From assembly GCA_021771915.1 (NCBI GenBank), contig JAETNY010000006.1:62001-126000 (forward strand): a stretch of 64,000 nt of DNA, read 5' to 3'. Below the pieces are notes generated by a model that was not told where the DNA came from, did not search any database, and saw only the letters and a list, made by a program, of their open reading frames with translations. The translations under genes and the position numbers were made by a program. Below are positions 1 through 64,000 of this stretch, piece by piece; the first letter of the stretch is position 1, and each line of letters begins with the position of its first letter. The DNA is from Bacillota bacterium. Its GTDB lineage: Bacteria; Bacillota; Dehalobacteriia; UBA4068; UBA4997.

Positions 1-145
1 TTTGCAAACTTTCACCCGGCTGCAAATTTGCCACCTCCGATATCTGCAACACGTTTACTTGTTGGTTATCATCAGACTTTTCACAACCTATCAAACAACA
101 AACCACAAGAGCCAAAATCCCGATAAGCTTAACAAACTTTTTCAT
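1..145 (-). CDS. Lipoprotein, N-terminal part (runs off the left edge)
   Basis: Only the first 48 codons are inside the window. The reading begins MKKFVKLIGILALVVCC and continues to a lipobox LIGC with the lipid-anchored cysteine at residue 21, so it is a lipoprotein exported by Sec and processed by Lgt and signal peptidase II. After the cysteine comes a short hydrophilic linker (EKSDDNQQ). The start ATG is preceded by AAGGGGG with about 8 bases of spacing. The mature domain is outside the window, so no function can be given. Confidence 0.8.
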   Translation of the reverse strand, partial: MKKFVKLIGILALVVCCLIGCEKSDDNQQVNVLQISEVANLQPGESLQ

Positions 146-181
146 CAACTATACCCCCTTTTACAGCCCAATGAATTAGAC

Positions 182-216
182 AAAAGTCTGCTAACCAAAC
201 GGTCAACAGACTTTTT
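182..216. terminator. Hairpin terminator downstream of the GNAT gene
   Basis: A perfect 9-bp stem (AAAAGTCTG at 182-190 and CAGACTTTT at 207-215) encloses a 16-base loop. It sits directly after the GNAT stop and before the divergently spaced lipoprotein start, so it most likely ends the minus-strand transcript; the U-tract is within and just after the stem. Confidence 0.6.
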
Positions 217-221
217 GTATA

Positions 222-662
222 TCACTTAACATTTTCAGCCAGCCACTGCATTTGCAATTCCGGCACGCCCGTTTCCGTATCCACAGATTTTTCTACAATC
301 TGAAATTTCTCACGCTGATAAAACTGCACCGCACGCTCATTTTGCTGATAAACGCGCAGAGTCAGGCGTGTATGCGCAGCTTTTATAAAATCCAGCAGCT
401 TTTTGCCAATACCCTGTGAGCGCGCGCTGAAATCCACAAAAATGCCGGCAATATAGTCACCGTCCAACCCCACAAAGCCCAAAATCTCCTGGCTGCTATC
501 CTCGGTATAAACATAAACCTCCGCCTGCGGCAACATTTGCCGCACCAGCACCAGATTAGACTGCCAATAATCAGCCGCCACAAAGCTATGCGCCTGCAAA
601 TTAGCGGCCAGCCAAATCTCCATAAGCCTGTCCAAATCAGCAGGCTCCATTTTCCTGAGCAT
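222..662 (-). CDS. GNAT family N-acetyltransferase (YjaB-like)
   Basis: This 146-residue protein has the size and layout of small GNAT acetyltransferases, which move an acetyl group from acetyl-CoA to an amine. The acetyl-CoA pyrophosphate loop is visible as ARSQGIGKKLL around residues 80-90, after a beta strand GIFVDFSA. The C-terminal part (YQQNERAVQFYQREKF) has the usual N-x-x-A-x-x-x-Y-x-x-x-x-F motif. It lies 6 bases after the stop of the SDR gene with no clear ribosome-binding site, which suggests translational coupling. The substrate is unknown; similarity to E. coli YjaB is my inference from length and motif pattern. Confidence 0.75.
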   Translation of the reverse strand: MLRKMEPADLDRLMEIWLAANLQAHSFVAADYWQSNLVLVRQMLPQAEVYVYTEDSSQEILGFVGLDGDYIAGIFVDFSARSQGIGKKLLDFIKAAHTRLTLRVYQQNERAVQFYQREKFQIVEKSVDTETGVPELQMQWLAENVK

Positions 663-668
663 GGCGTT

Positions 669-1469
669 TTACGGACGCTGACCCATACCACCCTCCAGGG
701 TGATAGTTTCGCCAGTCATATATTTAAAGTCCGGAGAAGCCAGCTGCACGCAAACCCGGCCGATTTCCAATTCCGCATCGCCATAATGACCAGCCGGAGG
801 CATCTTGACATTAGCCTTAAACGCCTCCGGATACTGGTTGGCAAAGCCCTCCAGCTGCGCCGTCCAGGCCAGCGGACAAATGATGTTAACATTTACGCCG
901 TCCTTGGCCCATTCCGTAGCCGCCACACGAGAAAGGCCACGAATGCCCTCTTTGGCTGCCGCATAAGCACACTGGCCAAAATTGCCAAACAAACCAGCGC
1001 CAGAAGCAAAATTGATAACCGTGCCTTTGGTTTCCACCAAATGCGGATAGCAGGCCTGCATATAATAAAATGCGGCATAAAGCCCGGAATACATAGCCAA
1101 ATCAAACTGCTCCGTGGTGTGGTCAACCAGCGTAACACCAGAAGCCGAAGCCTGCGCATTGTTAATCAAAACATCAATCCGGCCAAATTTTTCCATGGTC
1201 TGGCGCACAACCTCCGCCACAACCGCCTTATTATCTGCCTGAGCGTTCACATCAGCCGCCACCGTCAAAACCTGAATACCATAAAGGCGCTCCAGTTCCT
1301 CCTTGGCGTCCTGCAATTTCTGCACATTGCGGCCTGTTATAACAATATTCGCGCCCTCTTTGGCATAAGCCGTGGCAATACCATAACCGATAGAACCGCA
1401 GCGCCCATCACTTAAAACCGCCCGTCCGGCGCCGGTGATAATCGCTGTCTTACCCTGCAAAAAACCCAT
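669..1469 (-). CDS. Short-chain dehydrogenase/reductase
   Basis: This is a classical-type SDR, an NAD(P)-dependent oxidoreductase of about 266 residues. The cofactor glycine motif is stretched (TGAGRAVLSDGRCGSIGYGIA region), followed by the NNAQ motif, the catalytic serine in NFASGAG and the YAAAK active-site Tyr/Lys pair. The C-terminus TGETITLEGG is typical of the FabG-like branch. The start chosen is the ATG at 1469 because GGAGGAGG lies just upstream; the open frame extends 8 codons further to a start without support. It shares a transcript with the GNAT gene. The longer loop inside the glycine motif resembles enoyl reductase-like or divergent SDRs; the substrate cannot be named. Confidence 0.85.
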   Translation of the reverse strand: MGFLQGKTAIITGAGRAVLSDGRCGSIGYGIATAYAKEGANIVITGRNVQKLQDAKEELERLYGIQVLTVAADVNAQADNKAVVAEVVRQTMEKFGRIDVLINNAQASASGVTLVDHTTEQFDLAMYSGLYAAFYYMQACYPHLVETKGTVINFASGAGLFGNFGQCAYAAAKEGIRGLSRVAATEWAKDGVNVNIICPLAWTAQLEGFANQYPEAFKANVKMPPAGHYGDAELEIGRVCVQLASPDFKYMTGETITLEGGMGQRP

Positions 1470-1568
1470 AATAAAAACCTCCTCCAAAATCAAAAATAAG
1501 AGTCTATATCAAGTATAACATATAAAATGGTATAATGCACCTGTTTTTACAAAATATCTCAAAAGCAA

Positions 1569-2321
1569 TCAGCCAAGCAAAAATTTTTTAACCAGACTGG
1601 CAATCTCCTCCGCCCGGGAATTAATCAAAGGGTGCGCTCCCTGGGCAAAAACCTGATAATTGATGAGCGGATTGCTGGCCTGCCAAAGCGCGCACTCCGC
1701 CGCCACATCATTTTGCAGCATTTCATCTTCCAAACTGACCGTAATCAACAGCGGCACCTCAATCGTTTTAATCGGTCGGCTGAACAGCGGCGTATGGTTC
1801 TGCTCATATTGCACCAAAACCGCCGTATCCTGGTCAACAACCGTTTCCCAGTCCTCGCCCTGACACCATTCATAAAACTGACGCGCCGCTAAGTCCTGTT
1901 TAGCCTGGCGTCGCTCCTGCAAAATTGCCGCCGCAAAACCTTCCGCCAGAAACTCACCGTCAAAGCTATCCGCCACAACTTTGGCAAACAACTCCGGCGC
2001 CGCCAAAGCTGCATTAATAGCCGCATAAGCGCCGCCGCTAGTACCCAGCAAATTTACCCGGCCATAGTTCAATGTACGACATAATTCCACAATCTGCCGT
2101 CCCTGGTCCTGCCATAAATCATTCGGAAAAGCCTCAACTCGCTGTGAGCGCCCATTGCCTGAAAAATCCAGCAAAATAACCTTAAATTTATCGGTATACA
2201 ACGGTAACAGATATTCAAACATTTTGGAAGAAGCGGTGTTGCCATGCAGAAAAACGCATGGTTCTCCAGCGCCAACCTCCCGATAATAAATCTGCTGACC
2301 TTGATAGTTAAAATATGACAT
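1569..2321 (-). CDS. Alpha/beta hydrolase
   Basis: A 250-residue alpha/beta-fold hydrolase. The oxyanion region VFLHGNTASS, the nucleophile elbow GTSGG, an acidic residue in SLEDE and a histidine in GAHP supply a complete Ser-Asp-His triad. It probably acts in the cytoplasm, as there is no signal peptide. The ATG at 2321 has an AGGAGGG ribosome-binding site. A strong promoter at 2443-2471 and a leader of about 115 bases precede it. About 100 bases separate it from the SDR gene, so the two may be partly independent. The substrate is unknown. Confidence 0.82.
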   Translation of the reverse strand: MSYFNYQGQQIYYREVGAGEPCVFLHGNTASSKMFEYLLPLYTDKFKVILLDFSGNGRSQRVEAFPNDLWQDQGRQIVELCRTLNYGRVNLLGTSGGAYAAINAALAAPELFAKVVADSFDGEFLAEGFAAAILQERRQAKQDLAARQFYEWCQGEDWETVVDQDTAVLVQYEQNHTPLFSRPIKTIEVPLLITVSLEDEMLQNDVAAECALWQASNPLINYQVFAQGAHPLINSRAEEIASLVKKFLLG

Positions 2322-2354
2322 CTTATGCCCTCCTTATCATTAAACATCGTGATA

Positions 2355-2380
2355 TACAGGGCCTTACGTTTGTCCCTGTA
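2355..2380 (-). promoter_or_regulatory. Hairpin in the hydrolase mRNA leader
   Basis: A 7-bp perfect inverted repeat (TACAGGG at 2355-2361, CCCTGTA at 2374-2380) lies between the promoter and the ribosome-binding site of the hydrolase gene. On the plus strand it is followed by a T-run, so it could also act as a plus-strand terminator, but no plus-strand gene precedes it. Confidence 0.4.
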
Positions 2381-2442
2381 TTTTTATTGGCAAATTCTCA
2401 TTGCACAAACCACCTTTCAGTTTACAATACTACTTAAATTAC

Positions 2443-2471
2443 ATTATAGCTGTTTATAAATAAAAAGTCAA
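2443..2471 (-). promoter_or_regulatory. Sigma-A-type promoter for the hydrolase gene
   Basis: On the minus strand TTGACT (2466-2471) and TATAAT (2443-2448) are separated by exactly 17 bases. This is a near-consensus vegetative promoter and drives the hydrolase, and possibly the SDR and GNAT genes behind it. Confidence 0.8.
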
Positions 2472-2547
2472 CCAACCACGCGCCAGCCCTTATCAAACCG
2501 GCCTATCAAAAAATTCATATTTCAATATACAAATTTGCAACAATTTA

Positions 2548-2556
2548 TGCTATAAT
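2548..2556 (+). promoter_or_regulatory. Extended -10 promoter for the plus-strand membrane gene
   Basis: TGCTATAAT (TGn plus a perfect TATAAT at 2551-2556) lies 22 bases before the start codon at 2579. No good -35 element is visible 17 bases upstream, which fits an extended -10 promoter. Confidence 0.6.
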
Positions 2557-2578
2557 TACAGGCAAGGAGATGATTAGT

Positions 2579-3730
2579 ATGCAGGCTTTTAATCTTTTTA
2601 TTGCCATTTTGCTGGGTGGAGTTGGCTATGCCAACAGCCTTTTTCTGGTATTGGCGCAAACCTTTGCCTCCGCATATTTTGTTCTGCGCACCCTGTTTAC
2701 CGCCATGCAACGGCGTTCCATGCTGGTTAAAGTAATGGCCTGTATGATACCCATGGTGCTTGGCGGTACCTACATAATCGCCGCCAGTATCTGCTTTGGC
2801 GCATTTTTTTCCAGCCATTGGAGCGCACCGGAACTGCTGCACCTGGTGGAAAGCACACTAAGCTATGATTTTGTCTATGAAACCCTGCTCTGGATCGGCC
2901 TGTTCGCCCTGCTGACGCTGGTCTATTCCCTGCTGTATCGGCCTAAATTCACAGAATGGCTGCTGACCTTTGGGCTGGAAATAATCGCGGCGCTGGCTTT
3001 GCTGGTGCTTTACGGCGGTCTGCTGATTAACAATTTTCCCTTTACAATCCTGCATCTTTATCTGGCCAGTTCATTTTGGGTAAAATTTCCAATATACGGC
3101 CTGTTTATGTTGATTTTCAAAAATTTTGTGCTTTTATGCAGCATTTTTATCGGTCTGCTGCTTTATGAACGCCGCCAACCGCTGCCCAATCCAGAGGATT
3201 ATCTAAATAAGCAAACCTTTTATGAAAAGCAGGCTCAACGCTATCTGACCACTGATTATCTGGCTTTGGGCGGCTCGCTGTTCATCTTTGGTTTAAGCGT
3301 CACCTGCTTTTTCAGCTGGATACTCTGGGACGAATACGGCGGCCTGCCGGATTTCAACCAATTAAAAGGTGATGAATTATCCGGCGCCATATTTATGCTG
3401 CTTTTTATTTTGGTGGTAATCGGCTACTGTCTGGTGGGTCTGCTGCTCATTCTGCGGCGATTTTTTCCGCAAACCTCCCGGCCGTATCGTCAGCTGGCCG
3501 CTATCAGCCAAACGCAGCCTGACCCGGTCGCCGTGCTGGAAATGTTTTATCAGGAAATAGTACTGCCCAGCTGGCAGCGGCCGGCAAACAGCAGCTGGAA
3601 TCTGGGCAGTAATACATTCACATCGGAGCATTTTGTCGTTGAAAGAAAAGGGTTAAGTGTTAAAGTAAAATGGCGCAGCCCCAATATCAATCCGGCAACG
3701 TCAACACACGGCCGGCGGCGATGGCGTTAA
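2579..3730 (+). CDS. Polytopic membrane protein of unknown function
   Basis: This 383-residue protein has about eight hydrophobic stretches (near residues 5-30, 50-75, 95-115, 128-150, 160-190, 225-250 and 265-290 among others) and a soluble C-terminal tail of about 80 residues rich in Arg, Pro and Gln. I do not recognise the family. The ATG at 2579 was chosen because AAGGAG lies 9 bases upstream; the longer frame's ATG at 2570 touches that site. The last 44 bases overlap the 3' end of the pnuC-like gene on the other strand. It is one of the few plus-strand genes and has its own promoter. Confidence 0.7.
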   Translation: MQAFNLFIAILLGGVGYANSLFLVLAQTFASAYFVLRTLFTAMQRRSMLVKVMACMIPMVLGGTYIIAASICFGAFFSSHWSAPELLHLVESTLSYDFVYETLLWIGLFALLTLVYSLLYRPKFTEWLLTFGLEIIAALALLVLYGGLLINNFPFTILHLYLASSFWVKFPIYGLFMLIFKNFVLLCSIFIGLLLYERRQPLPNPEDYLNKQTFYEKQAQRYLTTDYLALGGSLFIFGLSVTCFFSWILWDEYGGLPDFNQLKGDELSGAIFMLLFILVVIGYCLVGLLLILRRFFPQTSRPYRQLAAISQTQPDPVAVLEMFYQEIVLPSWQRPANSSWNLGSNTFTSEHFVVERKGLSVKVKWRSPNINPATSTHGRRRWR

Positions 3731-4409
3731 TCTGACGCTGCTGCATACGCCGCCAGTTATAAAACCCATACAAATCATTAAAAAAGAAAGTAACAAAACA
3801 GGCCATCATTGGCAAATAAGCAATACTTTCCCATGTTGCCAAACCCCACAGCACAATCAGGATTAAGTCATTCACAGCATAAACGGCCGCATAATAAGGA
3901 CTGCGCAAAAAAGCCAAGCTTGCAGCCACAAAGCTGGCGGTTACAGAAATTGTGCTAACCAGCAAATTGGCATTGCCCAAAGCGCCAAGAATGAAATAAA
4001 AAGCCAGCGTCACCAGAACTGCCAAAATACTTAAAACGATTACCTGTTTTTTGTGCAAATAGCTGACCTCCACCTCTTTGCTGTCCGCATAAGGATGACG
4101 CAGCCAGGAAAAAATTGAGAACAGCGCCACCGGGCCGGTCATACCAATAAAAGTAACCATTTCACCATAATAATGGAAGAAATAAGATACAATACCATAC
4201 AAAATGGAAAAGAAAACTGTCAGAATCTCGCCAAAAACATAGCCCTTGGAAATAAAAATCAGCGATGTAACCCCCAGCAGCGACGAAACAAGATTTAACG
4301 GCTCACGAGCGCCAGCCAGCAAAAACGCACCAAAAATTATGGCCATGGAACCAAGCCAGAGCAAGAGCTCAAAACGAGATAAATCAGCAAAAGGATTATT
4401 AAAACGCAA
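3687..4409 (-). CDS. pnuC: PnuC-type nicotinamide riboside transporter
   Basis: A 240-residue membrane protein with about seven hydrophobic segments and the C-terminal pattern NDLYGFYNWRRMQQRQ, which matches the PnuC family of facilitators that take up nicotinamide riboside (or a related vitamin) for NAD synthesis. The start is the TTG at 4409, 6 bases after AGGAGGG. The upstream in-frame ATG at 4451 lies next to the -10 box, so it cannot be in the transcript. The leader is only about 25 bases, so there is no room for a vitamin riboswitch. The ligand (nicotinamide riboside, thiamine or riboflavin relatives) is not certain from sequence alone. Confidence 0.85.
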   Translation of the reverse strand: MRFNNPFADLSRFELLLWLGSMAIIFGAFLLAGAREPLNLVSSLLGVTSLIFISKGYVFGEILTVFFSILYGIVSYFFHYYGEMVTFIGMTGPVALFSIFSWLRHPYADSKEVEVSYLHKKQVIVLSILAVLVTLAFYFILGALGNANLLVSTISVTASFVAASLAFLRSPYYAAVYAVNDLILIVLWGLATWESIAYLPMMACFVTFFFNDLYGFYNWRRMQQRQINAIAAGRVLTLPD

Positions 4410-4441
4410 AACATGCCCTCCTGTCATGATAATTACTTCAA

Positions 4442-4470
4442 AACATAACACAAATTGCTAAAATAGTCAA
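4442..4470 (-). promoter_or_regulatory. Promoter for the pnuC-like gene
   Basis: TTGACT (4465-4470) and TATGTT (4442-4447) are spaced by 17 bases on the minus strand. The predicted transcript start near 4435 lies downstream of the ATG at 4451, which supports the TTG start at 4409. Confidence 0.75.
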
Positions 4471-4473
4471 CAT

Positions 4474-4511
4474 AAAAAAGCCATATGCCTAAATTTTCAG
4501 ACATATGGCTT
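4474..4511 (-). terminator. Rho-independent terminator after tsf
   Basis: A 10-bp stem (4502-4511 pairing with 4478-4487) with a 14-base loop is followed on the minus strand by a run of six T. It ends the rpsB-tsf transcript, and the pnuC promoter begins immediately after it. Confidence 0.88.
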
Positions 4512-4533
4512 ATATTTCTGTAATTATTACAAA

Positions 4534-5445
4534 TTATTGTGCGGTCATCTTGGCAACTTCAGCCGCCAAATCATCAACCTGCTTTTCAATACCCTCGCCC
4601 ACTTCATAGCGAACAAAAGCTTTAACCTGAACATCAGCGCCTACAGCCTTGGCAATCTGTTTAACATAATCAGCCACGGTGATATCGCCGTCTTTAACAA
4701 ATTTCTGCTCAAGCAAGCATGTTTCTTTCAACTCTTTCTTCAAACGGCCAACAACCATTTTCTCAACAATATCAGCCGGTTTGCCTTCGTTCAAAGCCTG
4801 CTGTACCAAAATCTTTTTCTCACGTTCCAAATAAGCCGGGTCAACTTCATTTTCATCAACAAACTGCGGATTCATAGAAGCCACCTGCATTGCCACATCA
4901 CGGCCCATCGTCTTAATAGTTTCGATATCAGCTGCTTCAGTAGCGAACTCTACCAAAACGCCAATTTTGCCGCCGCCATGCACATAACCGGCAGTTACAG
5001 TGCCAGGCGCTGCATATTTAGCAAAACGACGCACGGTCATATTCTCGCCAATTTTAGCAATTTTAGCGGTCAACTCATCGCGCACTGTACCATCGCCCAA
5101 TTTGCCTTCCAACAATTCTTCAGTAGTAGCAAAATCGTTGGCCAGAATAACCTGTACAAAGGAGTCCACCATGTTAACAAACTCCTCATTCTTCGCCACA
5201 AAGTCTGTTTCAGAATTTACTTCCACAATCGCGCCTTGTTTGCCATCAGCAGAAAAGCCCAGGCCTACAATACCCTCTGCGGCAACACGACCGGATTTTT
5301 TAGCAGCCTGAGAAAGACCTTTCTCACGCAGATAATCAATCGCAGCCTCCATATCGCCGTTAGTTTCTGTCAGCGCTTTCTTACAATCCATCATGCCTGC
5401 ACCGGTTCTCTCGCGCAGTTCTTTAACTGTTGCTGCACTAATCAT
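4534..5445 (-). CDS. tsf: Translation elongation factor Ts
   Basis: EF-Ts releases GDP from EF-Tu so that EF-Tu can bind GTP again. The 303 residues are close to the usual length. The N-terminal UBA-like domain (AATVKELRERTGAGMMDCKK) and the core motif SETDFVAKNEEF, which contacts EF-Tu, are intact. AGGAGG precedes the ATG. It follows rpsB by 26 bases, the near-universal rpsB-tsf pair. Confidence 0.98.
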   Translation of the reverse strand: MISAATVKELRERTGAGMMDCKKALTETNGDMEAAIDYLREKGLSQAAKKSGRVAAEGIVGLGFSADGKQGAIVEVNSETDFVAKNEEFVNMVDSFVQVILANDFATTEELLEGKLGDGTVRDELTAKIAKIGENMTVRRFAKYAAPGTVTAGYVHGGGKIGVLVEFATEAADIETIKTMGRDVAMQVASMNPQFVDENEVDPAYLEREKKILVQQALNEGKPADIVEKMVVGRLKKELKETCLLEQKFVKDGDITVADYVKQIAKAVGADVQVKAFVRYEVGEGIEKQVDDLAAEVAKMTAQ

Positions 5446-5471
5446 GCTTATTCCTCCTAAAAAGTTAAATT

Positions 5472-6224
5472 CTATGCCTCTGCTGCTGTTTCTTCAGCCT
5501 CAACAGTGCTTTCCACTGCGGCTGGAGCTTCAGCCATAGAAACACCCTGATTGCCCTCAATCACTGCGTCTGCCATTTTGCCGGTCAACAGGCGCACAGC
5601 ACGGATAGCGTCGTCATTGCCGGGAATAGGATAATCAATCTCATCAGGGTCACAGTTAGTATCTACAATCGCCACAATCGGAATACGCAAACGCTTGGCC
5701 TCAGCCACGGCAATACGTTCCTTTCTGGGGTCAACAATAAACATAGCGCCTGGTTTTTTCTTCATATCTTTAATGCCGCCCAAGAAACGCTCCAGCTTTT
5801 CCTTTTCATGGTTCAGCATCGCCACTTCTTTCTTCGGCAGCTTTTCAAAAGTGCCATCTTCTTCCATTTTCTCCAACTCACGCAGCCGGCGAATACGCGC
5901 CTGAATGGTGTTAAAGTTAGTCAGCATGCCGCCCAGCCAGCGCTCGTTCACATAGAACATGCCGCAACGCAAAGCTTCATCTTTAATTGCTTCCTGAGCC
6001 TGTTTTTTGGTTCCTACAAACAAAATGTCCTTGCCCTCAGCCGCCACAGATTTAACAAAGTTATAAGCTTCATCAACCTTATGCACTGTTTTCTGCAAGT
6101 CGATAATGTAGATACCGTTTCTTTCAGTGAAAATAAAACGCCCCATTTTAGGGTTCCATCTTCTGGTTTGGTGACCGAAATGGACACCGGCCTCCAGCAG
6201 CTGCTTCATAGAAATTACTGCCAT
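5472..6224 (-). CDS. rpsB: 30S ribosomal protein S2
   Basis: S2 is a late-joining protein of the small ribosomal subunit. The sequence starts [19 protein letters not shown] and contains the family signatures [15 protein letters not shown] and [14 protein letters not shown]. The start at 6224 has AAAGGAGG upstream; the open frame extends 21 codons further without family homology. The protein is 250 residues, with an Ala/Glu-rich acidic tail of about 25 residues at the C-terminus. It is cotranscribed with tsf. Confidence 0.98.
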
Positions 6225-6362
6225 AATAAAATTCCTCCTTTTTGTTACACCTCCGATAGTTTCCAAAACCCTGCATTTTCTCACCAAACAAAACGGTGAA
6301 AAAACACATGCAGAGCCAATTCACTACCGTGTGTTATATCATACGTATTATATTTTAACACA
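6225..6362 (-). promoter_or_regulatory. Structured leader and promoter region of rpsB
   Basis: The rpsB leader can fold: CTGCAT (near 6308-6314) and ATGCAG (near 6271-6276) are complementary and enclose an inner hairpin (CACCG/CGGTG-like arms). Further upstream TGTGTTA at 6330-6336 and TAACACA at 6356-6362 form an inverted repeat that brackets a TATAAT (6347-6352). S2 autoregulation through the rpsB leader is known in gamma-proteobacteria; whether this leader does the same is inference. Confidence 0.4.
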
Positions 6363-6364
6363 AG

Positions 6365-6416
6365 AAAAGCCGCAGTGCAAGCATTTTTTTCACAAAATCC
6401 TCACTCTGCGGCCATT
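6365..6416. terminator. Terminator after the lipoprotein gene
   Basis: GCCGCAGTG (6369-6377) pairs with CACTCTGCGGC (6402-6412) around an AT-rich loop, with T-runs on either side. On the minus strand it follows the lipoprotein gene and separates it from rpsB; it could work in both directions. Confidence 0.75.
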
Positions 6417-6457
6417 TTTTACTAAAAATATACTATAATTTATCTGCTCTTAATCAG

Positions 6458-7162
6458 TTATTTATTATTTTCTTCCATAACGCCGGAGAAATTGCCCATA
6501 ATTTGGCCGTCTTTCAGCACATAAACATAAATCCAATCTTCAGCGCCCTCCTGACGAACCTTAGTGGAAAGCAAATATGCCGGCTTCTCATCAGTATCAA
6601 CATAGAAACCCTCAACATCAAAGCTAATCCATTTCTGGTCTGCGGCCAGATAAGCGGTGAGCGCCTCAATAACTGCATCATCTTCCAGAGTTGTCCAGGC
6701 TTTGGCATAATCCACGTCCATGGCATTATTTACAATTTTATCATAAACATAGGAATAAACCTCGCCGTCAGAGCCATAGTTAGGCACAACCGCCTTAGTC
6801 AGCACCACGCTCAGATAATTTTCCGTATCCAACACATAAGCGTTAACATTCAAAGACTCGCCCTCGCCCAACTCACTCAGCCAGGCTGCCAGTTTGTCCT
6901 GAATATCCGCATCAAAACCTGTCAAAACAGTATTTTCCGCGTCGGCTTTCAACTCCGGAATATCCAGCGTCACGGCTTCAGCCTGCCCGGCTGAAATTTC
7001 CAACTCGCCAACCAGTTTCAAACCGGCGGTTTCAACAGTTGGCTGCTCCTCCTGCTGCTGATTATTGTTATTATTGTTGGTCTGCTGACTGTTATCATCA
7101 CCACAGGCCGCCAGAGAAAATACCAACAAAAGTGACATCATTAATAATACTATTTTTTTCAT
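6458..7162 (-). CDS. Lipoprotein of unknown function with an Asn/Gln linker
   Basis: The 234-residue product has a Sec signal and lipobox LAAC (Cys20), so it is a membrane-anchored extracytoplasmic lipoprotein. Residues 25-41 are almost only Asn, Gln and Glu, encoded by short trinucleotide repeats, and probably form a flexible tether. The rest is an acidic alpha/beta domain of about 190 residues with no motif I recognise. It sits between hslU and rpsB, where Bacillus has codY, and is followed by its own terminator. A weak SD (AAGGAGAT) precedes the ATG. Confidence 0.75.
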   Translation of the reverse strand: MKKIVLLMMSLLLVFSLAACGDDNSQQTNNNNNNQQQEEQPTVETAGLKLVGELEISAGQAEAVTLDIPELKADAENTVLTGFDADIQDKLAAWLSELGEGESLNVNAYVLDTENYLSVVLTKAVVPNYGSDGEVYSYVYDKIVNNAMDVDYAKAWTTLEDDAVIEALTAYLAADQKWISFDVEGFYVDTDEKPAYLLSTKVRQEGAEDWIYVYVLKDGQIMGNFSGVMEENNK

Positions 7163-7183
7163 AATTAATTATCTCCTTATTTT

Positions 7184-8563
7184 TTATAAAATGAACCGAC
7201 TCATATCCTCATTATCAGCTAAAGCCGCCAGCTTATTCTCCACATACTCACGGTCAATAATAACCTTGTCCAAAGAAGCATCGGGCGCAATAAACAAAAG
7301 TTCTTCCAATACCTTTTCCAAAACGGTATGCAGACGGCGCGCACCAATATTTTCAGTAGTGGCATTCACCTGATAAGAAATCCGCGCCAAAGCATCAATA
7401 CCGTCCTCGGTAAAGCTAACGTCCACACCATCAGCCTGCAACAGCGCCACATACTGCTTAACCAAAGAATTTTGCGGTTCCATTAAAATCCGCTTAAAAT
7501 CCTCCTCGGCCAGGCTTTCCAATTCCACCCGAATGGGAAAACGTCCCTGCAATTCAGGAATTAAATCAGAAGGCTTGCTCATGGAAAAAGCGCCGGCCGC
7601 AATAAACAGAATATAATCCGTTTTAACCTGACCATATTTGGTCATCACCGTGCTGCCCTCCACAATCGGCAAAATATCACGCTGCACACCATCGCGCGCC
7701 ACATCAGCCGTGCTGTTGCCGCCCCGGCCGGTAATTTTATCAATCTCATCAATAAAAACAATACCGCTTTGCTCAGCGCGTTCAATCGCTTTGGCCTTAA
7801 CATCGTCCATATCCAACAGTTTGGCGCTTTCCTCCTGTACCAGAATTTTGCGCGCTTCGCTGACGGTCAACTGACGTTTATGAGTTTTCTTGGGCAAAAT
7901 ATTGCCCAGCATGTCCTGAAAATTTAAGCCCATTTCCTCCATACTGGCTGAAACAGGATAATTATTCTGCTCCTCAACCTCAATTTCCACAAGGTTATCT
8001 TCCATTTCACCCAGTGCCAGCATGCGTCTTATCTGCTCCCGACGGTTTTTGTTATCCTCCATAAACTGGCGTTCTTCCTCGGTCGGTTTATCATCACCGC
8101 CACCGCCAAAAAACATTTCCATCGGATTTTTGGGCTTTTTCTCACGCTTAGTCGGCGCCAAAAGTTCCAATAAACGCTCCTCTGCCGCCGCCTCGCCCTT
8201 AGGACGAACTTGCTCCAGCTGCTCCGCCTTAACCATGCGCACCGCAGTTTCCGTCAAATCACGGATAATACCCTCAACATCACGGCCCACATAGCCAACT
8301 TCCGTATATTTGGTGGCCTCCACCTTAATAAACGGTGCGCTAACCAGCCGCGCCAGACGCCGGGCAATTTCCGTTTTACCAACGCCTGTAGGGCCAATCA
8401 TGATAATATTTTTGGGCATAATCTCGTCCTGAATTGCCGGCCCCAGGCATTTACGGCGATAACGATTGCGCAGCGCCACGGCCACACTTTTTTTAGCGTC
8501 CAGCTGGCCAATAATATATTTATCCAATTCTGCCACAATCTGACGCGGCGTTAATTCCTGCAT
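7184..8563 (-). CDS. hslU: ATP-dependent protease ATPase subunit HslU (ClpY)
   Basis: HslU is the AAA+ unfoldase that feeds substrates to the HslV peptidase in the cytoplasm. The 459 residues contain the Walker A motif GPTGVGKT (57-64), the pore motif GYVG (90-93), the family-specific I-domain in the middle and Walker B ([10 protein letters not shown]). The C-terminus SRFIL matches the tail that docks into HslV. It is 15 bases after hslV and has its own SD (GGGAGG). Confidence 0.98.
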
Positions 8564-8578
8564 ATTTGCAGCCTCCCT

Positions 8579-9115
8579 CTATGCTTCTTCTACAATAATA
8601 TTTTTGTTCGTGAAAATGCAAATATCTGAAGCAATATCAATAGCCTTATATGCGATATCCTTAGCGGAAAGTTCCGTGTTAGCCAGCATGGCTCTGGCCG
8701 CAGCCAGCGCATAAGCGCCGCCGGAACCGATAGCCGCCACGCCATCGTCCGGCTCAATAACCTCGCCATTGCCAGAGATAATCAACATTTCCTGACCGGA
8801 AGCCACCACCATCAACGCCTCCAGGTTGCGCAACACCTTATTGGTGCGCCATTCCTTAGCCAGGGAAACCGCCGCCCGGGTCAGATTGCCGTTATATTCC
8901 TCCAAATAGCCTTCAAATTTCTCACAAAGCGTAAACGCATCAGCAACCGCTCCGGCAAAACCAACCACAACCTGATTTTTATACAGACGACGTACCTTGC
9001 GAGCAGTATTTTTCATCACAATACTCTGTCCCATTGTAACCTGTCCATCGCCGGCGATTGCCACCTTGCCGTTGCGTTTCACACCACAAATTGTGGTGCC
9101 TCTAATTTCCACCAT
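8579..9115 (-). CDS. hslV: ATP-dependent protease peptidase subunit HslV (ClpQ)
   Basis: HslV is the proteasome-like threonine peptidase of the HslVU complex. The first residues are [11 protein letters not shown]; the nucleophile should be the Thr after the short propeptide, as in HslV proteins where the N-terminus is removed. GDGQVTMGQ and the [14 protein letters not shown] region are family signatures. The 178 residues are the normal length. The gene lies right behind a strong promoter, with AAGGAGG in a very short leader. Confidence 0.97.
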
Positions 9116-9133
9116 TTAGCAAATCCTCCTTAT

Positions 9134-9162
9134 ATTATACACCAATTTACATAATATAACAA
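9134..9162 (-). promoter_or_regulatory. Promoter for hslVU
   Basis: TTGTTA (9157-9162) and TATAAT (9134-9139) are 17 bases apart on the minus strand, about 19 bases before the hslV start. This allows hslVU to be transcribed separately from trmFO. Confidence 0.78.
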
Positions 9163-9197
9163 TGTTTTTTTATATCATAATTAATATATTTTATCTG

Positions 9198-10538
9198 TCA
9201 GTTTTTATTATCAGTCATGCTATCCGTTTCAGTCATCTCAGCCAGACATTTTAAAGCGCGCTGGGCAATTTGCAGATTTTTGTTCTGTTTACCGCGCACT
9301 TTATAGCCCAACGGCTCAATCAAACCAAAAGTTACATTCATTGGCTGAAAATTAGCGTTTGGCGTTTGCAGCCAACCCAAAAGACCACCCAAAGCTGTCT
9401 GCCGGCTCCAAATCAACGGCGGCTCTCCATTGGCTGCTCTGGCTGCATTACGCCCCACCGCCAGCCCACAGGCTGCGCTTTCCACATAGCCCTCCACACC
9501 GGTTAGCTGGCCGGCAAAATAAATTCGCTCGTCCTCTTTCAGGCAAAGTTCCGGCTTAAGCAAGCGTGGTGCATTAATAAAACTGTTACGGTGCATAACG
9601 CCAAAACGCAAAAACTCGGCTCGCTCCAAACCGGGAATTAACCGAAAGACCCGTTTCTGCTCGCCCCAGGTCAAACGGGTTTGAAAACCAACCAGATTAA
9701 ACATCGTAGCCGCCGCATTATCCTGCCGTAGCTGTACCACGGCATATGGCTCCCGGCCACCGTCATGCGGATTGGGCAAACCAACCGGTTTTAAGGGGCC
9801 AAAGCGAATAGTATCCACACCACGGCGCGCCATGCTTTCAATCGGCATGCAGCCATCAAAATCCTTTTCCTGCTCAAAATCATGCAACGGCGCGCGCTCC
9901 GCCGCCAACAGCTCCTGATAAAAATGCTCATATTGCGGCCTGTCCATCGGGCAGTTTAAATAATCCCGACTTTCACCCTTATCATAGCGCGAGGCCCAAT
10001 AAACCTTTTCCATATCAATCGTTGCACCGTCAATAATAGGCGCCACAGCATCATGAAAATGCAAATATTCTTCCCCCAGACGCAAGCGCAAATCATTCGC
10101 CAAAGCGCCCTCCAGCAATGGCCCGGCCGCCACAATAACCAAACTGCCGTCCGCCAGCAACGGCTCCAGACTCTGCACCTCGTCATAATGCACCGTAATT
10201 GCCGGATTGGCCAAAACGCGTTCAGTCACCATACGGCCAAAGCCCTCTCTGTCCACCGCCAAAGCGCCGCCAGCCGGCACCCGGCAAGCATCAGCACAGG
10301 CCATAATCAGAGAGTCCTGCCGCCGCATTTCTTCTTTCAGCAGACCAACAGCATTAGTTAAACCAGCCGCACGCAAAGAATTACTGCAAACCAACTCCGC
10401 AAAATAATCAGTATGATGAGCCGGAGAACGCCGCTTGGGGCGCATTTCATAAAGCTGCACCTGACAACCAGCCGCTGCGGCCTGCCAGGCAGCCTCGGCG
10501 CCAGCCAAACCAGCGCCCACAATTTTAATTATTTTCAT
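9198..10538 (-). CDS. trmFO: Methylenetetrahydrofolate--tRNA-(uracil-5-)-methyltransferase
   Basis: TrmFO uses folate and FAD to methylate U54 of tRNA to ribothymidine. The FAD-binding GAGLAGAEAAWQAA motif is at residues 8-21, and CSNSLRA, the GCMPIESMARRG segment and the YVESAACGLAVGRNAA C-terminal FAD motif are all present. Length 446 is typical. It follows topA by 38 bases, as in many Bacillota. The xerC/codV gene often found between trmFO and hslV is absent. Confidence 0.97.
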   Translation of the reverse strand: MKIIKIVGAGLAGAEAAWQAAAAGCQVQLYEMRPKRRSPAHHTDYFAELVCSNSLRAAGLTNAVGLLKEEMRRQDSLIMACADACRVPAGGALAVDREGFGRMVTERVLANPAITVHYDEVQSLEPLLADGSLVIVAAGPLLEGALANDLRLRLGEEYLHFHDAVAPIIDGATIDMEKVYWASRYDKGESRDYLNCPMDRPQYEHFYQELLAAERAPLHDFEQEKDFDGCMPIESMARRGVDTIRFGPLKPVGLPNPHDGGREPYAVVQLRQDNAAATMFNLVGFQTRLTWGEQKRVFRLIPGLERAEFLRFGVMHRNSFINAPRLLKPELCLKEDERIYFAGQLTGVEGYVESAACGLAVGRNAARAANGEPPLIWSRQTALGGLLGWLQTPNANFQPMNVTFGLIEPLGYKVRGKQNKNLQIAQRALKCLAEMTETDSMTDNKN

Positions 10539-10576
10539 ATAATACTCTTTTGTAATACCTTATTTTCAAACTTAAA

Positions 10577-12727
10577 TTATTTCTTTATCTTCTTGGCCGC
10601 CTGCTGCGCCGCTTTCTGCATAACCGCGTCCGCCGAAGCCTTTTTGCGCTTTTTCTTATGCGCGTTACTGGGACAATCCGCATTGGGGCAAACTTTTTGT
10701 GTCTGACCAGAACGTAGGTTTTTTTCGGCCAGCTGCTTGCCACATTCCGGGCAGGCTTCTTCAATCGGCTTATCCCAGGAAACAAATTTACACTGCGGAT
10801 AATTGCTGCAACCATAGAACACCCGGCCGCCGCGGCTCTTGCGCTGAATAATCTCTCCGCCGCAGGCCAGACATTTAACCCCGGCGCTAATCACAATCGG
10901 CTTGGTATTGCGACAATCCGGAAAACCGGAACAGGCCAGAAACTTCCCATAACGCCCAAGTTTGTAAACCATTGGCCGACCACAGAGTTCACAATTATCA
11001 CCGCTATATTCCGGCTCCAAATCCACCTTTTCCAATTCGGCCTCGGCCTTGGCCAATTCCTGCGCAAACGGCTGATAAAATTCTGACACAATCTGCCGCC
11101 AGTTGCGTTTACCCTCCTCAACCTCGTCCAAAAGCGCCTCCATACCGGCGGTAAAATCGATATCAATAATATCCGGAAAACCCTCTTTCAGCAGGTTCAC
11201 CACCACCATACCCAACTCTGTGGAATAAAAATGTTTATCCTCGCGCACCACATAACCGCGCCCGATAATCGTATCCACAATCGGCGCATAGGTACTGGGA
11301 CGGCCAACGCCTTTTTCCTCCAGCGTTTTCACCAGCATAGCCTCCGTAAAACGCGGCGGCGGCGCGGTAAAATGCTGCTTCGGCTCCAGCTTCTCCGCCG
11401 ACAGGGTCTGCCCCTCCTGCAAAGCCGGCAACAAACCCAAATCCTCTTTATCGCCCTCGTCGTCCTTGCTCTCAATATAAAGCTGCATAAAGCCAGGAAA
11501 ACGAATTACCGAACCACTGGCGCGAAAGGTATAACGACCATTAGCAATATCTACCGTTGTAGTGTCAATAATTGCTGATGACATCTGACTGGCCACAAAA
11601 CGCTCCCAAATCAGCTTATAAAGCTTGTATTGCTGAGGGGTTAAAAACTGGCGCACATCAGCCGGCCGCCGGCTGACGTCAGTCGGGCGAATAGCCTCAT
11701 GCGCGTCCTGAATTTTGCCCTTGCTCTGATAAACGCGCGGCTTTTCCGGAACATACTCCGCCCCATACTGGCTAACGATAAATTCTCGCGCCGCCTGCTG
11801 TATCTCCGGAGCAATACGTGTAGAGTCAGTACGCATATAGGTAATCAAACCAACCACGCCCTGTTTGCCCAAACTAATACCCTCAAAAAGCTGCTGCGCC
11901 AGCTGCATGGTCTTTTTGGTCAGCAAGCCATGTTTGCGATAAGCCTCCTGCTGCATGCTGCTGGTGGTAAAAGGTGCCACCGGATTGCGTTTGCGCTCTC
12001 TTTTGCTGATTTTATCAATAGTATAGGGCTGTTTAGCGCTCTCCGCCATAATATTTTCCACCGTCTGCTGGTCAGGAATATGCGCAGCCTGGCCGTCAAT
12101 CCGCGCCAGCTGGGCATTAAGCGAGCCCTCGTCCGTATGCAGCACCAAACCAAGCGTCCAGTATTCCTCAGGCACAAAAGCGTTAATCTCCGCTTCACGG
12201 TCACAAATCATGCGCACGGCTACCGACTGCACGCGCCCGGCAGAAAGACCTTTTTTCACTTTAACCCAAAGCAGCGGTGAAAGCTTATAGCCCACCAGAC
12301 GGTCCAAAACCCGACGCGCCTGTTGCGCACAGATACGGTCCATATCCAACTCACGCGGCGTTTTAACAGCCTTTTTCACCGTGTCTTTGGTAATCTCATG
12401 AAACTCCACCCGGCATTTTTCATCAACGTTAGCCAAATAACCCTTTAAATGATAAGCAATCATCTCGCCCTCACGGTCCGGGTCACTGGCCAGCAGAACT
12501 CTATCCGCCCGTTTGGCCTCAGTGCGCAGATTTTTCAGAATATCGCCTTTACCGCGAATTGTAATATAGTGCGGCTCAAATTCATTTTCCACATCTACGC
12601 CCAGACTGCTTTTAGGCAAATCCCGTACATGCCCCATAGATGAAAGCACCGTATAATTTGTACCCAGATACTTGCCAATCGTTTTGGCCTTAGTTGGTGA
12701 TTCGACAATAATCAGCGTTTTTCCCAT
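10577..12727 (-). CDS. topA: DNA topoisomerase I
   Basis: Type IA topoisomerase that relaxes negative supercoils. The product (716 residues from the ATG at 12727) begins with the TOPRIM fold (TLIIVESPTKAKTIGKYL), carries ASDPDREGE, and has the active-site Tyr in ITYMRTDSTR. Three C4 zinc-finger modules follow at the C-terminus (CELCG, CLACGG, CPECGK), ending in a Lys-rich tail. The frame opens 7 codons upstream at a TTG, but the ATG matches the family and follows GAGGGG. It is 22 bases after dprA. Confidence 0.97.
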   Translation of the reverse strand: MGKTLIIVESPTKAKTIGKYLGTNYTVLSSMGHVRDLPKSSLGVDVENEFEPHYITIRGKGDILKNLRTEAKRADRVLLASDPDREGEMIAYHLKGYLANVDEKCRVEFHEITKDTVKKAVKTPRELDMDRICAQQARRVLDRLVGYKLSPLLWVKVKKGLSAGRVQSVAVRMICDREAEINAFVPEEYWTLGLVLHTDEGSLNAQLARIDGQAAHIPDQQTVENIMAESAKQPYTIDKISKRERKRNPVAPFTTSSMQQEAYRKHGLLTKKTMQLAQQLFEGISLGKQGVVGLITYMRTDSTRIAPEIQQAAREFIVSQYGAEYVPEKPRVYQSKGKIQDAHEAIRPTDVSRRPADVRQFLTPQQYKLYKLIWERFVASQMSSAIIDTTTVDIANGRYTFRASGSVIRFPGFMQLYIESKDDEGDKEDLGLLPALQEGQTLSAEKLEPKQHFTAPPPRFTEAMLVKTLEEKGVGRPSTYAPIVDTIIGRGYVVREDKHFYSTELGMVVVNLLKEGFPDIIDIDFTAGMEALLDEVEEGKRNWRQIVSEFYQPFAQELAKAEAELEKVDLEPEYSGDNCELCGRPMVYKLGRYGKFLACSGFPDCRNTKPIVISAGVKCLACGGEIIQRKSRGGRVFYGCSNYPQCKFVSWDKPIEEACPECGKQLAEKNLRSGQTQKVCPNADCPSNAHKKKRKKASADAVMQKAAQQAAKKIKK

Positions 12728-12749
12728 GATAGATATTAAGCCCCTCAAA

Positions 12750-13868
12750 TTAATTTATATTTTTCCTAATGAAGTATTGACCTTCCAATCGTTCAATCCA
12801 GCCGTCTAACTCACATTCCGTCAACAATGCGCCCAACTCTGCCGCGTCCATATTCAGCAGACCAAGCAGTTCATTAAAATGCCGCTGCTCCTCCAAGGCT
12901 CGCCAAAGCCTCTCCGCCTCTGCCGATAAATCCGACGGCGGCATATTAAACAAAAGCGGTTGCTGGCTGACAACTGGAGAGCCATATTGCGAACCGGCGT
13001 GATAATCCTCCAACACATCAGCCGCTGTCATAACCAGTTTAACACCACACTTTTGAATTAAATCAAGCGGCCCCTGACTGCTTGGACTGAAAATACTGCC
13101 TGGCACCGCATAAATATTGCGATTCTGCTCCAGGGCATAATTTACCGTAATCTGCGTACCGCTTTTCAAACCGGCCTCAACCACGATAACGCCCTGGCTC
13201 AAACCACTAACCAGCCGGTTGCGAACCGGAAAGTTTTTACTGAGCGGCTGCATACCCAGTGGATATTCGCTGATAATGCAGCCCTTTTCTGCCATTTCCG
13301 CAAAAAGCTGGCGGTTTTCACGCGGATAAACGATATCAATACCGCAGCCCAGCACCCCAAGAGTTTTACCGCCGGCAGCCAAAGCCGCCTGATGCGAAGC
13401 GCTGTCAATACCACGCGCCAATCCGCTAACCACCCAGGCGCCGGCTTTAACCAAACCGTCGGCCAAAAAGCGCGCCGCTTCTCGTCCATATGCAGTGGCT
13501 TTACGAGAACCAATAACCGCTATACATAAATCATTCTCACTCGGCAGTTGGCCGCGATAAAACAGCAAATAAGGCGCGTCCTTAATACTTGCCAGCAGCT
13601 TCGGATAGTGCGAATCCAGTCTTGTCACCACTTTGGCGTCAGCACGCAGAAATTTCTCATAAAGCGCCATAACGTCAACCTGAAAACGCTCCCTTTGCAG
13701 GCTTTGCAGAGCCGCAGCTGATATCAGCCCCTGCAAAGCCGCCGGCCATTCGTCCGGGGTTAGCCAGGCCATCTCGGCGTTGCCGTCAAAATAATCCAAC
13801 AAGGCCGCCAGACGCACACTGCCAATATCCGACAAACTATGCAGAGCAAGTAAATGCGCAAGACCCAA
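12750..13868 (-). CDS. dprA: DNA-processing protein DprA (Smf)
   Basis: DprA binds incoming single-stranded DNA and loads RecA during natural transformation; it is also present in species not known to be competent. The N-terminal helix-hairpin-helix-like region is followed by the Rossmann-type core with IGSRKATAYGREAA and SGLARGIDSASHQAAL, and a C-terminal winged-helix DprA domain (LWRALEEQRHFNELL). The start is a TTG at 13868 preceded by AAGGGGGG. Length 372 is typical. It begins the dprA-topA-trmFO operon. Confidence 0.95.
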   Translation of the reverse strand: MGLAHLLALHSLSDIGSVRLAALLDYFDGNAEMAWLTPDEWPAALQGLISAAALQSLQRERFQVDVMALYEKFLRADAKVVTRLDSHYPKLLASIKDAPYLLFYRGQLPSENDLCIAVIGSRKATAYGREAARFLADGLVKAGAWVVSGLARGIDSASHQAALAAGGKTLGVLGCGIDIVYPRENRQLFAEMAEKGCIISEYPLGMQPLSKNFPVRNRLVSGLSQGVIVVEAGLKSGTQITVNYALEQNRNIYAVPGSIFSPSSQGPLDLIQKCGVKLVMTAADVLEDYHAGSQYGSPVVSQQPLLFNMPPSDLSAEAERLWRALEEQRHFNELLGLLNMDAAELGALLTECELDGWIERLEGQYFIRKNIN

Positions 13869-13900
13869 AGCTATCCCCCCTTATGATATGTATATTTCAA

Positions 13901-15163
13901 CTATCTTTTAACGCCCTTAGCACCTTTAATACCGCCAGAAGCCCCGGCCATGCCGGCCAGAATGTTAGTGTCATAAGAATAAGTCAATTTGGCCTTACTG
14001 CGCTGCCGCCACAAGGCCGACTCCACCAGTTCATCAATCAGCCCGGCAAAATCCAAACCGCTGGCCTGCCAAAGATAGAAAGAAAGCGAGCCGGGAATGG
14101 TGTTTATTTCATTAATATAACTGCGGCCGGTAGTTTTATCCAGCAGTAAATCCACGCGCGACACACCACAGCCGTCAAGAGCCACAAAAGCTCGCTGCGC
14201 CAGCTCCTGTAATTCTGTCGCCTGCTCCGGTGATAAATCAGCCGGAACCTGCCGTCTGGCATCGCTCATGCCGCCCTGTCCGCCTTTAGCGCCGGCCATT
14301 TTAGCACCGCCGGCCATTTTCATGCCAACTCCCTTGCTGCTTTTGCCATTGCCAGCCATATACTTATCCTGATAGGTTAAAAAAGCATTATCCGTCAACG
14401 GTTCCTCGCAAACGCTGGCTCGGATTTTAGAACCATAACCCAACACAGAGCAGTTAATTTCACGCAAATCCGTCAGACAGGTTTCCAACAGCAAACGATT
14501 GCTGAAGCCGGCCGCCTCGTCCAGCGCCGCCGCCAACTCGTCAGCATTTTCCGCCCGGCTGATACCCACGCTGCTGCCAAGATTGGCCGGCTTAACAATA
14601 ATCGGCCAACCCAGTTTTTCCTCGGCCAGGCGCAGCTTACTCTGGCGATTTGCAAACCATTCGTCCGCTGTAAACCAAATCGCCGGCAAAACCGGCAAAT
14701 CATTGGCCGCCAGCACATTCTTCATCATAATCTTATCCATACCAACGGCCGCTGCCAAAACTCCCGGCCCAGCATAAGGAATATTCAGCAACTCCAAAAA
14801 ACCCTGCAAACAGCCGTCCTCGCCATGCGCGCCATGCATAACCGGCAAAATCACGTCCAAAGATACTTCCACTGTTTTGGTAAACAGCCCTTTGCCGCGC
14901 GCCACCAGCTTATGCGCACCCCGGTCGGCCAGCATATGCACCTGACGGCACTTCGCCAGCAGCCGCGGCAAATCCGCATAGGCCGCCATATCCAAAAGTT
15001 CCGGGCCTGTATACCAAAGGCCGTCCTTGCTGATATAAACCGGCACCAACTCATACTTCTGGCTTTCCGCCGCGGCCGACATCGCCTGCACCGCGGAAAT
15101 CACCGCAATCTCGTGCTCCACCGAGGGACCGCCATAAAGCACGCCCAAACGGATTTTCTGCAT
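13901..15163 (-). CDS. ddl: D-alanine--D-alanine ligase with a Gly/Lys/Met-rich loop
   Basis: Ddl makes the D-Ala-D-Ala dipeptide used by MurF. The ATP-grasp enzyme shows LYGGPSVEHEIAVIS at the N-terminus, HGAHGEDGCLQG, VKPANLGSSVGIS and INEINTIPG. The 420 residues exceed the usual 340-370: a low-complexity segment of about 25 residues (SKGVGMKMAGGAKMAGAKGG) expands the loop after QDKYMAGNGK, and the C-terminus adds a similar Gly/Lys tail (GGIKGAKGVKR). The ATG at 15163 was chosen over an upstream GTG that overlaps the AGAGGTG site. It is next to murF and has its own promoter. Confidence 0.95.
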   Translation of the reverse strand: MQKIRLGVLYGGPSVEHEIAVISAVQAMSAAAESQKYELVPVYISKDGLWYTGPELLDMAAYADLPRLLAKCRQVHMLADRGAHKLVARGKGLFTKTVEVSLDVILPVMHGAHGEDGCLQGFLELLNIPYAGPGVLAAAVGMDKIMMKNVLAANDLPVLPAIWFTADEWFANRQSKLRLAEEKLGWPIIVKPANLGSSVGISRAENADELAAALDEAAGFSNRLLLETCLTDLREINCSVLGYGSKIRASVCEEPLTDNAFLTYQDKYMAGNGKSSKGVGMKMAGGAKMAGAKGGQGGMSDARRQVPADLSPEQATELQELAQRAFVALDGCGVSRVDLLLDKTTGRSYINEINTIPGSLSFYLWQASGLDFAGLIDELVESALWRQRSKAKLTYSYDTNILAGMAGASGGIKGAKGVKR

Positions 15164-15214
15164 TCTATAAATCACCTCTTAATGACTAACTTTTTTCTTC
15201 TATTATACATACTC

Positions 15215-15243
15215 TTTATAAATATTATTTTAATTTTAGCCAA
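15215..15243 (-). promoter_or_regulatory. Promoter for ddl
   Basis: TTGGCT (15238-15243) and TATAAA (15215-15220) are 17 bases apart on the minus strand, in the AT-rich gap between murF and ddl. A TATAAT at 15202-15207 is an alternative -10 with a poorer -35. Confidence 0.6.
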
Positions 15244-15273
15244 ATTTTCCTGCCAAAATAAAAATTTAATTTT

Positions 15274-16917
15274 TTATAAGTAACTGTCCGGCAAATCATT
15301 TTCAAACAGAACATAATCGCCCGGCCGCACCCAGCCGCGCATAAAAGCGCTGGCCTCGGCCAAATCCGCCGCCACGCGCCAATGCTCCGGTGAAATTCCG
15401 GCCTCGCGCAGTCCGGCCAGCAGCGGCGCGCTCTGCTTTTGCCCGACAATCAGCACATAATCCAGCTTTTTGGCACAATATGCCGCAAATTCCCGGTTCA
15501 GGCGTTCCTGCTCACTGCCCAACTCCACCATGCCGGGAGTAATAATCATCTTACGGCCGCCAGGCATGGCTGCCAAGACGTCAACCGCCGCCTTACTGCC
15601 CTGCGGATTGGAATTAAACGCATCGTCAATAATCGTAAAGCCGCCGGCCGGTTTAATTACCAGACGATGTTCCACCGGCGGTGTCTGCGCCACTGCCCGG
15701 GCAATTTCAGCCAAACCCAGACCCAGATATTCGCCCACGGCCGCCGCAGCCAGAATATTATAAATATTATGCTTGCCCAACAAACGCGTATGAATTGGCT
15801 GGCTGCCACCCTCCGCCGTATGCAGCACAAAATCCATGCCCTGCGGTGAAAAGCTGATATCAGTAGCGGTGTAATCAGCGTCCCGACGGTCTACCGCATA
15901 AGTTCGACAAACCACCTTAAGCCGGGGCAAACGCTCGGCTATTATCGGGTCGTCCAGGTTCAGCACCGCCAAACCATAAGGCGGCAGGCTGTCAATCAAT
16001 TCAAATTTGGTATCCGCCACCGTTTCAATATTGCCAAAGGTTTCCAAATGCTGGGGGCCGATTGCCGTCAAAACGCCAATCTCCGGCTGTACCAAATCGC
16101 AAAGTTCCTTAATATCGCCTTTCTGGCGTGCGCCCATCTCCGCCACAAAAACCTGATGAATAGGCTTCAGCTGCTGGCGCACCGTCAGCGTAATGCCCAT
16201 CGGCGTATTGTAGCTATCCGGCGTTACCAAAGTATATTTGCTTTCGGCCAACACACGCCCCAACAGCATTTTACTGCTGGTTTTGCCATAGCTGCCGGTT
16301 ATGCCGATACGCAGCAGATTGGGCGACTCGCGAATGATTTGCGCAGCCTCCGCCACAAACCTGCGATTGCGCGCTTCCTCAAAGGGCTGGCGCAAAGCCA
16401 CGGCCAGCCACATCGCCAGCGGCAGAAAACCGGCCAGCGTTGCATTCAAAGGCACCCAATAGCAATTAACCTCCAGACGAAATGTGCAAATCGGCTGAAT
16501 TGCCAATAACAAACCCCATATAATAAGCGCCGTCGCATAAAGACGCTTGGCGCGCGCCGTCCATACCAGCGGTTTTTTAACCGGCGGCCGCCGCCAGAAA
16601 AGCAGCGGCAGAACAGCAGCCAGCGGCGGCACGGCAATCAGCCCCCAAACCTGCCAATCTTTCAGAACAGGCAGCGAAATCCATTGCATTATCACAAAGG
16701 TGCTGGCAATCATCATCAATATCGCGATTGTATCCACCAGATAAAGTTCCTGCGCAAGGCGCGGCCGCAGCCAGCGCCAATAACGCTCTGGCCGATAGCT
16801 GGTCTGCTGCGCCATTTGCAGATAATAAGCCAGCCGCCGGCCGGCATAAATCATGTTAAACAGCCAGGCCAGCAAGGTTCCCAGAAAAATCAGTTCATAG
16901 TTATTTAATCCAAGCAT
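15274..16917 (-). CDS. murF: MurF-type Mur ligase with an N-terminal membrane domain
   Basis: MurF adds D-Ala-D-Ala to the UDP-MurNAc-tripeptide. The C-terminal part is a full Mur ligase: P-loop GITGSYGKTSSK near residue 210, VAEMGARQKGDI, LLGKHNIYNILAAAA and DDAFNSNPQGSKAAV. The first 190 residues are unlike soluble MurF: about four to five transmembrane segments (near 5-22, 60-80, 90-108, 125-145 and 155-172) with Arg-rich loops. Such membrane-linked MurF-like proteins occur in some Bacillota. GGGGAGG precedes the ATG. Its position between ddl and a wall deacetylase fits a peptidoglycan role; whether it is the only MurF in the genome is unknown. Confidence 0.85.
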   Translation of the reverse strand: MLGLNNYELIFLGTLLAWLFNMIYAGRRLAYYLQMAQQTSYRPERYWRWLRPRLAQELYLVDTIAILMMIASTFVIMQWISLPVLKDWQVWGLIAVPPLAAVLPLLFWRRPPVKKPLVWTARAKRLYATALIIWGLLLAIQPICTFRLEVNCYWVPLNATLAGFLPLAMWLAVALRQPFEEARNRRFVAEAAQIIRESPNLLRIGITGSYGKTSSKMLLGRVLAESKYTLVTPDSYNTPMGITLTVRQQLKPIHQVFVAEMGARQKGDIKELCDLVQPEIGVLTAIGPQHLETFGNIETVADTKFELIDSLPPYGLAVLNLDDPIIAERLPRLKVVCRTYAVDRRDADYTATDISFSPQGMDFVLHTAEGGSQPIHTRLLGKHNIYNILAAAAVGEYLGLGLAEIARAVAQTPPVEHRLVIKPAGGFTIIDDAFNSNPQGSKAAVDVLAAMPGGRKMIITPGMVELGSEQERLNREFAAYCAKKLDYVLIVGQKQSAPLLAGLREAGISPEHWRVAADLAEASAFMRGWVRPGDYVLFENDLPDSYL

Positions 16918-16948
16918 TGAGGCTTACCCTCCCCATTTGTCCAACTAA

Positions 16949-17752
16949 TTATTGCAAATCTCGCGCCGCCTTTTCCGGCGCCAGAAAGCTGTCACAGATT
17001 GCTAAAAATTCCGGCAAAAATTCCAGATAAGCAAAATGTGTGCCGCCCGGCTTCACAATCAGCGCCGCATCGCGCATTTTACTCTCCATCAAACGCCCGT
17101 CAACCAGCGGCGTGGCCGTGTCCTGCTCGCCCCAAAACAAAATGGTTGGCGCCTGAACTTTAACCAGATTGGCCGTTTGGTCTTCATTAACGGTTTTAAC
17201 AAAAACCGCGCGCATCACCTCCGAGGCCTGCCGATAATCAGCGGAACCGCTTTTGGCGCGCGCCTTATCTAAAATTTCCTGTTTTCTGCCGTTTAAGCCC
17301 GGCAGAGAAAGCAGCTTTTTGGCCGCCTTATAGCTGTAAACCTTGGCGTAATAATCAAGACCCCGGTGCGCTTTAAGCCCGGCGCAACCGGTTAAAATCA
17401 TCTTATGCGGAACCCCCTCCGCCGCCAGGCGCAGACTTAAACGGCCGCCAAAGGAATGTGCCAGCAAAACAGGCGGCCGGCTACAATTCTGTTGAACAAA
17501 CTCCGCCAACAAACGCGCATAAGCCGCCGTATCCCAGGCCGCCGGCGGCTCCGGGCTTAAACCAAAACCCGGCAAATCAAAACAATAAACATGAAAATCA
17601 GCAACCAGATGCTGAAACACCGGCAGCATGGTTTCGCTGGAACAGCCCCAGCCATGCAGCAGCAAAACCGGCCAGCCAGCGCCGCCCTCCAAATAGTAAA
17701 GCGGCTGCTCCCTGCCCTCCGCCGTATAAATATATTTTCCCACTGCACTCAT
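16949..17752 (-). CDS. Alpha/beta hydrolase in the murF operon
   Basis: A 267-residue alpha/beta hydrolase with LLHGWGCSSE, nucleophile elbow AHSFGG, acidic residue in WGEQDTATP and histidine in GGTHFAYLE, so the catalytic triad is intact. It has no signal peptide. It begins 7 bases after the deacetylase stop and ends 31 bases before murF, so it is almost certainly cotranscribed with them. The family includes esterases, peptidases and haloperoxidase-like enzymes, so the substrate is not known; a role in wall metabolism is only suggested by position. Confidence 0.82.
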   Translation of the reverse strand: MSAVGKYIYTAEGREQPLYYLEGGAGWPVLLLHGWGCSSETMLPVFQHLVADFHVYCFDLPGFGLSPEPPAAWDTAAYARLLAEFVQQNCSRPPVLLAHSFGGRLSLRLAAEGVPHKMILTGCAGLKAHRGLDYYAKVYSYKAAKKLLSLPGLNGRKQEILDKARAKSGSADYRQASEVMRAVFVKTVNEDQTANLVKVQAPTILFWGEQDTATPLVDGRLMESKMRDAALIVKPGGTHFAYLEFLPEFLAICDSFLAPEKAARDLQ

Positions 17753-17758
17753 AAATTT

Positions 17759-18760
17759 TTACTCACTTTCCTGCCCATCTGCCGCCGCTTTAATATCACT
17801 GCCGGCATAAATTAATTCGCTCACCGTAACAACCTGATAGCCCTGCTCCTTCAGCGCCGCCAAAATACGCGGCAAAACCTCAACTGTATACTCGGCGTTT
17901 TCATGCATCAAAATTATATCGCCGTCACGCACCACATCAAGCACAGAATTATAAACCGCATCGGCAGATTTGGCGCGCCAATCCTCCGTATCCAAAGACC
18001 ATAACACGGAAATCATATTCTGCGCGGCAATATCAGCTTTAACCTCATCATTAACCGCTCCATATGGCGCCCGGAAAAGATAAGGCGGCGCGCCCACAGC
18101 TTCATTAAAAGCCTTAGCAACTCTGGCAAAATCCTCCGCACGCTCCTCCGAGGACAAACCGGTCTGTTTGGTATGAAACCAGGAATGACTGCCCAATTCA
18201 CAGCCAGCAGCCAAAACCTGCTGCGCCAGTTCCGGGTTATTATGCACATATTTGCCAATCGTAAAAAAAGTTGCCCGACAGTCATTTTCCTGCAAAATCT
18301 GCAAAATCTGCGCTGTTTTTTTCGCAAAAGGCCCATCGTCAAAAGTCAACGCCACCATTTTACCGGCCGAGCGATTGGAAAACACCGAACCGCGCGATAC
18401 ACAGGCCAAAGAATATTCCTGCATAGCCGCCCCCTGCACATAAACCCGGGCAGCGTCACTATTTACCGTTTGCTGCTCACGCCGGAACAAATCATAATGT
18501 CCATTTTCCACCTTAAAATTGCTATCCAAATGCGGCCGCACAATATATGTTTTATCAAAAATATTCCAAGCCATTTTACGCAAATCCGGCGGCTGCTGCC
18601 ACCGATAATTGGTCTGGTCAGCTTCCGGCTGCACGTTAAAAAAAGCTTGCATCTGCGGACTTCCACAGTAAATAGTCAATCCTGCCAAAGCCGCCGCCAG
18701 CGCCAAAGCCATAAAACCGGCAACCTTCAATATACCCCTATGTCTATTGGTATTTTGCAT
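17759..18760 (-). CDS. Polysaccharide deacetylase (NodB domain), membrane-anchored
   Basis: Enzymes of this family remove acetyl groups from N-acetylglucosamine or N-acetylmuramic acid in wall polymers. A single N-terminal membrane segment (about residues 12-31) anchors the 333-residue protein outside the cell. The NodB core begins near residue 135 with TFDDGP (metal Asp), then SHSWFH (H-x3-H metal ligands) and RAPYG, and ends with DGDIILMHE. The stop overlaps the leader of the hydrolase gene. The SD AGAGGG supports the start. Substrate specificity cannot be told from sequence. Confidence 0.9.
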   Translation of the reverse strand: MQNTNRHRGILKVAGFMALALAAALAGLTIYCGSPQMQAFFNVQPEADQTNYRWQQPPDLRKMAWNIFDKTYIVRPHLDSNFKVENGHYDLFRREQQTVNSDAARVYVQGAAMQEYSLACVSRGSVFSNRSAGKMVALTFDDGPFAKKTAQILQILQENDCRATFFTIGKYVHNNPELAQQVLAAGCELGSHSWFHTKQTGLSSEERAEDFARVAKAFNEAVGAPPYLFRAPYGAVNDEVKADIAAQNMISVLWSLDTEDWRAKSADAVYNSVLDVVRDGDIILMHENAEYTVEVLPRILAALKEQGYQVVTVSELIYAGSDIKAAADGQESE

Positions 18761-18828
18761 TTTTTAATCCCTCTTATCACAAAAAAACACTATCCAACGC
18801 TGTTTTTACTAATAATATTCCACCCAAT

Positions 18829-20397
18829 CTATTTATATTCCGCAAATTTCTCCAGACCGCGGTATTGTACGGCCTCCGCAATATGCGCCGCTTCAATCAA
18901 TTCAGTACCAGCCAAATCAGCAATCGTGCGCGCCACCTTTAAGAGCCGGTCATGCGCCCGGGCGCTTAAATTTAGCCTGGCAAATGCTTTTTCCAGAATT
19001 TTTTCCGCCGCTGGCTGCATACGACAATATTTTTCCAACTGCGCACGGTTCATATCCGCATTAGCAAAAATCTCTCGCCCATCATTGTTCGCCTCTGCAA
19101 AACGACGCAACTGAATTTGTCGAGCCGCCGTCACTCTGGCTTTAATCGCCGCTGAATTTTCCGGACGTACGCCGTCGTTCAAATCCGCAAATTCAACCCT
19201 CTGCACGCTGACCTGCAAATCAATCCTATCCAACAGCGGCCCAGAAACCCGACTCAAATATCGGGAAACCTGATGTGGCGTACAGGTACAGGCTTTCACC
19301 GGGTCGCCCAGAAAACCGCACGGGCAGGGGTTCATTGCCGCAATCAGCTGAAATGAAGCATCAAAATCCATGCGTCCCTGCACACGCGACACCGTCACCA
19401 CCTTATCTTCCAATGGCTGGCGCAGGCTTTCCCGAACCTGACGGCCAAATTCCGGCAGTTCATCTAAAAACAATACGCCATTATGAGCCAAGCTAACCTC
19501 GCCCGGCCGTGGCACCCGGCCGCCGCCAATCACACTCTGCGCCGAAGACGTATGATGCGGCGAGCGAAACGGCCGCTCCGTTATCAACGGTTTAGCCTCT
19601 GGCAGCAAACCGCAAATGCTGTAAATTCTGGTAATTTCCAAACTTTCGGCCAAAGTCAGTTCCGGCAAAATAGTTGGCAAACGTCTGGCCAGCATGGTTT
19701 TGCCGGAACCGGGCGAACCGACCATCAACAGATTATGCCGGCCGGCAGCCGCAATTTCCATCGCCCTTTTCACAATCTGCTGACCCTTAACATCAGCCAT
19801 ATCCAACTGTTGCGCATCAGCCGCGGCCTGCTGAAAAATCGCCGCCACGTCCACTTTAGTGGGCTGAATGTTCAAACTGCCGCGCCACCAATCAACAAAC
19901 TGGCGCAGGCTGGCAATTCCCCAAATTGTACTGTTCCCCAAAAGCGCTCCCTCGGCGGCATTAACCTGCGGCAGGATAAAATCCGTAATCTGCCGCTCCG
20001 GCAAGATGCGTGACATCGGCAAAACGCCATTCACGCGCCGCAAACTACCGTCCAGCGATAATTCGCCCACAAAGACGCTGGCCGCCAAACTCTGCTCTAA
20101 ATGCATCTCCGGCAGCTGACCAGTCGCCACCAATATGCCAGCGGCAATCGCCAAATCAAAGTTAGCGCCTTCTTTTTTCACATCAGCCGGCGCCAGATTA
20201 ACCGTAATGCGCTCATAAGGAAATTCCAGACCACTGTTACGAATAGCCGTCCGCACGCGCTCACGGCTTTCTCGCACCGCCGCATCTGGCAGGCCGACTA
20301 TATCAAAGGCCGGCAGCCCCTTGGAAACGTCAACCTCCACGTTAACCATATAAGCATCTGCTCCCAGCAGTGAACAGCTATTTATTATTGCCAGCAT
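18829..20397 (-). CDS. ComM/YifB family Mg-chelatase-like AAA+ ATPase
   Basis: A 522-residue ComM-type helicase-like ATPase. The N-terminal Lon-protease-like domain (VNVEVDVSKGLPAFDIVGLPD) is followed by a AAA+ core with Walker A GSPGSGKT, Walker B LFLDELPEF, and CPCGFLGD with a Cys cluster, then the C-terminal ChlI-like region SARAHDRLLKVARTIADL. ComM promotes branch migration during transformation in Vibrio and Haemophilus; in Bacillota the role is less studied. A partner in the same window, dprA, fits DNA uptake. GGGAGAAG precedes the start. Confidence 0.93.
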   Translation of the reverse strand: MLAIINSCSLLGADAYMVNVEVDVSKGLPAFDIVGLPDAAVRESRERVRTAIRNSGLEFPYERITVNLAPADVKKEGANFDLAIAAGILVATGQLPEMHLEQSLAASVFVGELSLDGSLRRVNGVLPMSRILPERQITDFILPQVNAAEGALLGNSTIWGIASLRQFVDWWRGSLNIQPTKVDVAAIFQQAAADAQQLDMADVKGQQIVKRAMEIAAAGRHNLLMVGSPGSGKTMLARRLPTILPELTLAESLEITRIYSICGLLPEAKPLITERPFRSPHHTSSAQSVIGGGRVPRPGEVSLAHNGVLFLDELPEFGRQVRESLRQPLEDKVVTVSRVQGRMDFDASFQLIAAMNPCPCGFLGDPVKACTCTPHQVSRYLSRVSGPLLDRIDLQVSVQRVEFADLNDGVRPENSAAIKARVTAARQIQLRRFAEANNDGREIFANADMNRAQLEKYCRMQPAAEKILEKAFARLNLSARAHDRLLKVARTIADLAGTELIEAAHIAEAVQYRGLEKFAEYK

Positions 20398-20469
20398 AGA
20401 CTTCTCCCAATTTTTCCTTATTTTAACAGCTTATTCAGACTGTTCACCCCAAGGTTCTGACAGCTTTTC

Positions 20470-21609
20470 TCAAAATCCAAACAAATCGCACGCCGCCTGT
20501 ATATTGGACGGTGCGTCTACCATAAACGGGCAACGCTGTACACAGGCGCCGCAACCAATACAGGACTGCGCCGTCACCGGCAAAGCGGCATAATGCTCCC
20601 GTACCGTTTCCGGAATTTCACCCTGCACTTTAGCCAAATTAAAAAACTTGGTAACCGCAGCAATATCAATACCCTGTGGGCAAGGCGCACAGTGACCACA
20701 ATACATGCAATGCCCCTGCCAGCTGATACGCGGAAACTGTACAAAAGCCGCCGCATAATCGCGCTCCGCCGCCATTGCCTCACAATAATGCAAACTGTCC
20801 GCCAACTCCGCCACAGAATGAGCTCCCACCATAACCGCAGCCACCGCCGGCCTATCCAGGGCATATTGCAGACACTGGCAAACCGTCAGCGCCTTGCCGG
20901 CCGGCGAATCATTCGTCAGCAAATCGCCGCCGCCAAAAGCTTTCATCACCGTAATACCCACGCCCTGCCGCTGACAGGCTTCATAAAGCTTTTCTCGCTG
21001 CGGCTCCAAATTCAGCAGGGGCTTCGCATAGCTGTCGTCAGCCCAAAGCTTCTCCAAATCCTCATCACCTGGCAACAAATCATAGCAGGGATTTACACTG
21101 AACATCAAAACTTCCACGGCGCCGCTTTCCACCGCCGCCAAAGCCGCCTCTGGATTATGGCTGCTAACGCCAATGTGCCTTATCCTCCCCTGCCGCTTCA
21201 ACTCCTGCGCATAATCCAGAATACCGCCATCGGCAATCTGCTGCCAAAGCTGCACCGAGTCAACATAATGAATCATACCAACATCGACATAATCCGTACC
21301 CAGATTTTGCAGCATCAATTCAAAAGCCTGCTTAACCTCAGGTAAACTGCGTGTGGCTTTGTATTGTTCATTCTGCCAGATAGTGCAAAGATGCGCCTGC
21401 AAAACAAAATCAGACCGGCGGCCGGTCAAAGCTTTACCAAGCATATGCTGCAAATCCGGATTAGGGCTATACAAATCCATAAAATTTACGCCCTGCGCCA
21501 AGGCCATTTCAAACATTTCATCTGCGGCCGGCTGATTAATAAACCCCTCGCAGCCCAGAGCAATTTCGCTCACCTTAAGGCCGGTTTGAGCAAGTTCACG
21601 ATATTTCAT
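20470..21609 (-). CDS. Aldo/keto reductase with C-terminal 4Fe-4S domain
   Basis: The 379-residue protein has an AKR barrel (LALGCEGF-like start, MIHYVDS, IRHIGVSSHN) joined to a ferredoxin-like tail with CMYCGHCAPCPQG and CIGCGACVQRCPF. This subgroup is common in anaerobic Bacillota. Two classical tetrad positions look altered: FMDLYSPN replaces the D-x4-Y spacing and QAHLCT stands where the Lys motif is expected. The start at 21609 has AGGAGG upstream; the frame extends 13 codons further. It has its own strong promoter. Substrate unknown. Confidence 0.85.
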   Translation of the reverse strand: MKYRELAQTGLKVSEIALGCEGFINQPAADEMFEMALAQGVNFMDLYSPNPDLQHMLGKALTGRRSDFVLQAHLCTIWQNEQYKATRSLPEVKQAFELMLQNLGTDYVDVGMIHYVDSVQLWQQIADGGILDYAQELKRQGRIRHIGVSSHNPEAALAAVESGAVEVLMFSVNPCYDLLPGDEDLEKLWADDSYAKPLLNLEPQREKLYEACQRQGVGITVMKAFGGGDLLTNDSPAGKALTVCQCLQYALDRPAVAAVMVGAHSVAELADSLHYCEAMAAERDYAAAFVQFPRISWQGHCMYCGHCAPCPQGIDIAAVTKFFNLAKVQGEIPETVREHYAALPVTAQSCIGCGACVQRCPFMVDAPSNIQAACDLFGF

Positions 21610-21660
21610 ATCAAAATACCTCCTGTTCACAGCAGAAATTTTTACCATTTATAAAGCCTT

Positions 21661-21689
21661 ATTATATAACGCCGGGCGCAATAAATCAA
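21661..21689 (-). promoter_or_regulatory. Promoter for the aldo/keto reductase gene
   Basis: TTGATT (21684-21689) and TATAAT (21661-21666) are 17 bases apart on the minus strand, 52 bases before the start codon. Confidence 0.82.
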
Positions 21690-21725
21690 GCGCTTTATGC
21701 ACAAAATTCAGCCATAAGCCAAAAT

Positions 21726-22073
21726 TTAGCGAGCTTTAAGCGTTCCTCCGGTTCCCCATTCACTAAAAACGCTGTATGTCAGATATACTGCGTCCTGTGG
21801 CAAAGTGCAAACCTTCTGCGTCAGCGCACAGACAGCCTCGGTAAATTGCTTTTTATGTTCAAACTCTGTATCGCCGGAAAATTTAGCGTCAAGATAGGCC
21901 AAATCACGTTTTTCTCCCTGAAAAAACATCGTCAAACCGTCATCAACCTCTACCATTAACGCGGCCTCGGTTTTACCCGGTATCAGACCGATAATCTCCG
22001 CCAAACCGGATTTAAACTCCTCTTTCTGCGCCATAGTTAAATCTTTAGAGGTCGCCATTCTAATATAAGGCAT
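21726..22073 (-). CDS. MIF-like tautomerase family protein
   Basis: A 115-residue protein of the macrophage migration inhibitory factor-like tautomerase fold. It starts MPYIRM, so removal of Met exposes the catalytic Pro1, and this decides the start at 22073 over a GTG three codons upstream. The middle LIPGKTEAALMVEVDD and the aromatic segment MFFQGEKRDLAYLDAKFSG fit bacterial MIF homologues. The natural substrate of such bacterial proteins is mostly unknown. It lies 15 bases after ispA's stop and may be cotranscribed. Confidence 0.78.
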   Translation of the reverse strand: MPYIRMATSKDLTMAQKEEFKSGLAEIIGLIPGKTEAALMVEVDDGLTMFFQGEKRDLAYLDAKFSGDTEFEHKKQFTEAVCALTQKVCTLPQDAVYLTYSVFSEWGTGGTLKAR

Positions 22074-22088
22074 ATTTTTCACCCATTT

Positions 22089-23018
22089 CTAATTATCTCG
22101 CTGACAAAAATATTCTGTCAGTCCCAAAAGCAGCTGACCCTGCTCGCCAAGCGACTGCAAAGCCTTTTTGGCCGCCATTATAGCCTGTTCCGCCGCCTGC
22201 TCTGCGCCTTGCAGCCCCAGCAGACTGACATAAGTTGTCTTATTATTCGCCGCATCGCTGCCAACCGGCTTGCCCAAACGGCTTTCCTCGCCCACCACGT
22301 CCAGAATATCGTCCTTAATTTGAAAAGCCAGACCAAACTGCTGACCAAATTCCAGCAAAGACTGCCTTTGCGCGCCGTCAGCGCCAACCAAACGACCGCC
22401 GCAAACCAGCGCGGCCTCCAGCAGCGCGCCGGTTTTGCTGGCATGAATTTTGCGCAGACCCGGCAGGTCTAACGGCTCCGTCGTATTTTCTGCAGCCAAA
22501 TCCAACGCCTGACCAGTCACCATACCGCCCAGTCCAGCCTTCCAGGCAAAATACTGCGCCGCCTGTACAACGTGCACGCTTGAAACTGCACTGTTAGCCA
22601 GCAGACAGAAAAAGCAATGCGTCAGCAGGCCATCGCCGGCCAAAATAGCCGTAGCCTCGTCAAAAGCCTTATGACAACTAGGACGGCCGCGCCGTAAATC
22701 ATCATCGTCCATAGCCGGCAGGTCATCATGAATTAAAGAATACGTATGCAGCATCTCAATGCCGCAGGCAAAAGGAAGATAAGACGACAAATTCTCAGCC
22801 GTTTCAGGCTTAAGGCTTTCTATCACCGCCAGAAACAGCAGCGGCCGCAATCTTTTACCGCCAGCTAACAGACTATAACGCATAGCCGCCAGCAGCCGCG
22901 CCGTGCCCTCGCCGGGCGGCGCAGCCTGCTCCGCCCGGTCCATCTCCGTTGCCAGCGCCTGATTAATCAGCTTTTGCCGCGCCTGCACATAAGCGGCAAT
23001 ATCCAATTTTTCTTTCAT
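22089..23018 (-). CDS. ispA: Polyprenyl synthetase (farnesyl diphosphate synthase type)
   Basis: Makes farnesyl (or geranylgeranyl) diphosphate from IPP and DMAPP for undecaprenyl phosphate and quinone precursors. First Asp-rich motif HDDLPAMDDDDLRRG, second KDDILDVVG, GKRLRPLL and the KASKTG-like segment (KIHASKTGALLEA) are intact in 309 residues. The chain-length region before the first motif (MLHTYSLIHDD) is the FPP-synthase type. It is 28 bases downstream of the stnC-like gene. Confidence 0.93.
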   Translation of the reverse strand: MKEKLDIAAYVQARQKLINQALATEMDRAEQAAPPGEGTARLLAAMRYSLLAGGKRLRPLLFLAVIESLKPETAENLSSYLPFACGIEMLHTYSLIHDDLPAMDDDDLRRGRPSCHKAFDEATAILAGDGLLTHCFFCLLANSAVSSVHVVQAAQYFAWKAGLGGMVTGQALDLAAENTTEPLDLPGLRKIHASKTGALLEAALVCGGRLVGADGAQRQSLLEFGQQFGLAFQIKDDILDVVGEESRLGKPVGSDAANNKTTYVSLLGLQGAEQAAEQAIMAAKKALQSLGEQGQLLLGLTEYFCQRDN

Positions 23019-23046
23019 ATTATTATGGCCTTTTAATCGCTTTAAT

Positions 23047-26000
23047 TTATTGTTTCATTTTCTGCCAGCTTTTAACGGAAGTGCTGGCTTCCTCATATTC
23101 TCTGGCAAACGAAGCCTGTGCCAAATCAGGATTATCCAAAACAAACTGCCTGCCCTGCGGCGTTTGAGGAAGTTTACCGTCCACGCCCACAAAAGCCGCG
23201 TCCTGCTGCAAAGCAGCCGCATATTCCGGACAAGCCGCCGTCAAACCGGCGCGAATTTGCTCCAAATCAGTAAATTTATAATTACGATTTAAAGCATTAA
23301 TCAAAGCCGCCAGCAGCTGCCAATTTTCTTCACCCAAATTTGGACGCACCGCCGACTGCACCTTTTGCAGCCGACCCTCAAAGTTGACATAGCTGCCGGT
23401 TACCGCGCCAAAACCAGCCAACGGCAGAAGCACTGAAGCGTAAGGATAAGCCCTGCCATAATTAGCGTCGGCCTCCAACACAAACTCCATATTTTCCGCC
23501 TGTTCCGCCGGCAAATCCACGCCGAACAGCAATAAGCCTTTCAGCTGACCGCTGGCAATATCCGCATAAAGCTGCTTCATATCCCGACTAATGCCCAAAG
23601 CGCGTATCGTCTGACTGTTAGCCCTGGCCTGCAACTGCAAAACCGGCATAGAATCATCACCATTCATCGCCAAAGCCGCCACACACTGCGCCGTTTCTTT
23701 AGTCAAACGGCTTCTGTCCAGCAACAGCACCGGCCGCTTGGCCTGCGCCAAAGCCGCCGCCAATGCCTGAACCTCCGGCGCGGCATTAGCCGCATATTCC
23801 GACAAACGCGCCTGCGCCAGCTGCACCAAAAGCTGCAAATTGCCATGCGGCTGATAAACTTCAGCCGCCGCATTGGCTAAAAGTCCCGGCTTATCCGCAA
23901 CTAAAAGAATCTTCTGCCCGGCCTTTGCGCCCTTTTTCAGCCGAGAACCCAAAATCGGATAATTCTCGGCCAATTCATCGCCAAAAGCCAACAGCACATC
24001 AGCCGCTTCCACATCGGCCACTGTGGCCGTAGAAGCGTCAAAGCCCCAAACATCACCCAAACCGCCTTTTTCCGCATTAGGCGCATAAATATATTCCGTA
24101 CCGATAATTTCTTCGGCCATAAATTTCAGCAAAAACATTTCTTCACTAGTTAGCTGATCGCCAATCACCACGCCCAGAGTGTCGGTGCCGTCTGTTTCGC
24201 GCAGCGAATTAATAGCCGCGGCCGCCGCTCGCAAAGCGTCGTGCGGTTTGGCTGCCGACATGCCCTGACCAAAATCAATTCCGGCCGTCGGCGCACCTGT
24301 GGCCGTCATGGCATGCGGATAGCCAAAACGTCCTGTCTGACACAAACGCCCACCTTCCGCCGGCTCCACCTTAGCCAGATAATCACCCTTATGCTTAATC
24401 TGCAAATTACAGCCATTGCCGCAGAAATTGCAAACGCTGTCCTGCGCCTCACAAGCCAGAGGCACAGGCTTTTCCCAGGGCTGGCGCTCTTGCAAAGCGC
24501 CGGTTGGGCAAACTGCCACGCACTGGCCGCAACCCTTGCAGCTGCTTTCACCAAGGGGCAGGCCAAAATCAGCGCCCACCACCGTTGGGAAACCACGGCC
24601 GTCCAACCCCAAAGCGCCCACGCCGGTCACTTCCTCACAGGTACGCACACAGTTACCACACAAAATGCACTTGCTCATATCACGCATAATAAAACGGTGG
24701 CTGTTATCCTTAGGGGTTATATTGATCTCACCATCATATTTCTGCGGCTGTACCTGATATTCCTGCGCATAATGCAGCAAACGGCACTCAAAAACATCGC
24801 CGCAGCCACATTCCAGACAGCGGCTGGCCTCATACATCGCCTCCATCTGGTCATACCCCTTGGCAACTTCCATAAAATTGCTATTGCGATATTCCGGGTG
24901 CAGATAGCTGATTGAAACGCGCTGCACCTTGGGTTTGCTGCTGAAGAACTCCGGCGCCGGCTCGCCGTTTTTATGCAGATATTTTTCCATATTCAAATTT
25001 GCGTCAACCTCGCCGGTACGCAGATATTTGTCGATAACCCTGGCCGCCTGCTTGGCATGCGCCACCGCCTGCACCGCAATACCGGGGCCGTCGTTAATTG
25101 CATCACCGCCAGCAAAAACGCCTGGTATGGAAGTCGCATAGGTTTTTTCGTCCGCAGCAATCGTCTGCCAGGCAGTATAAGCCAACTCCGGCGCGTCTTC
25201 ACCCAGCGCCAGCGGCACCACTTTCTGGCCAATGGCCGCAATTACCAAATCAACCGGCAAAATTTCAATACCATTCGGCACCGGAACAGGTTTGCGGCGG
25301 CCGCTCTCGTCCGGCTCACCCAACTCCATCTGCTGTAATTCAATCGCTACAGCGCGGCCGTGCTGGGCATCGCCAATAACCCGGGTGGGCGCCACCAAAA
25401 ACTTAAACTGCACACCCTCCTCCATGGCTTCGCGAATTTCCACGTCCTCCGCCGGCATTTCCGCCTGCGTACGCCGATACAGCACATAAACCTCCTGCGC
25501 GCCCAGACGCACCGCCGTGCGACAAGCGTCCATAGCCGTATTGCCGCCGCCGACCACAGCCACCCGGCCACCCAGCTTGCGCAGATTACCCAGCGCCACA
25601 TTGCCCAAAAAGTCTATGCCACCGACCACGCCAGGCAAATTCTCGCCCTCACAGCGCAGTCCGGCGCTGCGCCAGGCGCCGTTGGCCAGATAAATTGCGT
25701 CAAAATCGCGCTGCAAATCCGCGAACTGAACATCTCGACCCAACATACATTTGGTGCGAATTTCCACGCCCAGTCGCACGATTAAATCAATTTCCAAATC
25801 CAAAATATTTTTCGGCAGGCGATATTCCGGTATGCCATAACGCAGCATACCGCCAGCCTGCGGCATCATCTCAAAAACAACCGCCTGATGTCCGGCCAGC
25901 GCCATAAAATAAGCCATAGTAAGACCAGCCGGGCCGCCGCCGATTATAGCCACGCGTTTGCCGGTGTCCGGCTTTTTCTCCGGCAGATAAGGCTTGCCGC

Positions 26001-26550
26001 TGTTTAAATCCACGTCCGCCGCAAATTGTTTCAGCCGAGCCAGATTAATCGGCTGTTCAACCTTGGCGCGGCGACAGGCTTCCTCACAGGGATGAGGGCA
26101 AACACGACCCAAAGAAGCCGGAATAGGATAACTTTCTTTAATCAGCTGCAAAGCTTCCGCAAAGCGATTGTTGGCAATCAAGCCAACATAGCCCTGACAG
26201 TCGCTGCCGGCCGGACAGGCCTGTTTACAGGGAGCAACGCAATCGCCCTTATGGTTGGAAAGCAGCAGTTCCAAAGCGGTGCGCCGAGCGCTGATTACAG
26301 CTTCAGTATCAGTATAAATAACCTGCCCTTCGGCGGCCTCCGTGGCGCAGGCACGGAACAGCCGGGGGCTGCCCTCCATCGCCACCACACACATACCGCA
26401 AGCGCCGTAAGGCTTCAGGTTGTCGTCATGACAAAGTGTTGGTATCTCAATGCCGGCGCGGCGCGCCACCGACAGAATGGTTTCCCCGGCCTGCGCGGTC
26501 AACTCCTGGCCGTCTATGGTCAATTTAAATGTAGTCTTTTTTTCAGACAT
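23047..26550 (-). CDS. StnC-like fusion of NuoG-type and GltD-type domains
   Basis: The 1167-residue iron-sulfur flavoprotein carries an N-terminal 2Fe-2S domain (Cys40, 51, 54, 68), a GltD-like cluster region (Cys104-118 and 151-159), an FAD site GGGPAGL (204-210), an NAD(P)H site VVGGGNTAMD (332-341) followed by YRR that suits NADPH, two 4Fe-4S motifs (Cys628-638, 671-681), and a C-terminal NuoG-like domain beginning CNFCGNGC (707-714). This arrangement is the one described for StnC of the Sporomusa-type (Stn) electron-bifurcating transhydrogenase. It is the last of three linked genes with NuoE- and NuoF-like partners. It could instead serve a formate dehydrogenase or hydrogenase, but no catalytic subunit of either is nearby. 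Confidence 0.85.
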   Translation of the reverse strand: MSEKKTTFKLTIDGQELTAQAGETILSVARRAGIEIPTLCHDDNLKPYGACGMCVVAMEGSPRLFRACATEAAEGQVIYTDTEAVISARRTALELLLSNHKGDCVAPCKQACPAGSDCQGYVGLIANNRFAEALQLIKESYPIPASLGRVCPHPCEEACRRAKVEQPINLARLKQFAADVDLNSGKPYLPEKKPDTGKRVAIIGGGPAGLTMAYFMALAGHQAVVFEMMPQAGGMLRYGIPEYRLPKNILDLEIDLIVRLGVEIRTKCMLGRDVQFADLQRDFDAIYLANGAWRSAGLRCEGENLPGVVGGIDFLGNVALGNLRKLGGRVAVVGGGNTAMDACRTAVRLGAQEVYVLYRRTQAEMPAEDVEIREAMEEGVQFKFLVAPTRVIGDAQHGRAVAIELQQMELGEPDESGRRKPVPVPNGIEILPVDLVIAAIGQKVVPLALGEDAPELAYTAWQTIAADEKTYATSIPGVFAGGDAINDGPGIAVQAVAHAKQAARVIDKYLRTGEVDANLNMEKYLHKNGEPAPEFFSSKPKVQRVSISYLHPEYRNSNFMEVAKGYDQMEAMYEASRCLECGCGDVFECRLLHYAQEYQVQPQKYDGEINITPKDNSHRFIMRDMSKCILCGNCVRTCEEVTGVGALGLDGRGFPTVVGADFGLPLGESSCKGCGQCVAVCPTGALQERQPWEKPVPLACEAQDSVCNFCGNGCNLQIKHKGDYLAKVEPAEGGRLCQTGRFGYPHAMTATGAPTAGIDFGQGMSAAKPHDALRAAAAAINSLRETDGTDTLGVVIGDQLTSEEMFLLKFMAEEIIGTEYIYAPNAEKGGLGDVWGFDASTATVADVEAADVLLAFGDELAENYPILGSRLKKGAKAGQKILLVADKPGLLANAAAEVYQPHGNLQLLVQLAQARLSEYAANAAPEVQALAAALAQAKRPVLLLDRSRLTKETAQCVAALAMNGDDSMPVLQLQARANSQTIRALGISRDMKQLYADIASGQLKGLLLFGVDLPAEQAENMEFVLEADANYGRAYPYASVLLPLAGFGAVTGSYVNFEGRLQKVQSAVRPNLGEENWQLLAALINALNRNYKFTDLEQIRAGLTAACPEYAAALQQDAAFVGVDGKLPQTPQGRQFVLDNPDLAQASFAREYEEASTSVKSWQKMKQ

Positions 26551-26582
26551 TTATGATATAAACCTCCTTTACGGCACGCCCG

Positions 26583-28343
26583 TTAAAGCACTTCCACCGC
26601 GTCAAAACGACAGCTGGCGGCGCAGTTGCCGCATTTAATGCACTTATCCATATCAATAACAAAAACTTCGCGCAGTTCGCCGCTGATAGCGCCCACCGGA
26701 CATTTACGCGCACAAAGTGAGCAGCCGCGGCACTTCTCCGGCTTAATATGATATTGCAGCAGCGGCCGACAGCTATGGCTGGGGCATTTATGTTCCTCAA
26801 TATGCGCACGGTATTCGTTCGCAAAATAACGGATTGTGCTAAGAGCCGGGTTGGGCGCAGAAGCCCCCAGGCCGCACAGAGAACCAGCCTGAATTTGCCG
26901 GCCTAAATCCTGCAAAAGTTCCACATCTCCCGGCTTGCCCTCGCCACGAGTAATACGCTCCAAAATCTCCAGCATGCGTTTTGTGCCAATACGGCAATGT
27001 ATGCACTTGCCGCAGCTTTCTTTCTGCGTAAAATCCAAAAAGAAGCGCGCCATATCCACCATACAGGTGCCCTCGTCCATAATAATCATGCCACCGCTGC
27101 CCATAATCGCACCGGTCTGGCTGATACTCTCATAGTCCACCGGCGTGTCCAAAAGGCTGGCCGGTATACAGCCGCCAGAGGGGCCGCCCATCTGCACCGC
27201 CTTAAACTCACCGTCGCCCTTAATGCCGCCGCCGATATCAAAAATAACCTCGCGCAGGGTTATACCCATTGGCACCTCCACCAAACCGCCGCGCTTGATT
27301 TTGCCAGCCAGCGCAAAAACCTTGGTGCCTTTGCTGGTTTCCGTACCCATAGCAGCAAAAGCCTCGCCACCGTTGTTGATAATCCAGGTCACATTGGCAA
27401 AAGTTTCCACATTATTAATATTGCTGGGGCGCTGCCAAAAACCTTTTTGCGCCGGGAACGGCGGTTTCAGACGCGGCATACCGCGCTCGCCCTCCAGAGA
27501 GGCCAGCAGCGCCGTTTCCTCACCACAAACAAAAGCCCCCGCGCCGGCTTTTATGTAAATATCAAAGTCCCAGCCGCTGCCAAAAATGTTCTGACCCAAA
27601 AAGCCACGCTCACGCGCCGCCTGCATAGCCAGTTCCAGCCTATGAATACTTAACGGATATTCCGCACGCACATAAATAACGCCCTGACTGCTGCCGATAG
27701 CCCGGGCCGCAATCGCCATGCCCTCCAAAACGCTGTGAGGGTCGCTTTCCAAAACGCTGCGGTCCATAAACGCGCCAGGGTCGCCCTCGTCAGCATTACA
27801 GATTACATATTTTATATCGCCCTCCGCCTTGCGGCAGGCGTCCCACTTAAACCAGGTGGGAAAACCAGCGCCGCCGCGGCCGCGCAGACCGGAAATCTTA
27901 ACCGTATCAATAATCTGTTCCGGCGTTAAATCACAAACCGCCTGACGCAGCGCCTGATAGCCGCCGCGCTCAATATAATGCTCAATGTTCTCCGGATCAA
28001 TCACGCCGCAGTTACGCAAAGCAATACGCTGCTGACTTTGCAGAAAATGCAGTTCATCAGACGTTAACAATAAATCCTCCTGCACCCGTCCGCCCAAAAC
28101 ATGCTCTGTGGCAATTCTGGCCGCTGCTGCCGCGTCCACCCGGCCATAAAACCAGTTCTGACCGGACTCCACATCAACAACCTCCACCAGCGGCTCCGCA
28201 AAACAAAGACCAATGCAGCCCGTGCGCTCACTGCGCAGAGTGGAGCCGGCCGCCGCCAAAGCTTCGTCCAGCGCCGCCTGCGTTTGCCGGGCGCCAGCCG
28301 CCATGCCGCAGCTGCCCAAACCAATTTTAACTCGCATTGCCAT
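26583..28343 (-). CDS. NuoF/HydB-like flavin and iron-sulfur subunit (StnB-like)
   Basis: A 586-residue NADH-binding subunit. Order of domains: thioredoxin-like 2Fe-2S domain with Cys12, Cys43 and Cys47; the FMN/NADH core with GLRGRGGAGFP (153-162) and CNADEGDPGAF; a 4Fe-4S site ESCGKCIHCRIG; and a C-terminal two-cluster ferredoxin domain (CRGCSLCARKCP and CIKCGNCAASC). This matches HydB of bifurcating hydrogenases and StnB. The ATG overlaps the stop region of the upstream gene (TAA directly before ATG) and AAGGAGG precedes it, so translation is coupled. Confidence 0.9.
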   Translation of the reverse strand: MAMRVKIGLGSCGMAAGARQTQAALDEALAAAGSTLRSERTGCIGLCFAEPLVEVVDVESGQNWFYGRVDAAAAARIATEHVLGGRVQEDLLLTSDELHFLQSQQRIALRNCGVIDPENIEHYIERGGYQALRQAVCDLTPEQIIDTVKISGLRGRGGAGFPTWFKWDACRKAEGDIKYVICNADEGDPGAFMDRSVLESDPHSVLEGMAIAARAIGSSQGVIYVRAEYPLSIHRLELAMQAARERGFLGQNIFGSGWDFDIYIKAGAGAFVCGEETALLASLEGERGMPRLKPPFPAQKGFWQRPSNINNVETFANVTWIINNGGEAFAAMGTETSKGTKVFALAGKIKRGGLVEVPMGITLREVIFDIGGGIKGDGEFKAVQMGGPSGGCIPASLLDTPVDYESISQTGAIMGSGGMIIMDEGTCMVDMARFFLDFTQKESCGKCIHCRIGTKRMLEILERITRGEGKPGDVELLQDLGRQIQAGSLCGLGASAPNPALSTIRYFANEYRAHIEEHKCPSHSCRPLLQYHIKPEKCRGCSLCARKCPVGAISGELREVFVIDMDKCIKCGNCAASCRFDAVEVL

Positions 28344-28832
28344 TTATTCCGCCTCCTTAGCAGCCAAATCATGCAAAACCTGACGCACCGAACTTGCCGT
28401 TAAATTGCCATAAACCTCGCCGTTAATCATCATAGCCGGCGCCAGAGAACAGCAACCCAAACAGGCAACATGCTTCAAAGTAAACAGGCCGTCGGCCGTG
28501 GTCTGACCGTCGGCAATACCCAACTCCTCGCTGATAACAGCGCTGATACTCTCCGCGCCATTAACGTGGCAGGCCGTACCCTGACAAAGCATAATCAGAT
28601 AACGCCCAACCGGCTCCAACCGAAACTGGGTGTAAAAGGAGGCCACGCCTAAAACCTTGGCCGGCGTAATTCCCGTGGCTCGGCTGATTTCAGCCAGCGC
28701 CGGCCGCGGCAGATAGCCGTAAAGTTCCTGCGTTTGCTGCAAAATTGTAATCAATGAACCCGGCTTGGCGGCACAAGCCGCCAAAACCGACTCCAGCGGC
28801 TGCAAATCAATTTCCGCCGCAATATTCGTCAT
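28344..28832 (-). CDS. NuoE/HydC-like 2Fe-2S subunit (StnA-like)
   Basis: A 162-residue thioredoxin-like ferredoxin subunit. Four cysteine ligands of the 2Fe-2S cluster are visible in CQGTAC and, about 40 residues later, CLGCC. The N-terminal helical half (LITILQQTQELYGYLP) is typical of NuoE. It is the first gene of the three-gene redox operon and lies 109 bases after the carB-dapF fusion in transcription order. In HydABC and Stn complexes this subunit pairs with the NuoF-like subunit to form the bifurcating core. Confidence 0.92.
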   Translation of the reverse strand: MTNIAAEIDLQPLESVLAACAAKPGSLITILQQTQELYGYLPRPALAEISRATGITPAKVLGVASFYTQFRLEPVGRYLIMLCQGTACHVNGAESISAVISEELGIADGQTTADGLFTLKHVACLGCCSLAPAMMINGEVYGNLTASSVRQVLHDLAAKEAE

Positions 28833-28941
28833 ATCAAACCCACCTTGATTTTCTTAATTTTTTTCTTCTATATAATATTACACTTCAAAATGGCATTTCT
28901 TTGCCCAAAATTTTGATTAATTTTCAACAAATATTTTCCGG

Positions 28942-31900
28942 CTATATTTCCACAACACCCTCAAACAATTTTTCGGCGCTGCCGGTCATGCTGATATTTT
29001 CCCCGTCATAGCTGATAATCAAATCGCCGCCTGGCTGCTTAACGGTAATTTCCTGGCCTTTCTCACAAAGACCATTCAAAACCGCCGCCACAACAGCCGC
29101 GCAGGAACCGGTGCCGCAGGCATTGGTATAACCATTGCCGCGCTCCCAAACGCGCATATATAGAATATCGCGGCTGAACACCTTAACAAACTCCACATTT
29201 ACGCGTTCCGGGAACCACTCATGGTGTTCAAAATGAGAACCGATTTTTTCCAGCTGCACAGCCTCCAAATCGTCAGTGAAAATAACCATATGCGGATTAC
29301 CAACTGAAAGGCAGGTCGCCATATAGGTCTGACCCAGAACCTCAATCGGCCGATTAATAAAGTCCTCGCCAGAAGCCAACATTGGCAGTGCCGCCGGCAC
29401 CAGCTGTGGTTTACCCATCAACACCGAAGCGCCCCAAACCTTGCCGTTGCGCTTAATCAGCTTCAGCCGTTTAATGCCATAATCAGTTTCAATACTGATT
29501 TCATCTTTCGGCACAATGCCATTATCATACAAATATTTACCCACACAGCGAATTGCGTTGCCGCCAATACCGCCGTTGGTGCCGTCCACATTGTAAACCT
29601 TAACGTAAACGTCCGCCTTGGCCGACGGGCAAATCATCACCACGCCATCGCCGCCAATGCCCCGGTTGCGCCGACACAAGCGCACCGCCAGTCCGGCCGG
29701 GTTATCCAGCTGCTGCTCCAGACAGTTAAAATAGATATAATCATTACCGCAGCTTTGCATTTTAGTAAACGGCAGCTTCACCAAATTCCGACGCAGATGG
29801 TTAATATCCACCAACTCAATACTTTCCTGCGTATACAAACTGCATAAGCTGTCAGCCAACACATTAGCTGTGTCAATAGAGGTCAGACAGGGAATACCCC
29901 TCTCCACCGCTTTGCGGCGAGTGATTACACTATCCTTTTGCGGATTGCGTCCCTTAGCCGAAGTAGAAATAAGATAATTCAGTTTTCCCTCCTCCATCAG
30001 CTTAACGGCATTTTCCGTGCCCTCATGAATTTTCTCCACAAACACCGCGTCGATGCCAGCCTCCTGCAAAACCTGTCTGGTGCCGGCCGTGGCGTAAATT
30101 TCAAAGCCCATGTCGGCAAATTTCTTTACCACATGCACAATCTCCGCCTTATCACGGTCATTCACCGTCACGAACAATCCGCCTTTCTGGTTCAAATTAT
30201 AACCGGCAGCCACCAAACCTTTATACATAGCCTCTTCAAAGTTGGAGCCAATACCCAAAACCTCACCGGTACTCTTCATTTCCGGCCCCAGCTGATTATC
30301 CACATTCAGCAGCTTTTCAAAGGAGAAAATCGGCACCTTAACCGCACAATAAACCGGCGTGGGATAAAGCCCCGTGCCATATCCCATATCGGCCAACTTT
30401 TCGCCCAACAGCGCCTTGGTAGCCAAATCCACCATCGGCACGCCCGTAACCTTACTCAAATAGGGAATGGTGCGCGAAGAACGCGGATTAACCTCAATCA
30501 CATACAGCTGATTATCTTTAATCAGGTACTGGATATTCACCAGACCGCGCGTTTCCAGCTCCACCGCCAGCTTGCGTGTGGTTTCAATAATCACCTGCAC
30601 CATATCATCATTAATATTGAAAGAGGGATAAACGGCAATGGAATCGCCGGAATGAACGCCGGTACGTTCCACATGCTCCATAATGCCAGGTATCAAAATA
30701 TCCTCGCCGTCACAGATAGCGTCAATTTCCAACTCAACGCCTTGCAGATATTTGTCGATAAGTACCAGATTATCCACATTCTGCTCCAGAATAATCGCCA
30801 TATATTCACGAATATCAGCCTCCGTAAAGGCAATAATCATATTCTGGCCGCCCAAAACGTATGAGGGACGCATCAACACCGGATAGCCAATGCGCTCCGC
30901 CACCGCCAGCGCTTCATCAATAGTTTTAACTGTTTCGCCCTTAGGACGCATAATATCAAGTTTAGTCAGCAACTCGTCAAAACGGCCGCGGTCTTCCGCC
31001 CGGTCAATGCTGTCGGCAGAAGTCCCCAAAATGCGAACACCCTGCTTATCCAAAAAATTAGTCAGTTTAATCGCCGTCTGACCGCCAAAAGCCACCACCA
31101 CGCCGTAGGGCTTTTCAGTGGCAATAATATTGCTCACATCTTCCTCTGTCAGCGGTTCAAAATAAAGCCTGTCCGCCGTATCGAAGTCAGTAGAAACGGT
31201 TTCTGGATTGTTATTAACAATTACCACTTCATAACCGGCGCTCTGCAAAGCCCAGACGCAATGTACTGAAGCATAGTCAAACTCAATACCCTGACCGATA
31301 CGAATAGGGCCTGAACCCAAAACCATCACCGTTGGCCTGGGGTTACTACGCTCCGCCAGGAACATTTCCGCTTCATTTTCCTCATCATAGGTAGAATAGA
31401 AATAAGGCGTTTCTGCCGCAAACTCGGCCGCGCAGGTATCAACCATTTTATAAACCGCCCGTGCCGGCTGCTGCACCGGCTGGCCGCTCAAAGCCTCAAT
31501 CACTTTATCCGGGAAACCCAAACGCTTGGCCGCCAGATACTGCTCCTGATTATAGCCGCCGCGCAAAGTGGCCTCCATTTGAGCAATATTGGCCAGCTTA
31601 TGCAGGAACCACATATCAATTTTAGTTATATCATAAATTTCGGTTAAAGCAACGCCCTGCTTAATCGCCTGATAGATAACAAACAGACGCTCATCAGTGC
31701 AGTTATGCAGTGCCGCCCGAATTTTCTCCGGTGACATCTCCAGCTGCCGGTGCGCGTTCAAATCGCTCAAACCAATTTCCGCCCCACGCACAGCTTTCAT
31801 CAAAGCCTGCTCAAAATTCAAACCAATAGCCATAACCTCGCCGGTGGCCTTCATCTGCGTGCCCAAATCACGCTTGGCATAAACAAATTTATCAAATGGC

Positions 31901-32979
31901 CACTTGGGGAATTTAACCACCACATAATCCAGCGTCGGTTCAAAAGCCGCCGCCGTTTTACCAGTAACGGCGTTTCTAATCTCGTCCAGAGTATAGCCAA
32001 TCGCAATTTTGGTAGCAACTTTGGCAATCGGATAACCAGTGGCCTTGGAAGCCAGCGCTGAAGAGCGCGAAACACGTGGATTAACCTCAATTACCGCATA
32101 TTCAAAGCTGTTGGGATTAAGCGCAAACTGACAGTTACAGCCGCCCTCAACCTCCAGTTCATTAATAATATCCAAAGCCGCCGTGCGCAGCATCTGATAT
32201 TCTTTATCAGAAAGAGTTACCGCCGGAGCAATTACAATGCTGTCGCCGGTATGCACGCCAACCGGGTCAAAGTTCTCCATCGAGCAAATAGTAATATTAT
32301 TGCCCTTGCTATCGCGCATAACTTCAAACTCAATTTCTTTCCAGCCAGCCACAGATTTTTCCAGCAAAATCTGATTAATCGGGGACAGACGCAGGCCGTT
32401 ATCAGCAATTTCTCGCAATTCCGCCTCATTATTAACAATACCGCCGCCACTGCCGCCCAGCGTAAAGGCGGGACGCACAATTACCGGATATTGCAGCTTT
32501 TCCGCCAACACCACAGCGTCTTCCACCGTGGTTACAATATCCGAGGGAATACAGGGCTGACCAATTTTCAGCATAGTTTCCTTAAAAAGCTGACGATCCT
32601 CGGCGCGCTCAATCGTATCCGGACGAGCGCCCAGCAAACGCACATTATTAGCCGCCAAAAAGCCCTCCTTGGCCAGCTGCATGGAAAGCGTCAGACCGGT
32701 TTGGCCGCCCAGCGTGGAAAGAATACTATCCGGCTTTTCTTTCAGAATAATACGCTTCAAAACAGGCAGAGTCAGCGGCTCAATATAAATTTTATCAGCC
32801 ATGGCGCTGTCAGTCATAATTGTGGCTGGGTTGGAATTAACCAGAACCACCTCCAAGCCGTCCTCTTTCAGCGCCCGACAAGCCTGGGTGCCTGCATAAT
32901 CAAATTCGGCCGCCTGGCCAATCACAATCGGGCCGGAGCCAATCACTAAAACCTTTTTTATCCCGGAATTTAATGGCAT
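28942..32979 (-). CDS. carB: Fusion of carbamoyl-phosphate synthase large subunit (CarB) and a DapF-like domain
   Basis: One uninterrupted frame of 1345 residues. Residues 1 to about 1070 are a full CarB: two ATP-grasp halves, each with its EFDYA signature (GQAAEFDYAGTQACRAL; GIEFDYASVHCVWAL), and the C-terminal allosteric MGS domain ending VELVDINHLRRN. From about 1072 (VKLPFTKMQSCGNDY) to the end is a complete-length diaminopimelate epimerase fold with NVDGT, VGNPH, ERVN, WERG and ACGTGS. CarB makes carbamoyl phosphate with CarA, encoded 14 bases upstream. In the DapF part the usual catalytic Cys before GNxxRC reads Gly (GGIGGNAIRC), read at 29560-29620, while the second catalytic Cys (ACGTG) is kept. 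Whether the DapF domain works as an epimerase is therefore doubtful. Confidence 0.95.
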   Translation of the reverse strand: MPLNSGIKKVLVIGSGPIVIGQAAEFDYAGTQACRALKEDGLEVVLVNSNPATIMTDSAMADKIYIEPLTLPVLKRIILKEKPDSILSTLGGQTGLTLSMQLAKEGFLAANNVRLLGARPDTIERAEDRQLFKETMLKIGQPCIPSDIVTTVEDAVVLAEKLQYPVIVRPAFTLGGSGGGIVNNEAELREIADNGLRLSPINQILLEKSVAGWKEIEFEVMRDSKGNNITICSMENFDPVGVHTGDSIVIAPAVTLSDKEYQMLRTAALDIINELEVEGGCNCQFALNPNSFEYAVIEVNPRVSRSSALASKATGYPIAKVATKIAIGYTLDEIRNAVTGKTAAAFEPTLDYVVVKFPKWPFDKFVYAKRDLGTQMKATGEVMAIGLNFEQALMKAVRGAEIGLSDLNAHRQLEMSPEKIRAALHNCTDERLFVIYQAIKQGVALTEIYDITKIDMWFLHKLANIAQMEATLRGGYNQEQYLAAKRLGFPDKVIEALSGQPVQQPARAVYKMVDTCAAEFAAETPYFYSTYDEENEAEMFLAERSNPRPTVMVLGSGPIRIGQGIEFDYASVHCVWALQSAGYEVVIVNNNPETVSTDFDTADRLYFEPLTEEDVSNIIATEKPYGVVVAFGGQTAIKLTNFLDKQGVRILGTSADSIDRAEDRGRFDELLTKLDIMRPKGETVKTIDEALAVAERIGYPVLMRPSYVLGGQNMIIAFTEADIREYMAIILEQNVDNLVLIDKYLQGVELEIDAICDGEDILIPGIMEHVERTGVHSGDSIAVYPSFNINDDMVQVIIETTRKLAVELETRGLVNIQYLIKDNQLYVIEVNPRSSRTIPYLSKVTGVPMVDLATKALLGEKLADMGYGTGLYPTPVYCAVKVPIFSFEKLLNVDNQLGPEMKSTGEVLGIGSNFEEAMYKGLVAAGYNLNQKGGLFVTVNDRDKAEIVHVVKKFADMGFEIYATAGTRQVLQEAGIDAVFVEKIHEGTENAVKLMEEGKLNYLISTSAKGRNPQKDSVITRRKAVERGIPCLTSIDTANVLADSLCSLYTQESIELVDINHLRRNLVKLPFTKMQSCGNDYIYFNCLEQQLDNPAGLAVRLCRRNRGIGGDGVVMICPSAKADVYVKVYNVDGTNGGIGGNAIRCVGKYLYDNGIVPKDEISIETDYGIKRLKLIKRNGKVWGASVLMGKPQLVPAALPMLASGEDFINRPIEVLGQTYMATCLSVGNPHMVIFTDDLEAVQLEKIGSHFEHHEWFPERVNVEFVKVFSRDILYMRVWERGNGYTNACGTGSCAAVVAAVLNGLCEKGQEITVKQPGGDLIISYDGENISMTGSAEKLFEGVVEI

Positions 32980-32993
32980 ATTCTTTTCCTCCC

Positions 32994-34091
32994 CTATTTC
33001 TGCGCCGCTTTATCAGCATTTTCCGCCAAACTGGTGTCAATCATCTTCATAAATCTATCAAACAAAAAACCTGCGTCCAGTGGACCAGCCGCCGCTTCCG
33101 GGTGGAACTGCACCGAAAATGCCGGCTTGTCCAGATAATCAATACCCTCGCAGGAGCCGTCGTTAGCATTAATATAACGCAGCTTTGCTACCTCTGGCAG
33201 AGTATCATTCAACACTTCATAACCATGGTTCTGGCAGGAGATGAAAACCTGACCGGTCAGCAAATCCTTAATCGGTTGATTAGCGCCGCGGTGGCCATAA
33301 TGCAGCTTGCCGGTTTTCGCACCAGAAGCCAACGCCAGAAGCTGATGCCCCATACAAATGCCGAACATTGGTATGTTAGAGACAAGCAGCTTTTGCAACT
33401 CCGCCACAATCGATATATTATCCGCCGGGTCCCCCGGGCCGTTAGAAAGCATGATACCCTGCGGCTGTTGAGCCAAAATCTGCTCCGCCGTGCTGTCTGC
33501 CGGCATGTTAATAACCTCACAACCATGCTTAACCAGATTTTGAGTAATACTATTTTTAGCGCCAAAGTCCCAAAGCACCACACGCCTGCCGCTGCCCACC
33601 GGCGCTTTATCGCGGCTGGTCATGGAATTTACAGCGTCTTTCAGTTTATAAGCCTTAATTTCTGCCAGAACCTCCGGCGTAACCTCCGGATTGCTGGTAA
33701 TTTTAGCGTTCATAACACCTTTTTCCCGAATAATTCGCGTCAAAGCCCGTGTATCAATACCATACAAACCTACGATATGATTTTCCACTAAAAAAGTGTC
33801 AAGATTGCCCTCCATACGGAAATTAGAAGGCTCCTGGCACCATTCACGAACAATATAAGCACAAAGGTGTGGTTTCGTGCTTTCAAAATCAGCAGGAATA
33901 ACCCCATAATTGCCAATCAATGGAAATGTCTGGATAACCATTTGCCCATAAAAACTTGGGTCGGTCAGTGTTTCCAAATAACCAACCATAGCCGTGGTAA
34001 AGACCAGCTCACCCATAACCTCGCCCTGCCAGCCAAAAGACTTACCAGCGAACACACGACCATTCTCTAAAATCAGATATAAATCCTGCAC
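32994..34091 (-). CDS. carA: Carbamoyl-phosphate synthase small (glutamine amidotransferase) subunit
   Basis: CarA hydrolyses glutamine and passes ammonia to CarB for pyrimidine and arginine synthesis. The N-terminal CarA domain (LILENGRVFAGKSFG) precedes a class I amidotransferase with Cys in GICMGHQ and the His/Glu pair in QFHPEA. The start chosen is GTG at 34091, 8 bases after AGGAG; it gives 365 residues, the usual length, whereas the frame opens 21 codons earlier without homology. Transcription starts from a consensus promoter at 34163-34192 with a leader of about 65 bases and no visible attenuator. Confidence 0.97.
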   Translation of the reverse strand: MQDLYLILENGRVFAGKSFGWQGEVMGELVFTTAMVGYLETLTDPSFYGQMVIQTFPLIGNYGVIPADFESTKPHLCAYIVREWCQEPSNFRMEGNLDTFLVENHIVGLYGIDTRALTRIIREKGVMNAKITSNPEVTPEVLAEIKAYKLKDAVNSMTSRDKAPVGSGRRVVLWDFGAKNSITQNLVKHGCEVINMPADSTAEQILAQQPQGIMLSNGPGDPADNISIVAELQKLLVSNIPMFGICMGHQLLALASGAKTGKLHYGHRGANQPIKDLLTGQVFISCQNHGYEVLNDTLPEVAKLRYINANDGSCEGIDYLDKPAFSVQFHPEAAAGPLDAGFLFDRFMKMIDTSLAENADKAAQK

Positions 34092-34162
34092 AAACCTCAC
34101 TCCTGTCAATGTTTTATAAATTGCAGATTTAGAATTGCAAAAAATTAACTCCAAATTGATTT

Positions 34163-34192
34163 ATTATACCATATGAAGATGTTTTTTGTCAA
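34163..34192 (-). promoter_or_regulatory. Promoter for carA-carB-dapF
   Basis: A perfect TTGACA (34187-34192) and perfect TATAAT (34163-34168) are separated by 18 bases on the minus strand. Confidence 0.88.
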
Positions 34193-34221
34193 TCCCAATC
34201 TAATTTTTCAAGCAGACAATA

Positions 34222-34252
34222 GAACAGGCTCACCATCAAGATGAGCCCGTTC
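34222..34252. terminator. Hairpin after the HTH membrane gene
   Basis: An 11-bp inverted repeat with one mismatch (34222-34232 with 34242-34252) encloses a 9-base loop right after the HTH gene stop. It lacks a long U-tract on the minus strand, so it is a weak terminator or a processing hairpin. Confidence 0.5.
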
Positions 34253-34268
34253 TTAAATCATTTTTTAT

Positions 34269-34919
34269 TTATTTTTTGAGAAAATTTTTAAAAACCATGC
34301 CCAACAACACGCCAACCATTGAACAGGCAAAACCCGGCAAAATGATATCCATATCAAGATATGGCAATATAATACCATGTCTGCTATCCGAAATATGCAC
34401 AATAACCATGGAAAGGTAATATGTCAGCCAGGAAACCAGCAAATGCATTGCAGCAAAGAAACACGGCATCAGCCATTTGTAAATCCCCCAATCATCATCA
34501 TGGCCGATAAATATGGAAATAATAAGCGTGCAGACATATAAAACCATATTCAGAACCCCAAAAGGATAGCTACTAAAATTGCTGTCAAAGCAGCTGCCCA
34601 GCCAAAAAGCGATAACCGTCATCGCCCAGATAATTAAATAAACCCCGATTAAAACGCGCCGGAAAAGTCGCTGACCGCTTTTCACCGTATTAGTACTTTC
34701 TTCCAGATGTTCAATCATTTTTCTATCCTCCATTAACAAATCGTCCAAACTAATGGCATAAATTTTGCTCAAGGCTATAAGATTGATAATATCCGGATAT
34801 GAACGGTTATTCTCCCAGTTTGAAATAGTCTGCCGGCTAACCCCCAACTGCTCCGCCAGATTTTCCTGCGTCAGCTTCTGTTCGTTTCTAGCCTGTTTAA
34901 GTCTATCCCCTATTTCCAT
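34269..34919 (-). CDS. Cro/CI-type HTH regulator with a membrane domain
   Basis: Residues 1-65 form an HTH_3 domain (LTQENLAEQLGVSRQTISNWENNRSYP). A linker is followed by four hydrophobic segments (near residues 88-108, 120-140, 150-172 and 190-212), so the regulator sits in the membrane. Such HTH-plus-membrane proteins are common in Bacillota, usually next to exporters or stress genes, and their signals are mostly unknown. GGAGG precedes the ATG. An inverted repeat at 34983-35012, upstream of its promoter, might be its operator. The lysE-like gene is upstream. Confidence 0.85.
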   Translation of the reverse strand: MEIGDRLKQARNEQKLTQENLAEQLGVSRQTISNWENNRSYPDIINLIALSKIYAISLDDLLMEDRKMIEHLEESTNTVKSGQRLFRRVLIGVYLIIWAMTVIAFWLGSCFDSNFSSYPFGVLNMVLYVCTLIISIFIGHDDDWGIYKWLMPCFFAAMHLLVSWLTYYLSMVIVHISDSRHGIILPYLDMDIILPGFACSMVGVLLGMVFKNFLKK

Positions 34920-34944
34920 GCTTATACCTCCAAGCCTGCTGTCG

Positions 34945-34973
34945 ATTATAACGCTTTTGCCGGTCAGCGTCCA
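34945..34973 (-). promoter_or_regulatory. Promoter for the HTH membrane gene
   Basis: TGGACG (34968-34973) and TATAAT (34945-34950) are 17 bases apart on the minus strand, 26 bases before the start codon. Confidence 0.6.
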
Positions 34974-34982
34974 GCAAATATG

Positions 34983-35012
34983 TTTGACAACCAGCTTTTT
35001 TGTGCTGTCAAA
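34983..35012. repeat. Inverted repeat upstream of the HTH gene promoter
   Basis: TTTGACA (34983-34989) and TGTCAAA (35006-35012) form 7-bp arms, with further complementary AGC/GCT inside. It could be an operator for the HTH regulator or a hairpin in RNA. Confidence 0.4.
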
Positions 35013-35033
35013 ATCCTTTTACATCTGGATTTT
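35010..35033 (-). terminator. Terminator after the LysE family gene
   Basis: AAAATCC (35010-35016) pairs with GGATTTT (35027-35033) immediately after the stop codon; the U-tract on the minus strand is within the stem. It partly overlaps the neighbouring inverted repeat. Confidence 0.45.
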
Positions 35034-35651
35034 TTATAATATTTCCAGCAAATTCAGAAAATTCAGCAGCAGCTTGCCGGCATAAAACAGAATGACCACA
35101 CCGCAAAGCAAATTAATCAGCCGCAGCACCTTAGCGTCAAATCTGGTACGAAAAATCGAAACAATCATCGTCAGGCTCAAAAACCAAAACAGGCTGGCCG
35201 AAACCACGCCCTCAATAAAAGACAGACTCTGCCCAGCCGGTAAACTGGCCTGAAATGCGCCCAACATCATGGTGCCGTCAATCAGCGCCTGCGGATTAAA
35301 CCAGGTTACCACACAAGCCGTGGCAATAGTCTGGCGAATTGAGGGCATTTCTGCGCTCAAAGCAACCTCCGGCGGTTTAGCACGCAACAGTCCCAGCCCA
35401 ATCCAGCCAACCACCAGACTCCCTGCTAACAAAATCAGCATTTGCAGCCAAACAAAACGCTGCATAACAGCGCCAACACCAAAAAAGCAGGCCAAAGACA
35501 AAACCGCGTCAAAAAACAGCACAATCAATGCTGTCAAAAAGGCTCGGCGACGCCGACAGCTTAAGGCCGAATTAATAATAAACAAATTTTGCAGTCCCAA
35601 CGGCGCGGAATAAGCCAGTCCAACGCTGAACCCCTGCCAAAAATATAACAT
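35034..35651 (-). CDS. LysE/RhtB family amino acid exporter
   Basis: A 205-residue membrane protein with six hydrophobic segments and the family motif YSAPLGLQNLFIINSAL at residues 12-28. LysE/ArgO-type proteins export basic or other amino acids. The second half has TWFNPQALIDG, also typical of this family. The ATG at 35651 starts the homology; the frame runs on 32 codons upstream over a hairpin region. The SD AAGGAG is rather far (13 bases) from this ATG. The exported substrate cannot be told. Neighbours are a membrane HTH regulator and rny. Confidence 0.85.
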   Translation of the reverse strand: MLYFWQGFSVGLAYSAPLGLQNLFIINSALSCRRRRAFLTALIVLFFDAVLSLACFFGVGAVMQRFVWLQMLILLAGSLVVGWIGLGLLRAKPPEVALSAEMPSIRQTIATACVVTWFNPQALIDGTMMLGAFQASLPAGQSLSFIEGVVSASLFWFLSLTMIVSIFRTRFDAKVLRLINLLCGVVILFYAGKLLLNFLNLLEIL

Positions 35652-35677
35652 ATTATAAAATGTTCTCCTTATACAAT

Positions 35678-35709
35678 AAAGCCGCCCATGCAGATACAAA
35701 GACGGCTTT
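35678..35709 (-). promoter_or_regulatory. Hairpin in the LysE gene leader
   Basis: AAAGCCG (35678-35684) and CGGCTTT (35703-35709) pair around an 18-base loop just before the ribosome-binding site of the lysE-like gene and after the rny terminator. It may regulate translation or attenuate readthrough. Confidence 0.4.
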
Positions 35710-35715
35710 AACAAA

Positions 35716-35744
35716 CGCCGCCGTTTTTTATGGAAACGGCGGCG
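35716..35744 (-). terminator. Rho-independent terminator after rny
   Basis: An 11-bp perfect GC-rich stem (35716-35726 with 35734-35744) and 7-base loop follow the rny stop by 30 bases; the minus strand continues with TTTGTT. Confidence 0.8.
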
Positions 35745-35773
35745 CAATGTTGCTTTGTTAATAATTCAGATTG

Positions 35774-37333
35774 CTATTTAGCATAATCCGTAACGCGTGT
35801 TTCCCTAATCAGCACAACCTTAATCTGACCAGGATAATCCAACTCGGCTTCAATACGCTTAACAATCTCACGCACCATAATCTCTGCCCGGTTTTCTGCC
35901 ACTTTCTCCGGTTTCAGGATAATGCGCAACTCACGACCGGCCTGAATAGCATAGGCTGTTTCCACGCCCTCAAAATCGTTGGCAATAGATTCCAGCTTCT
36001 CCATGCGCTTGATATAAGACTCCAGCGTATCACGCCTTGCGCCCGGCCGGGCTGCTGAAATAGCGTCCGCCGCCTGTACAAGAGCAGCCTCCACACTTTC
36101 AACCTCCACATCGCCATGATGCGCCAAAATACCATGCACAACCTGCTTGCTTTCATGATATTTTTTAGCAATATCCGCACCAATCTCCACATGGGGGCCT
36201 TCCATTTCATGGTCAAGCGCCTTGCCAATATCATGCAGCAAACCGGCACGCTTGGCTAATGTAACGTCAGCGCCAATTTCCGCCGCCATAACACCGGCCA
36301 GATGTGAAACCTCGATTGAATGTTTTAACACATTCTGACCATAACTGGTGCGATAATGCAAACGTCCCAGCAGCTTAACCAACTCAATATGCAAACCGCG
36401 CACGCCAGTTTCCAGAACGGCCTGTTCGCCCTCCTGACGAATTTTCTGTTCCACCTCTTTTTTGGCCTTCTCCACCATTTCCTCGATACGAGCCGGGTGA
36501 ATACGGCCGTCCACAATCAGCTTGCCCAAAGCAATACGGGCAATCTCACGGCGAATGGGGTCAAAACCAGAAAGAATGACAGCCTCCGGCGTATCGTCAA
36601 TAATCAGGTCTATACCGGTCAGGTTCTCCAAAGCCCGAATATTGCGCCCCTCTCGGCCAATAATGCGGCCTTTCATTTCTTCATTAGGCAGCGCCACCAC
36701 AGAAACTGTGCTTTCCACCGCATGGTCAGCCGCTACGCGCTGAATGGCCTCGGTGATAATCTCACGCGCCCGGGTTTCCGCCTCGTCCTTAGCTTCGGCC
36801 TCCATCTCCCTAATCATCGTAGCCATATCAACCTGAACTTCTTTATTAACGTCCTGTAAAAGCTTATCCTTAGCCTGTTCTGAAGTTAAACCGGAAATTC
36901 TTTCCAACTCCGCCAGCTGTTCCTGCTCCAACGCCTGAATTTTTTCGCGTTGAGAGTCCAACTCAATATCCTTCTGATGCAGCTTGCTTTCTTTGCGCTC
37001 AATGCCCTCCAGCTTTTTATCCAAAGAGTCCTCTTTCTGAACCAAACGCTGTTCCATCTGGTTCAACTCATTGCGGCGAGCCTTGGCTTCGTCCTCCGCC
37101 TTACTACGCATCTGAAAAATTTCGTCCTTGGCCTCCAAAAGTGCTTCTTTCTTTTGTGATTCCGCATCTTTAGCCGCATCGTCCAGCATTTTATCAATAG
37201 TTCCTTTGGCTGCGCCCAGCTTGGCCTCAATTATTTTGCGATAGAAAACAGAACCGGCAAAATAACCCAAAAGCAGACCAACCACCAGGAACACCAGATT
37301 AATAATTATATTTCCGATTGAAAATTGCGGCAT
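35774..37333 (-). CDS. rny: Ribonuclease Y
   Basis: Membrane-anchored endoribonuclease that starts mRNA decay in Bacillota. From the ATG at 37333 (AAAGGAGG upstream) the protein has 519 residues: an N-terminal membrane segment (residues 9-29), a long charged coiled coil (about 35-200), a KH domain ([15 protein letters not shown]) and an HD domain with [12 protein letters not shown] and AHHGDVE. All family landmarks are intact. The upstream region is long, structured and gene-poor. Confidence 0.97.
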
Positions 37334-37887
37334 TCTTTCACCTCCTTTTTGTAAATTTTTTGATTTTATCAGTTTTTTCATAAAAATAGCCCGGTCACAC
37401 CTGGTGACGGGCAATCAGAATAAATTTTTACATCAAAACCTGCTGGGTAAAAGCCCCAACAGTCTTTCCCCAATATTCTAATAATTATAAACTTTTAATA
37501 AGTTTTTCTCAACAATCTTGCCTTAACATTCTTCAACAATCATGCTATAAGAATCATGCTTCAACAAGCCCGACCATAAGCAGTCCGGCTCCTTAAGCTA
37601 ATATATAAATCAGAATACTTGTGCAAAGTCTTAAAACCAAAGGAATGTAAAATTTATTCTAAAAGCCATAAAAATTTTCTGATATTTTTTATAAATATTT
37701 TTTGATTAAAAATTTTTATAACTATCTATTATTTTATATATTTAAGCTTAACTTGTCAAGCGTTTAAGCAAAGAAAGTGTAAATTTTATCCTGGCTAATA
37801 TTACAAGCCAACGTACAGCGCGGCCAGCAGACACATATTATATAACAGGCAAAGTATTTTATAGCAAATTATGGGAGATTTTCTGCG
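37334..37887 (-). other. Long structured intergenic region upstream of rny
   Basis: No protein gene is seen in this 554-base stretch. On the minus strand it can fold several hairpins: 37389-37412 (strong stem followed by TATTTTTA, terminator-like), 37440-37462 (8-bp stem CTGTTGGG with CCCAGCAG), and about 37567-37588 (GCCGGAC with GTCGGGC). A repeated motif with ATTGTTGA occurs near 37510-37545. The AT-rich stretch 37650-37740 looks like promoter or spacer DNA. It could be a long rny leader or an independent small RNA. Confidence 0.4.
37389..37412 (-). terminator. Terminator-like hairpin inside the rny leader
   Basis: GCCCGGTCAC (37389-37398) pairs with GTGACGGGC (37404-37412) with one bulged base; the minus strand continues TATTTTTA. 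It lies 56 bases before the rny start, so it either attenuates rny or ends an upstream transcript. Confidence 0.6.
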
Positions 37888-38064
37888 ATGATTTTTATTT
37901 TTTCATTAATAATTACGTTAATATTTATAACCTGGCTGATATCTGGCTTATTTACAGCCCTGCTGCTCTGCGCAATCGTCCTGAGCGCCGCTCTGTACGC
38001 CCTCCTGAGAATTTTTTCATACATTTTCCGGCGTATTTCAGATAATCTGCGCTGCCGGCCTTAA
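37888..38064 (+). CDS. Candidate 58-residue hydrophobic small protein
   Basis: The plus strand has an ATG at 37888 with GGGAG about 10 bases upstream and a frame of 58 codons ending TAA. The product is strongly hydrophobic (MIFIFSLIITLIFITWLISG, then LLLCAIVLSAALYALL) with a basic C-terminus (FRRISDNLRCRP), as in a small membrane protein with one or two membrane segments. It is convergent with the aroK-like gene, ending 3 bases before that gene's stop. There is no clear promoter, and no family is recognised, so it may be chance coding. Confidence 0.4.
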   Translation: MIFIFSLIITLIFITWLISGLFTALLLCAIVLSAALYALLRIFSYIFRRISDNLRCRP

Positions 38065-38066
38065 GT

Positions 38067-38582
38067 TTAGTGGCGTTGGCGATAAAAAGCCAAAATTTTT
38101 TCAACCACCTGTTCCAAAGCCCATTTATCCACATTAATGCTGAAATCCGCCACCCCGGCATAAAGCGGCTCGCGCTCAAGCATCAACTGCGCCACGGTTT
38201 CCGCTGTGGCTTGACGGGGCAAAAACACGCGGTTTTTCTTGCGCCGCATGCGCCGAAAAATAGTTTCAGCTTCTGCCTGCAACCAGACCACACACCCCAG
38301 CTGCTGCCAAAGCTGAAGCTGTTCCGGCTCCGGCGGCAATGCGCCGTCTGCCGCAATCACCATACGGCTTTTGCCTAGCTGCTTGCGCAGCATAAGCTTA
38401 TCCTCTGAATAAAATCGAATACGCCCATATTTGCTGTAAATTTCCGGCAATTTTAAATCCGTTACCTGCTCCAGTTCAAAATCCAAATCCACAAAAGCAT
38501 AAGCCAGTTCCTCCGCCAGCATACGCCCCACAGCGGTTTTACCCACGCCCATCATGCCTACCAAAACTATATTTTCTGCCAT
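38067..38582 (-). CDS. Shikimate-kinase-like protein
   Basis: A 171-residue P-loop kinase with the fold of AroK, which phosphorylates shikimate in the chorismate pathway. Walker A GMMGVGKT, the DLDFELE acidic motif, the Arg in RIRFYSED and the Arg in EREPLYAGVAD match shikimate kinase. Two substrate-site features do not: the usual GGG reads DGA (VIAADGALPP) and the LID motif RPLL reads RVFL. It may be a divergent shikimate kinase or have another substrate. The ATG at 38582 follows GGGTGA; upstream lies a GTG start 3 codons earlier. Confidence 0.75.
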   Translation of the reverse strand: MAENIVLVGMMGVGKTAVGRMLAEELAYAFVDLDFELEQVTDLKLPEIYSKYGRIRFYSEDKLMLRKQLGKSRMVIAADGALPPEPEQLQLWQQLGCVVWLQAEAETIFRRMRRKKNRVFLPRQATAETVAQLMLEREPLYAGVADFSINVDKWALEQVVEKILAFYRQRH

Positions 38583-38693
38583 AATGCTCACCCACTTTAT
38601 TTAAGATGTTTAAGCATATGCAGAATGGGCTGTCTTTAGCACACCTAATCACCGACAGACTATAAGAAGCTAAAAAATCAACCCATTTTCAAA

Positions 38694-39431
38694 TCAATAA
38701 GCATAAACCAGCTGCAACAAAATTTGCGCCAGACTTTTGGCGTTAGCATTCATCAACTCCGTAACCTCGGCATGCGTAACCTTATCAGCCAGACCACAGG
38801 CAAAATTGGTCACCATAGCCAGAGAACCATATTTCAACCCCAACTCATTGGCCAGCGTAACCTCCGGCACTCCAGTCATACCGGAAATCGTACCGCCCAG
38901 CCGGGCAAAAGCCTGAATTTCCGCCCTTGACTCAAAGCGCGGTCCCTGCACGCAAACATAAACGCCCTTTTCCACCAAAGGAATAGCCGCACGCTCCGCC
39001 GCCGCTTTAATCTGCTGCTGCCATTCCTCATCATAGCAGTGCGTCATGTCCGTATGCTGCACGCCGGCCTCGCCGCCGGTAAAAAAGGTATGCTCCCGGC
39101 CATATGTGAAATCCAGAAAATCATCAACCAACACAATACTGCCCGGCGGCACATCGCGCAACAATGAACCAACCGCATTTACCGCAATAATTTTATCCAC
39201 ACCCAGACTTTGCAACGCCCAGATATTGGCACGATAATTAATCAGATGCGGAGGTATGCTGTGATTGCGCGCATGACGCGGCAAAAAAACCAACGGTTTA
39301 GCGCCCTGCGGCGTCATAACCTCACCCTGAAAAACGCTGGCCTCGCCATAAGGCGTGCTTATATGCTTTTCCTGCTGATTTTTCAATTCCTCCCAATCAT
39401 AAAAGCCGGTTCCGGCAATCAATGCCAACAT
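38694..39431 (-). CDS. mtnP: MTAP/PNP-family nucleoside phosphorylase
   Basis: Cleaves 5'-methylthioadenosine or a related purine nucleoside with phosphate, part of methionine salvage. The 245 residues show LIAGTGFYD, phosphate site FLPRHARNHSIPPH, VNAVGSL and GMTGVPEVTLANELGL. The last motif (GMTG rather than DMTT) resembles methylthioinosine phosphorylases and 6-oxopurine-type members, so the preferred base is uncertain. It begins 34 bases after ftsY in transcription order, preceded by GAGGGGG. Confidence 0.85.
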   Translation of the reverse strand: MLALIAGTGFYDWEELKNQQEKHISTPYGEASVFQGEVMTPQGAKPLVFLPRHARNHSIPPHLINYRANIWALQSLGVDKIIAVNAVGSLLRDVPPGSIVLVDDFLDFTYGREHTFFTGGEAGVQHTDMTHCYDEEWQQQIKAAAERAAIPLVEKGVYVCVQGPRFESRAEIQAFARLGGTISGMTGVPEVTLANELGLKYGSLAMVTNFACGLADKVTHAEVTELMNANAKSLAQILLQLVYAY

Positions 39432-39465
39432 TTTCTATTACCCCCTCTTTGAAAATACAAAGTTG

Positions 39466-40437
39466 TCAATCTTCACGAACCACCTCATAATTGCTTGCTT
39501 CCTCATTATCGCCGGCAAAAAGCGCCGCCGCAAAATCAGCCGCCACAAACTCGCGTAGGTCGTCAATGCCCTCGCCCACGCCAATCATCTTAACCGGCAA
39601 ATTTAACTCGTTGGCAATACCAATCACCACGCCGCCTTTGGCTGTGCCGTCCAGCTTGGTCAGAATAATGCCGGAAAGCGGCACAACCTCGCCAAACAGC
39701 TTGGCCTGACTGATAGCGTTCTGACCGGTGCCAGCGTCCAAAACCAGCAAAACCTCCACATTAGCCTGCGGTGCTTCGCGCTCAATAATGCGATTAATTT
39801 TGCGTAATTCTTCCATTAAATTAGTTTTATTTTGCAGCCGCCCGGCCGTATCGACAATCAGAATATTGGAACCGCGAGAAGCCGCCGCCTGACACGCGTC
39901 AAAAACCACCGCCCCCGGGTCGGAACCGCTGCTCTGCCGAATAACGTCCACCCCGGCGCGCTCACCCCACATGCAAAGCTGCTCAATAGCCGCCGCGCGG
40001 AAAGTATCCGCCGCCGCCAGCAAAACCTTGTGGCCAATGCTGTGATAATAGGCCGCCATTTTGCCGATTGTTGTAGTTTTGCCGGCGCCGTTCACACCAA
40101 CCACCAAGATTATATTTAAACGGCCGCCTTTAAGCAGAAAGCGGTTTTTGTTTTCGCCATCAACCGAGCCTTTGATAATCTTCACAATCTCCGTCTGCAA
40201 AGCCTGACGCAACGGCTCGGCCTCCCGAATATGCTCTTTCTTTTCAATCTCGCGCAGTCGCTCCGTCAGCTCCACCGCCGTCTGCACGCCCACATCGGCC
40301 TGAATAAGCGTTTCTTCCAAATCCTCATAAAATTCTTCATCAATCTTGCGCCCCAAAGAAAAAACCTGAGAAAGCTTATTATTAAAATCATCACGCGTTT
40401 TGGTCAAGCCCTGTTTCAGCTTTTCAAAAAAACCCAT
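39466..40437 (-). CDS. ftsY: Signal recognition particle receptor FtsY
   Basis: FtsY is the SRP receptor GTPase that delivers ribosomes making membrane proteins to the translocon. The 323 residues contain the N domain and G domain with [10 protein letters not shown] (G1), [20 protein letters not shown] (G3) and [10 protein letters not shown] (G4). The short N-terminal A region ([16 protein letters not shown]) is typical of Bacillota. GGAGG precedes the ATG, and a strong promoter lies in the 80-base gap after smc. Confidence 0.98.
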
Positions 40438-40464
40438 AAGCCAGCCTCCTTGTCCATATCAACT

Positions 40465-40493
40465 ATTATAAACAAATTTATTCTATAAATCAA
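40465..40493 (-). promoter_or_regulatory. Promoter for ftsY
   Basis: TTGATT (40488-40493) and TATAAT (40465-40470) are 17 bases apart on the minus strand, so ftsY can be expressed separately from smc. Confidence 0.85.
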
Positions 40494-40517
40494 GCAATAT
40501 CACTATAAAAAGCCCGG

Positions 40518-43500
40518 TCAGGAAACATATTGCTGCAAATCATCAGTCAGCCGCACCGAAACAATTTTCGACACACCATCTTTTTCCATGGTAATGCCCC
40601 AAAGCCGATCCGCCGCCTCCATCGTTCCCTGACGATGCGTAACCACAATAAACTGGGTTTTCTGCTTAAACATTTTAATATACTCGGCAAAACGCTCCAC
40701 ATTCGCCTCGTCCAGTGCTGCGTCCACCTCGTCCAGAATACAGAACGGACTGGGCTTAACCTGAAAAATAGCCAGCACCAAAGCCACGCCCACCAACGAT
40801 TTTTCACCACCGGAAAGCAGATTATAGTTAATCAGTTTTTTACCCGGCGGCTGCACCAGCAAATCCACGCCAGTCATCAACGGGTCGTCCGGCTCCGTCA
40901 AAAACATAGCCGCCGAACCGCCGCCGAAAAGCTGCACAAAGGTTTGACCAAAATTCTGGTTCACCTGCTCAAAAGTATCCCGGAAACGCTTGGCCATAAT
41001 CTCGTCCATATCCTTAATTACATTCTGCAAGGCCGTATGCGCCTCCAACAAATCCTCACGCTGCGCAGACAGAAACTCATGCCGCTCACGAACCTGCCGA
41101 TATTCGTCAATAGCCTCCAAATTCACGCTGCCCAAAGCCGCCAGCTGCCGCTTCAACTCTTTCAAAGTGCCGGCCAGCTCCTGCCTGTCCCGACTGGTAT
41201 CCAGCAGCGGCAAAGCCTGCTCATAACTCATGGCAAAACCCTCGGCCAGCTTTTGGCTGTCTGCCGCGTCCTCGGTCTGCAAACGCGCCTCTTTAATTTT
41301 CAGCTGGGTCAATTCCTGACCAAAACGTGCCGCATCATTATTTAAAGCAGCCGTCCTCCGCTCCCATTCCTCAATTTGCTGCTTGCGCGCACCATTATCA
41401 GCCGTCGCCGCCGCCAAGTTCTGCTCCGCCGCCACAATCTGACCATAAAAGTCCTGCGCCTCTCGCTGTCTGGTCTGCCAGGCCTGACGCATTTCCGCCT
41501 GCTGCTGCTGCCAATCAGCAATAGCCTGCTCTTTCTGCTCCTTTTGCGTGAACAAACTGCCCTTTTCCGCCGTCAGACGCGTTAACTCGCCGGTTAAATT
41601 CTGATGTTCCTGCCGCTTGGCCAAAGCCTGCAAACGGTTTTGCTCCAAAGCCTGCCGGCCGGCCTCCAGCGCACTGCTTTGCTGCTCCTGCCGCTGCTGC
41701 AATTCCACCAGAAGCTGATTAGCGCGCTCTGTAATGCTACCCCAATCGGCCAACTCCGCAGTCAACTCTGTTTGCCGCCGCTGCATATGTTCCTGCTCGC
41801 GCTGGTTGTTAGCCAAAGCATTTTGTAACTGCACCAGCTGCTCATTTTTATCCGCCAGATTATCGCGCAAATGCGTTACGTCCTTAACCTTGCCCAGATA
41901 TTGCAGTTCCAATTCTCTATCCGCCGCAGCCAGCGTTTCGCGTCCGGCCGCCAGCGCCTCGCGCTCCTCATTCAGCTGTTGCAAATGTTGTTGACCCTGC
42001 TCATTCTGCTGCTGCAAACGGCCCACGTTGCGTTGCAGTTCCACCAGCTGATTTTTCTTCTGTAATAAATCGCCAGCATTTTTCTGCCTGCTGCCGCCGG
42101 TTATGGAGCCGCCCGGCGAGATAATATCCCCGGCCAGCGTCACAATCTTAAACTGCTGCCGATGCAAACGCGCCACCTCCGTAGCCACGTCCAAATCCTC
42201 AACCAGCAGCGTATTGGCAAACAAAAACTCCACAGCCGGCCGCACCGCCGGCGCGCACTGAATAACCTGCGCACACCGGCCAATAACCCCCGAATAAGCC
42301 GCCGCCAAAGCCTGCTCAATTTCCGCATTGGCACGCCATTTCAGGCTGGCCAGCGGCAGAAAAGTAGCCCGGCCCAGCTTTTCCTGCTTCAAATAGGCCA
42401 CGCAGGCGCGCGCCGCCCGGTCGTCCTGCACCACAATATTCTGCAAACCAGCACCGACTGCTGCTTCTAAAGCCAAACTATACTGTACGTCAGACTCAAT
42501 CAAGTCCAACACCACGCCCAGAACGCCGGTCATCTGCGGCCGCCCCTGCCGCTTGGCGCGCAATACCGCGCGAACGCCAGGATAAAAACAACTCTTATTT
42601 TCCGCCATCTCAGTCAAAATTTTCAGGCGTGATTCTTCACTGTTCAATTTCATACGCACAGCCACATTAGCCTCATTAGCATTTACAATGCGCGCCTCAA
42701 TTTCGTCCAAAGACTGCCCCTGCTGTAAAAGGCTGTCCTTATTCTGCGCCCGGCGCTGTTGTAAATCCGCCAACTCCGCCTGCATCTGTTCCGCCCGGCG
42801 GCCAGTTTCCTGATTTTCTTCCTGCAAAGCGGCAATATTCTGCCGGGCAGTGGCCAAAGCCTGCTCTCCGTCCGCCAAAGATTTGGCCAAAAAAGACTGC
42901 TCATTCTGCAAATTGGCCAACTGACTACTGTTATCCAAAATTTCCTGCCGCGCCTGCTCCTGCTCAGCCTGTAATTCCTCAACCGCATCACGCTGCGCCG
43001 CAAAAGTTTCCTCCTGGGCGGCAATCTCCGCCTCCTGCGCCTGCAATTCAGCCGCCGCTTCAGCCGCCGCCTGCTTCAGACGCTCAACCTCTGCCACAAA
43101 ACCGCTGTCCTGCTGCAAAAGCTGCGAAAGTTCACCCTGCAAACGCTGAATATTATCCTCCGCCGCCCGGATTTTCTCCTGCCAAAGTTCGCTTTGCGCC
43201 TCTGCCTGCTCACGCCCCGTTTTCAGTTCAAAAAGCTGTTGCCGGGCAGCCGTAATCTCACCTTCAAGCTGGTCATAGGCCAAACGCGCCTGCGCTAAAT
43301 CTGCCTCCAGACGCAGGCGGCTGGTTTCCGCCGTTTCGGCCAGCTTCTGCGCTTCAGCCAGCGCCGCTGTGTTTTCCTGCATGGCCTGCCGATTTTCCGC
43401 CATATTCTGCAAAATAAGGTTAATTTCCTGCTTATCAGCGTTTTCCTTAAGCTGCAAATAGGTTTCCGCCCGGCTGCTTTGCTCGGCCAGCGGCGCCAAA

Positions 43501-44102
43501 CGCACCGTTAACTCACTGATAATATCCCAAATACGGGTTAAATTCTGCTCCGTATCAGCCAGCTTGCGCTGGGCGGTCTGTTTACGGGAGCGATATTTCA
43601 CAATACCGGCAGCGTCCTCCAAAAGCAGGCGGCGCTCGTCTGCTTTCATGTTAACGACTTCCTGAATACGCCCCTGCCCAATCAAAGCCAGTGAATTATT
43701 ACTAACGCCACTATCCATAAATAATTCCCGAATATCGGCCAGACGACACTGGCGGCCATTCAGCAAATATTCCGACTCGCCGTCCCGATAAGCCCGACGG
43801 CAAACTGCCACCGCCGAATATTCAAGCGGCAGAGAACCGTCGGAATTATCAATATTCAAAATTACCTCCGCCATACCCAACGGCTTGCGTTTATCTGAAC
43901 CGGCAAAGATAATATCCTCCATTTTATGCCCACGCAGGATTTTAGCACTTTGCTCGCCTAAAACCCAGCGTACAGCATCGGCAATATTAGATTTACCGCT
44001 GCCGTTGGGGCCAACAATGCAGGAAATACCGTCCTCAAGCTTAATAACCGTACGATTGGTAAATGACTTGAAACCGGACAATTCAATGCTTTTTAAGTAC
44101 AT
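40518..44102 (-). CDS. smc: Chromosome segregation protein SMC
   Basis: SMC forms the condensin ring with ScpA and ScpB, whose genes are at 56716-58071. The 1194-residue product has the N-terminal Walker A GPNGSGKSN, the long Gln/Ala/Glu-rich coiled coils (about 170-500 and 680-1020), the hinge region near 510-670, the ABC signature LSGGEKSLVGVAL, and Walker B CILDEVDAALDEANV. Length and order are standard. It follows the radical SAM gene by 36 bases in transcription order. Confidence 0.98.
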   Translation of the reverse strand: MYLKSIELSGFKSFTNRTVIKLEDGISCIVGPNGSGKSNIADAVRWVLGEQSAKILRGHKMEDIIFAGSDKRKPLGMAEVILNIDNSDGSLPLEYSAVAVCRRAYRDGESEYLLNGRQCRLADIRELFMDSGVSNNSLALIGQGRIQEVVNMKADERRLLLEDAAGIVKYRSRKQTAQRKLADTEQNLTRIWDIISELTVRLAPLAEQSSRAETYLQLKENADKQEINLILQNMAENRQAMQENTAALAEAQKLAETAETSRLRLEADLAQARLAYDQLEGEITAARQQLFELKTGREQAEAQSELWQEKIRAAEDNIQRLQGELSQLLQQDSGFVAEVERLKQAAAEAAAELQAQEAEIAAQEETFAAQRDAVEELQAEQEQARQEILDNSSQLANLQNEQSFLAKSLADGEQALATARQNIAALQEENQETGRRAEQMQAELADLQQRRAQNKDSLLQQGQSLDEIEARIVNANEANVAVRMKLNSEESRLKILTEMAENKSCFYPGVRAVLRAKRQGRPQMTGVLGVVLDLIESDVQYSLALEAAVGAGLQNIVVQDDRAARACVAYLKQEKLGRATFLPLASLKWRANAEIEQALAAAYSGVIGRCAQVIQCAPAVRPAVEFLFANTLLVEDLDVATEVARLHRQQFKIVTLAGDIISPGGSITGGSRQKNAGDLLQKKNQLVELQRNVGRLQQQNEQGQQHLQQLNEEREALAAGRETLAAADRELELQYLGKVKDVTHLRDNLADKNEQLVQLQNALANNQREQEHMQRRQTELTAELADWGSITERANQLLVELQQRQEQQSSALEAGRQALEQNRLQALAKRQEHQNLTGELTRLTAEKGSLFTQKEQKEQAIADWQQQQAEMRQAWQTRQREAQDFYGQIVAAEQNLAAATADNGARKQQIEEWERRTAALNNDAARFGQELTQLKIKEARLQTEDAADSQKLAEGFAMSYEQALPLLDTSRDRQELAGTLKELKRQLAALGSVNLEAIDEYRQVRERHEFLSAQREDLLEAHTALQNVIKDMDEIMAKRFRDTFEQVNQNFGQTFVQLFGGGSAAMFLTEPDDPLMTGVDLLVQPPGKKLINYNLLSGGEKSLVGVALVLAIFQVKPSPFCILDEVDAALDEANVERFAEYIKMFKQKTQFIVVTHRQGTMEAADRLWGITMEKDGVSKIVSVRLTDDLQQYVS

Positions 44103-44138
44103 AAAACCAAAACTCCATTTTTTTCGTTTTGTGCTAAT

Positions 44139-45212
44139 TCATTTTAATAATTCTTTTTCCGGCTGCCACTTTTGGCGAAAATCCTCGTCCAACAGCAGCT
44201 TATCCGAACCGTCCGCCTGCCGCAGCAGCAACGCCCCCGGCGGCAAATTTTGTGCAGTCGGCAAATGCTTCAAAGCCAGTTCTGGCGCCATTCTGGCATA
44301 ATAAGCCCGGTTTTGCCCCCGATGTCCCACCGCTGCCGAAATATCACGCCCGGCCAGATAAATCGTTCGGGTATGCGGCCAAAGGCACAACGCCCACAAA
44401 ATTTTATGCCGCCAATAAAGGCTCTGCACCAAAGCGCCAAAGGCCGGGTGATACGGGCCGGCCAAAACCTGTTCAGCCAAATCGTCGCTGGGCTGCAAAC
44501 CCATACGAATAACAACCACCGCGCAATCCTCGGCCAACATTTTCAGCGCCAGTGTGATGTTAGCCGCCGCCTCCAGCGTCAGGGGCAAATATTCGCCCTG
44601 CTGATAATACTGCGCCAAAACAGTGCCGCGCAAAACTACTGTTGGATAAATACGCAACATATTCGGCCGCTCGGCCAACAGCCTGCGCGCGCCCTGCCAG
44701 CATTCCGCCAGACTCTCTCCCGGTAACCCAGGCATCAACTGCACACCTGTACGCAAACCGGCCGCCTGCAACTGCCGCAGAGCCGCCAACGACTGCGCCG
44801 CCGTATGACCGCGCCGCGCCCTTTCCAGCACCAAATCATGCATGGACTGCACGCCCAATTCCACCGTATCAACGCCATAATAACGCAAAAGTTCTATAAC
44901 CTCCGCGTTAATACAATCCGGCCGCGTGGAAACTCGCACTCCAGCCAAACGTCCGGCCGCCAAAGCCTGACGCGCTGGCTCCAGATAATATTCCTGCCTT
45001 TCACGCGGCAAAGCGGTAAAACTGCCGCCATAAAAAGCCAAATCATAATCAGCCTGCTGTCCAACCGGCAAGTCCGCAATAGCCTGCGCCACCTGTTCTG
45101 CCGTTGGCGGACGCTGACCGGCAATCTTGTGCTGGTCACAAAAAACACATTGCTGTGGACAACCCAAATGCGGAATAAAAAAAGGCAGAATATGCTTTTT
45201 TGCCTGCGCCAT
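44139..45212 (-). CDS. Elp3-like radical SAM protein
   Basis: A 357-residue radical SAM enzyme with the cluster motif CPQQCVFC near the N-terminus and the Elp3/MiaB-class features FYGGSFTALP, VSTRPDCI and DTVELGVQSM. Unlike Elp3 it lacks the acetyltransferase domain. Genes of this type are often found between rnc and smc in Bacillota. The biochemical role is not established, though the family suggests RNA modification. It starts 33 bases after rnc in transcription order. Confidence 0.88.
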   Translation of the reverse strand: MAQAKKHILPFFIPHLGCPQQCVFCDQHKIAGQRPPTAEQVAQAIADLPVGQQADYDLAFYGGSFTALPRERQEYYLEPARQALAAGRLAGVRVSTRPDCINAEVIELLRYYGVDTVELGVQSMHDLVLERARRGHTAAQSLAALRQLQAAGLRTGVQLMPGLPGESLAECWQGARRLLAERPNMLRIYPTVVLRGTVLAQYYQQGEYLPLTLEAAANITLALKMLAEDCAVVVIRMGLQPSDDLAEQVLAGPYHPAFGALVQSLYWRHKILWALCLWPHTRTIYLAGRDISAAVGHRGQNRAYYARMAPELALKHLPTAQNLPPGALLLRQADGSDKLLLDEDFRQKWQPEKELLK

Positions 45213-45244
45213 ATTCCACCTCTCTTATCTAAATCATATTAATC

Positions 45245-45982
45245 TCAACCGTGCGCCAGACGCGCCACCCATTCGTCCTGCCGTTGCCAGGCCAGACGCG
45301 CCGCCTTTTGCTCCGCTTCTTTTTTGCTGGGACCTGAAGCCGTGGCCAGCGTTTCCCCACAATAAACCAATGCCACCGTAAAAGTACGCTGATGCGACGG
45401 CCCAACAGCAGAAAGCAACTGATAGGTAATGTGCCTTTCAGAAAGCGTCTGCACCAGCATTTGCATCAGACCCTTATAATCCTCATAACGGTCACCAACT
45501 TTTTCTTCCAGTTCCGTGGTAAAACGAGCCAGCAGAAAAGCCTCCACCTTTTCCAGCCCCTGCGCCAGATACATCGCGCCAATTACCGCTTCAAAAGCGT
45601 CGGCCAGTATAGAATTGCGGTTCTGCTCACCATTTTTCAGGCTGCCCTTACCCATGAGAATATAATCGCCCAAACCAAGTTCTCGTGCCAAATCCGCCAA
45701 AGACCCCTCACAGACCAGCGCCGCCCGGGTTTTGCTCAAATAGCCCTCATCGGCCTGGGGATTGCGCTTAAAAAGTTCTCTGGCCACCACAAAACCCAAA
45801 ATAGAATCACCCAAAAATTCCAGACGTTGATTATCCTCATCGCCGGGCATTTTTTGCCCCTCAAAATAAGTAGGGTGCGTCAGCGCCTGCTGCAAAAGAT
45901 GCAAGTCACCCAGCCAGTTCAGTTTTTCCGCCAGCACTCCCAGCTTGTCTATTCTGCTTTTATTAACACCCTCGGTATTCAC
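45245..45982 (-). CDS. rnc: Ribonuclease III
   Basis: Double-strand RNA endonuclease for rRNA and mRNA processing. The catalytic signature NQRLEFLGDSILGF and the second acidic motif ILADAFEAVIGAMYL are present, followed by a C-terminal dsRNA-binding domain (DYKGLMQMLVQ to the end). The 245 residues are typical. I prefer the GTG at 45982, 7 bases after GGAG, over the TTG at 45988. It lies between acpP and the radical SAM gene. Confidence 0.97.
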   Translation of the reverse strand: MNTEGVNKSRIDKLGVLAEKLNWLGDLHLLQQALTHPTYFEGQKMPGDEDNQRLEFLGDSILGFVVARELFKRNPQADEGYLSKTRAALVCEGSLADLARELGLGDYILMGKGSLKNGEQNRNSILADAFEAVIGAMYLAQGLEKVEAFLLARFTTELEEKVGDRYEDYKGLMQMLVQTLSERHITYQLLSAVGPSHQRTFTVALVYCGETLATASGPSKKEAEQKAARLAWQRQDEWVARLAHG

Positions 45983-46023
45983 AATCAATCTCCATATTTT
46001 AATTAATTTTGCCTGTTTAATTA

Positions 46024-46272
46024 TTATTCTTTGCTTTTTTCCTCGATATATTCCACCAGCTGACCAACGGTTTTTATATCGTCAACGTCCTCATCGGCAA
46101 TTTCAATTTCAAAGGCTTCTTCAATAGCCATAATCATCTGCACCACGTCCAATGAATCCAAAGCCAATTCTTCAAAGGTTGTGGCCGGGGTCAAATCACC
46201 AAAATCACGCCCAAGCTCCTTTTTAATTGCATTTTGCAATGTCACAATCGTATCCATGTTCTGCATAGCCAT
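46024..46272 (-). CDS. acpP: Acyl carrier protein
   Basis: ACP carries growing acyl chains during fatty acid synthesis on a phosphopantetheine arm. The attachment serine lies in LALDSLDVVQM (Ser at about residue 40). The 82 residues are acidic and of normal length. It follows plsX by 23 bases and precedes rnc, a common Bacillota arrangement, but the fabD and fabG genes often found between plsX and acpP are missing here. Confidence 0.97.
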   Translation of the reverse strand: MAMQNMDTIVTLQNAIKKELGRDFGDLTPATTFEELALDSLDVVQMIMAIEEAFEIEIADEDVDDIKTVGQLVEYIEEKSKE

Positions 46273-46295
46273 ATTTATCGCCCCACATTTCTTTT

Positions 46296-47297
46296 TTACT
46301 TGTCATTTTTGCTGAAAAAGCTGGCCACCTGTTGTTTCATGTCCTCAATAAAGCCGCTTTGCTGCAAATTAACTGTCTGCTTAATCGCAGATTGAATTGT
46401 TTCCGCATCAGAACTGCCATGACAAACCAGACTTAAGCCGCCCACGCCCAACAATGGTGCGCCGCCAATAGCCTTATAATCCAACATCTGCTTCAGATTC
46501 TGCAAGCCCGGCATAATCAGCGCAGCCCCCAAACGGCGTGTCATACTGGCAGAAAGCTCTTTTTTCAACAATCCCATAAAGGTTTTAGCCAAACCCTCAG
46601 AGGTTTTCAAAACAGCATTCCCAGTAAAACCGTCGGTCACAATTACGTTAACATTACCAGACATCAAATCCCTGGCTTCATAATTGCCGATAAAATTCAA
46701 GCCGGATTGCTTTAACAGGTGATGCGCCTCCACCAGCTTATCTGTACCCTTATGTTCCTCGGTGCCGTTATTCAGCAAACCGATAGTAGGATTTTCCACT
46801 TTAAGCAGCGCCTGCGCCGCCACCTTGCCTAAAACCGCAAACTGCAAATATTGTTCAACATCAATCTCAAGATTGGCGCCAATATCCAACAAAATCGAAC
46901 CGCCTGTAATCGTGGGAAACACCGTACAGATACCAGGGCGAGTAATACCCGGAATACGCCCCAAAAGCAACAAAGCCGAAGCCATCTGCGCACCGGTACT
47001 GCCGGCTGAAATAATCGCGTCAGCCCGACCCTCCTTAACCATTTTGGTAGCCACCCAAATTGAACTGTCACGCTTTTTGCGTAAATTTTCCACCGATTCG
47101 TCCATAGCCATTACACTGGCGGCTTCTTCAATCGTTACATTATTTGGCAATGAGCCTTCCTGTGGCAGTTTATCTGGTTGTCCAACCAAAATAATCTGTA
47201 CGTCCGGATTAACCGTTGCAGCCTTAACCGCCCCATCAACCAGTGCCTTAGGCGCCAAATCACCGCCCATAGCGTCAATCGCAATTCTTACGCTCAA
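46296..47297 (-). CDS. plsX: Phosphate acyltransferase PlsX
   Basis: PlsX converts acyl-ACP to acyl-phosphate, the donor for PlsY, also encoded in this window. The start is a TTG at 47297 with GGGAGG upstream, giving SVRIAIDAMGGDLAP at the N-terminus. SAGSTGAQMASALLLLGRI, LLNNGTEEHKGT and DGFTGNAVLK are family motifs. Length 333 is typical. The deacetylase gene lies 38 bases upstream in the same orientation, where fapR is often found. Confidence 0.97.
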   Translation of the reverse strand: MSVRIAIDAMGGDLAPKALVDGAVKAATVNPDVQIILVGQPDKLPQEGSLPNNVTIEEAASVMAMDESVENLRKKRDSSIWVATKMVKEGRADAIISAGSTGAQMASALLLLGRIPGITRPGICTVFPTITGGSILLDIGANLEIDVEQYLQFAVLGKVAAQALLKVENPTIGLLNNGTEEHKGTDKLVEAHHLLKQSGLNFIGNYEARDLMSGNVNVIVTDGFTGNAVLKTSEGLAKTFMGLLKKELSASMTRRLGAALIMPGLQNLKQMLDYKAIGGAPLLGVGGLSLVCHGSSDAETIQSAIKQTVNLQQSGFIEDMKQQVASFFSKNDK

Positions 47298-47335
47298 AAT
47301 TTCGCCTCCCTAGCGAGCATTTTATATAGAGAACC

Positions 47336-48313
47336 TTATTTAACTGAAAGCAGACGCGCAAACTCCTCCAGACTGATATTCTGGTCTACATTGCGCCGGT
47401 TCAGCTTCAAAGCGTCACTATTTTTATTAATAGTACCCTTAGACGTCGTCACCGCCACCAAAAAACCATTATTATATAAAGCGTCATAACTGGTTTTATT
47501 GGTCACGCCATAAGGATAAGCAAAATAATTAATCATGGTGTTAAGTTCCGATTCCAAAATATATTTGGACAGACGCAAATCCTGATTAACCCGGTCCTTA
47601 TATTCCGCATCGCTCTCACGCCGGTTTTCATTGGTCAAATATTTATGGTCAATGAAAAAACGTCCCAAACCGCCGCTCTGCGTAGCTTGTATCATACCAT
47701 GGCCGTCATAGCTATGGCTGCCAATTTCAACCAGACCAGAATCTTGCATTTCCCGCATCTGGTCAAAACTTAAATGCGGAATATTCTGTTGGGTCAGGCC
47801 GCCATCGTCAGAAGCTACAATAGAAGAAATAACCACCACGGCAATAGACGCCTTTAAATTATAATCCTGCAAAATAGGATAAGCAAGCGTATAATTACTG
47901 GCATAACCGTCATCAAAAGTAATTATCACTGATTTTTCCGGAAAAGGCAGAGAGTTATGCAAAATCGCCGCCACTTCAGACATCTTAAAGGTATGATAGC
48001 CATGCTCAGAAAGATAACGCATTTCCTCTGCAAACTGACTGACTGAAATAATCGCATTATTACCGGCATATTTACCGCTGGCCATCTCGGCGTCCGGCAC
48101 AAGATGATGATACATCAAAACAACAGCACCATAATCCTGACTGGCCTGATATTCCGGCACCAGCGGCAGGTTTTGCTCTGCGGTTTCAGAGTTAACAGAC
48201 ACGCCGTAAATTGTATATGATAAATCCGTAAACCAGAAAAAAGCCAGAACTAAAGTAATCAAAACCACTGTTAACAGTGAATATTTATACTTTTCCATAA
48301 ATGAATTAAACAA
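47336..48313 (-). CDS. Polysaccharide deacetylase (PgaB/IcaB-like), membrane-anchored
   Basis: A 325-residue extracytoplasmic enzyme with an N-terminal membrane segment (about residues 10-29). The NodB-type core shows VVLMYHHLVP, TFDDGY (metal and catalytic Asp) and GSHSYDGHG, where the His spacing H-x4-H resembles PgaB/IcaB enzymes rather than the other deacetylase of this window. PAYPYGVTNK is present as FAYPYG. The start is a TTG at 48313 with GGAGGTGGG upstream. It has its own promoter and heads the transcript into plsX. Substrate unknown. Confidence 0.88.
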   Translation of the reverse strand: MFNSFMEKYKYSLLTVVLITLVLAFFWFTDLSYTIYGVSVNSETAEQNLPLVPEYQASQDYGAVVLMYHHLVPDAEMASGKYAGNNAIISVSQFAEEMRYLSEHGYHTFKMSEVAAILHNSLPFPEKSVIITFDDGYASNYTLAYPILQDYNLKASIAVVVISSIVASDDGGLTQQNIPHLSFDQMREMQDSGLVEIGSHSYDGHGMIQATQSGGLGRFFIDHKYLTNENRRESDAEYKDRVNQDLRLSKYILESELNTMINYFAYPYGVTNKTSYDALYNNGFLVAVTTSKGTINKNSDALKLNRRNVDQNISLEEFARLLSVK

Positions 48314-48352
48314 ATTCCCACCTCCATAGCAACTAATGCCCTTATCTAAATT

Positions 48353-48381
48353 ATTTTACCACAAGTTTTTTCACTTTACAA
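48353..48381 (-). promoter_or_regulatory. Promoter for the deacetylase-plsX transcript
   Basis: TTGTAA (48376-48381) and TAAAAT (48353-48358) are 17 bases apart on the minus strand, about 40 bases before the deacetylase start. Confidence 0.7.
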
Positions 48382-48511
48382 CCTTTTTCTATATAAAAAA
48401 TCAGTCTTAAGAAAAATGTTTTATCAAGCAATCTCCTGTGGGGGTTAAATTAAATAAACACTAAATTCGGCCTGCCTCCTGCGGAGTTGACCTCATTAAG
48501 TGTTCACTAAA

Positions 48512-48533
48512 AAATAACAAAATTTTGTTATTT
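48512..48533. promoter_or_regulatory. Perfect 22-bp palindrome (candidate operator)
   Basis: The half AAATAACAAAA is followed directly by its exact reverse complement, with no spacer. It ends 4 bases before the -35 box of yceD-rpmF. A perfect palindrome of this length is likely to be a protein-binding site; with no loop it is a poor terminator. It does not resemble the FapR site (TTAGTACC-type). Confidence 0.65.
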
Positions 48534-48537
48534 AATC

Positions 48538-48566
48538 TTGACAGGCGACAGAAAATATTGTATAAT
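48538..48566 (+). promoter_or_regulatory. Consensus promoter for yceD-rpmF
   Basis: A perfect TTGACA (48538-48543), a 17-base spacer and a perfect TATAAT (48561-48566). The expected transcript start, 7 to 8 bases after the -10, falls at the yceD start codon at 48574. Confidence 0.9.
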
Positions 48567-48573
48567 AGCTGCT

Positions 48574-49104
48574 ATGTTAATAAATGTTACAAAAGTTAAA
48601 AGCACCGCCCAATATTCTGAAAGGCTGAAACTGGCCGAGCCAGTGAACGCCGCCGACTATGGCTATCCAGAATTGGAGTTGGTGGATAATTTGCAGTTTC
48701 AGGGCGTGATTGAAAATGCCGCCCCCTTTTTAGAACTGCATGGTCAGGTCATAGCCAAATTACAGCAAACCTGTTCTCGCTGCCTGGCCAACTTTGAACA
48801 GGAATTTATAGTTGAGATTGCTGAAGCTTTTACCAACAAGCAGGAGGCGCTTTCTCCCGATGATGCCTATGAGGTAGCTTTTTTCAGCGGTGATGAAATT
48901 GATATTGCACCTGCCCTGTTGCGTTCGCTGTTGTTGGAGTTGCCTATGCGGCCGCTCTGCCGGCCGGACTGTCAGGGACTCTGCCCCAATTGTGGCGCAG
49001 ACCTCAACCAACAGCCCTGTTCTTGTAAACATGAGGATATTGACATACGTTTAAGCAAGCTGCAAGCCTTGTTTAAAACCATGAATAACGATAAGGAGGT
49101 GTAA
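48574..49104 (+). CDS. yceD: DUF177 (YceD) family protein, probably from a leaderless mRNA
   Basis: DUF177 proteins are encoded with rpmF in most bacteria and are thought to affect 23S rRNA maturation. The 176-residue product starts MLINVTKVKSTAQYSERL, as in the family, and carries the Cys motif CSRCLANF, then CRPDCQGLCPNCGADLN. The only in-frame start that matches the family is the ATG at 48574, which lies 8 bases after the -10 box, so there is no room for a ribosome-binding site. The stop is 3 bases before the rpmF start, with AAGGAGG for rpmF inside the coding end. Confidence 0.9.
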   Translation: MLINVTKVKSTAQYSERLKLAEPVNAADYGYPELELVDNLQFQGVIENAAPFLELHGQVIAKLQQTCSRCLANFEQEFIVEIAEAFTNKQEALSPDDAYEVAFFSGDEIDIAPALLRSLLLELPMRPLCRPDCQGLCPNCGADLNQQPCSCKHEDIDIRLSKLQALFKTMNNDKEV

Positions 49105-49107
49105 AGA

Positions 49108-49308
49108 ATGGGTGTACCAAAGAATAAAACTTCCAAAGCTAATCGCCGCATGAACCGTGCCGGCCGTTACGCTGATTTCACAGCTGCTGCCGTTTCTCTC
49201 TGCCCCCAGTGCCATGCATTCAAACTGCCGCACCATGCCTGCCCACAATGTGGATATTATAAGGGGCGTCCGGTAAAGGCTGTTAAGGCCGAGCCGGAAG
49301 CTGAATAA
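49108..49308 (+). CDS. rpmF: 50S ribosomal protein L32
   Basis: The 66-residue product begins MGVPKNKTSKANRRMNRAG and has a zinc-binding form of L32 with two CPQC pairs (about residues 32-35 and 45-48). It has a perfect AAGGAGGTG site within the end of yceD, and a Rho-independent terminator follows at 49345. Confidence 0.97.
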   Translation: MGVPKNKTSKANRRMNRAGRYADFTAAAVSLCPQCHAFKLPHHACPQCGYYKGRPVKAVKAEPEAE

Positions 49309-49344
49309 TTTACGGTCAAACTATCTTTTGCAAATAATATATTT

Positions 49345-49385
49345 GCCCTCTGTCTGCCAGACGCGGACGGAGGGCTTTTATTTTT
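49345..49385 (+). terminator. Rho-independent terminator after rpmF
   Basis: GCCCTC (49345-49350) and GAGGGC (49370-49375) close a GC-rich hairpin followed by TTTTATTTTT on the plus strand. It ends the yceD-rpmF unit and touches the 3' end of the convergent dipeptidase gene. Confidence 0.85.
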
Positions 49386-50370
49386 ACTGTGTTATTTCAC
49401 TGCCATGCCGACGCAAAAATTTCAGCAAATTGCCGCCCAACAGACGTTCAACCACATCCGCTTTAAAACCGGCCGCCGTCAAAGCATCAGCCAGTCTCGG
49501 CCAACTTTGCACGCCAACAATTCCCTTAGGCAGATTTTCCACTCCATCAAAATCAGACCCCAAACCGACCGCCTCCGCCCCAGCTACATTTACAGCATGC
49601 TGAATATGCCGCACCACATCGTCCAAATCAGCGGCATTTTCCGCCGTTGATCCCCTCAAAAAAGCCGGCGCCAGTGTAACACCCAACCAGCCACCGCTTT
49701 GACCCAAAGCGCGCAGCTGTTCATCAGTCAGGTTACGCCGGTGCGGACAAAGAACCGCACAACAAGCATGACTGACAAAAATAGGCTGACGCAACAAAGC
49801 AGCAGCCTGCCAAAAGCTTTTAGCTGAAGCATGCGCCAAATCCAGCAAAAAACCGCGTTTCTCCGCATAACGAATAAAATCACAGCCGGCCGCCGTCAGC
49901 CCAGTATCCGCCTCCCCCAAGGCGTCCGCCCCACAGCCCAGAAAATTATTATTATTCCAGAACAGCCCCAAACTGCGGAACCCCAAACGATATAATTCTT
50001 CTGTCGGCGCAGCAAAGCCAAAAGCATTATCAAGCAAATCCAAACCCTCAACAGCCAATACCAGCTGGGTATTCCGGCCGCAGCCTGCCTGCCGCCAATC
50101 CAGCAGCAATTCCAGACCGCCATGCAGTTCCATGGCAATTTGCAGATTTCGGCGCAGCCGCCGCAAATGCTGCCATGCCTGCTCTGGCGTCGCCTGATGC
50201 AGAAAAAAAGCCATAAATTGCAGTTTAACTCGCTGACAAAGCCGCGGAAAATCCAAATGACCCTCCGCCGCCTCCAAACAGCCCAAAGCCATTTCCAAAG
50301 AGGTCAGCCTTGTAATTGTATCACAATGTGCGTCAGCAACATATAAGCGTTTTTTATCCGGCATAAGCAT
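49384..50370 (-). CDS. Membrane dipeptidase family (peptidase M19)
   Basis: A 328-residue zinc dipeptidase of the M19 (renal dipeptidase) family, which cleaves dipeptides, sometimes with D-residues. The metal and active-site motifs are VADAHCDTITR, VEGLDLL, LLDLAHAS, SHACCAVLCPHRRN and GSDFDG. There is no signal peptide, so it is probably cytoplasmic despite the family name. GAAAGGAT precedes the ATG; a second ATG two codons in is equally possible. Confidence 0.92.
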   Translation of the reverse strand: MLMPDKKRLYVADAHCDTITRLTSLEMALGCLEAAEGHLDFPRLCQRVKLQFMAFFLHQATPEQAWQHLRRLRRNLQIAMELHGGLELLLDWRQAGCGRNTQLVLAVEGLDLLDNAFGFAAPTEELYRLGFRSLGLFWNNNNFLGCGADALGEADTGLTAAGCDFIRYAEKRGFLLDLAHASAKSFWQAAALLRQPIFVSHACCAVLCPHRRNLTDEQLRALGQSGGWLGVTLAPAFLRGSTAENAADLDDVVRHIQHAVNVAGAEAVGLGSDFDGVENLPKGIVGVQSWPRLADALTAAGFKADVVERLLGGNLLKFLRRHGSEITQ

Positions 50371-50443
50371 CTATCCTTTCCAAAAGATATTTCGCTTAAT
50401 AATCTTATATGCCGGAGAAAAGCGCAAAATACCGCCGTCCCTT

Positions 50444-51085
50444 TTAATTACCTGTTTTTTTCAGCAGCCTGGCGTATAATTGCGCAACATGCTTTAAGGC
50501 GTATTTGTTCGCTGAAAACTCCTGCGGCATGGCGTTATAGGCATTGATATGTTCAACCACCAGTTGCTCCTTAAGCGGCTCGCTGTCCGGCAGTAAATCA
50601 AGAATATCCCTCTGCCGCTCCACAGGAGCCAAAAAACGGTTTAACCACAAAACATATTCCACACTGCTCTTATGACAACGGCGAAAATGCAGCCAATGCC
50701 CATACTCATGCAGCACCACAAAGGCTGCAAAGGCCAGTTCATAGCGCTCAATATCCAGCGGCAATAAATCATTAATCATTCGCATGTAAGCCATGGTACT
50801 GATATAATTGTTCTGTTGTTCCAAAAAATAAAAATCGCTGGCGTAAATGTCCGGCAGATAAATACCAAGCTCCTGCTGGTCATGAGCCTGCGGCGGCTGA
50901 CTGCCGCAAGCCAGCCAGGACTGTAAATCCGCCTGAGAAATAAACTGACAATGCGCTGGGCTATACTCCGCTGGCGACTCTGAGCCGTCCGTAACCGCCC
51001 AGGACGCGGAAACATCATAATTAACAAAATGAAAAGGCGCTTTTTTAGCCAGACCGGCCTCCGCCACAACCGCCGACAAACGCAT
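50444..51085 (-). CDS. Putative zinc metalloprotein (HExxH)
   Basis: A 213-residue protein I do not recognise as a known peptidase family. A zincin motif HEYGHW stands near residue 130 in a helix (AFAAFVVLHEYGHWLHFRR), and QEFSANKYA about 60 residues later could supply the third ligand in the E-x-x-A-x pattern. No signal peptide is seen. AAGGAGAG lies 9 bases before the ATG at 51085. It lies between the M19 dipeptidase and the hemolysin III gene. Confidence 0.65.
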   Translation of the reverse strand: MRLSAVVAEAGLAKKAPFHFVNYDVSASWAVTDGSESPAEYSPAHCQFISQADLQSWLACGSQPPQAHDQQELGIYLPDIYASDFYFLEQQNNYISTMAYMRMINDLLPLDIERYELAFAAFVVLHEYGHWLHFRRCHKSSVEYVLWLNRFLAPVERQRDILDLLPDSEPLKEQLVVEHINAYNAMPQEFSANKYALKHVAQLYARLLKKTGN

Positions 51086-51130
51086 GGCAACCAACTCTCC
51101 TTGATTTTCAGATATTCAGGCAAAATATTT

Positions 51131-51793
51131 TCAGTTTGGCCCATTCAAACAATAAAACAGCACAAAAAAGTAATGACACAAACTGCCGGCCAGCACAAAC
51201 AAATGCCAGACCAGATGCATATAGCGCACTTCTTCCTTACGATAGAAAATAACGCCAATGGTGTAAAACAAACCGCCGGCCAACACCAAAACAAAACCAG
51301 GCAAGTCCAGCAGCGCCGCCACCGGTTTGATAGCCGGCAGCACCGACCAACCAGAAAGCAAATAAAGAACCAGAGAAAGTTTATGAAAACGCCGCACACT
51401 GACAGCGTTCAGGGTGATACCCAAAACCGCAACCGCCGCATTAATGCCAAAAAGCGTCCAGCCCAGCCAGCCACGCAACAGACCCAGCGTTACCGGAATA
51501 TAAGTACCCAAAATTAAAATAAAAATGGAAGAATGGTCAAAAACCTGCAAAACACGCTTACCCGTTTGGTTGGTAATTGAATGATAAAGCGTGGAAAATA
51601 AATAAAGTAAAATCAGACTTGATCCATACAATGAAGCGCTAACGATACTAAGCGCATCACCGTGCATGGTTGCCCATACAATCAAAATTGGCATGCCGGC
51701 AATCGCCAAAAGCGCCCCCAGACCATGAGAAATGGAGTTGGCAATTTCCTCGCCGGGAGTTTGCCGATTAAATTTTGCAACATCAGTCGCCAT
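51131..51793 (-). CDS. Hemolysin III (PAQR superfamily) membrane protein
   Basis: A 220-residue protein with seven predicted membrane segments and the Hly-III motifs EEIANSISHGLGA, LYHS in STLYHSITN, FDHSSIFILILGTY and HLVWHLFVLAGSLCHYF. The His and Ser positions match the proposed zinc site of the superfamily. Despite the name, the natural function in bacteria is not settled. The ATG at 51793 sits one base after the tcdA stop, with GGGTGGGTGA overlapping the tcdA end. Confidence 0.93.
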   Translation of the reverse strand: MATDVAKFNRQTPGEEIANSISHGLGALLAIAGMPILIVWATMHGDALSIVSASLYGSSLILLYLFSTLYHSITNQTGKRVLQVFDHSSIFILILGTYIPVTLGLLRGWLGWTLFGINAAVAVLGITLNAVSVRRFHKLSLVLYLLSGWSVLPAIKPVAALLDLPGFVLVLAGGLFYTIGVIFYRKEEVRYMHLVWHLFVLAGSLCHYFFVLFYCLNGPN

Positions 51794-51794
51794 A

Positions 51795-52514
51795 CTATTC
51801 ACCCACCCTTGCCGCTATTTCCGTCTGGCGAATTAAATCGCTCACAACCTCCGCCGCCAGCAGCAGACCAGCCGCCGAAGGCACAAAAGCCACACTACCC
51901 ACCGGAGCGCCAGGCTCCGAACGTGCCAAAACCGGCTCTTCTGTAGAAAAAACTACCTTTAAGGATTTAACACCAGCCTGACGCAGCTTTTGACGCATCA
52001 CCCGAGCCAATGGGCAAACACTGGTGGCATAAATATCGGCCACCTGAAAGCCCATTGGGTTCAGCTTATTGCCAGCGCCCATACAGCTGATAACCGGCAC
52101 GCCGGCCGCCTGCGCCTGTGTAATCAGACAAACCTTGCTTGGCACGGCGTCGATAGCGTCCACCACATAATCATAAGCGGCAAAATCAAAATCAGCCGCA
52201 TTATCGGTGGCAAAAAAAACCTGCCGACACTCCAACCGCGCTTCCGGATTAATAGCGGCAATCCTTTCCGCCGCCACCTGCACCTTCGGACGGCCAATAT
52301 CCGGCAACAAGGCAATAATCTGTCGGTTTAAATTACTGCGGCTGACTACGTCCGCGTCCACCAGCGTTAAAGCGCCAACGCCACTGCGCGCCAGTGCTTC
52401 AACCACATAGCCGCCCACGCCGCCCACGCCAAAAACCGCCACTCTGGCGGCCGCCAAAGCCTGCATTCCAGCCTGCCCCAACAACATCTCTGTACGTTTA
52501 AATTGCTCCCACAT
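51795..52514 (-). CDS. tcdA: tRNA threonylcarbamoyladenosine dehydratase
   Basis: TcdA, a ThiF/E1-like enzyme, cyclises t6A37 of tRNA to ct6A with ATP. The 239 residues include the nucleotide-binding GVGGVGGYVVEALARSG, SRSNLNRQI and the family segment SCMGAGNKLNPMGFQVADI. The C-terminal Cys in ATSVCPLARVMRQKLR is typical of TcdA/YgdL. It may be coupled with the hemolysin III gene, which begins one base after its stop. Confidence 0.93.
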   Translation of the reverse strand: MWEQFKRTEMLLGQAGMQALAAARVAVFGVGGVGGYVVEALARSGVGALTLVDADVVSRSNLNRQIIALLPDIGRPKVQVAAERIAAINPEARLECRQVFFATDNAADFDFAAYDYVVDAIDAVPSKVCLITQAQAAGVPVISCMGAGNKLNPMGFQVADIYATSVCPLARVMRQKLRQAGVKSLKVVFSTEEPVLARSEPGAPVGSVAFVPSAAGLLLAAEVVSDLIRQTEIAARVGE

Positions 52515-52686
52515 CTATATTCTATCCTCCAAACGCTTTAGTTATCTAGTATTAAAAACCAGATAACAGAGTTTTCAATACTATAATATTTTAGCATTTA
52601 AATCCAGCTTTGTAAAGCCCTGGTTATGCATTTATGAAAAAAATTACCTGCTTAAAAAACCTCGGCTCTGGTAACAATATTAACGC

Positions 52687-52716
52687 TTGCAAAAGCACTT
52701 TTATATTTTATTATAT
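52687..52716 (+). promoter_or_regulatory. Candidate promoter for the 42-residue gene
   Basis: TTGCAA (52687-52692) and TTATAT (52711-52716) are 18 bases apart, 34 bases before the start codon at 52750. Confidence 0.5.
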
Positions 52717-52749
52717 CTCAAGCCTAAAGTCAACCAAAGGAGAATTATC

Positions 52750-52878
52750 ATGACAAACAGTATTTTGGACAATCCCGCCATTTTGAATGGCAGTGACCTG
52801 GACAAGCTGGAACAGCTGCAAAATGAATTTTGTTCAGAGTGTGGCAAAAATGTAATTTTGGTGGCTTATAAGGGCTAA
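52750..52878 (+). CDS. 42-residue protein with a C-x-x-C motif
   Basis: A short plus-strand gene with AAAGGAG placed 7 bases before its ATG. The product is MTNSILDNPAILNGSDLDKL and then an acidic, amphipathic stretch ending in FCSECGKNVILVAYKG. The Cys-Ser-Glu-Cys pair could bind metal in a dimer or act as a redox or modification site. It is its own unit: a candidate promoter stands upstream and two hairpins, one a clear terminator, downstream. I do not recognise the family. It could be a regulator, a small zinc-ribbon protein, or a peptide precursor. Confidence 0.7.
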   Translation: MTNSILDNPAILNGSDLDKLEQLQNEFCSECGKNVILVAYKG

Positions 52879-52902
52879 TCAGCCAAATTTACAGCCATAA
52901 AC

Positions 52903-52945
52903 GTCTGAAAATTCCTCTTATTTAATCTGAAAAATCCTTTCAGAC
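52903..52945 (+). other. Hairpin downstream of the 42-residue gene
   Basis: GTCTGAAA (52903-52910) pairs with TTTCAGAC (52938-52945) in an 8-bp perfect stem. It lacks a T-run and precedes the terminator, so it may protect the mRNA 3' end. Confidence 0.45.
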
Positions 52946-52952
52946 TAAATAT

Positions 52953-52985
52953 AAAACGGCGTAACACCGGTTGCGCCGTTTTTCT
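52953..52985. terminator. Bidirectional Rho-independent terminator
   Basis: AAAACGGCG (52953-52961) pairs with CGCCGTTTT (52974-52982), followed by T-runs on both strands. It ends the small-protein transcript and the convergent peptidoglycan-binding cluster. Confidence 0.85.
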
Positions 52986-53001
52986 TTTTATTAAATTTTG
53001 C

Positions 53002-53556
53002 TTACTGGAGATTATTAATAATATTATCACTGTAAAAACGCAGCATAATGTTCCAGGTTCTGCGGTCTAAAACACCAGTGGCCGGCAGATTAGCCAGCTT
53101 TTGAAAACTGGCAATAGCGTCGGCGTTAACCTGCGGCTTGCAATGCGGCGTAACCTGCTCCAAATTATCAAAATCACCGGCCATATTGTTCAAAACCGCC
53201 TGCACCACGGAAAGAACCGCATCGCAGGACTTATCATCAGCCTGCCAAAGCACGGTTTCACCCGGCGTTAAAGCCAGATTAAGGCCGCCATTGCCAACGC
53301 GCAGCATTTCCAAATTATGGTAAACCATTACAATCATTTCCCAGGTGGCAAAATTTATCTGGCCGCTGACCGGCAAATTAAACTCTCGCTGAAAACCACG
53401 CACCGCGTTGGCAGTTTCCTCATTAAACTGGCCGTTTACACGCGGCGCTGGAATATTTTGATAAACCCGGCTGATACTGCGCAGGCTGTACTGCATACTT
53501 TCAATCGGCCGCAGCCACCTGGCCAGAGCGTTTTTATCACAATAAACGACATTCAT
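53002..53556 (-). CDS. Peptidoglycan-binding domain protein
   Basis: A 184-residue protein made of two PG_binding_1 repeats: one near residues 25-80 (VNGQFNEETANAVRGFQREF, LPVSGQINFATWEMI) and one near 125-180 (ADAIASFQKLANLPATGVLDRRTW). No signal peptide is visible, so if it acts at the wall or spore coat it is delivered without Sec or from the mother cell. The ATG at 53556 has AGGAGG upstream; the frame opens two codons earlier. It is the last of three linked genes. Confidence 0.85.
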   Translation of the reverse strand: MNVVYCDKNALARWLRPIESMQYSLRSISRVYQNIPAPRVNGQFNEETANAVRGFQREFNLPVSGQINFATWEMIVMVYHNLEMLRVGNGGLNLALTPGETVLWQADDKSCDAVLSVVQAVLNNMAGDFDNLEQVTPHCKPQVNADAIASFQKLANLPATGVLDRRTWNIMLRFYSDNIINNLQ

Positions 53557-53579
53557 CGGCAAACCTCCTTTATCTGCCT

Positions 53580-54992
53580 TTAATCACTCATACCCTCCAC
53601 CAGCGGATAACCGGGATATTGCGGCACATCTGGGTTTTGCCGGCGCAAAGTAGACTCATACACATCAAGCAGGGCATTCCATGTATCCCGACCAACCACG
53701 CCGTCGGCCGTCAGGCCAAAAAGTCGCTGAAAAACCAAAACCGAGTTATAAGTCTGCGGCCCAAAAATTCCCAGAACCTCCACCTTAGGCACGTCTGTAT
53801 AAACATCGCTGATAGCGTTCAAATAGCGTTGCAGCAGTTCCACGCGTTCGCCATTACTGCCCTGCCGCAGCAAGACCCCATCATAGGGCTCAAGCGGTAT
53901 GCGTGAAAGCAGCGAGGGCAAAATAAAAGTAATCCCTTGAAACTGGTCATAAATCAAATCCCAGGTTTCTTTATCAACGACGCCCGTCACAGGCAAGCCA
54001 TTATTGCGCTGCAAGGTTTCCACCGCATCCTGTGTAACCTCATCAAACACACCGGTTATCTGAACCTGAGGAAAAGAAGTGTTGAACAGAGCAATAACTG
54101 AAAGAAAATATTGCAACAGATCAATACCAACACCATCATAACCCAGAGAAAGTTCCGTAGGCAAAATCTGGGTGTAAGATGTATACTCCACGCCCTCCGT
54201 TTCCAACTCAGAAAGCCGCTTGACCACGCTGTAAATATAACTTAGCTGATACCAGGTGGCCTCATCAACAACGCCATTGGCCTCCAAACCAAAAATGCCC
54301 TGAAATTTGCGCACAGCCGCCACCGTAATCAAATTAAAATCTCCATTGGCCGGTGAGATTTTGGGTATAGTTGGATAATTAGCGGAAACGCGATTAAGCT
54401 GATATTGTACAATTAAAACATTATTGCTAAAATCGCCATAATCCAGCGGCGTTCCCGGATAAGATGGCGTATAACTCATCACCGGCGTATTCGGAACCAA
54501 CTCTATGTCCTCCCCATAATAATATTGCAAAATCTGAAAGCTGTTATAACCGGCATTGGCCAATTCCACCGTGCCCCATTGATGCATACCATCACAAACC
54601 GTCTGCCGGCCGTCACAATACGGCGCCGGAAAAGGGGCCACCTGACCAATCTGCCGAATATATGTTGTAAAAATTTCATCAACAATACGTGAGATTGTAT
54701 CAAAAATGCTGCGCTCATAAACAAAAGCATGGTCAAACTGTGTGGTGTTTGTAATATCAAAATCATAGCCCTGACTGCGATACCATTCAGTATAAATACG
54801 GTTCATGGTAAAAGAAATCTGAGCGTAAATGTTGGCGCGCAAAGCAGCCTCCGGCCAGGTGGGATAAACCTCACTGCTGGCCACATTTTTTATATAATCC
54901 AGAAAAGCAACTGTAACATTCCTGGCCGGCGCACTGGGATAACCCAAATGCACCACGATTGTTTCCGGAACATATGGAACGGTTAAAACCAT
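53580..54992 (-). CDS. SpoIID-like domain with three peptidoglycan-binding repeats
   Basis: A 470-residue protein. Residues about 25-170 resemble SpoIID/LytB, a lytic transglycosylase of spore engulfment: the acidic residue Glu41 in NVASSEVYPTWPEAALRANI, and the Cys-containing YCDGRQTVCDGMHQWGT (Cys126 and Cys133). Three PG_binding_1 repeats follow, near 185-250, 285-350 and 378-445, each with GVVD/GVVG-x-x-TW. There is no signal peptide or membrane segment, unlike classical SpoIID. It lies between the other two cluster genes with an AGGAGG-type site. A role in spore cortex or wall remodelling is inferred. Confidence 0.8.
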   Translation of the reverse strand: MVLTVPYVPETIVVHLGYPSAPARNVTVAFLDYIKNVASSEVYPTWPEAALRANIYAQISFTMNRIYTEWYRSQGYDFDITNTTQFDHAFVYERSIFDTISRIVDEIFTTYIRQIGQVAPFPAPYCDGRQTVCDGMHQWGTVELANAGYNSFQILQYYYGEDIELVPNTPVMSYTPSYPGTPLDYGDFSNNVLIVQYQLNRVSANYPTIPKISPANGDFNLITVAAVRKFQGIFGLEANGVVDEATWYQLSYIYSVVKRLSELETEGVEYTSYTQILPTELSLGYDGVGIDLLQYFLSVIALFNTSFPQVQITGVFDEVTQDAVETLQRNNGLPVTGVVDKETWDLIYDQFQGITFILPSLLSRIPLEPYDGVLLRQGSNGERVELLQRYLNAISDVYTDVPKVEVLGIFGPQTYNSVLVFQRLFGLTADGVVGRDTWNALLDVYESTLRRQNPDVPQYPGYPLVEGMSD

Positions 54993-55008
54993 ATCTGCTT
55001 GCCCTCCT

Positions 55009-55407
55009 TTAGCCGATGTAAACCGGAGTCTGCATATTCACCACCAAATCACTCAAAACACCCGGAAAAATCTGCACTGGCACCTTATCTCGTGTCAGAT
55101 AATTGGCCGCCACAATCCGGGCATAATAAACATTATACGGGCGCGGCTCCCCTGCCGGGTGCGGCTGCTGGGACTCGGCCAGCTGGGGCGCCGGCAGAGA
55201 TACCATCTCCGTTTCGCCGCTGGAATTAGTCTGCAAAACCGCCAACAATTCCTGCTGTCTTTCTTCAATACTGCCATAAATCATAATCTGTGCATTATAA
55301 ACCGGCAGGGCGCGTTGAGCCGCCGCCACGTTTATCTTCAAATAACCAAAAGAAGCGGTTGCAGCCGGGTTTTCCTGCTGCATATCTTCCTCTGTATATA
55401 CAACCAT
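55009..55407 (-). CDS. Conserved small beta-domain protein of the SpoIID/PG-binding cluster
   Basis: A 132-residue protein without signal peptide or membrane segment. A pattern of beta strands with Pro and Asn turns (GYLKINVAAAQRALPVYNA, LQTNSSGETEMVSLPAPQL, RPYNVYYARIVAANYL) resembles carboxypeptidase-regulatory-like or transthyretin-like domains, often used for binding. I do not recognise a named family. The ATG at 55407 has GGGAGG nine bases upstream; an ATG two codons earlier is too close to that site. It heads the three-gene cluster. Confidence 0.65.
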   Translation of the reverse strand: MVVYTEEDMQQENPAATASFGYLKINVAAAQRALPVYNAQIMIYGSIEERQQELLAVLQTNSSGETEMVSLPAPQLAESQQPHPAGEPRPYNVYYARIVAANYLTRDKVPVQIFPGVLSDLVVNMQTPVYIG

Positions 55408-55443
55408 AAGCATAAACCTCCCAATTAAGTTTCTGCTCTATCT

Positions 55444-55467
55444 ATATGCCAAATTTCGGCGGCATAT
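55444..55467. repeat. Inverted repeat upstream of the SpoIID/PG-binding cluster
   Basis: ATATGCC (55444-55450) and GGCATAT (55461-55467) form 7-bp arms with a 10-base centre, 37 bases before the first gene of the cluster. It may be an operator or a leader hairpin. Confidence 0.4.
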
Positions 55468-55480
55468 TATCTGAATACAC

Positions 55481-55510
55481 AAAAAAATGCCCAGGATACA
55501 CTCCTGGACA
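55481..55510 (-). terminator. Rho-independent terminator after ilvE
   Basis: GTCCAGGA (55502-55509 read on the minus strand) pairs with the copy at 55489-55496, with one G-T pair, and is followed on the minus strand by seven T. It isolates ilvE from the SpoIID cluster. Confidence 0.88.
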
Positions 55511-55578
55511 CTTTTATTTATCAGAACAATATTGAAAAATATTCAGATTTGAATGATTGCCAGACAAAACAGGTCTGA

Positions 55579-56646
55579 CTATTCAACCGGATAAACCCAG
55601 CCGTATTTGTCCTCAACTTTGCCCCACTGAATACCAGTCAGATAATCATAAAGTTTCTGTGTCAATTCACCAGTCTGGAAATTATTGATAGTTACAACCT
55701 TATCCTTATATTTTAATTCACCAACCGGCGAAATAACCGCTGCGGTGCCGGTGCCAAAAACTTCCTCCAGCTTGCCGGCGTCTGCCGCGTCCATAACCTC
55801 ATCAATCGACAAATGACGCTCCGTGGCTTTAATGCCCCAATCACGCAGAACATGCAGAATGGAATCACGCGTAATACCCGGTAAAACTGAACCCTCACAG
55901 GGAGCGGTAATAACCTCTCCGTCAATTTTGAACATAATATTCATGGTGCCGACTTCTTCCACATATTTTCTATGCACGCCGTCCAACCACAAAACCTGCG
56001 AATAACCAGCCGCCGCCGCACGCTGCTGCGCCAGAATAGAAGCCGCATAGTTACCGCCGCATTTGGTAAAGCCAGTGCCGCCAATAACAGCGCGCACCAA
56101 CTCATCTTCCACCATAATCTTAACCGGGTTAACGCCCTCAGCATAATAATTGCCAGAGGGAGAAAGTACAATTACAAATTTATAAGTACGCGCCGGGTGA
56201 ACGCCCACACCCAACTCTGTGGCAAAAACAAACGGACGAATATACAAAGAAGTTTCTGGCAGATGCGGAACCCATTCCTGCTCATATTTTACAAACTCTT
56301 TAACATAATAAACATAATCATCTTCCGGAATTGTCGGAATACACAAGCGCGTATTGGAATTATTATGCCGTTTGGCGTTCATATACGGCCGGAACAGCAC
56401 AATCTGGCCATCTGCGTGCCGATACGCTTTCATGCCCTCAAAAGTTTCCTGCGCATAGTGAAATACCATCATGGTCGGCTCCATCGGAATTGGCCCATAA
56501 GGCACAATGGAAGGGTCATGCCAGCCAATGCCCTCGGTATAATCCATCACAAACATATGGTCAGTAAAATACCGGCCAAAACCCAGCTGACTTTCGTCCG
56601 GCTTGGCCTGGGGCTGTGGATTGGGTACAATTTTAATTTCCTGCAT
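55579..56646 (-). CDS. ilvE: Branched-chain amino acid aminotransferase
   Basis: PLP enzyme for the last step of valine, leucine and isoleucine synthesis (class IV fold, type II long form of 355 residues). The PLP lysine is Lys195 in GGTGFTKCGGNYAAS, and EVGTMNIMF and GTGTAAVISPVG complete the cofactor site. GCGAGGTG precedes the ATG. It lies alone between scpB and a terminator, so it is probably a separate unit; a TTGACG at 56695-56700 may be its -35 box. Confidence 0.96.
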   Translation of the reverse strand: MQEIKIVPNPQPQAKPDESQLGFGRYFTDHMFVMDYTEGIGWHDPSIVPYGPIPMEPTMMVFHYAQETFEGMKAYRHADGQIVLFRPYMNAKRHNNSNTRLCIPTIPEDDYVYYVKEFVKYEQEWVPHLPETSLYIRPFVFATELGVGVHPARTYKFVIVLSPSGNYYAEGVNPVKIMVEDELVRAVIGGTGFTKCGGNYAASILAQQRAAAAGYSQVLWLDGVHRKYVEEVGTMNIMFKIDGEVITAPCEGSVLPGITRDSILHVLRDWGIKATERHLSIDEVMDAADAGKLEEVFGTGTAAVISPVGELKYKDKVVTINNFQTGELTQKLYDYLTGIQWGKVEDKYGWVYPVE

Positions 56647-56715
56647 TTAACAACACCTCGCATATTTTTATATAAAATTTATTAAATTTGATATCGTCAA
56701 AATCTTTTATACAGG

Positions 56716-57288
56716 CTATTCCAGATTAAACAGATTAATTTCCTGACTATCAGCCAATGCTGCCTCGTCTAAATCCGCCAACGGCGGCAGTTCCTGCAAA
56801 GAAACCAGCCCAAAGGCCGCCAAAAACTCCGGCGTTGTGCCATACAAAATAGGCCGGCCCGGCGCTTCCAAACGCCCAACCTCTTTAATCAGCGATTTTT
56901 CCAGCAGCTTGGTCAGCATCGTATCTGATTTTACCTGACGAATATTGTCTATCTCCAAACGCGTTACCGGCTGATGATAAGCCACGATAGCCAGCGTTTC
57001 CAGGGCCGCTTTAGAAAGCTGTTGAGCGCGCGGTTTATAAAGCTTCTCAATATAAGGCGCTAACTCCGCCCGGGTTAAAAACTGCCAGCCGCCGGCAATT
57101 TCCTGCAACTGAAAACCGCTGCCGGCATAAAGCTGCTGCAATTCCAGCAGCAAATCCTGCACCAGCTTAGGCTCCAGACCGGCCACCTCCGCCAACCGCT
57201 TTACCGGTAATGGCTCCCAGGCCACAAACAATAAAGCCTCCAGCAAATGTTTCCAGCGCTCTCGCTCCATTTCCCAGGCTTCTGCCAC
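56716..57288 (-). CDS. scpB: Segregation and condensation protein B
   Basis: ScpB is a winged-helix partner of ScpA and SMC in bacterial condensin. The 190 residues carry two winged-helix domains, with LSKAALETLAIVAYHQPVTR and the GRPILYGTTPEFL motif. The start is probably the GTG at 57288, 14 bases after the scpA stop, with GGGGC upstream; an ATG six codons in is the alternative. A C-terminal acidic tail is typical. Confidence 0.95.
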   Translation of the reverse strand: MAEAWEMERERWKHLLEALLFVAWEPLPVKRLAEVAGLEPKLVQDLLLELQQLYAGSGFQLQEIAGGWQFLTRAELAPYIEKLYKPRAQQLSKAALETLAIVAYHQPVTRLEIDNIRQVKSDTMLTKLLEKSLIKEVGRLEAPGRPILYGTTPEFLAAFGLVSLQELPPLADLDEAALADSQEINLFNLE

Positions 57289-57303
57289 ACACTCGCCCCT
57301 TTC

Positions 57304-58071
57304 TCAATCTTCCCAGGCCACCGTCGGCGTATAAGCCGATAAATCCAGCGGCACAATATAGATAGCGGCGTCCGGCGTATCCTGCTGCACCTGCACCGCA
57401 GATATTTTTGTTAATTCCAACAAAGCCAGAAAAGCCACAATCACCTGCATGCGGCTGGTTTTTCCGGCAAAAATTTCATTAAAGCGAATACCAGCCGGCG
57501 CCCGGCGCAAACGCCGCAAAAGCTTGTCTGTCATCACGCCGATACTGACGGCCTCACGCCGGATAGTATGCACCTGTTCGGCGTTTTTGGCTCTCAACCA
57601 AACCGGCTGCAAAGCAGCCAGCAAATCGGCAGGCGTTTTACCGGCCAAAGGGTTAACCTCACCAAACATATCATTATATAAGCTGATATCATTAGGCCGA
57701 GCCATTTTTAACTGCTGCCGCTCATAATAATCAGCCAGCAGACCGGCCGCCTCCTTAATGCGCTTGTATTCCAGCAAATCGCGCACCAATTCCTGTCTGG
57801 GGTCATAATCTTCATCAGCATCGTCCAGAAGTTCCGGCGGCGGTTTCGGCAGGAGCAAACGTGCTTTAATAGCCAACAGCGTAGCCGCCATCACCAGAAA
57901 CTCGCTGGCAATCTCCAAATCCAGCGCCTCCATTTGCGCCAGATATTCCAGATACTGCGCCGTTATTTCCGCAATCGGTATATCATAAATATCAATTTCA
58001 TTCTTTTGAATCAGGTGCAGCAACAAATCAAACGGGCCGTCAAAAGCGGCCAGATGAATTTCATAGGCCAT
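57304..58071 (-). CDS. scpA: Segregation and condensation protein A
   Basis: ScpA is the kleisin that bridges SMC heads. N-terminal FDGPFDLLLHLIQKNEIDIYDIPI and the C-terminal winged-helix segment (VIVAFLALLELTKISAVQVQQ) are typical, and the middle is acidic. Length 255 is normal. It starts 3 bases after trpS and is followed by scpB, the standard scpAB order. Confidence 0.96.
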   Translation of the reverse strand: MAYEIHLAAFDGPFDLLLHLIQKNEIDIYDIPIAEITAQYLEYLAQMEALDLEIASEFLVMAATLLAIKARLLLPKPPPELLDDADEDYDPRQELVRDLLEYKRIKEAAGLLADYYERQQLKMARPNDISLYNDMFGEVNPLAGKTPADLLAALQPVWLRAKNAEQVHTIRREAVSIGVMTDKLLRRLRRAPAGIRFNEIFAGKTSRMQVIVAFLALLELTKISAVQVQQDTPDAAIYIVPLDLSAYTPTVAWED

Positions 58072-58074
58072 GCC

Positions 58075-59076
58075 CTAAATACCCATAGCGTCATGCACCA
58101 TAGCCATGGTTTCGGCCGCCTTTTGGCTGGCGCGTTGCTTGCCTTCATGCAGAATATCCTTAACCAGCTGCGGTTTCTCCGCAAAATAAGCCCGGCGCTC
58201 CCGAATTGGCGTCATATACTCATCAAGTCTGGCCGCCAGGCGCTTTTTACAGGCCACACAGCCAATACAGCCCTTTTCACAATCGCATTTAATCTGCTCA
58301 TGCTCATCGTTGTTATAAAATTTATGATAGGTGTAAACCGTGCAAACCTCCGGGTGACCCAAATCGTCCTTGCGAATACGCGCCGGGTCAGTTACCATTT
58401 GACGCACACGCTGTTCAATTTCCTTTCGTTCTGCGCCAAGAGTGATATAATTACCATAGCTTTTGCTCATTTTGCGGCCGTCCAGACCCGGCAGCTGCTT
58501 AATTTTAGACATCAACGCCTGCGGCTCCAGAAAGACCTGCTTCTGATACAAATAATTAAAACGCCGCGCCAACTCCCGGCAAAATTCCACATGCGGAATC
58601 TGATCCTCACCCACTGGCACACCAAAAGCACGATACAGTAAAATATCGGCGGCCATCAGTTGAGGATAACCCAAAAAGCCATAGGTCATGATATCCTTGC
58701 CGCCTTTGGAAAACTGACTAACCTGATCTTTAAAAGTCGGCACGCGCTCCAGCCAGGAAAGCGGTGTAATCATAGAAAACAAAATATGCAAATCCGGCAG
58801 TTCTTTAACCTGAGACTGTACAAAAATGGAGGAACATTCCGGATTCAGACCAGCCGCCAGCCAATCCAGCGCCATATCATGAATATTCTGGCGAATAAAG
58901 GAAGGGTTATCAAAGGCTGTGGTCAGCGCATGATAATCGGCAATGAAAAAATAAGCGTCATACTCTTTTTGCAAAACCGCCCAGTTCTCCAAAACGCTAT
59001 AATGCCCCAAATGCAGACGGCCAGTGGGACGCATGCCGCTTAAAACGGCTTTAGTTGCTTGGTTTTCATTTGACAT
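58075..59076 (-). CDS. trpS: Tryptophanyl-tRNA synthetase
   Basis: Class I synthetase that charges tRNA-Trp. HIGH-type motif HLGHY with GMRPTGRLHLG, and KMSKSYGN, are present. The 333 residues have normal length. Cysteine motif CDCEKGCIGCVACKK in the C-terminal half resembles Cys-rich TrpRS forms that bind a metal or cluster. Only 57 bases separate it from the M50 gene and no T-box is seen upstream. Confidence 0.97.
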   Translation of the reverse strand: MSNENQATKAVLSGMRPTGRLHLGHYSVLENWAVLQKEYDAYFFIADYHALTTAFDNPSFIRQNIHDMALDWLAAGLNPECSSIFVQSQVKELPDLHILFSMITPLSWLERVPTFKDQVSQFSKGGKDIMTYGFLGYPQLMAADILLYRAFGVPVGEDQIPHVEFCRELARRFNYLYQKQVFLEPQALMSKIKQLPGLDGRKMSKSYGNYITLGAERKEIEQRVRQMVTDPARIRKDDLGHPEVCTVYTYHKFYNNDEHEQIKCDCEKGCIGCVACKKRLAARLDEYMTPIRERRAYFAEKPQLVKDILHEGKQRASQKAAETMAMVHDAMGI

Positions 59077-59133
59077 TTTTCTTCAACTCTAATCTTTTAT
59101 TATATTATATATGTTAGACTGCACCAAATTAAT

Positions 59134-59766
59134 TTAAAAAACCATTAAATTAACAAAGTAATAAAGCCAGCCCACCAGCGGTTCCATAAACTTGCCTACA
59201 TAGCCGGTTGTTGTAAACAAAACCAACAGCAACATGAAAAGCTGAGTGTTGCTGTATAAAAACTCGGCAAAGCTGTCGGGTACAATAGCAGCAACTACCT
59301 TTGAACCGTCCAGAGGAGGAAAAGGCAGAATATTAAAAGCTGCAAAACAAATATTATAGGCCAGCAACATTGAAAAGAAAGCTGTAAAATACGGGTTGTA
59401 GGGGATTAAACCGCTGTTGATAAAGCTTATGCAATAAGCAGAGAACAGAGCCAGCAACAGATTGGAAAGCGGCCCGGCCACCGCCACCAACGCCATGCCC
59501 AGCTTACGATTTATGCGAAAGTTAAGGTAATTAACCTCCACCGGTTTGGCCCAGCCAAAACGAAACAAAAACATCATCAATGTACCAACAGGGTCCAAAT
59601 GACGCAAAGGGTTCAGCGTAAGCCGCCCCTGCAGACGCGGTGTATCATCACCCAGCGCCGTGGCCACCAAACCATGGCAAAGTTCATGAAAACTCAGGGC
59701 AATAATCAGTGCCGGCACTGAAAAAAGAAGCTCCAGCCAGTTAATATTGGCTAAAAAATCAAACAT
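59134..59766 (-). CDS. Site-2 protease (peptidase M50) family membrane protein
   Basis: A 210-residue membrane metalloprotease of the short Rip-like S2P group found before trpS-scpA in Bacillota. Zinc motif SFHELCHGLVA (HExxH) lies in the second membrane helix near residue 27, and the second site is PFPPLDGSKVVAA. Four to six hydrophobic segments are visible. No peptide substrate is known for most members of this branch. The ATG has TGGAG about 7 bases upstream. Confidence 0.9.
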   Translation of the reverse strand: MFDFLANINWLELLFSVPALIIALSFHELCHGLVATALGDDTPRLQGRLTLNPLRHLDPVGTLMMFLFRFGWAKPVEVNYLNFRINRKLGMALVAVAGPLSNLLLALFSAYCISFINSGLIPYNPYFTAFFSMLLAYNICFAAFNILPFPPLDGSKVVAAIVPDSFAEFLYSNTQLFMLLLVLFTTTGYVGKFMEPLVGWLYYFVNLMVF

Positions 59767-60015
59767 AAATTCAACTCCAGTATAATTTTGTTTAACTATT
59801 ATTTATTCTCCCCGGTATGCGTTTTTCCTTTATTTTCAAATAAATTTTTTGTCTAAATCAAGCCCCCGGGCTCATAATAAAACGGACTTTCCCCCAAAAA
59901 CCATACATCATCGCTTATCAGGTGAACAACGACGTATGTTTTTTTATATTTAAAATAAGAAAAAGCGGCGCCACCTTCAGGCAGCGCTGCCTTTTTCTTG
60001 AAAGGAGATCTTACC
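59767..60015. other. Gene-free region with two hairpins upstream of the 34-residue ORF
   Basis: No protein gene is seen in this stretch. A plus-strand hairpin at 59902-59945 (CATAC with GTATG, an imperfect inner stem, then seven T) looks like a terminator. A second hairpin at 59957-59999 has 9-bp arms AAGAAAAAG and CTTTTTCTT and an inner GCGC pair, with T-runs on both strands. A palindrome AGCCCCCGGGCT is at about 59864-59875. On the minus strand the region includes the M50 leader and ends the spoIVA transcript. Confidence 0.5.
59957..59999. terminator. Bidirectional hairpin between spoIVA and the M50 gene
   Basis: AAGAAAAAG (59957-59965) pairs with CTTTTTCTT (59991-59999), with an extra GCGC pair inside. 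On the minus strand it follows spoIVA; on the plus strand it ends right before a strong SD. Confidence 0.65.
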
Positions 60016-60120
60016 ATGCCCAAAACCGTTATCCCTCACAGTATTTTTAAGCTTGGCAATGACATATTTAGTATAAGACATTATTTGGCTTTTGTCAAGC
60101 AGGCAAATAAGAATTTTTGA
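60016..60120 (+). CDS. Candidate 34-residue peptide beside spoIVA
   Basis: A short plus-strand frame begins with ATG 8 bases after AAAGGAG and encodes MPKTVIPHSIFKLGNDIFSI and a basic, amphipathic C-terminal half (RHYLAFVKQANKNF). It ends 8 bases before the convergent spoIVA 3' end. SpoVM, the 26-residue amphipathic partner of SpoIVA in Bacillus, has similar size and charge, but I see no convincing sequence match. It is preceded by a terminator-like hairpin, so its own expression is uncertain. Confidence 0.4.
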   Translation: MPKTVIPHSIFKLGNDIFSIRHYLAFVKQANKNF

Positions 60121-60128
60121 CATATAAA

Positions 60129-61607
60129 TTATAAAATAATGCAAATCAGGCCGCCGCCGCCTTCGTTGACAATGCGCTGTAAAGTTTCCTGTAGTTTAAC
60201 CTGGGCGTCCTCCGGCATTTTATAAAGCTTGCCCTGAATACCCTCCTGTACCAGTTCATTCAAAGACTTGCCGAAAATATTGGTCTGCCAAATCTTTTGT
60301 GGGTCTTCTTCAAACTCACTCAAAATGTAGCGCACCAACTCCTCGCACTGCTTTTCGGTGCCGATAAGCGGCGTAATTTCCGTGGAAATATTAGCACGCA
60401 GAACATGGAAGCTGGGTGCAGAGGCTTTCAGACGCACCCCAAAGCGACCTCCCTGTTTAATCAATTCCGGCTCCTCAAGATACATCTCGCTAAGGCTGGG
60501 CGTTACCACTCCATACCCCTGGGCTTTGGCCTCCTCCATGGCTTCAGAAACCTTGTTCCACTCATGACTGCCATGGCTGAAATCACGAATTACACGCAGC
60601 AGCGTATGTTCGCCCTCAATTTCCTCGCCGGCAAACTCCGCCAGCACATTATAAAACAACTCTGGCTCCGTGGTGACTAACAGCCGCGCCACACCGCTGC
60701 CCAAATCCATTTCTTCCAACTCCGCCGCCGCAATATTATCCGCAGCAGAAAGAGTTTCCGCCAACCAATCAATATCACGCACCCGATGTACCTGCCCCAT
60801 GGTCTGGCCTAAAGTTTCTTCCAAAGATTTTTGCAGCCAATGACTGGGCGGCAGTTCCTCAAACCAGCGCGGCAGATTAATATTAATCTCGCTGACCGGA
60901 AATTCAAACAGCAGTTCCTGCAAAATTTGCAGAACATTTTCCTGCTGCATATGTGCCACATCAAGCGGCAAAACGCAAGTGGCATAAAGCTGCTGCAAAC
61001 GCTCACATTCCTGCTGCGCGGCTTCGCTATGCGGCGCGTCGGTGTTATAAATAATCAGAAACGGCTTGCCTAACTCCTGCAACTCCGCCACCACGCGCCC
61101 CTCGGCCTCAGCATAATCATCACGCTCAATGCCAGTGATACTCTTATCCGCCGTCACCACCACACCGATGGTACTATGGTCGTTAATCACCTTTTGAGTG
61201 CCGATTTCCGCCGCCTCCTGAAACGGGATAGCCTCCTCAAACCAGGGCGTGTTCACCATGCGCGGCACATCTTCCTCCTGAAAACCCAGCGCCCCCGGCA
61301 CACCATAACCCACGCAGTCCACCAGCCGCACCTGCGCAGCCATGCCCTCCTTAATCTGAATCGGCACCGCCTCTGCCGGAATAAATTTAGGCTCGGTAGT
61401 CATCACGGTTTTGCCAGCGCCGCTCTGCGGCAGTTCATCAACTGCGCGCGCCCTCGCCTCCTGGTCAGTTATGCCTGGCAGCACCAACAACTCCATAAAC
61501 TTCTTTATAAAAGTAGATTTGCCAGTACGGACCGGCCCAACAACCCCCAGATAAATATCTCCATTGGTTCTTGTGGCAATGTCTTCAAGTATATCAAACT
61601 TTTCCAC
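60129..61607 (-). CDS. spoIVA: Stage IV sporulation protein A
   Basis: SpoIVA is an ATPase that polymerises on the forespore surface and forms the base of the spore coat. With the GTG at 61607 (GGGGAGG upstream) the product has 492 residues, the length of the Bacillus protein, and begins VEKFDILEDIATRTNGDIYL. Walker A GPVRTGKS is at about 24-31, and the C-terminus GGGGLICIIL matches the family. The frame extends 19 codons upstream without homology. Presence of this gene is a strong sign that the organism makes spores or descends from a spore former. Confidence 0.96.
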   Translation of the reverse strand: MEKFDILEDIATRTNGDIYLGVVGPVRTGKSTFIKKFMELLVLPGITDQEARARAVDELPQSGAGKTVMTTEPKFIPAEAVPIQIKEGMAAQVRLVDCVGYGVPGALGFQEEDVPRMVNTPWFEEAIPFQEAAEIGTQKVINDHSTIGVVVTADKSITGIERDDYAEAEGRVVAELQELGKPFLIIYNTDAPHSEAAQQECERLQQLYATCVLPLDVAHMQQENVLQILQELLFEFPVSEININLPRWFEELPPSHWLQKSLEETLGQTMGQVHRVRDIDWLAETLSAADNIAAAELEEMDLGSGVARLLVTTEPELFYNVLAEFAGEEIEGEHTLLRVIRDFSHGSHEWNKVSEAMEEAKAQGYGVVTPSLSEMYLEEPELIKQGGRFGVRLKASAPSFHVLRANISTEITPLIGTEKQCEELVRYILSEFEEDPQKIWQTNIFGKSLNELVQEGIQGKLYKMPEDAQVKLQETLQRIVNEGGGGLICIIL

Positions 61608-61715
61608 CACTGTTCCCTCCCCTTGTGCTTTATATAAAATAAAAATATGGCTGTTTCTCTCCATACTTTTTTATGCTTGCACAAGCGAGAATAGACCTAA
61701 TTTTATCCAGGTTTT

Positions 61716-62711
61716 TTATTCAGGTTTCTGGTTACGCAACATTAAACGGGCGCTAACCTCCTTAATCGGCAATTCGTCATAAAGAACCTGATAAATACAT
61801 TCAGTCAGCGGCATATCCACATCATAACGCGCCGCCAGTTCATGCGCGATTTTGGTGGCGTTAACACCCTCTACCACCATGCCAACCTGCGGTAAAACCT
61901 CGTCCAGCTTTTGCCCCTGCCCCAAAAGAACACCGGCCTGACGATTACGACTATGCTGACTGCCGCAGGTTACTACCAAATCGCCCAAACCGGAAAGTCC
62001 ATAAAAAGTTTCCGCCCGGGCGCCCATGGCACAGCCCAAACGCACAATCTCTTTCAGACCGCGCGTAATCAACGCCGCCTCCGTATTATCACCACAGCCC
62101 ATGCCATAACAAATACCGCTGGCCAAAGCCAGAATATTCTTAAGCGAACCGCCCAACTCCACGCCAATTACATCACTGTTGGTATAAACACGCAGGCACG
62201 GCGTGCTGAAAAGTTCCTGCACTGCGCGCATAACCTTTTCATCAGCAGCCGCGGCCACAATAGCCGTCGGTATGCGGCGGCTAACCTCCTCGGCATGGCT
62301 TGGGCCGGAAAACACCGCCACAGGATTGCTCGGAAAAGCAGCCGCCAAAACCTCGCTCATACGCTGATAGGTTTGGGTATCAAAACCTTTTGCCACTGAA
62401 ATCAGCACTGTTTCAGCCGCAACCGTATCGGTTTCTCGCAACTGCCGCGCCACCGGATAAACCGCATGGCTTGGTACTGCCATCACCAGAAAATCCGCCC
62501 CAGCCGCACATTCCGCCAGAGAGTTGGTATAAAGCAAACTTTCCGGCAACTCAACCCCCGGCAAAAAGCGCGGATTAGCCTTTGTTTTTTGCAACTCCGC
62601 CACATGTTCCGGCTCATTAGACCACAAAATCACCTGATGCTTATTTTCATGCAAAACCAGCGCCAGGGCTGTGCCCCAACTGCCGGCGCCGATAACGCCA
62701 ACTTTTGCCAT
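61716..62711 (-). CDS. gpsA: Glycerol-3-phosphate dehydrogenase [NAD(P)+]
   Basis: Makes sn-glycerol 3-phosphate from dihydroxyacetone phosphate for phospholipids. GAGSWGTALALVL at the N-terminus, VAKGFDTQT, FSGPSHAEEVSRR, GGSLKNILALASG and RNRQAG are intact. Length 331 is usual. It stands between spoIVA and plsY and, with plsX and plsY, covers the first steps of phosphatidic acid synthesis. Confidence 0.97.
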   Translation of the reverse strand: MAKVGVIGAGSWGTALALVLHENKHQVILWSNEPEHVAELQKTKANPRFLPGVELPESLLYTNSLAECAAGADFLVMAVPSHAVYPVARQLRETDTVAAETVLISVAKGFDTQTYQRMSEVLAAAFPSNPVAVFSGPSHAEEVSRRIPTAIVAAAADEKVMRAVQELFSTPCLRVYTNSDVIGVELGGSLKNILALASGICYGMGCGDNTEAALITRGLKEIVRLGCAMGARAETFYGLSGLGDLVVTCGSQHSRNRQAGVLLGQGQKLDEVLPQVGMVVEGVNATKIAHELAARYDVDMPLTECIYQVLYDELPIKEVSARLMLRNQKPE

Positions 62712-62735
62712 ATGCTGTACCTCGCTAATCTCAAA

Positions 62736-63335
62736 TTATTTTTTTATATGAAAAGTTTTGCTTTCCGTGCCATTCAGCAGACGTTTAATATTGGCGCGGT
62801 GCATAAAAAGCACCGTACCGGCCATCAGCAGATAAAGCACGCGGAAAAGTAACGGTTCCGGCAATACCAGCGCAGAAATGATAACCAAAGCGCAGGCACA
62901 GATTGAACCAGCGGAAACATAACCGGTAATTACCACCAAAAGAACAAAACCGGCAAGCGCCACGCCGAAAACCAACGGCGATAACGCCAGCAAAGCGCCG
63001 GCGCCGCAAGCCACGCCCTTTCCGCCATGAAATTTCAGCCAAAAAGGAAAGGTATGACCAACAATAACAAAAACAAACGCCAGCAAACCGCCGGTTTCTG
63101 CCGCCAGCCACATGCCAATTTCCGCGCTGACAAAGCCTTTCAAAATATCAAGCGCCATAACCAGCGCCGCCAACGGTTTGCCCACCGCCCGGGCGGTGTT
63201 GGTGGTGCCGGCGCTACCGCTGCCAATGGTACGGATATCCTTACCGGTCACCATTTTGGTGATAATATAAGCAAAAGAAATTGAACCCAGTAAATAGGCT
63301 ATAACAGAAGCCAAAACACAACTTAATATGTCCAT
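62736..63335 (-). CDS. plsY: Glycerol-3-phosphate acyltransferase PlsY
   Basis: Membrane acyltransferase that transfers the acyl group from acyl-phosphate (made by PlsX) to glycerol 3-phosphate. About five hydrophobic segments are present, with the family motifs LLGSISFAYIITK, GSGSAGTTNTAR and FHGGKGVACGAGA. The 199 residues have the normal length. It is cotranscribed between der and gpsA. Confidence 0.96.
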   Translation of the reverse strand: MDILSCVLASVIAYLLGSISFAYIITKMVTGKDIRTIGSGSAGTTNTARAVGKPLAALVMALDILKGFVSAEIGMWLAAETGGLLAFVFVIVGHTFPFWLKFHGGKGVACGAGALLALSPLVFGVALAGFVLLVVITGYVSAGSICACALVIISALVLPEPLLFRVLYLLMAGTVLFMHRANIKRLLNGTESKTFHIKK

Positions 63336-63356
63336 AACCTTATTGTACCCTCCCAG

Positions 63357-64000
63357 CTATTCGTCTTTCTCCTGTTTGCCGATTACCTTAAGTACCAGCG
63401 GCGTACCCTCAAAACCAAAATTCTGGCGCAACTGATTTTCCAGATAACGCAGATAAGAGAAATGCATTAATTCCGGGTCATTAACAAAAAACAGGAAAGT
63501 CGGCGGTTTAATCCCGGCCTGACTGGCATAGAAAATCTTCAAACGCCGCCCTTTATCACTGGGCAGAGGGTTTAGCAAAATCGCCTCATTAAGAACCTCA
63601 TTCAAACGGCTGGAAGATATGCGCTTAACCTGTTCCGAGGCCGCAGAGTCCACATAATCCATAATCTTGTTAACACGCTGCCCCGTCAGTGCCGAAACAT
63701 AAACTACCTGGGCATAAGTCATAAAGGCCAGGTTTTCTTTCAACCTGGCCGCAAATTCCTGCATAGTGCGGTCATTTTTCTTCAGCAAATCCCACTTATT
63801 AACCACCACGACCATACCCTTGCCAGACTCATGCGCATAACCGGCAATCCGCTGGTCCTGCTCAGTAACGCCGTCGCGCGCGTCTAAAACCAACAGCACC
63901 ACATCGCTGCGGTCCACGGCATGCAGGGCTCTGGCCACACTGTAACGCTCCGTAGTTTCCGCAATTCTACCACGCCGGCGCATACCGGCCGTGTCTATAA
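63357..64000 (-). CDS. der: Ribosome-associated GTPase Der (EngA), C-terminal part
   Basis: The gene is cut by the right end; its start is outside the window. The visible C-terminal part holds the second GTPase domain from the G3 motif (DTAGMRRRGRI at the edge) through NKWDLL (G4) and VSALTGQ (G5), and the KH-like C-terminal domain (KIFYASQAGIKPPTFLFFVN). Der helps assemble the 50S subunit. The frame stays open to the last base of the window. Confidence 0.97.
   Translation of the reverse strand, partial: IDTAGMRRRGRIAETTERYSVARALHAVDRSDVVLLVLDARDGVTEQDQRIAGYAHESGKGMVVVVNKWDLLKKNDRTMQEFAARLKENLAFMTYAQVVYVSALTGQRVNKIMDYVDSAASEQVKRISSSRLNEVLNEAILLNPLPSDKGRRLKIFYASQAGIKPPTFLFFVNDPELMHFSYLRYLENQLRQNFGFEGTPLVLKVIGKQEKDE

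Follow-up and report, generated by a model that had tools for sequence, protein, structure and literature searches.

The cluster considered here occupies positions 53002-55407 of a 64,000-nucleotide stretch of DNA from a Bacillota bacterium, the whole of which is referred to below as the window, and consists of three co-directional genes on the minus strand, placed as an earlier note on this DNA had given them. Gene 1 (55009..55407) codes for a 132-residue protein with a transthyretin/CNA-B-like β-sandwich, gene 2 (53580..54992) for a 470-residue enzyme with three PG_binding_1 repeats, and gene 3 (53002..53556) for a 184-residue peptidoglycan-binding protein with two such repeats (PG_binding_1, 2.3e-18), the two-repeat neighbor recognized previously. 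Each is preceded by a good ribosome-binding site, the spacing of which favors ATG 55407 as the start of gene 1, as in the earlier note, over an alternative upstream ATG at 55413, and ATG 53556 as the start of gene 3 over TTG 53562, itself a possible start. The cluster is bounded on one side by a terminator-like hairpin (55483..55515, minus strand) 3' of the upstream aminotransferase gene, which parts that gene from the cluster, and on the other by a strong terminator-like hairpin (52953..52982, plus strand) that separates it from a convergent small gene. Within the genus dN/dS is 0.04-0.31 for gene 1 and 0.05-0.12 for gene 2, and it lies well below 1 for all three genes, gene 3 included; all three are thus under purifying selection. 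A 42-residue open frame, MTNSILDNPAILNGSDLDKLEQLQNEFCSECGKNVILVAYKG, runs convergently with the cluster at 52753-52878 (plus strand) and shows 58-88% identity among the genus relatives carrying the cluster; a family search with it gave no convincing match.

Comparison of the gene 2 product with all solved structures placed one entry far above the rest, namely 9h68 (E 3.7e-71, residues 2-263), the SleC of Clostridioides difficile as the precursor. SleC is the enzyme that many spore-formers use to dissolve the spore wall at germination. Residues 1-258 of the gene 2 model superpose on SleC residues 154-414 with 46% identity and a Z of 22.3, and the large rmsd of the two structures (13 Å) is probably due to a differing orientation of their domains. 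As the confidence of the model is moderate (mean pLDDT 70), the sequence match is the stronger evidence. The catalytic domain (residues 1-170; 54483..54992, minus strand) is matched by Pfam as a sub-threshold SpoIID domain (20 bits, residues 28-86), to which TIGR02669 adds residues 135-160. It is followed on the same strand by the three PG_binding_1 repeats (6.4e-42), whose approximate ends, taken from relatives, are 54225..54452 for repeat 1, which is aligned to 9h68 and common to ordinary SleC, 53937..54155 for repeat 2 and 53655..53873 for repeat 3 (best stretch 380-441). The fusion of a SpoIID-like domain to three binding repeats had been read correctly in the earlier note, as had the retention of the key Glu and two Cys: Glu41, Cys126 and Cys133 are invariant across 10 and across 18 aligned enzymes of the split type described below. 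An assignment of gene 2 as a paralogue of SpoIID was rejected, SleC being far closer in both sequence and model; C. difficile SpoIID is the second-best structure match of the model (Z 16.1), and the score against TIGR02870 is 23.7 bits against a cut-off of 234.75. Pfam searches found no Hydrolase_2 domain (PF07486) in the three cluster proteins. Gene 2 starts where SleC residue 154 would lie, with neither pre-domain nor propeptide, and its product is the mature form of SleC with extra wall-binding repeats, three versus one.

The missing N-terminal part is found next door. Pfam found no domain in gene 1; a phmmer search with its 134-residue frame matched the N-terminal part of 9h68 with an E of 1.1e-4, and a profile of 20 gene 1 relatives did so with an E of 5.4e-19. 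The best PDB match of its AlphaFold model (pLDDT 87) is likewise 9h68, over residues 0-120 (Z 13.9, rmsd 2.1), with unrelated sandwich domains scoring Z 11.7 and below. Gene 1 is SleC's own N-terminal pre-domain encoded as a separate protein, and genes 1 and 2 are SleC cut in two. The small β-domain protein noticed earlier is hence present, but it had not been seen as the SleC pre-domain, a piece of the same enzyme. Nor does the claim hold that the arrangement has no described function, given an enzyme of the SleC type beside the SleC pre-domain, SleC being known (PMC3789822). A fused, multi-repeat SleC2 has already been described; of the split form we found no description in the open-licence literature.

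According to the models gene 1 ends at the equivalent of SleC residue 120, whereas gene 2 opens only at residue 154; nothing corresponding to residues 121-153 is encoded in either of them or anywhere else in the cluster. In C. difficile the pre-domain is removed during sporulation by YabG, which cuts after R119 (PMC6464247), and the propeptide is removed at germination by CspB (PMC3567191), from which we infer that the whole propeptide would fall within residues 121-153. The C. perfringens pre-peptide is, going by the title of a report from 2000 (Okamura, cited in PMC3738446), needed to produce the enzyme from its precursor.

A scan of GTDB genomes recovered at least 574 relatives, of which the best 80 come mostly from uncultured Oscillospiraceae, Ruminococcus and other gut Clostridia; a near-identical locus carries the label uncultured Peptococcaceae, and many of the carriers of the split form are metagenome assemblies, although a culturable gut commensal, Ructibacterium gallinarum, also has it. 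Among these best 80 loci none has the fused form, and the pre-domain gene lies directly upstream in 78, the remaining two being cut by contig ends. The two frames overlap in 35 of the 78 and are separated by gaps of at most 31 bases in 43. A frame error splitting a single gene was rejected on account of the conservation of the split in 78 of the 80 loci. Downstream, a counterpart of gene 3 is present in 61 of the 80, and this, with the selection acting on it, led us to reject gene 3 as random debris. When 195 genomes of the class Clostridia were sampled, 35 gave a match, and the enzymes sort into three classes: fused SleC with one repeat (the ordinary form), fused SleC with two to five repeats, and the split form. 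In a tree of 60 catalytic domains a branch with support of 95/93 sets all 40 split enzymes apart, and they adjoin the fused multi-repeat forms and not ordinary SleC. The simplest reading would be a single fission of a multi-repeat ancestor, its direction being presumed, as the tree is unrooted. Split enzymes with two to five wall-binding repeats were also observed (L224/L287 in G133, L225 in G120, L226 in G148 and L230 in G170).

Several lines of evidence tie the cluster to sporulation, a link that the earlier note had suggested looking for in sporulating and non-sporulating relatives. By gene content the window's genome is that of a spore-former, with spoIVA and a single GerA-type receptor gene. 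Of 61 relatives, 15 carry the cluster, a part of it or a fused relative, and every one of these has spoIVA; no SleC-type gene occurs in the three that lack spoIVA (G004, G021 and G056). Two members of the window's genus, G003 and G004, are without the cluster; G003 keeps spoIVA and GerA, and the region near its spoIVA (L077, contig C17:12000-31000) contains phage-like genes and a protein with a weak Hydrolase_2 match. Sigma-K directs the transcription of ordinary C. difficile sleC in the mother cell (PMC3789822). Upstream of gene 1 lies GGCATATAGATA (55439..55450, minus strand), kept in the genus, which we regard as a candidate sigma-E/K-type -10 element of a putative promoter. Five of the six genus members read have the motif GCATATA(A/G)ATA ahead of the pre-domain gene, and GCATA occurs in 34 of 72 upstream regions of other carriers as against 15.1 expected; the resemblance of the longer motif to a sigma-E/K -10 box is suggestive only.

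No signal peptide or anchor was detected in the three proteins, as claimed earlier: their N-terminal 19-residue windows reach hydropathy values of at most 0.80, 1.01 and 0.03, versus 1.89 and 2.27 in two exported-looking SpoIID-family proteins of the same genome. A hidden export signal in a corrected start was looked for and rejected, as the frames of genes 1-3 remain open for only 8, 15 and 7 codons further upstream, leaving no room for one. Origin in the mother cell and delivery to the spore without a Sec signal was probably called right. Eight ordinary SleC proteins that we examined also start with the β-domain and show no clear signal peptide; therefore it is not the delivery of the split enzyme that is the puzzle, but its activation.

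The proteases that activate ordinary SleC are missing here. In the window's genome, which is 98.55% complete, we found no S8 peptidase (subtilase) of any kind, no YabG, no Hydrolase_2 enzyme (SleB/CwlJ) and no remaining ordinary SleC. Across the sampled genomes Csp was marked by a split S8 match, which arises because of its jellyroll insert; one protein bearing this mark matches the CspB structure 4i0w (E 3e-164). By this mark ordinary SleC is accompanied by Csp in 11 of 13 genomes, whereas none of the 33 genomes having the split form alone has it (Fisher p 6e-9). G227, which has ordinary and split SleC together with Csp, was counted among the ordinary SleC genomes, and subtilase matches without a retrieved locus were judged solely by the paired-match pattern. 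The other 43 split-SleC genomes scanned gave no Csp either. Subtilases of split-SleC genomes were considered as potential Csps and rejected: among the scored loci only that of G162, which has ordinary SleC, matches the Csp profile, and it does so through the jellyroll insert. Within one family of the window's order G028 has a fused SleC and Csp, and its split-form family members (G014, G018, G020, G024, G025 and G029) have no subtilase at all. YabG was found in 7 of the 13 ordinary SleC genomes, and no split-form genome tested had it; it is also absent from sampled SleC-free relatives in the window's order. Because of this last point, and because the split arose once, the Csp and YabG contrasts are associations and not proof of functional coupling.

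G283 and G032, which have ordinary SleC, show no clear Csp, and this tells against the reading proposed below; G283, a 1.5-Mb genome, combines ordinary and fused multi-repeat SleC (L278:1502-2842, L277:1001-3247) with YabG, and its only subtilase matches other subtilases and not CspB. In G236 and G298 a Csp protease and SleC share one open frame (L279:821-4063, 1080 residues, and L281:598-3798, 1066 residues, respectively), so that the protease and its own substrate form one polypeptide; in the former, residues 124-582 match CspB (E 3e-164) and residues 664-1046 match SleC (E 8e-121).

Based on these observations the cluster encodes a split SleC, which we consider likely to dissolve the cortex during germination without activation by Csp. 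Transcription would take place in the mother cell at a late stage of sporulation, and the enzyme and the pre-domain would be independent products of neighboring genes that often overlap. The pre-domain would then act as a separate partner, likely helping the enzyme to fold or to reach the spore, and the five wall-binding repeats may hold enzyme and partner at the cortex, where at germination the enzyme is predicted to cut the glycan strands as a lytic transglycosylase. As there is neither Csp nor propeptide, it would have to be restrained by something other than propeptide cleavage: either the bound pre-domain protein could hold it back, or the cortex could be inaccessible or not susceptible until the GerA receptor triggers the release of ions and dipicolinate. 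In vitro, cortex fragments can serve as a substrate for full-length C. difficile SleC (PMC4619724), and cleavage is therefore not the only possible brake. More tentatively, we suggest that a large group of gut spore-formers may germinate by means of a SleC that works without proteolytic activation and has a separate pre-domain partner, with dissociation, hydration or cortex access governing its release.

Within the proposal of a Csp-independent split SleC, the pre-domain protein could be a true inhibitor, the two proteins forming a two-piece zymogen from which it leaves, or in which it is destroyed, at germination. The pre-domain gene stands beside the enzyme gene in every one of the 78 loci with upstream DNA and is itself under selection, and in ordinary SleC the domain is at first covalently attached, all of which would suit such a role; however, C. 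difficile pro-SleC stays inactive after YabG has removed the pre-domain (PMC6464247), and the pre-domain is therefore not the main inhibitor in that organism, which leaves us doubtful of this version. It is unlikely, we believe, that the cluster instead encodes a sporulation-time enzyme similar to SleC2, which would trim the cortex or primordial wall or aid lysis of the mother cell while another enzyme opens the cortex. The adjacency of split and fused multi-repeat enzymes in the tree would be consistent with such a function, as would the finding that C. botulinum group II has fused SleC2a and SleC2b alongside ordinary SleC and CspB (PMC5083711) and that fused multi-repeat and ordinary SleC are likewise paired in G162, G264 and G283. 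Against it, the window's genome has neither SleB/CwlJ nor ordinary SleC for the germination job, and in the window's order a strong Hydrolase_2 match occurs in 0 of 15 genomes with SleC-type genes versus 14 of 20 others. A near exclusion of SleC and Hydrolase_2 as a general rule was rejected, as it fails in other Clostridia; beyond the window's order Hydrolase_2 enzymes accompany split SleC in many genomes, and split SleC therefore need not be the only cortex enzyme there. Finally, a decayed sleC with genes 1 and 3 as debris, to which the correspondence of the cluster to pieces of a longer known gene might point, is refuted by the ribosome-binding sites and selection noted above and by the fission itself, which a single clade with at least 40 sampled enzymes and nearly all of the best loci have in common.

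To our knowledge the control of SleC is understood only in pathogens, and only as YabG and Csp proteases cleaving a single chain. In the split SleC, carried by hundreds of gut bacteria that are mostly uncultured, pre-domain and enzyme are already parted at the level of the genes, no propeptide is left and neither protease is present. The split form leads one to expect a germination switch independent of Csp, and it offers a natural test of the purpose of the SleC pre-domain and propeptide. It would also assign a role to proteins for which general family models offer no label beyond peptidoglycan-binding.

Among known systems, the role expected of split SleC is that of SleB/CwlJ, which differ in having a Hydrolase_2 catalytic domain, one that the window's genome does not have; SleB also carries a PG_binding_1-type domain. 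SpoIID, the lytic transglycosylase of forespore engulfment, shares the catalytic fold, the key Glu and the Cys residues with gene 2; unlike gene 2 it is exported and does not have these repeats, and the window's genome encodes other proteins of the SpoIID family, whose N-terminal part includes a hydrophobic stretch. With the SleC of C. difficile and C. perfringens the cluster has in common the catalytic domain, the first wall-binding repeat, the fold of the pre-domain, the lack of a signal peptide and the tie to sporulation. It differs from SleC in having the pre-domain on its own gene, in the absence of the propeptide region, in its three repeats and extra two-repeat protein, and in residing in a genome without Csp and YabG. 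SleC2a and SleC2b of C. botulinum group II are single chains of 698-792 residues with 4-5 repeats (PMC5083711), and we equate the fused multi-repeat class with SleC2 by architecture and length, not by sequence comparison. Unlike them, the split form keeps its pre-domain apart and is usually not accompanied by ordinary SleC; here too, however, a SpoIID/LytB-type domain is followed by several peptidoglycan-binding repeats, and the nearest relatives of the split form in the tree are the fused multi-repeat enzymes.
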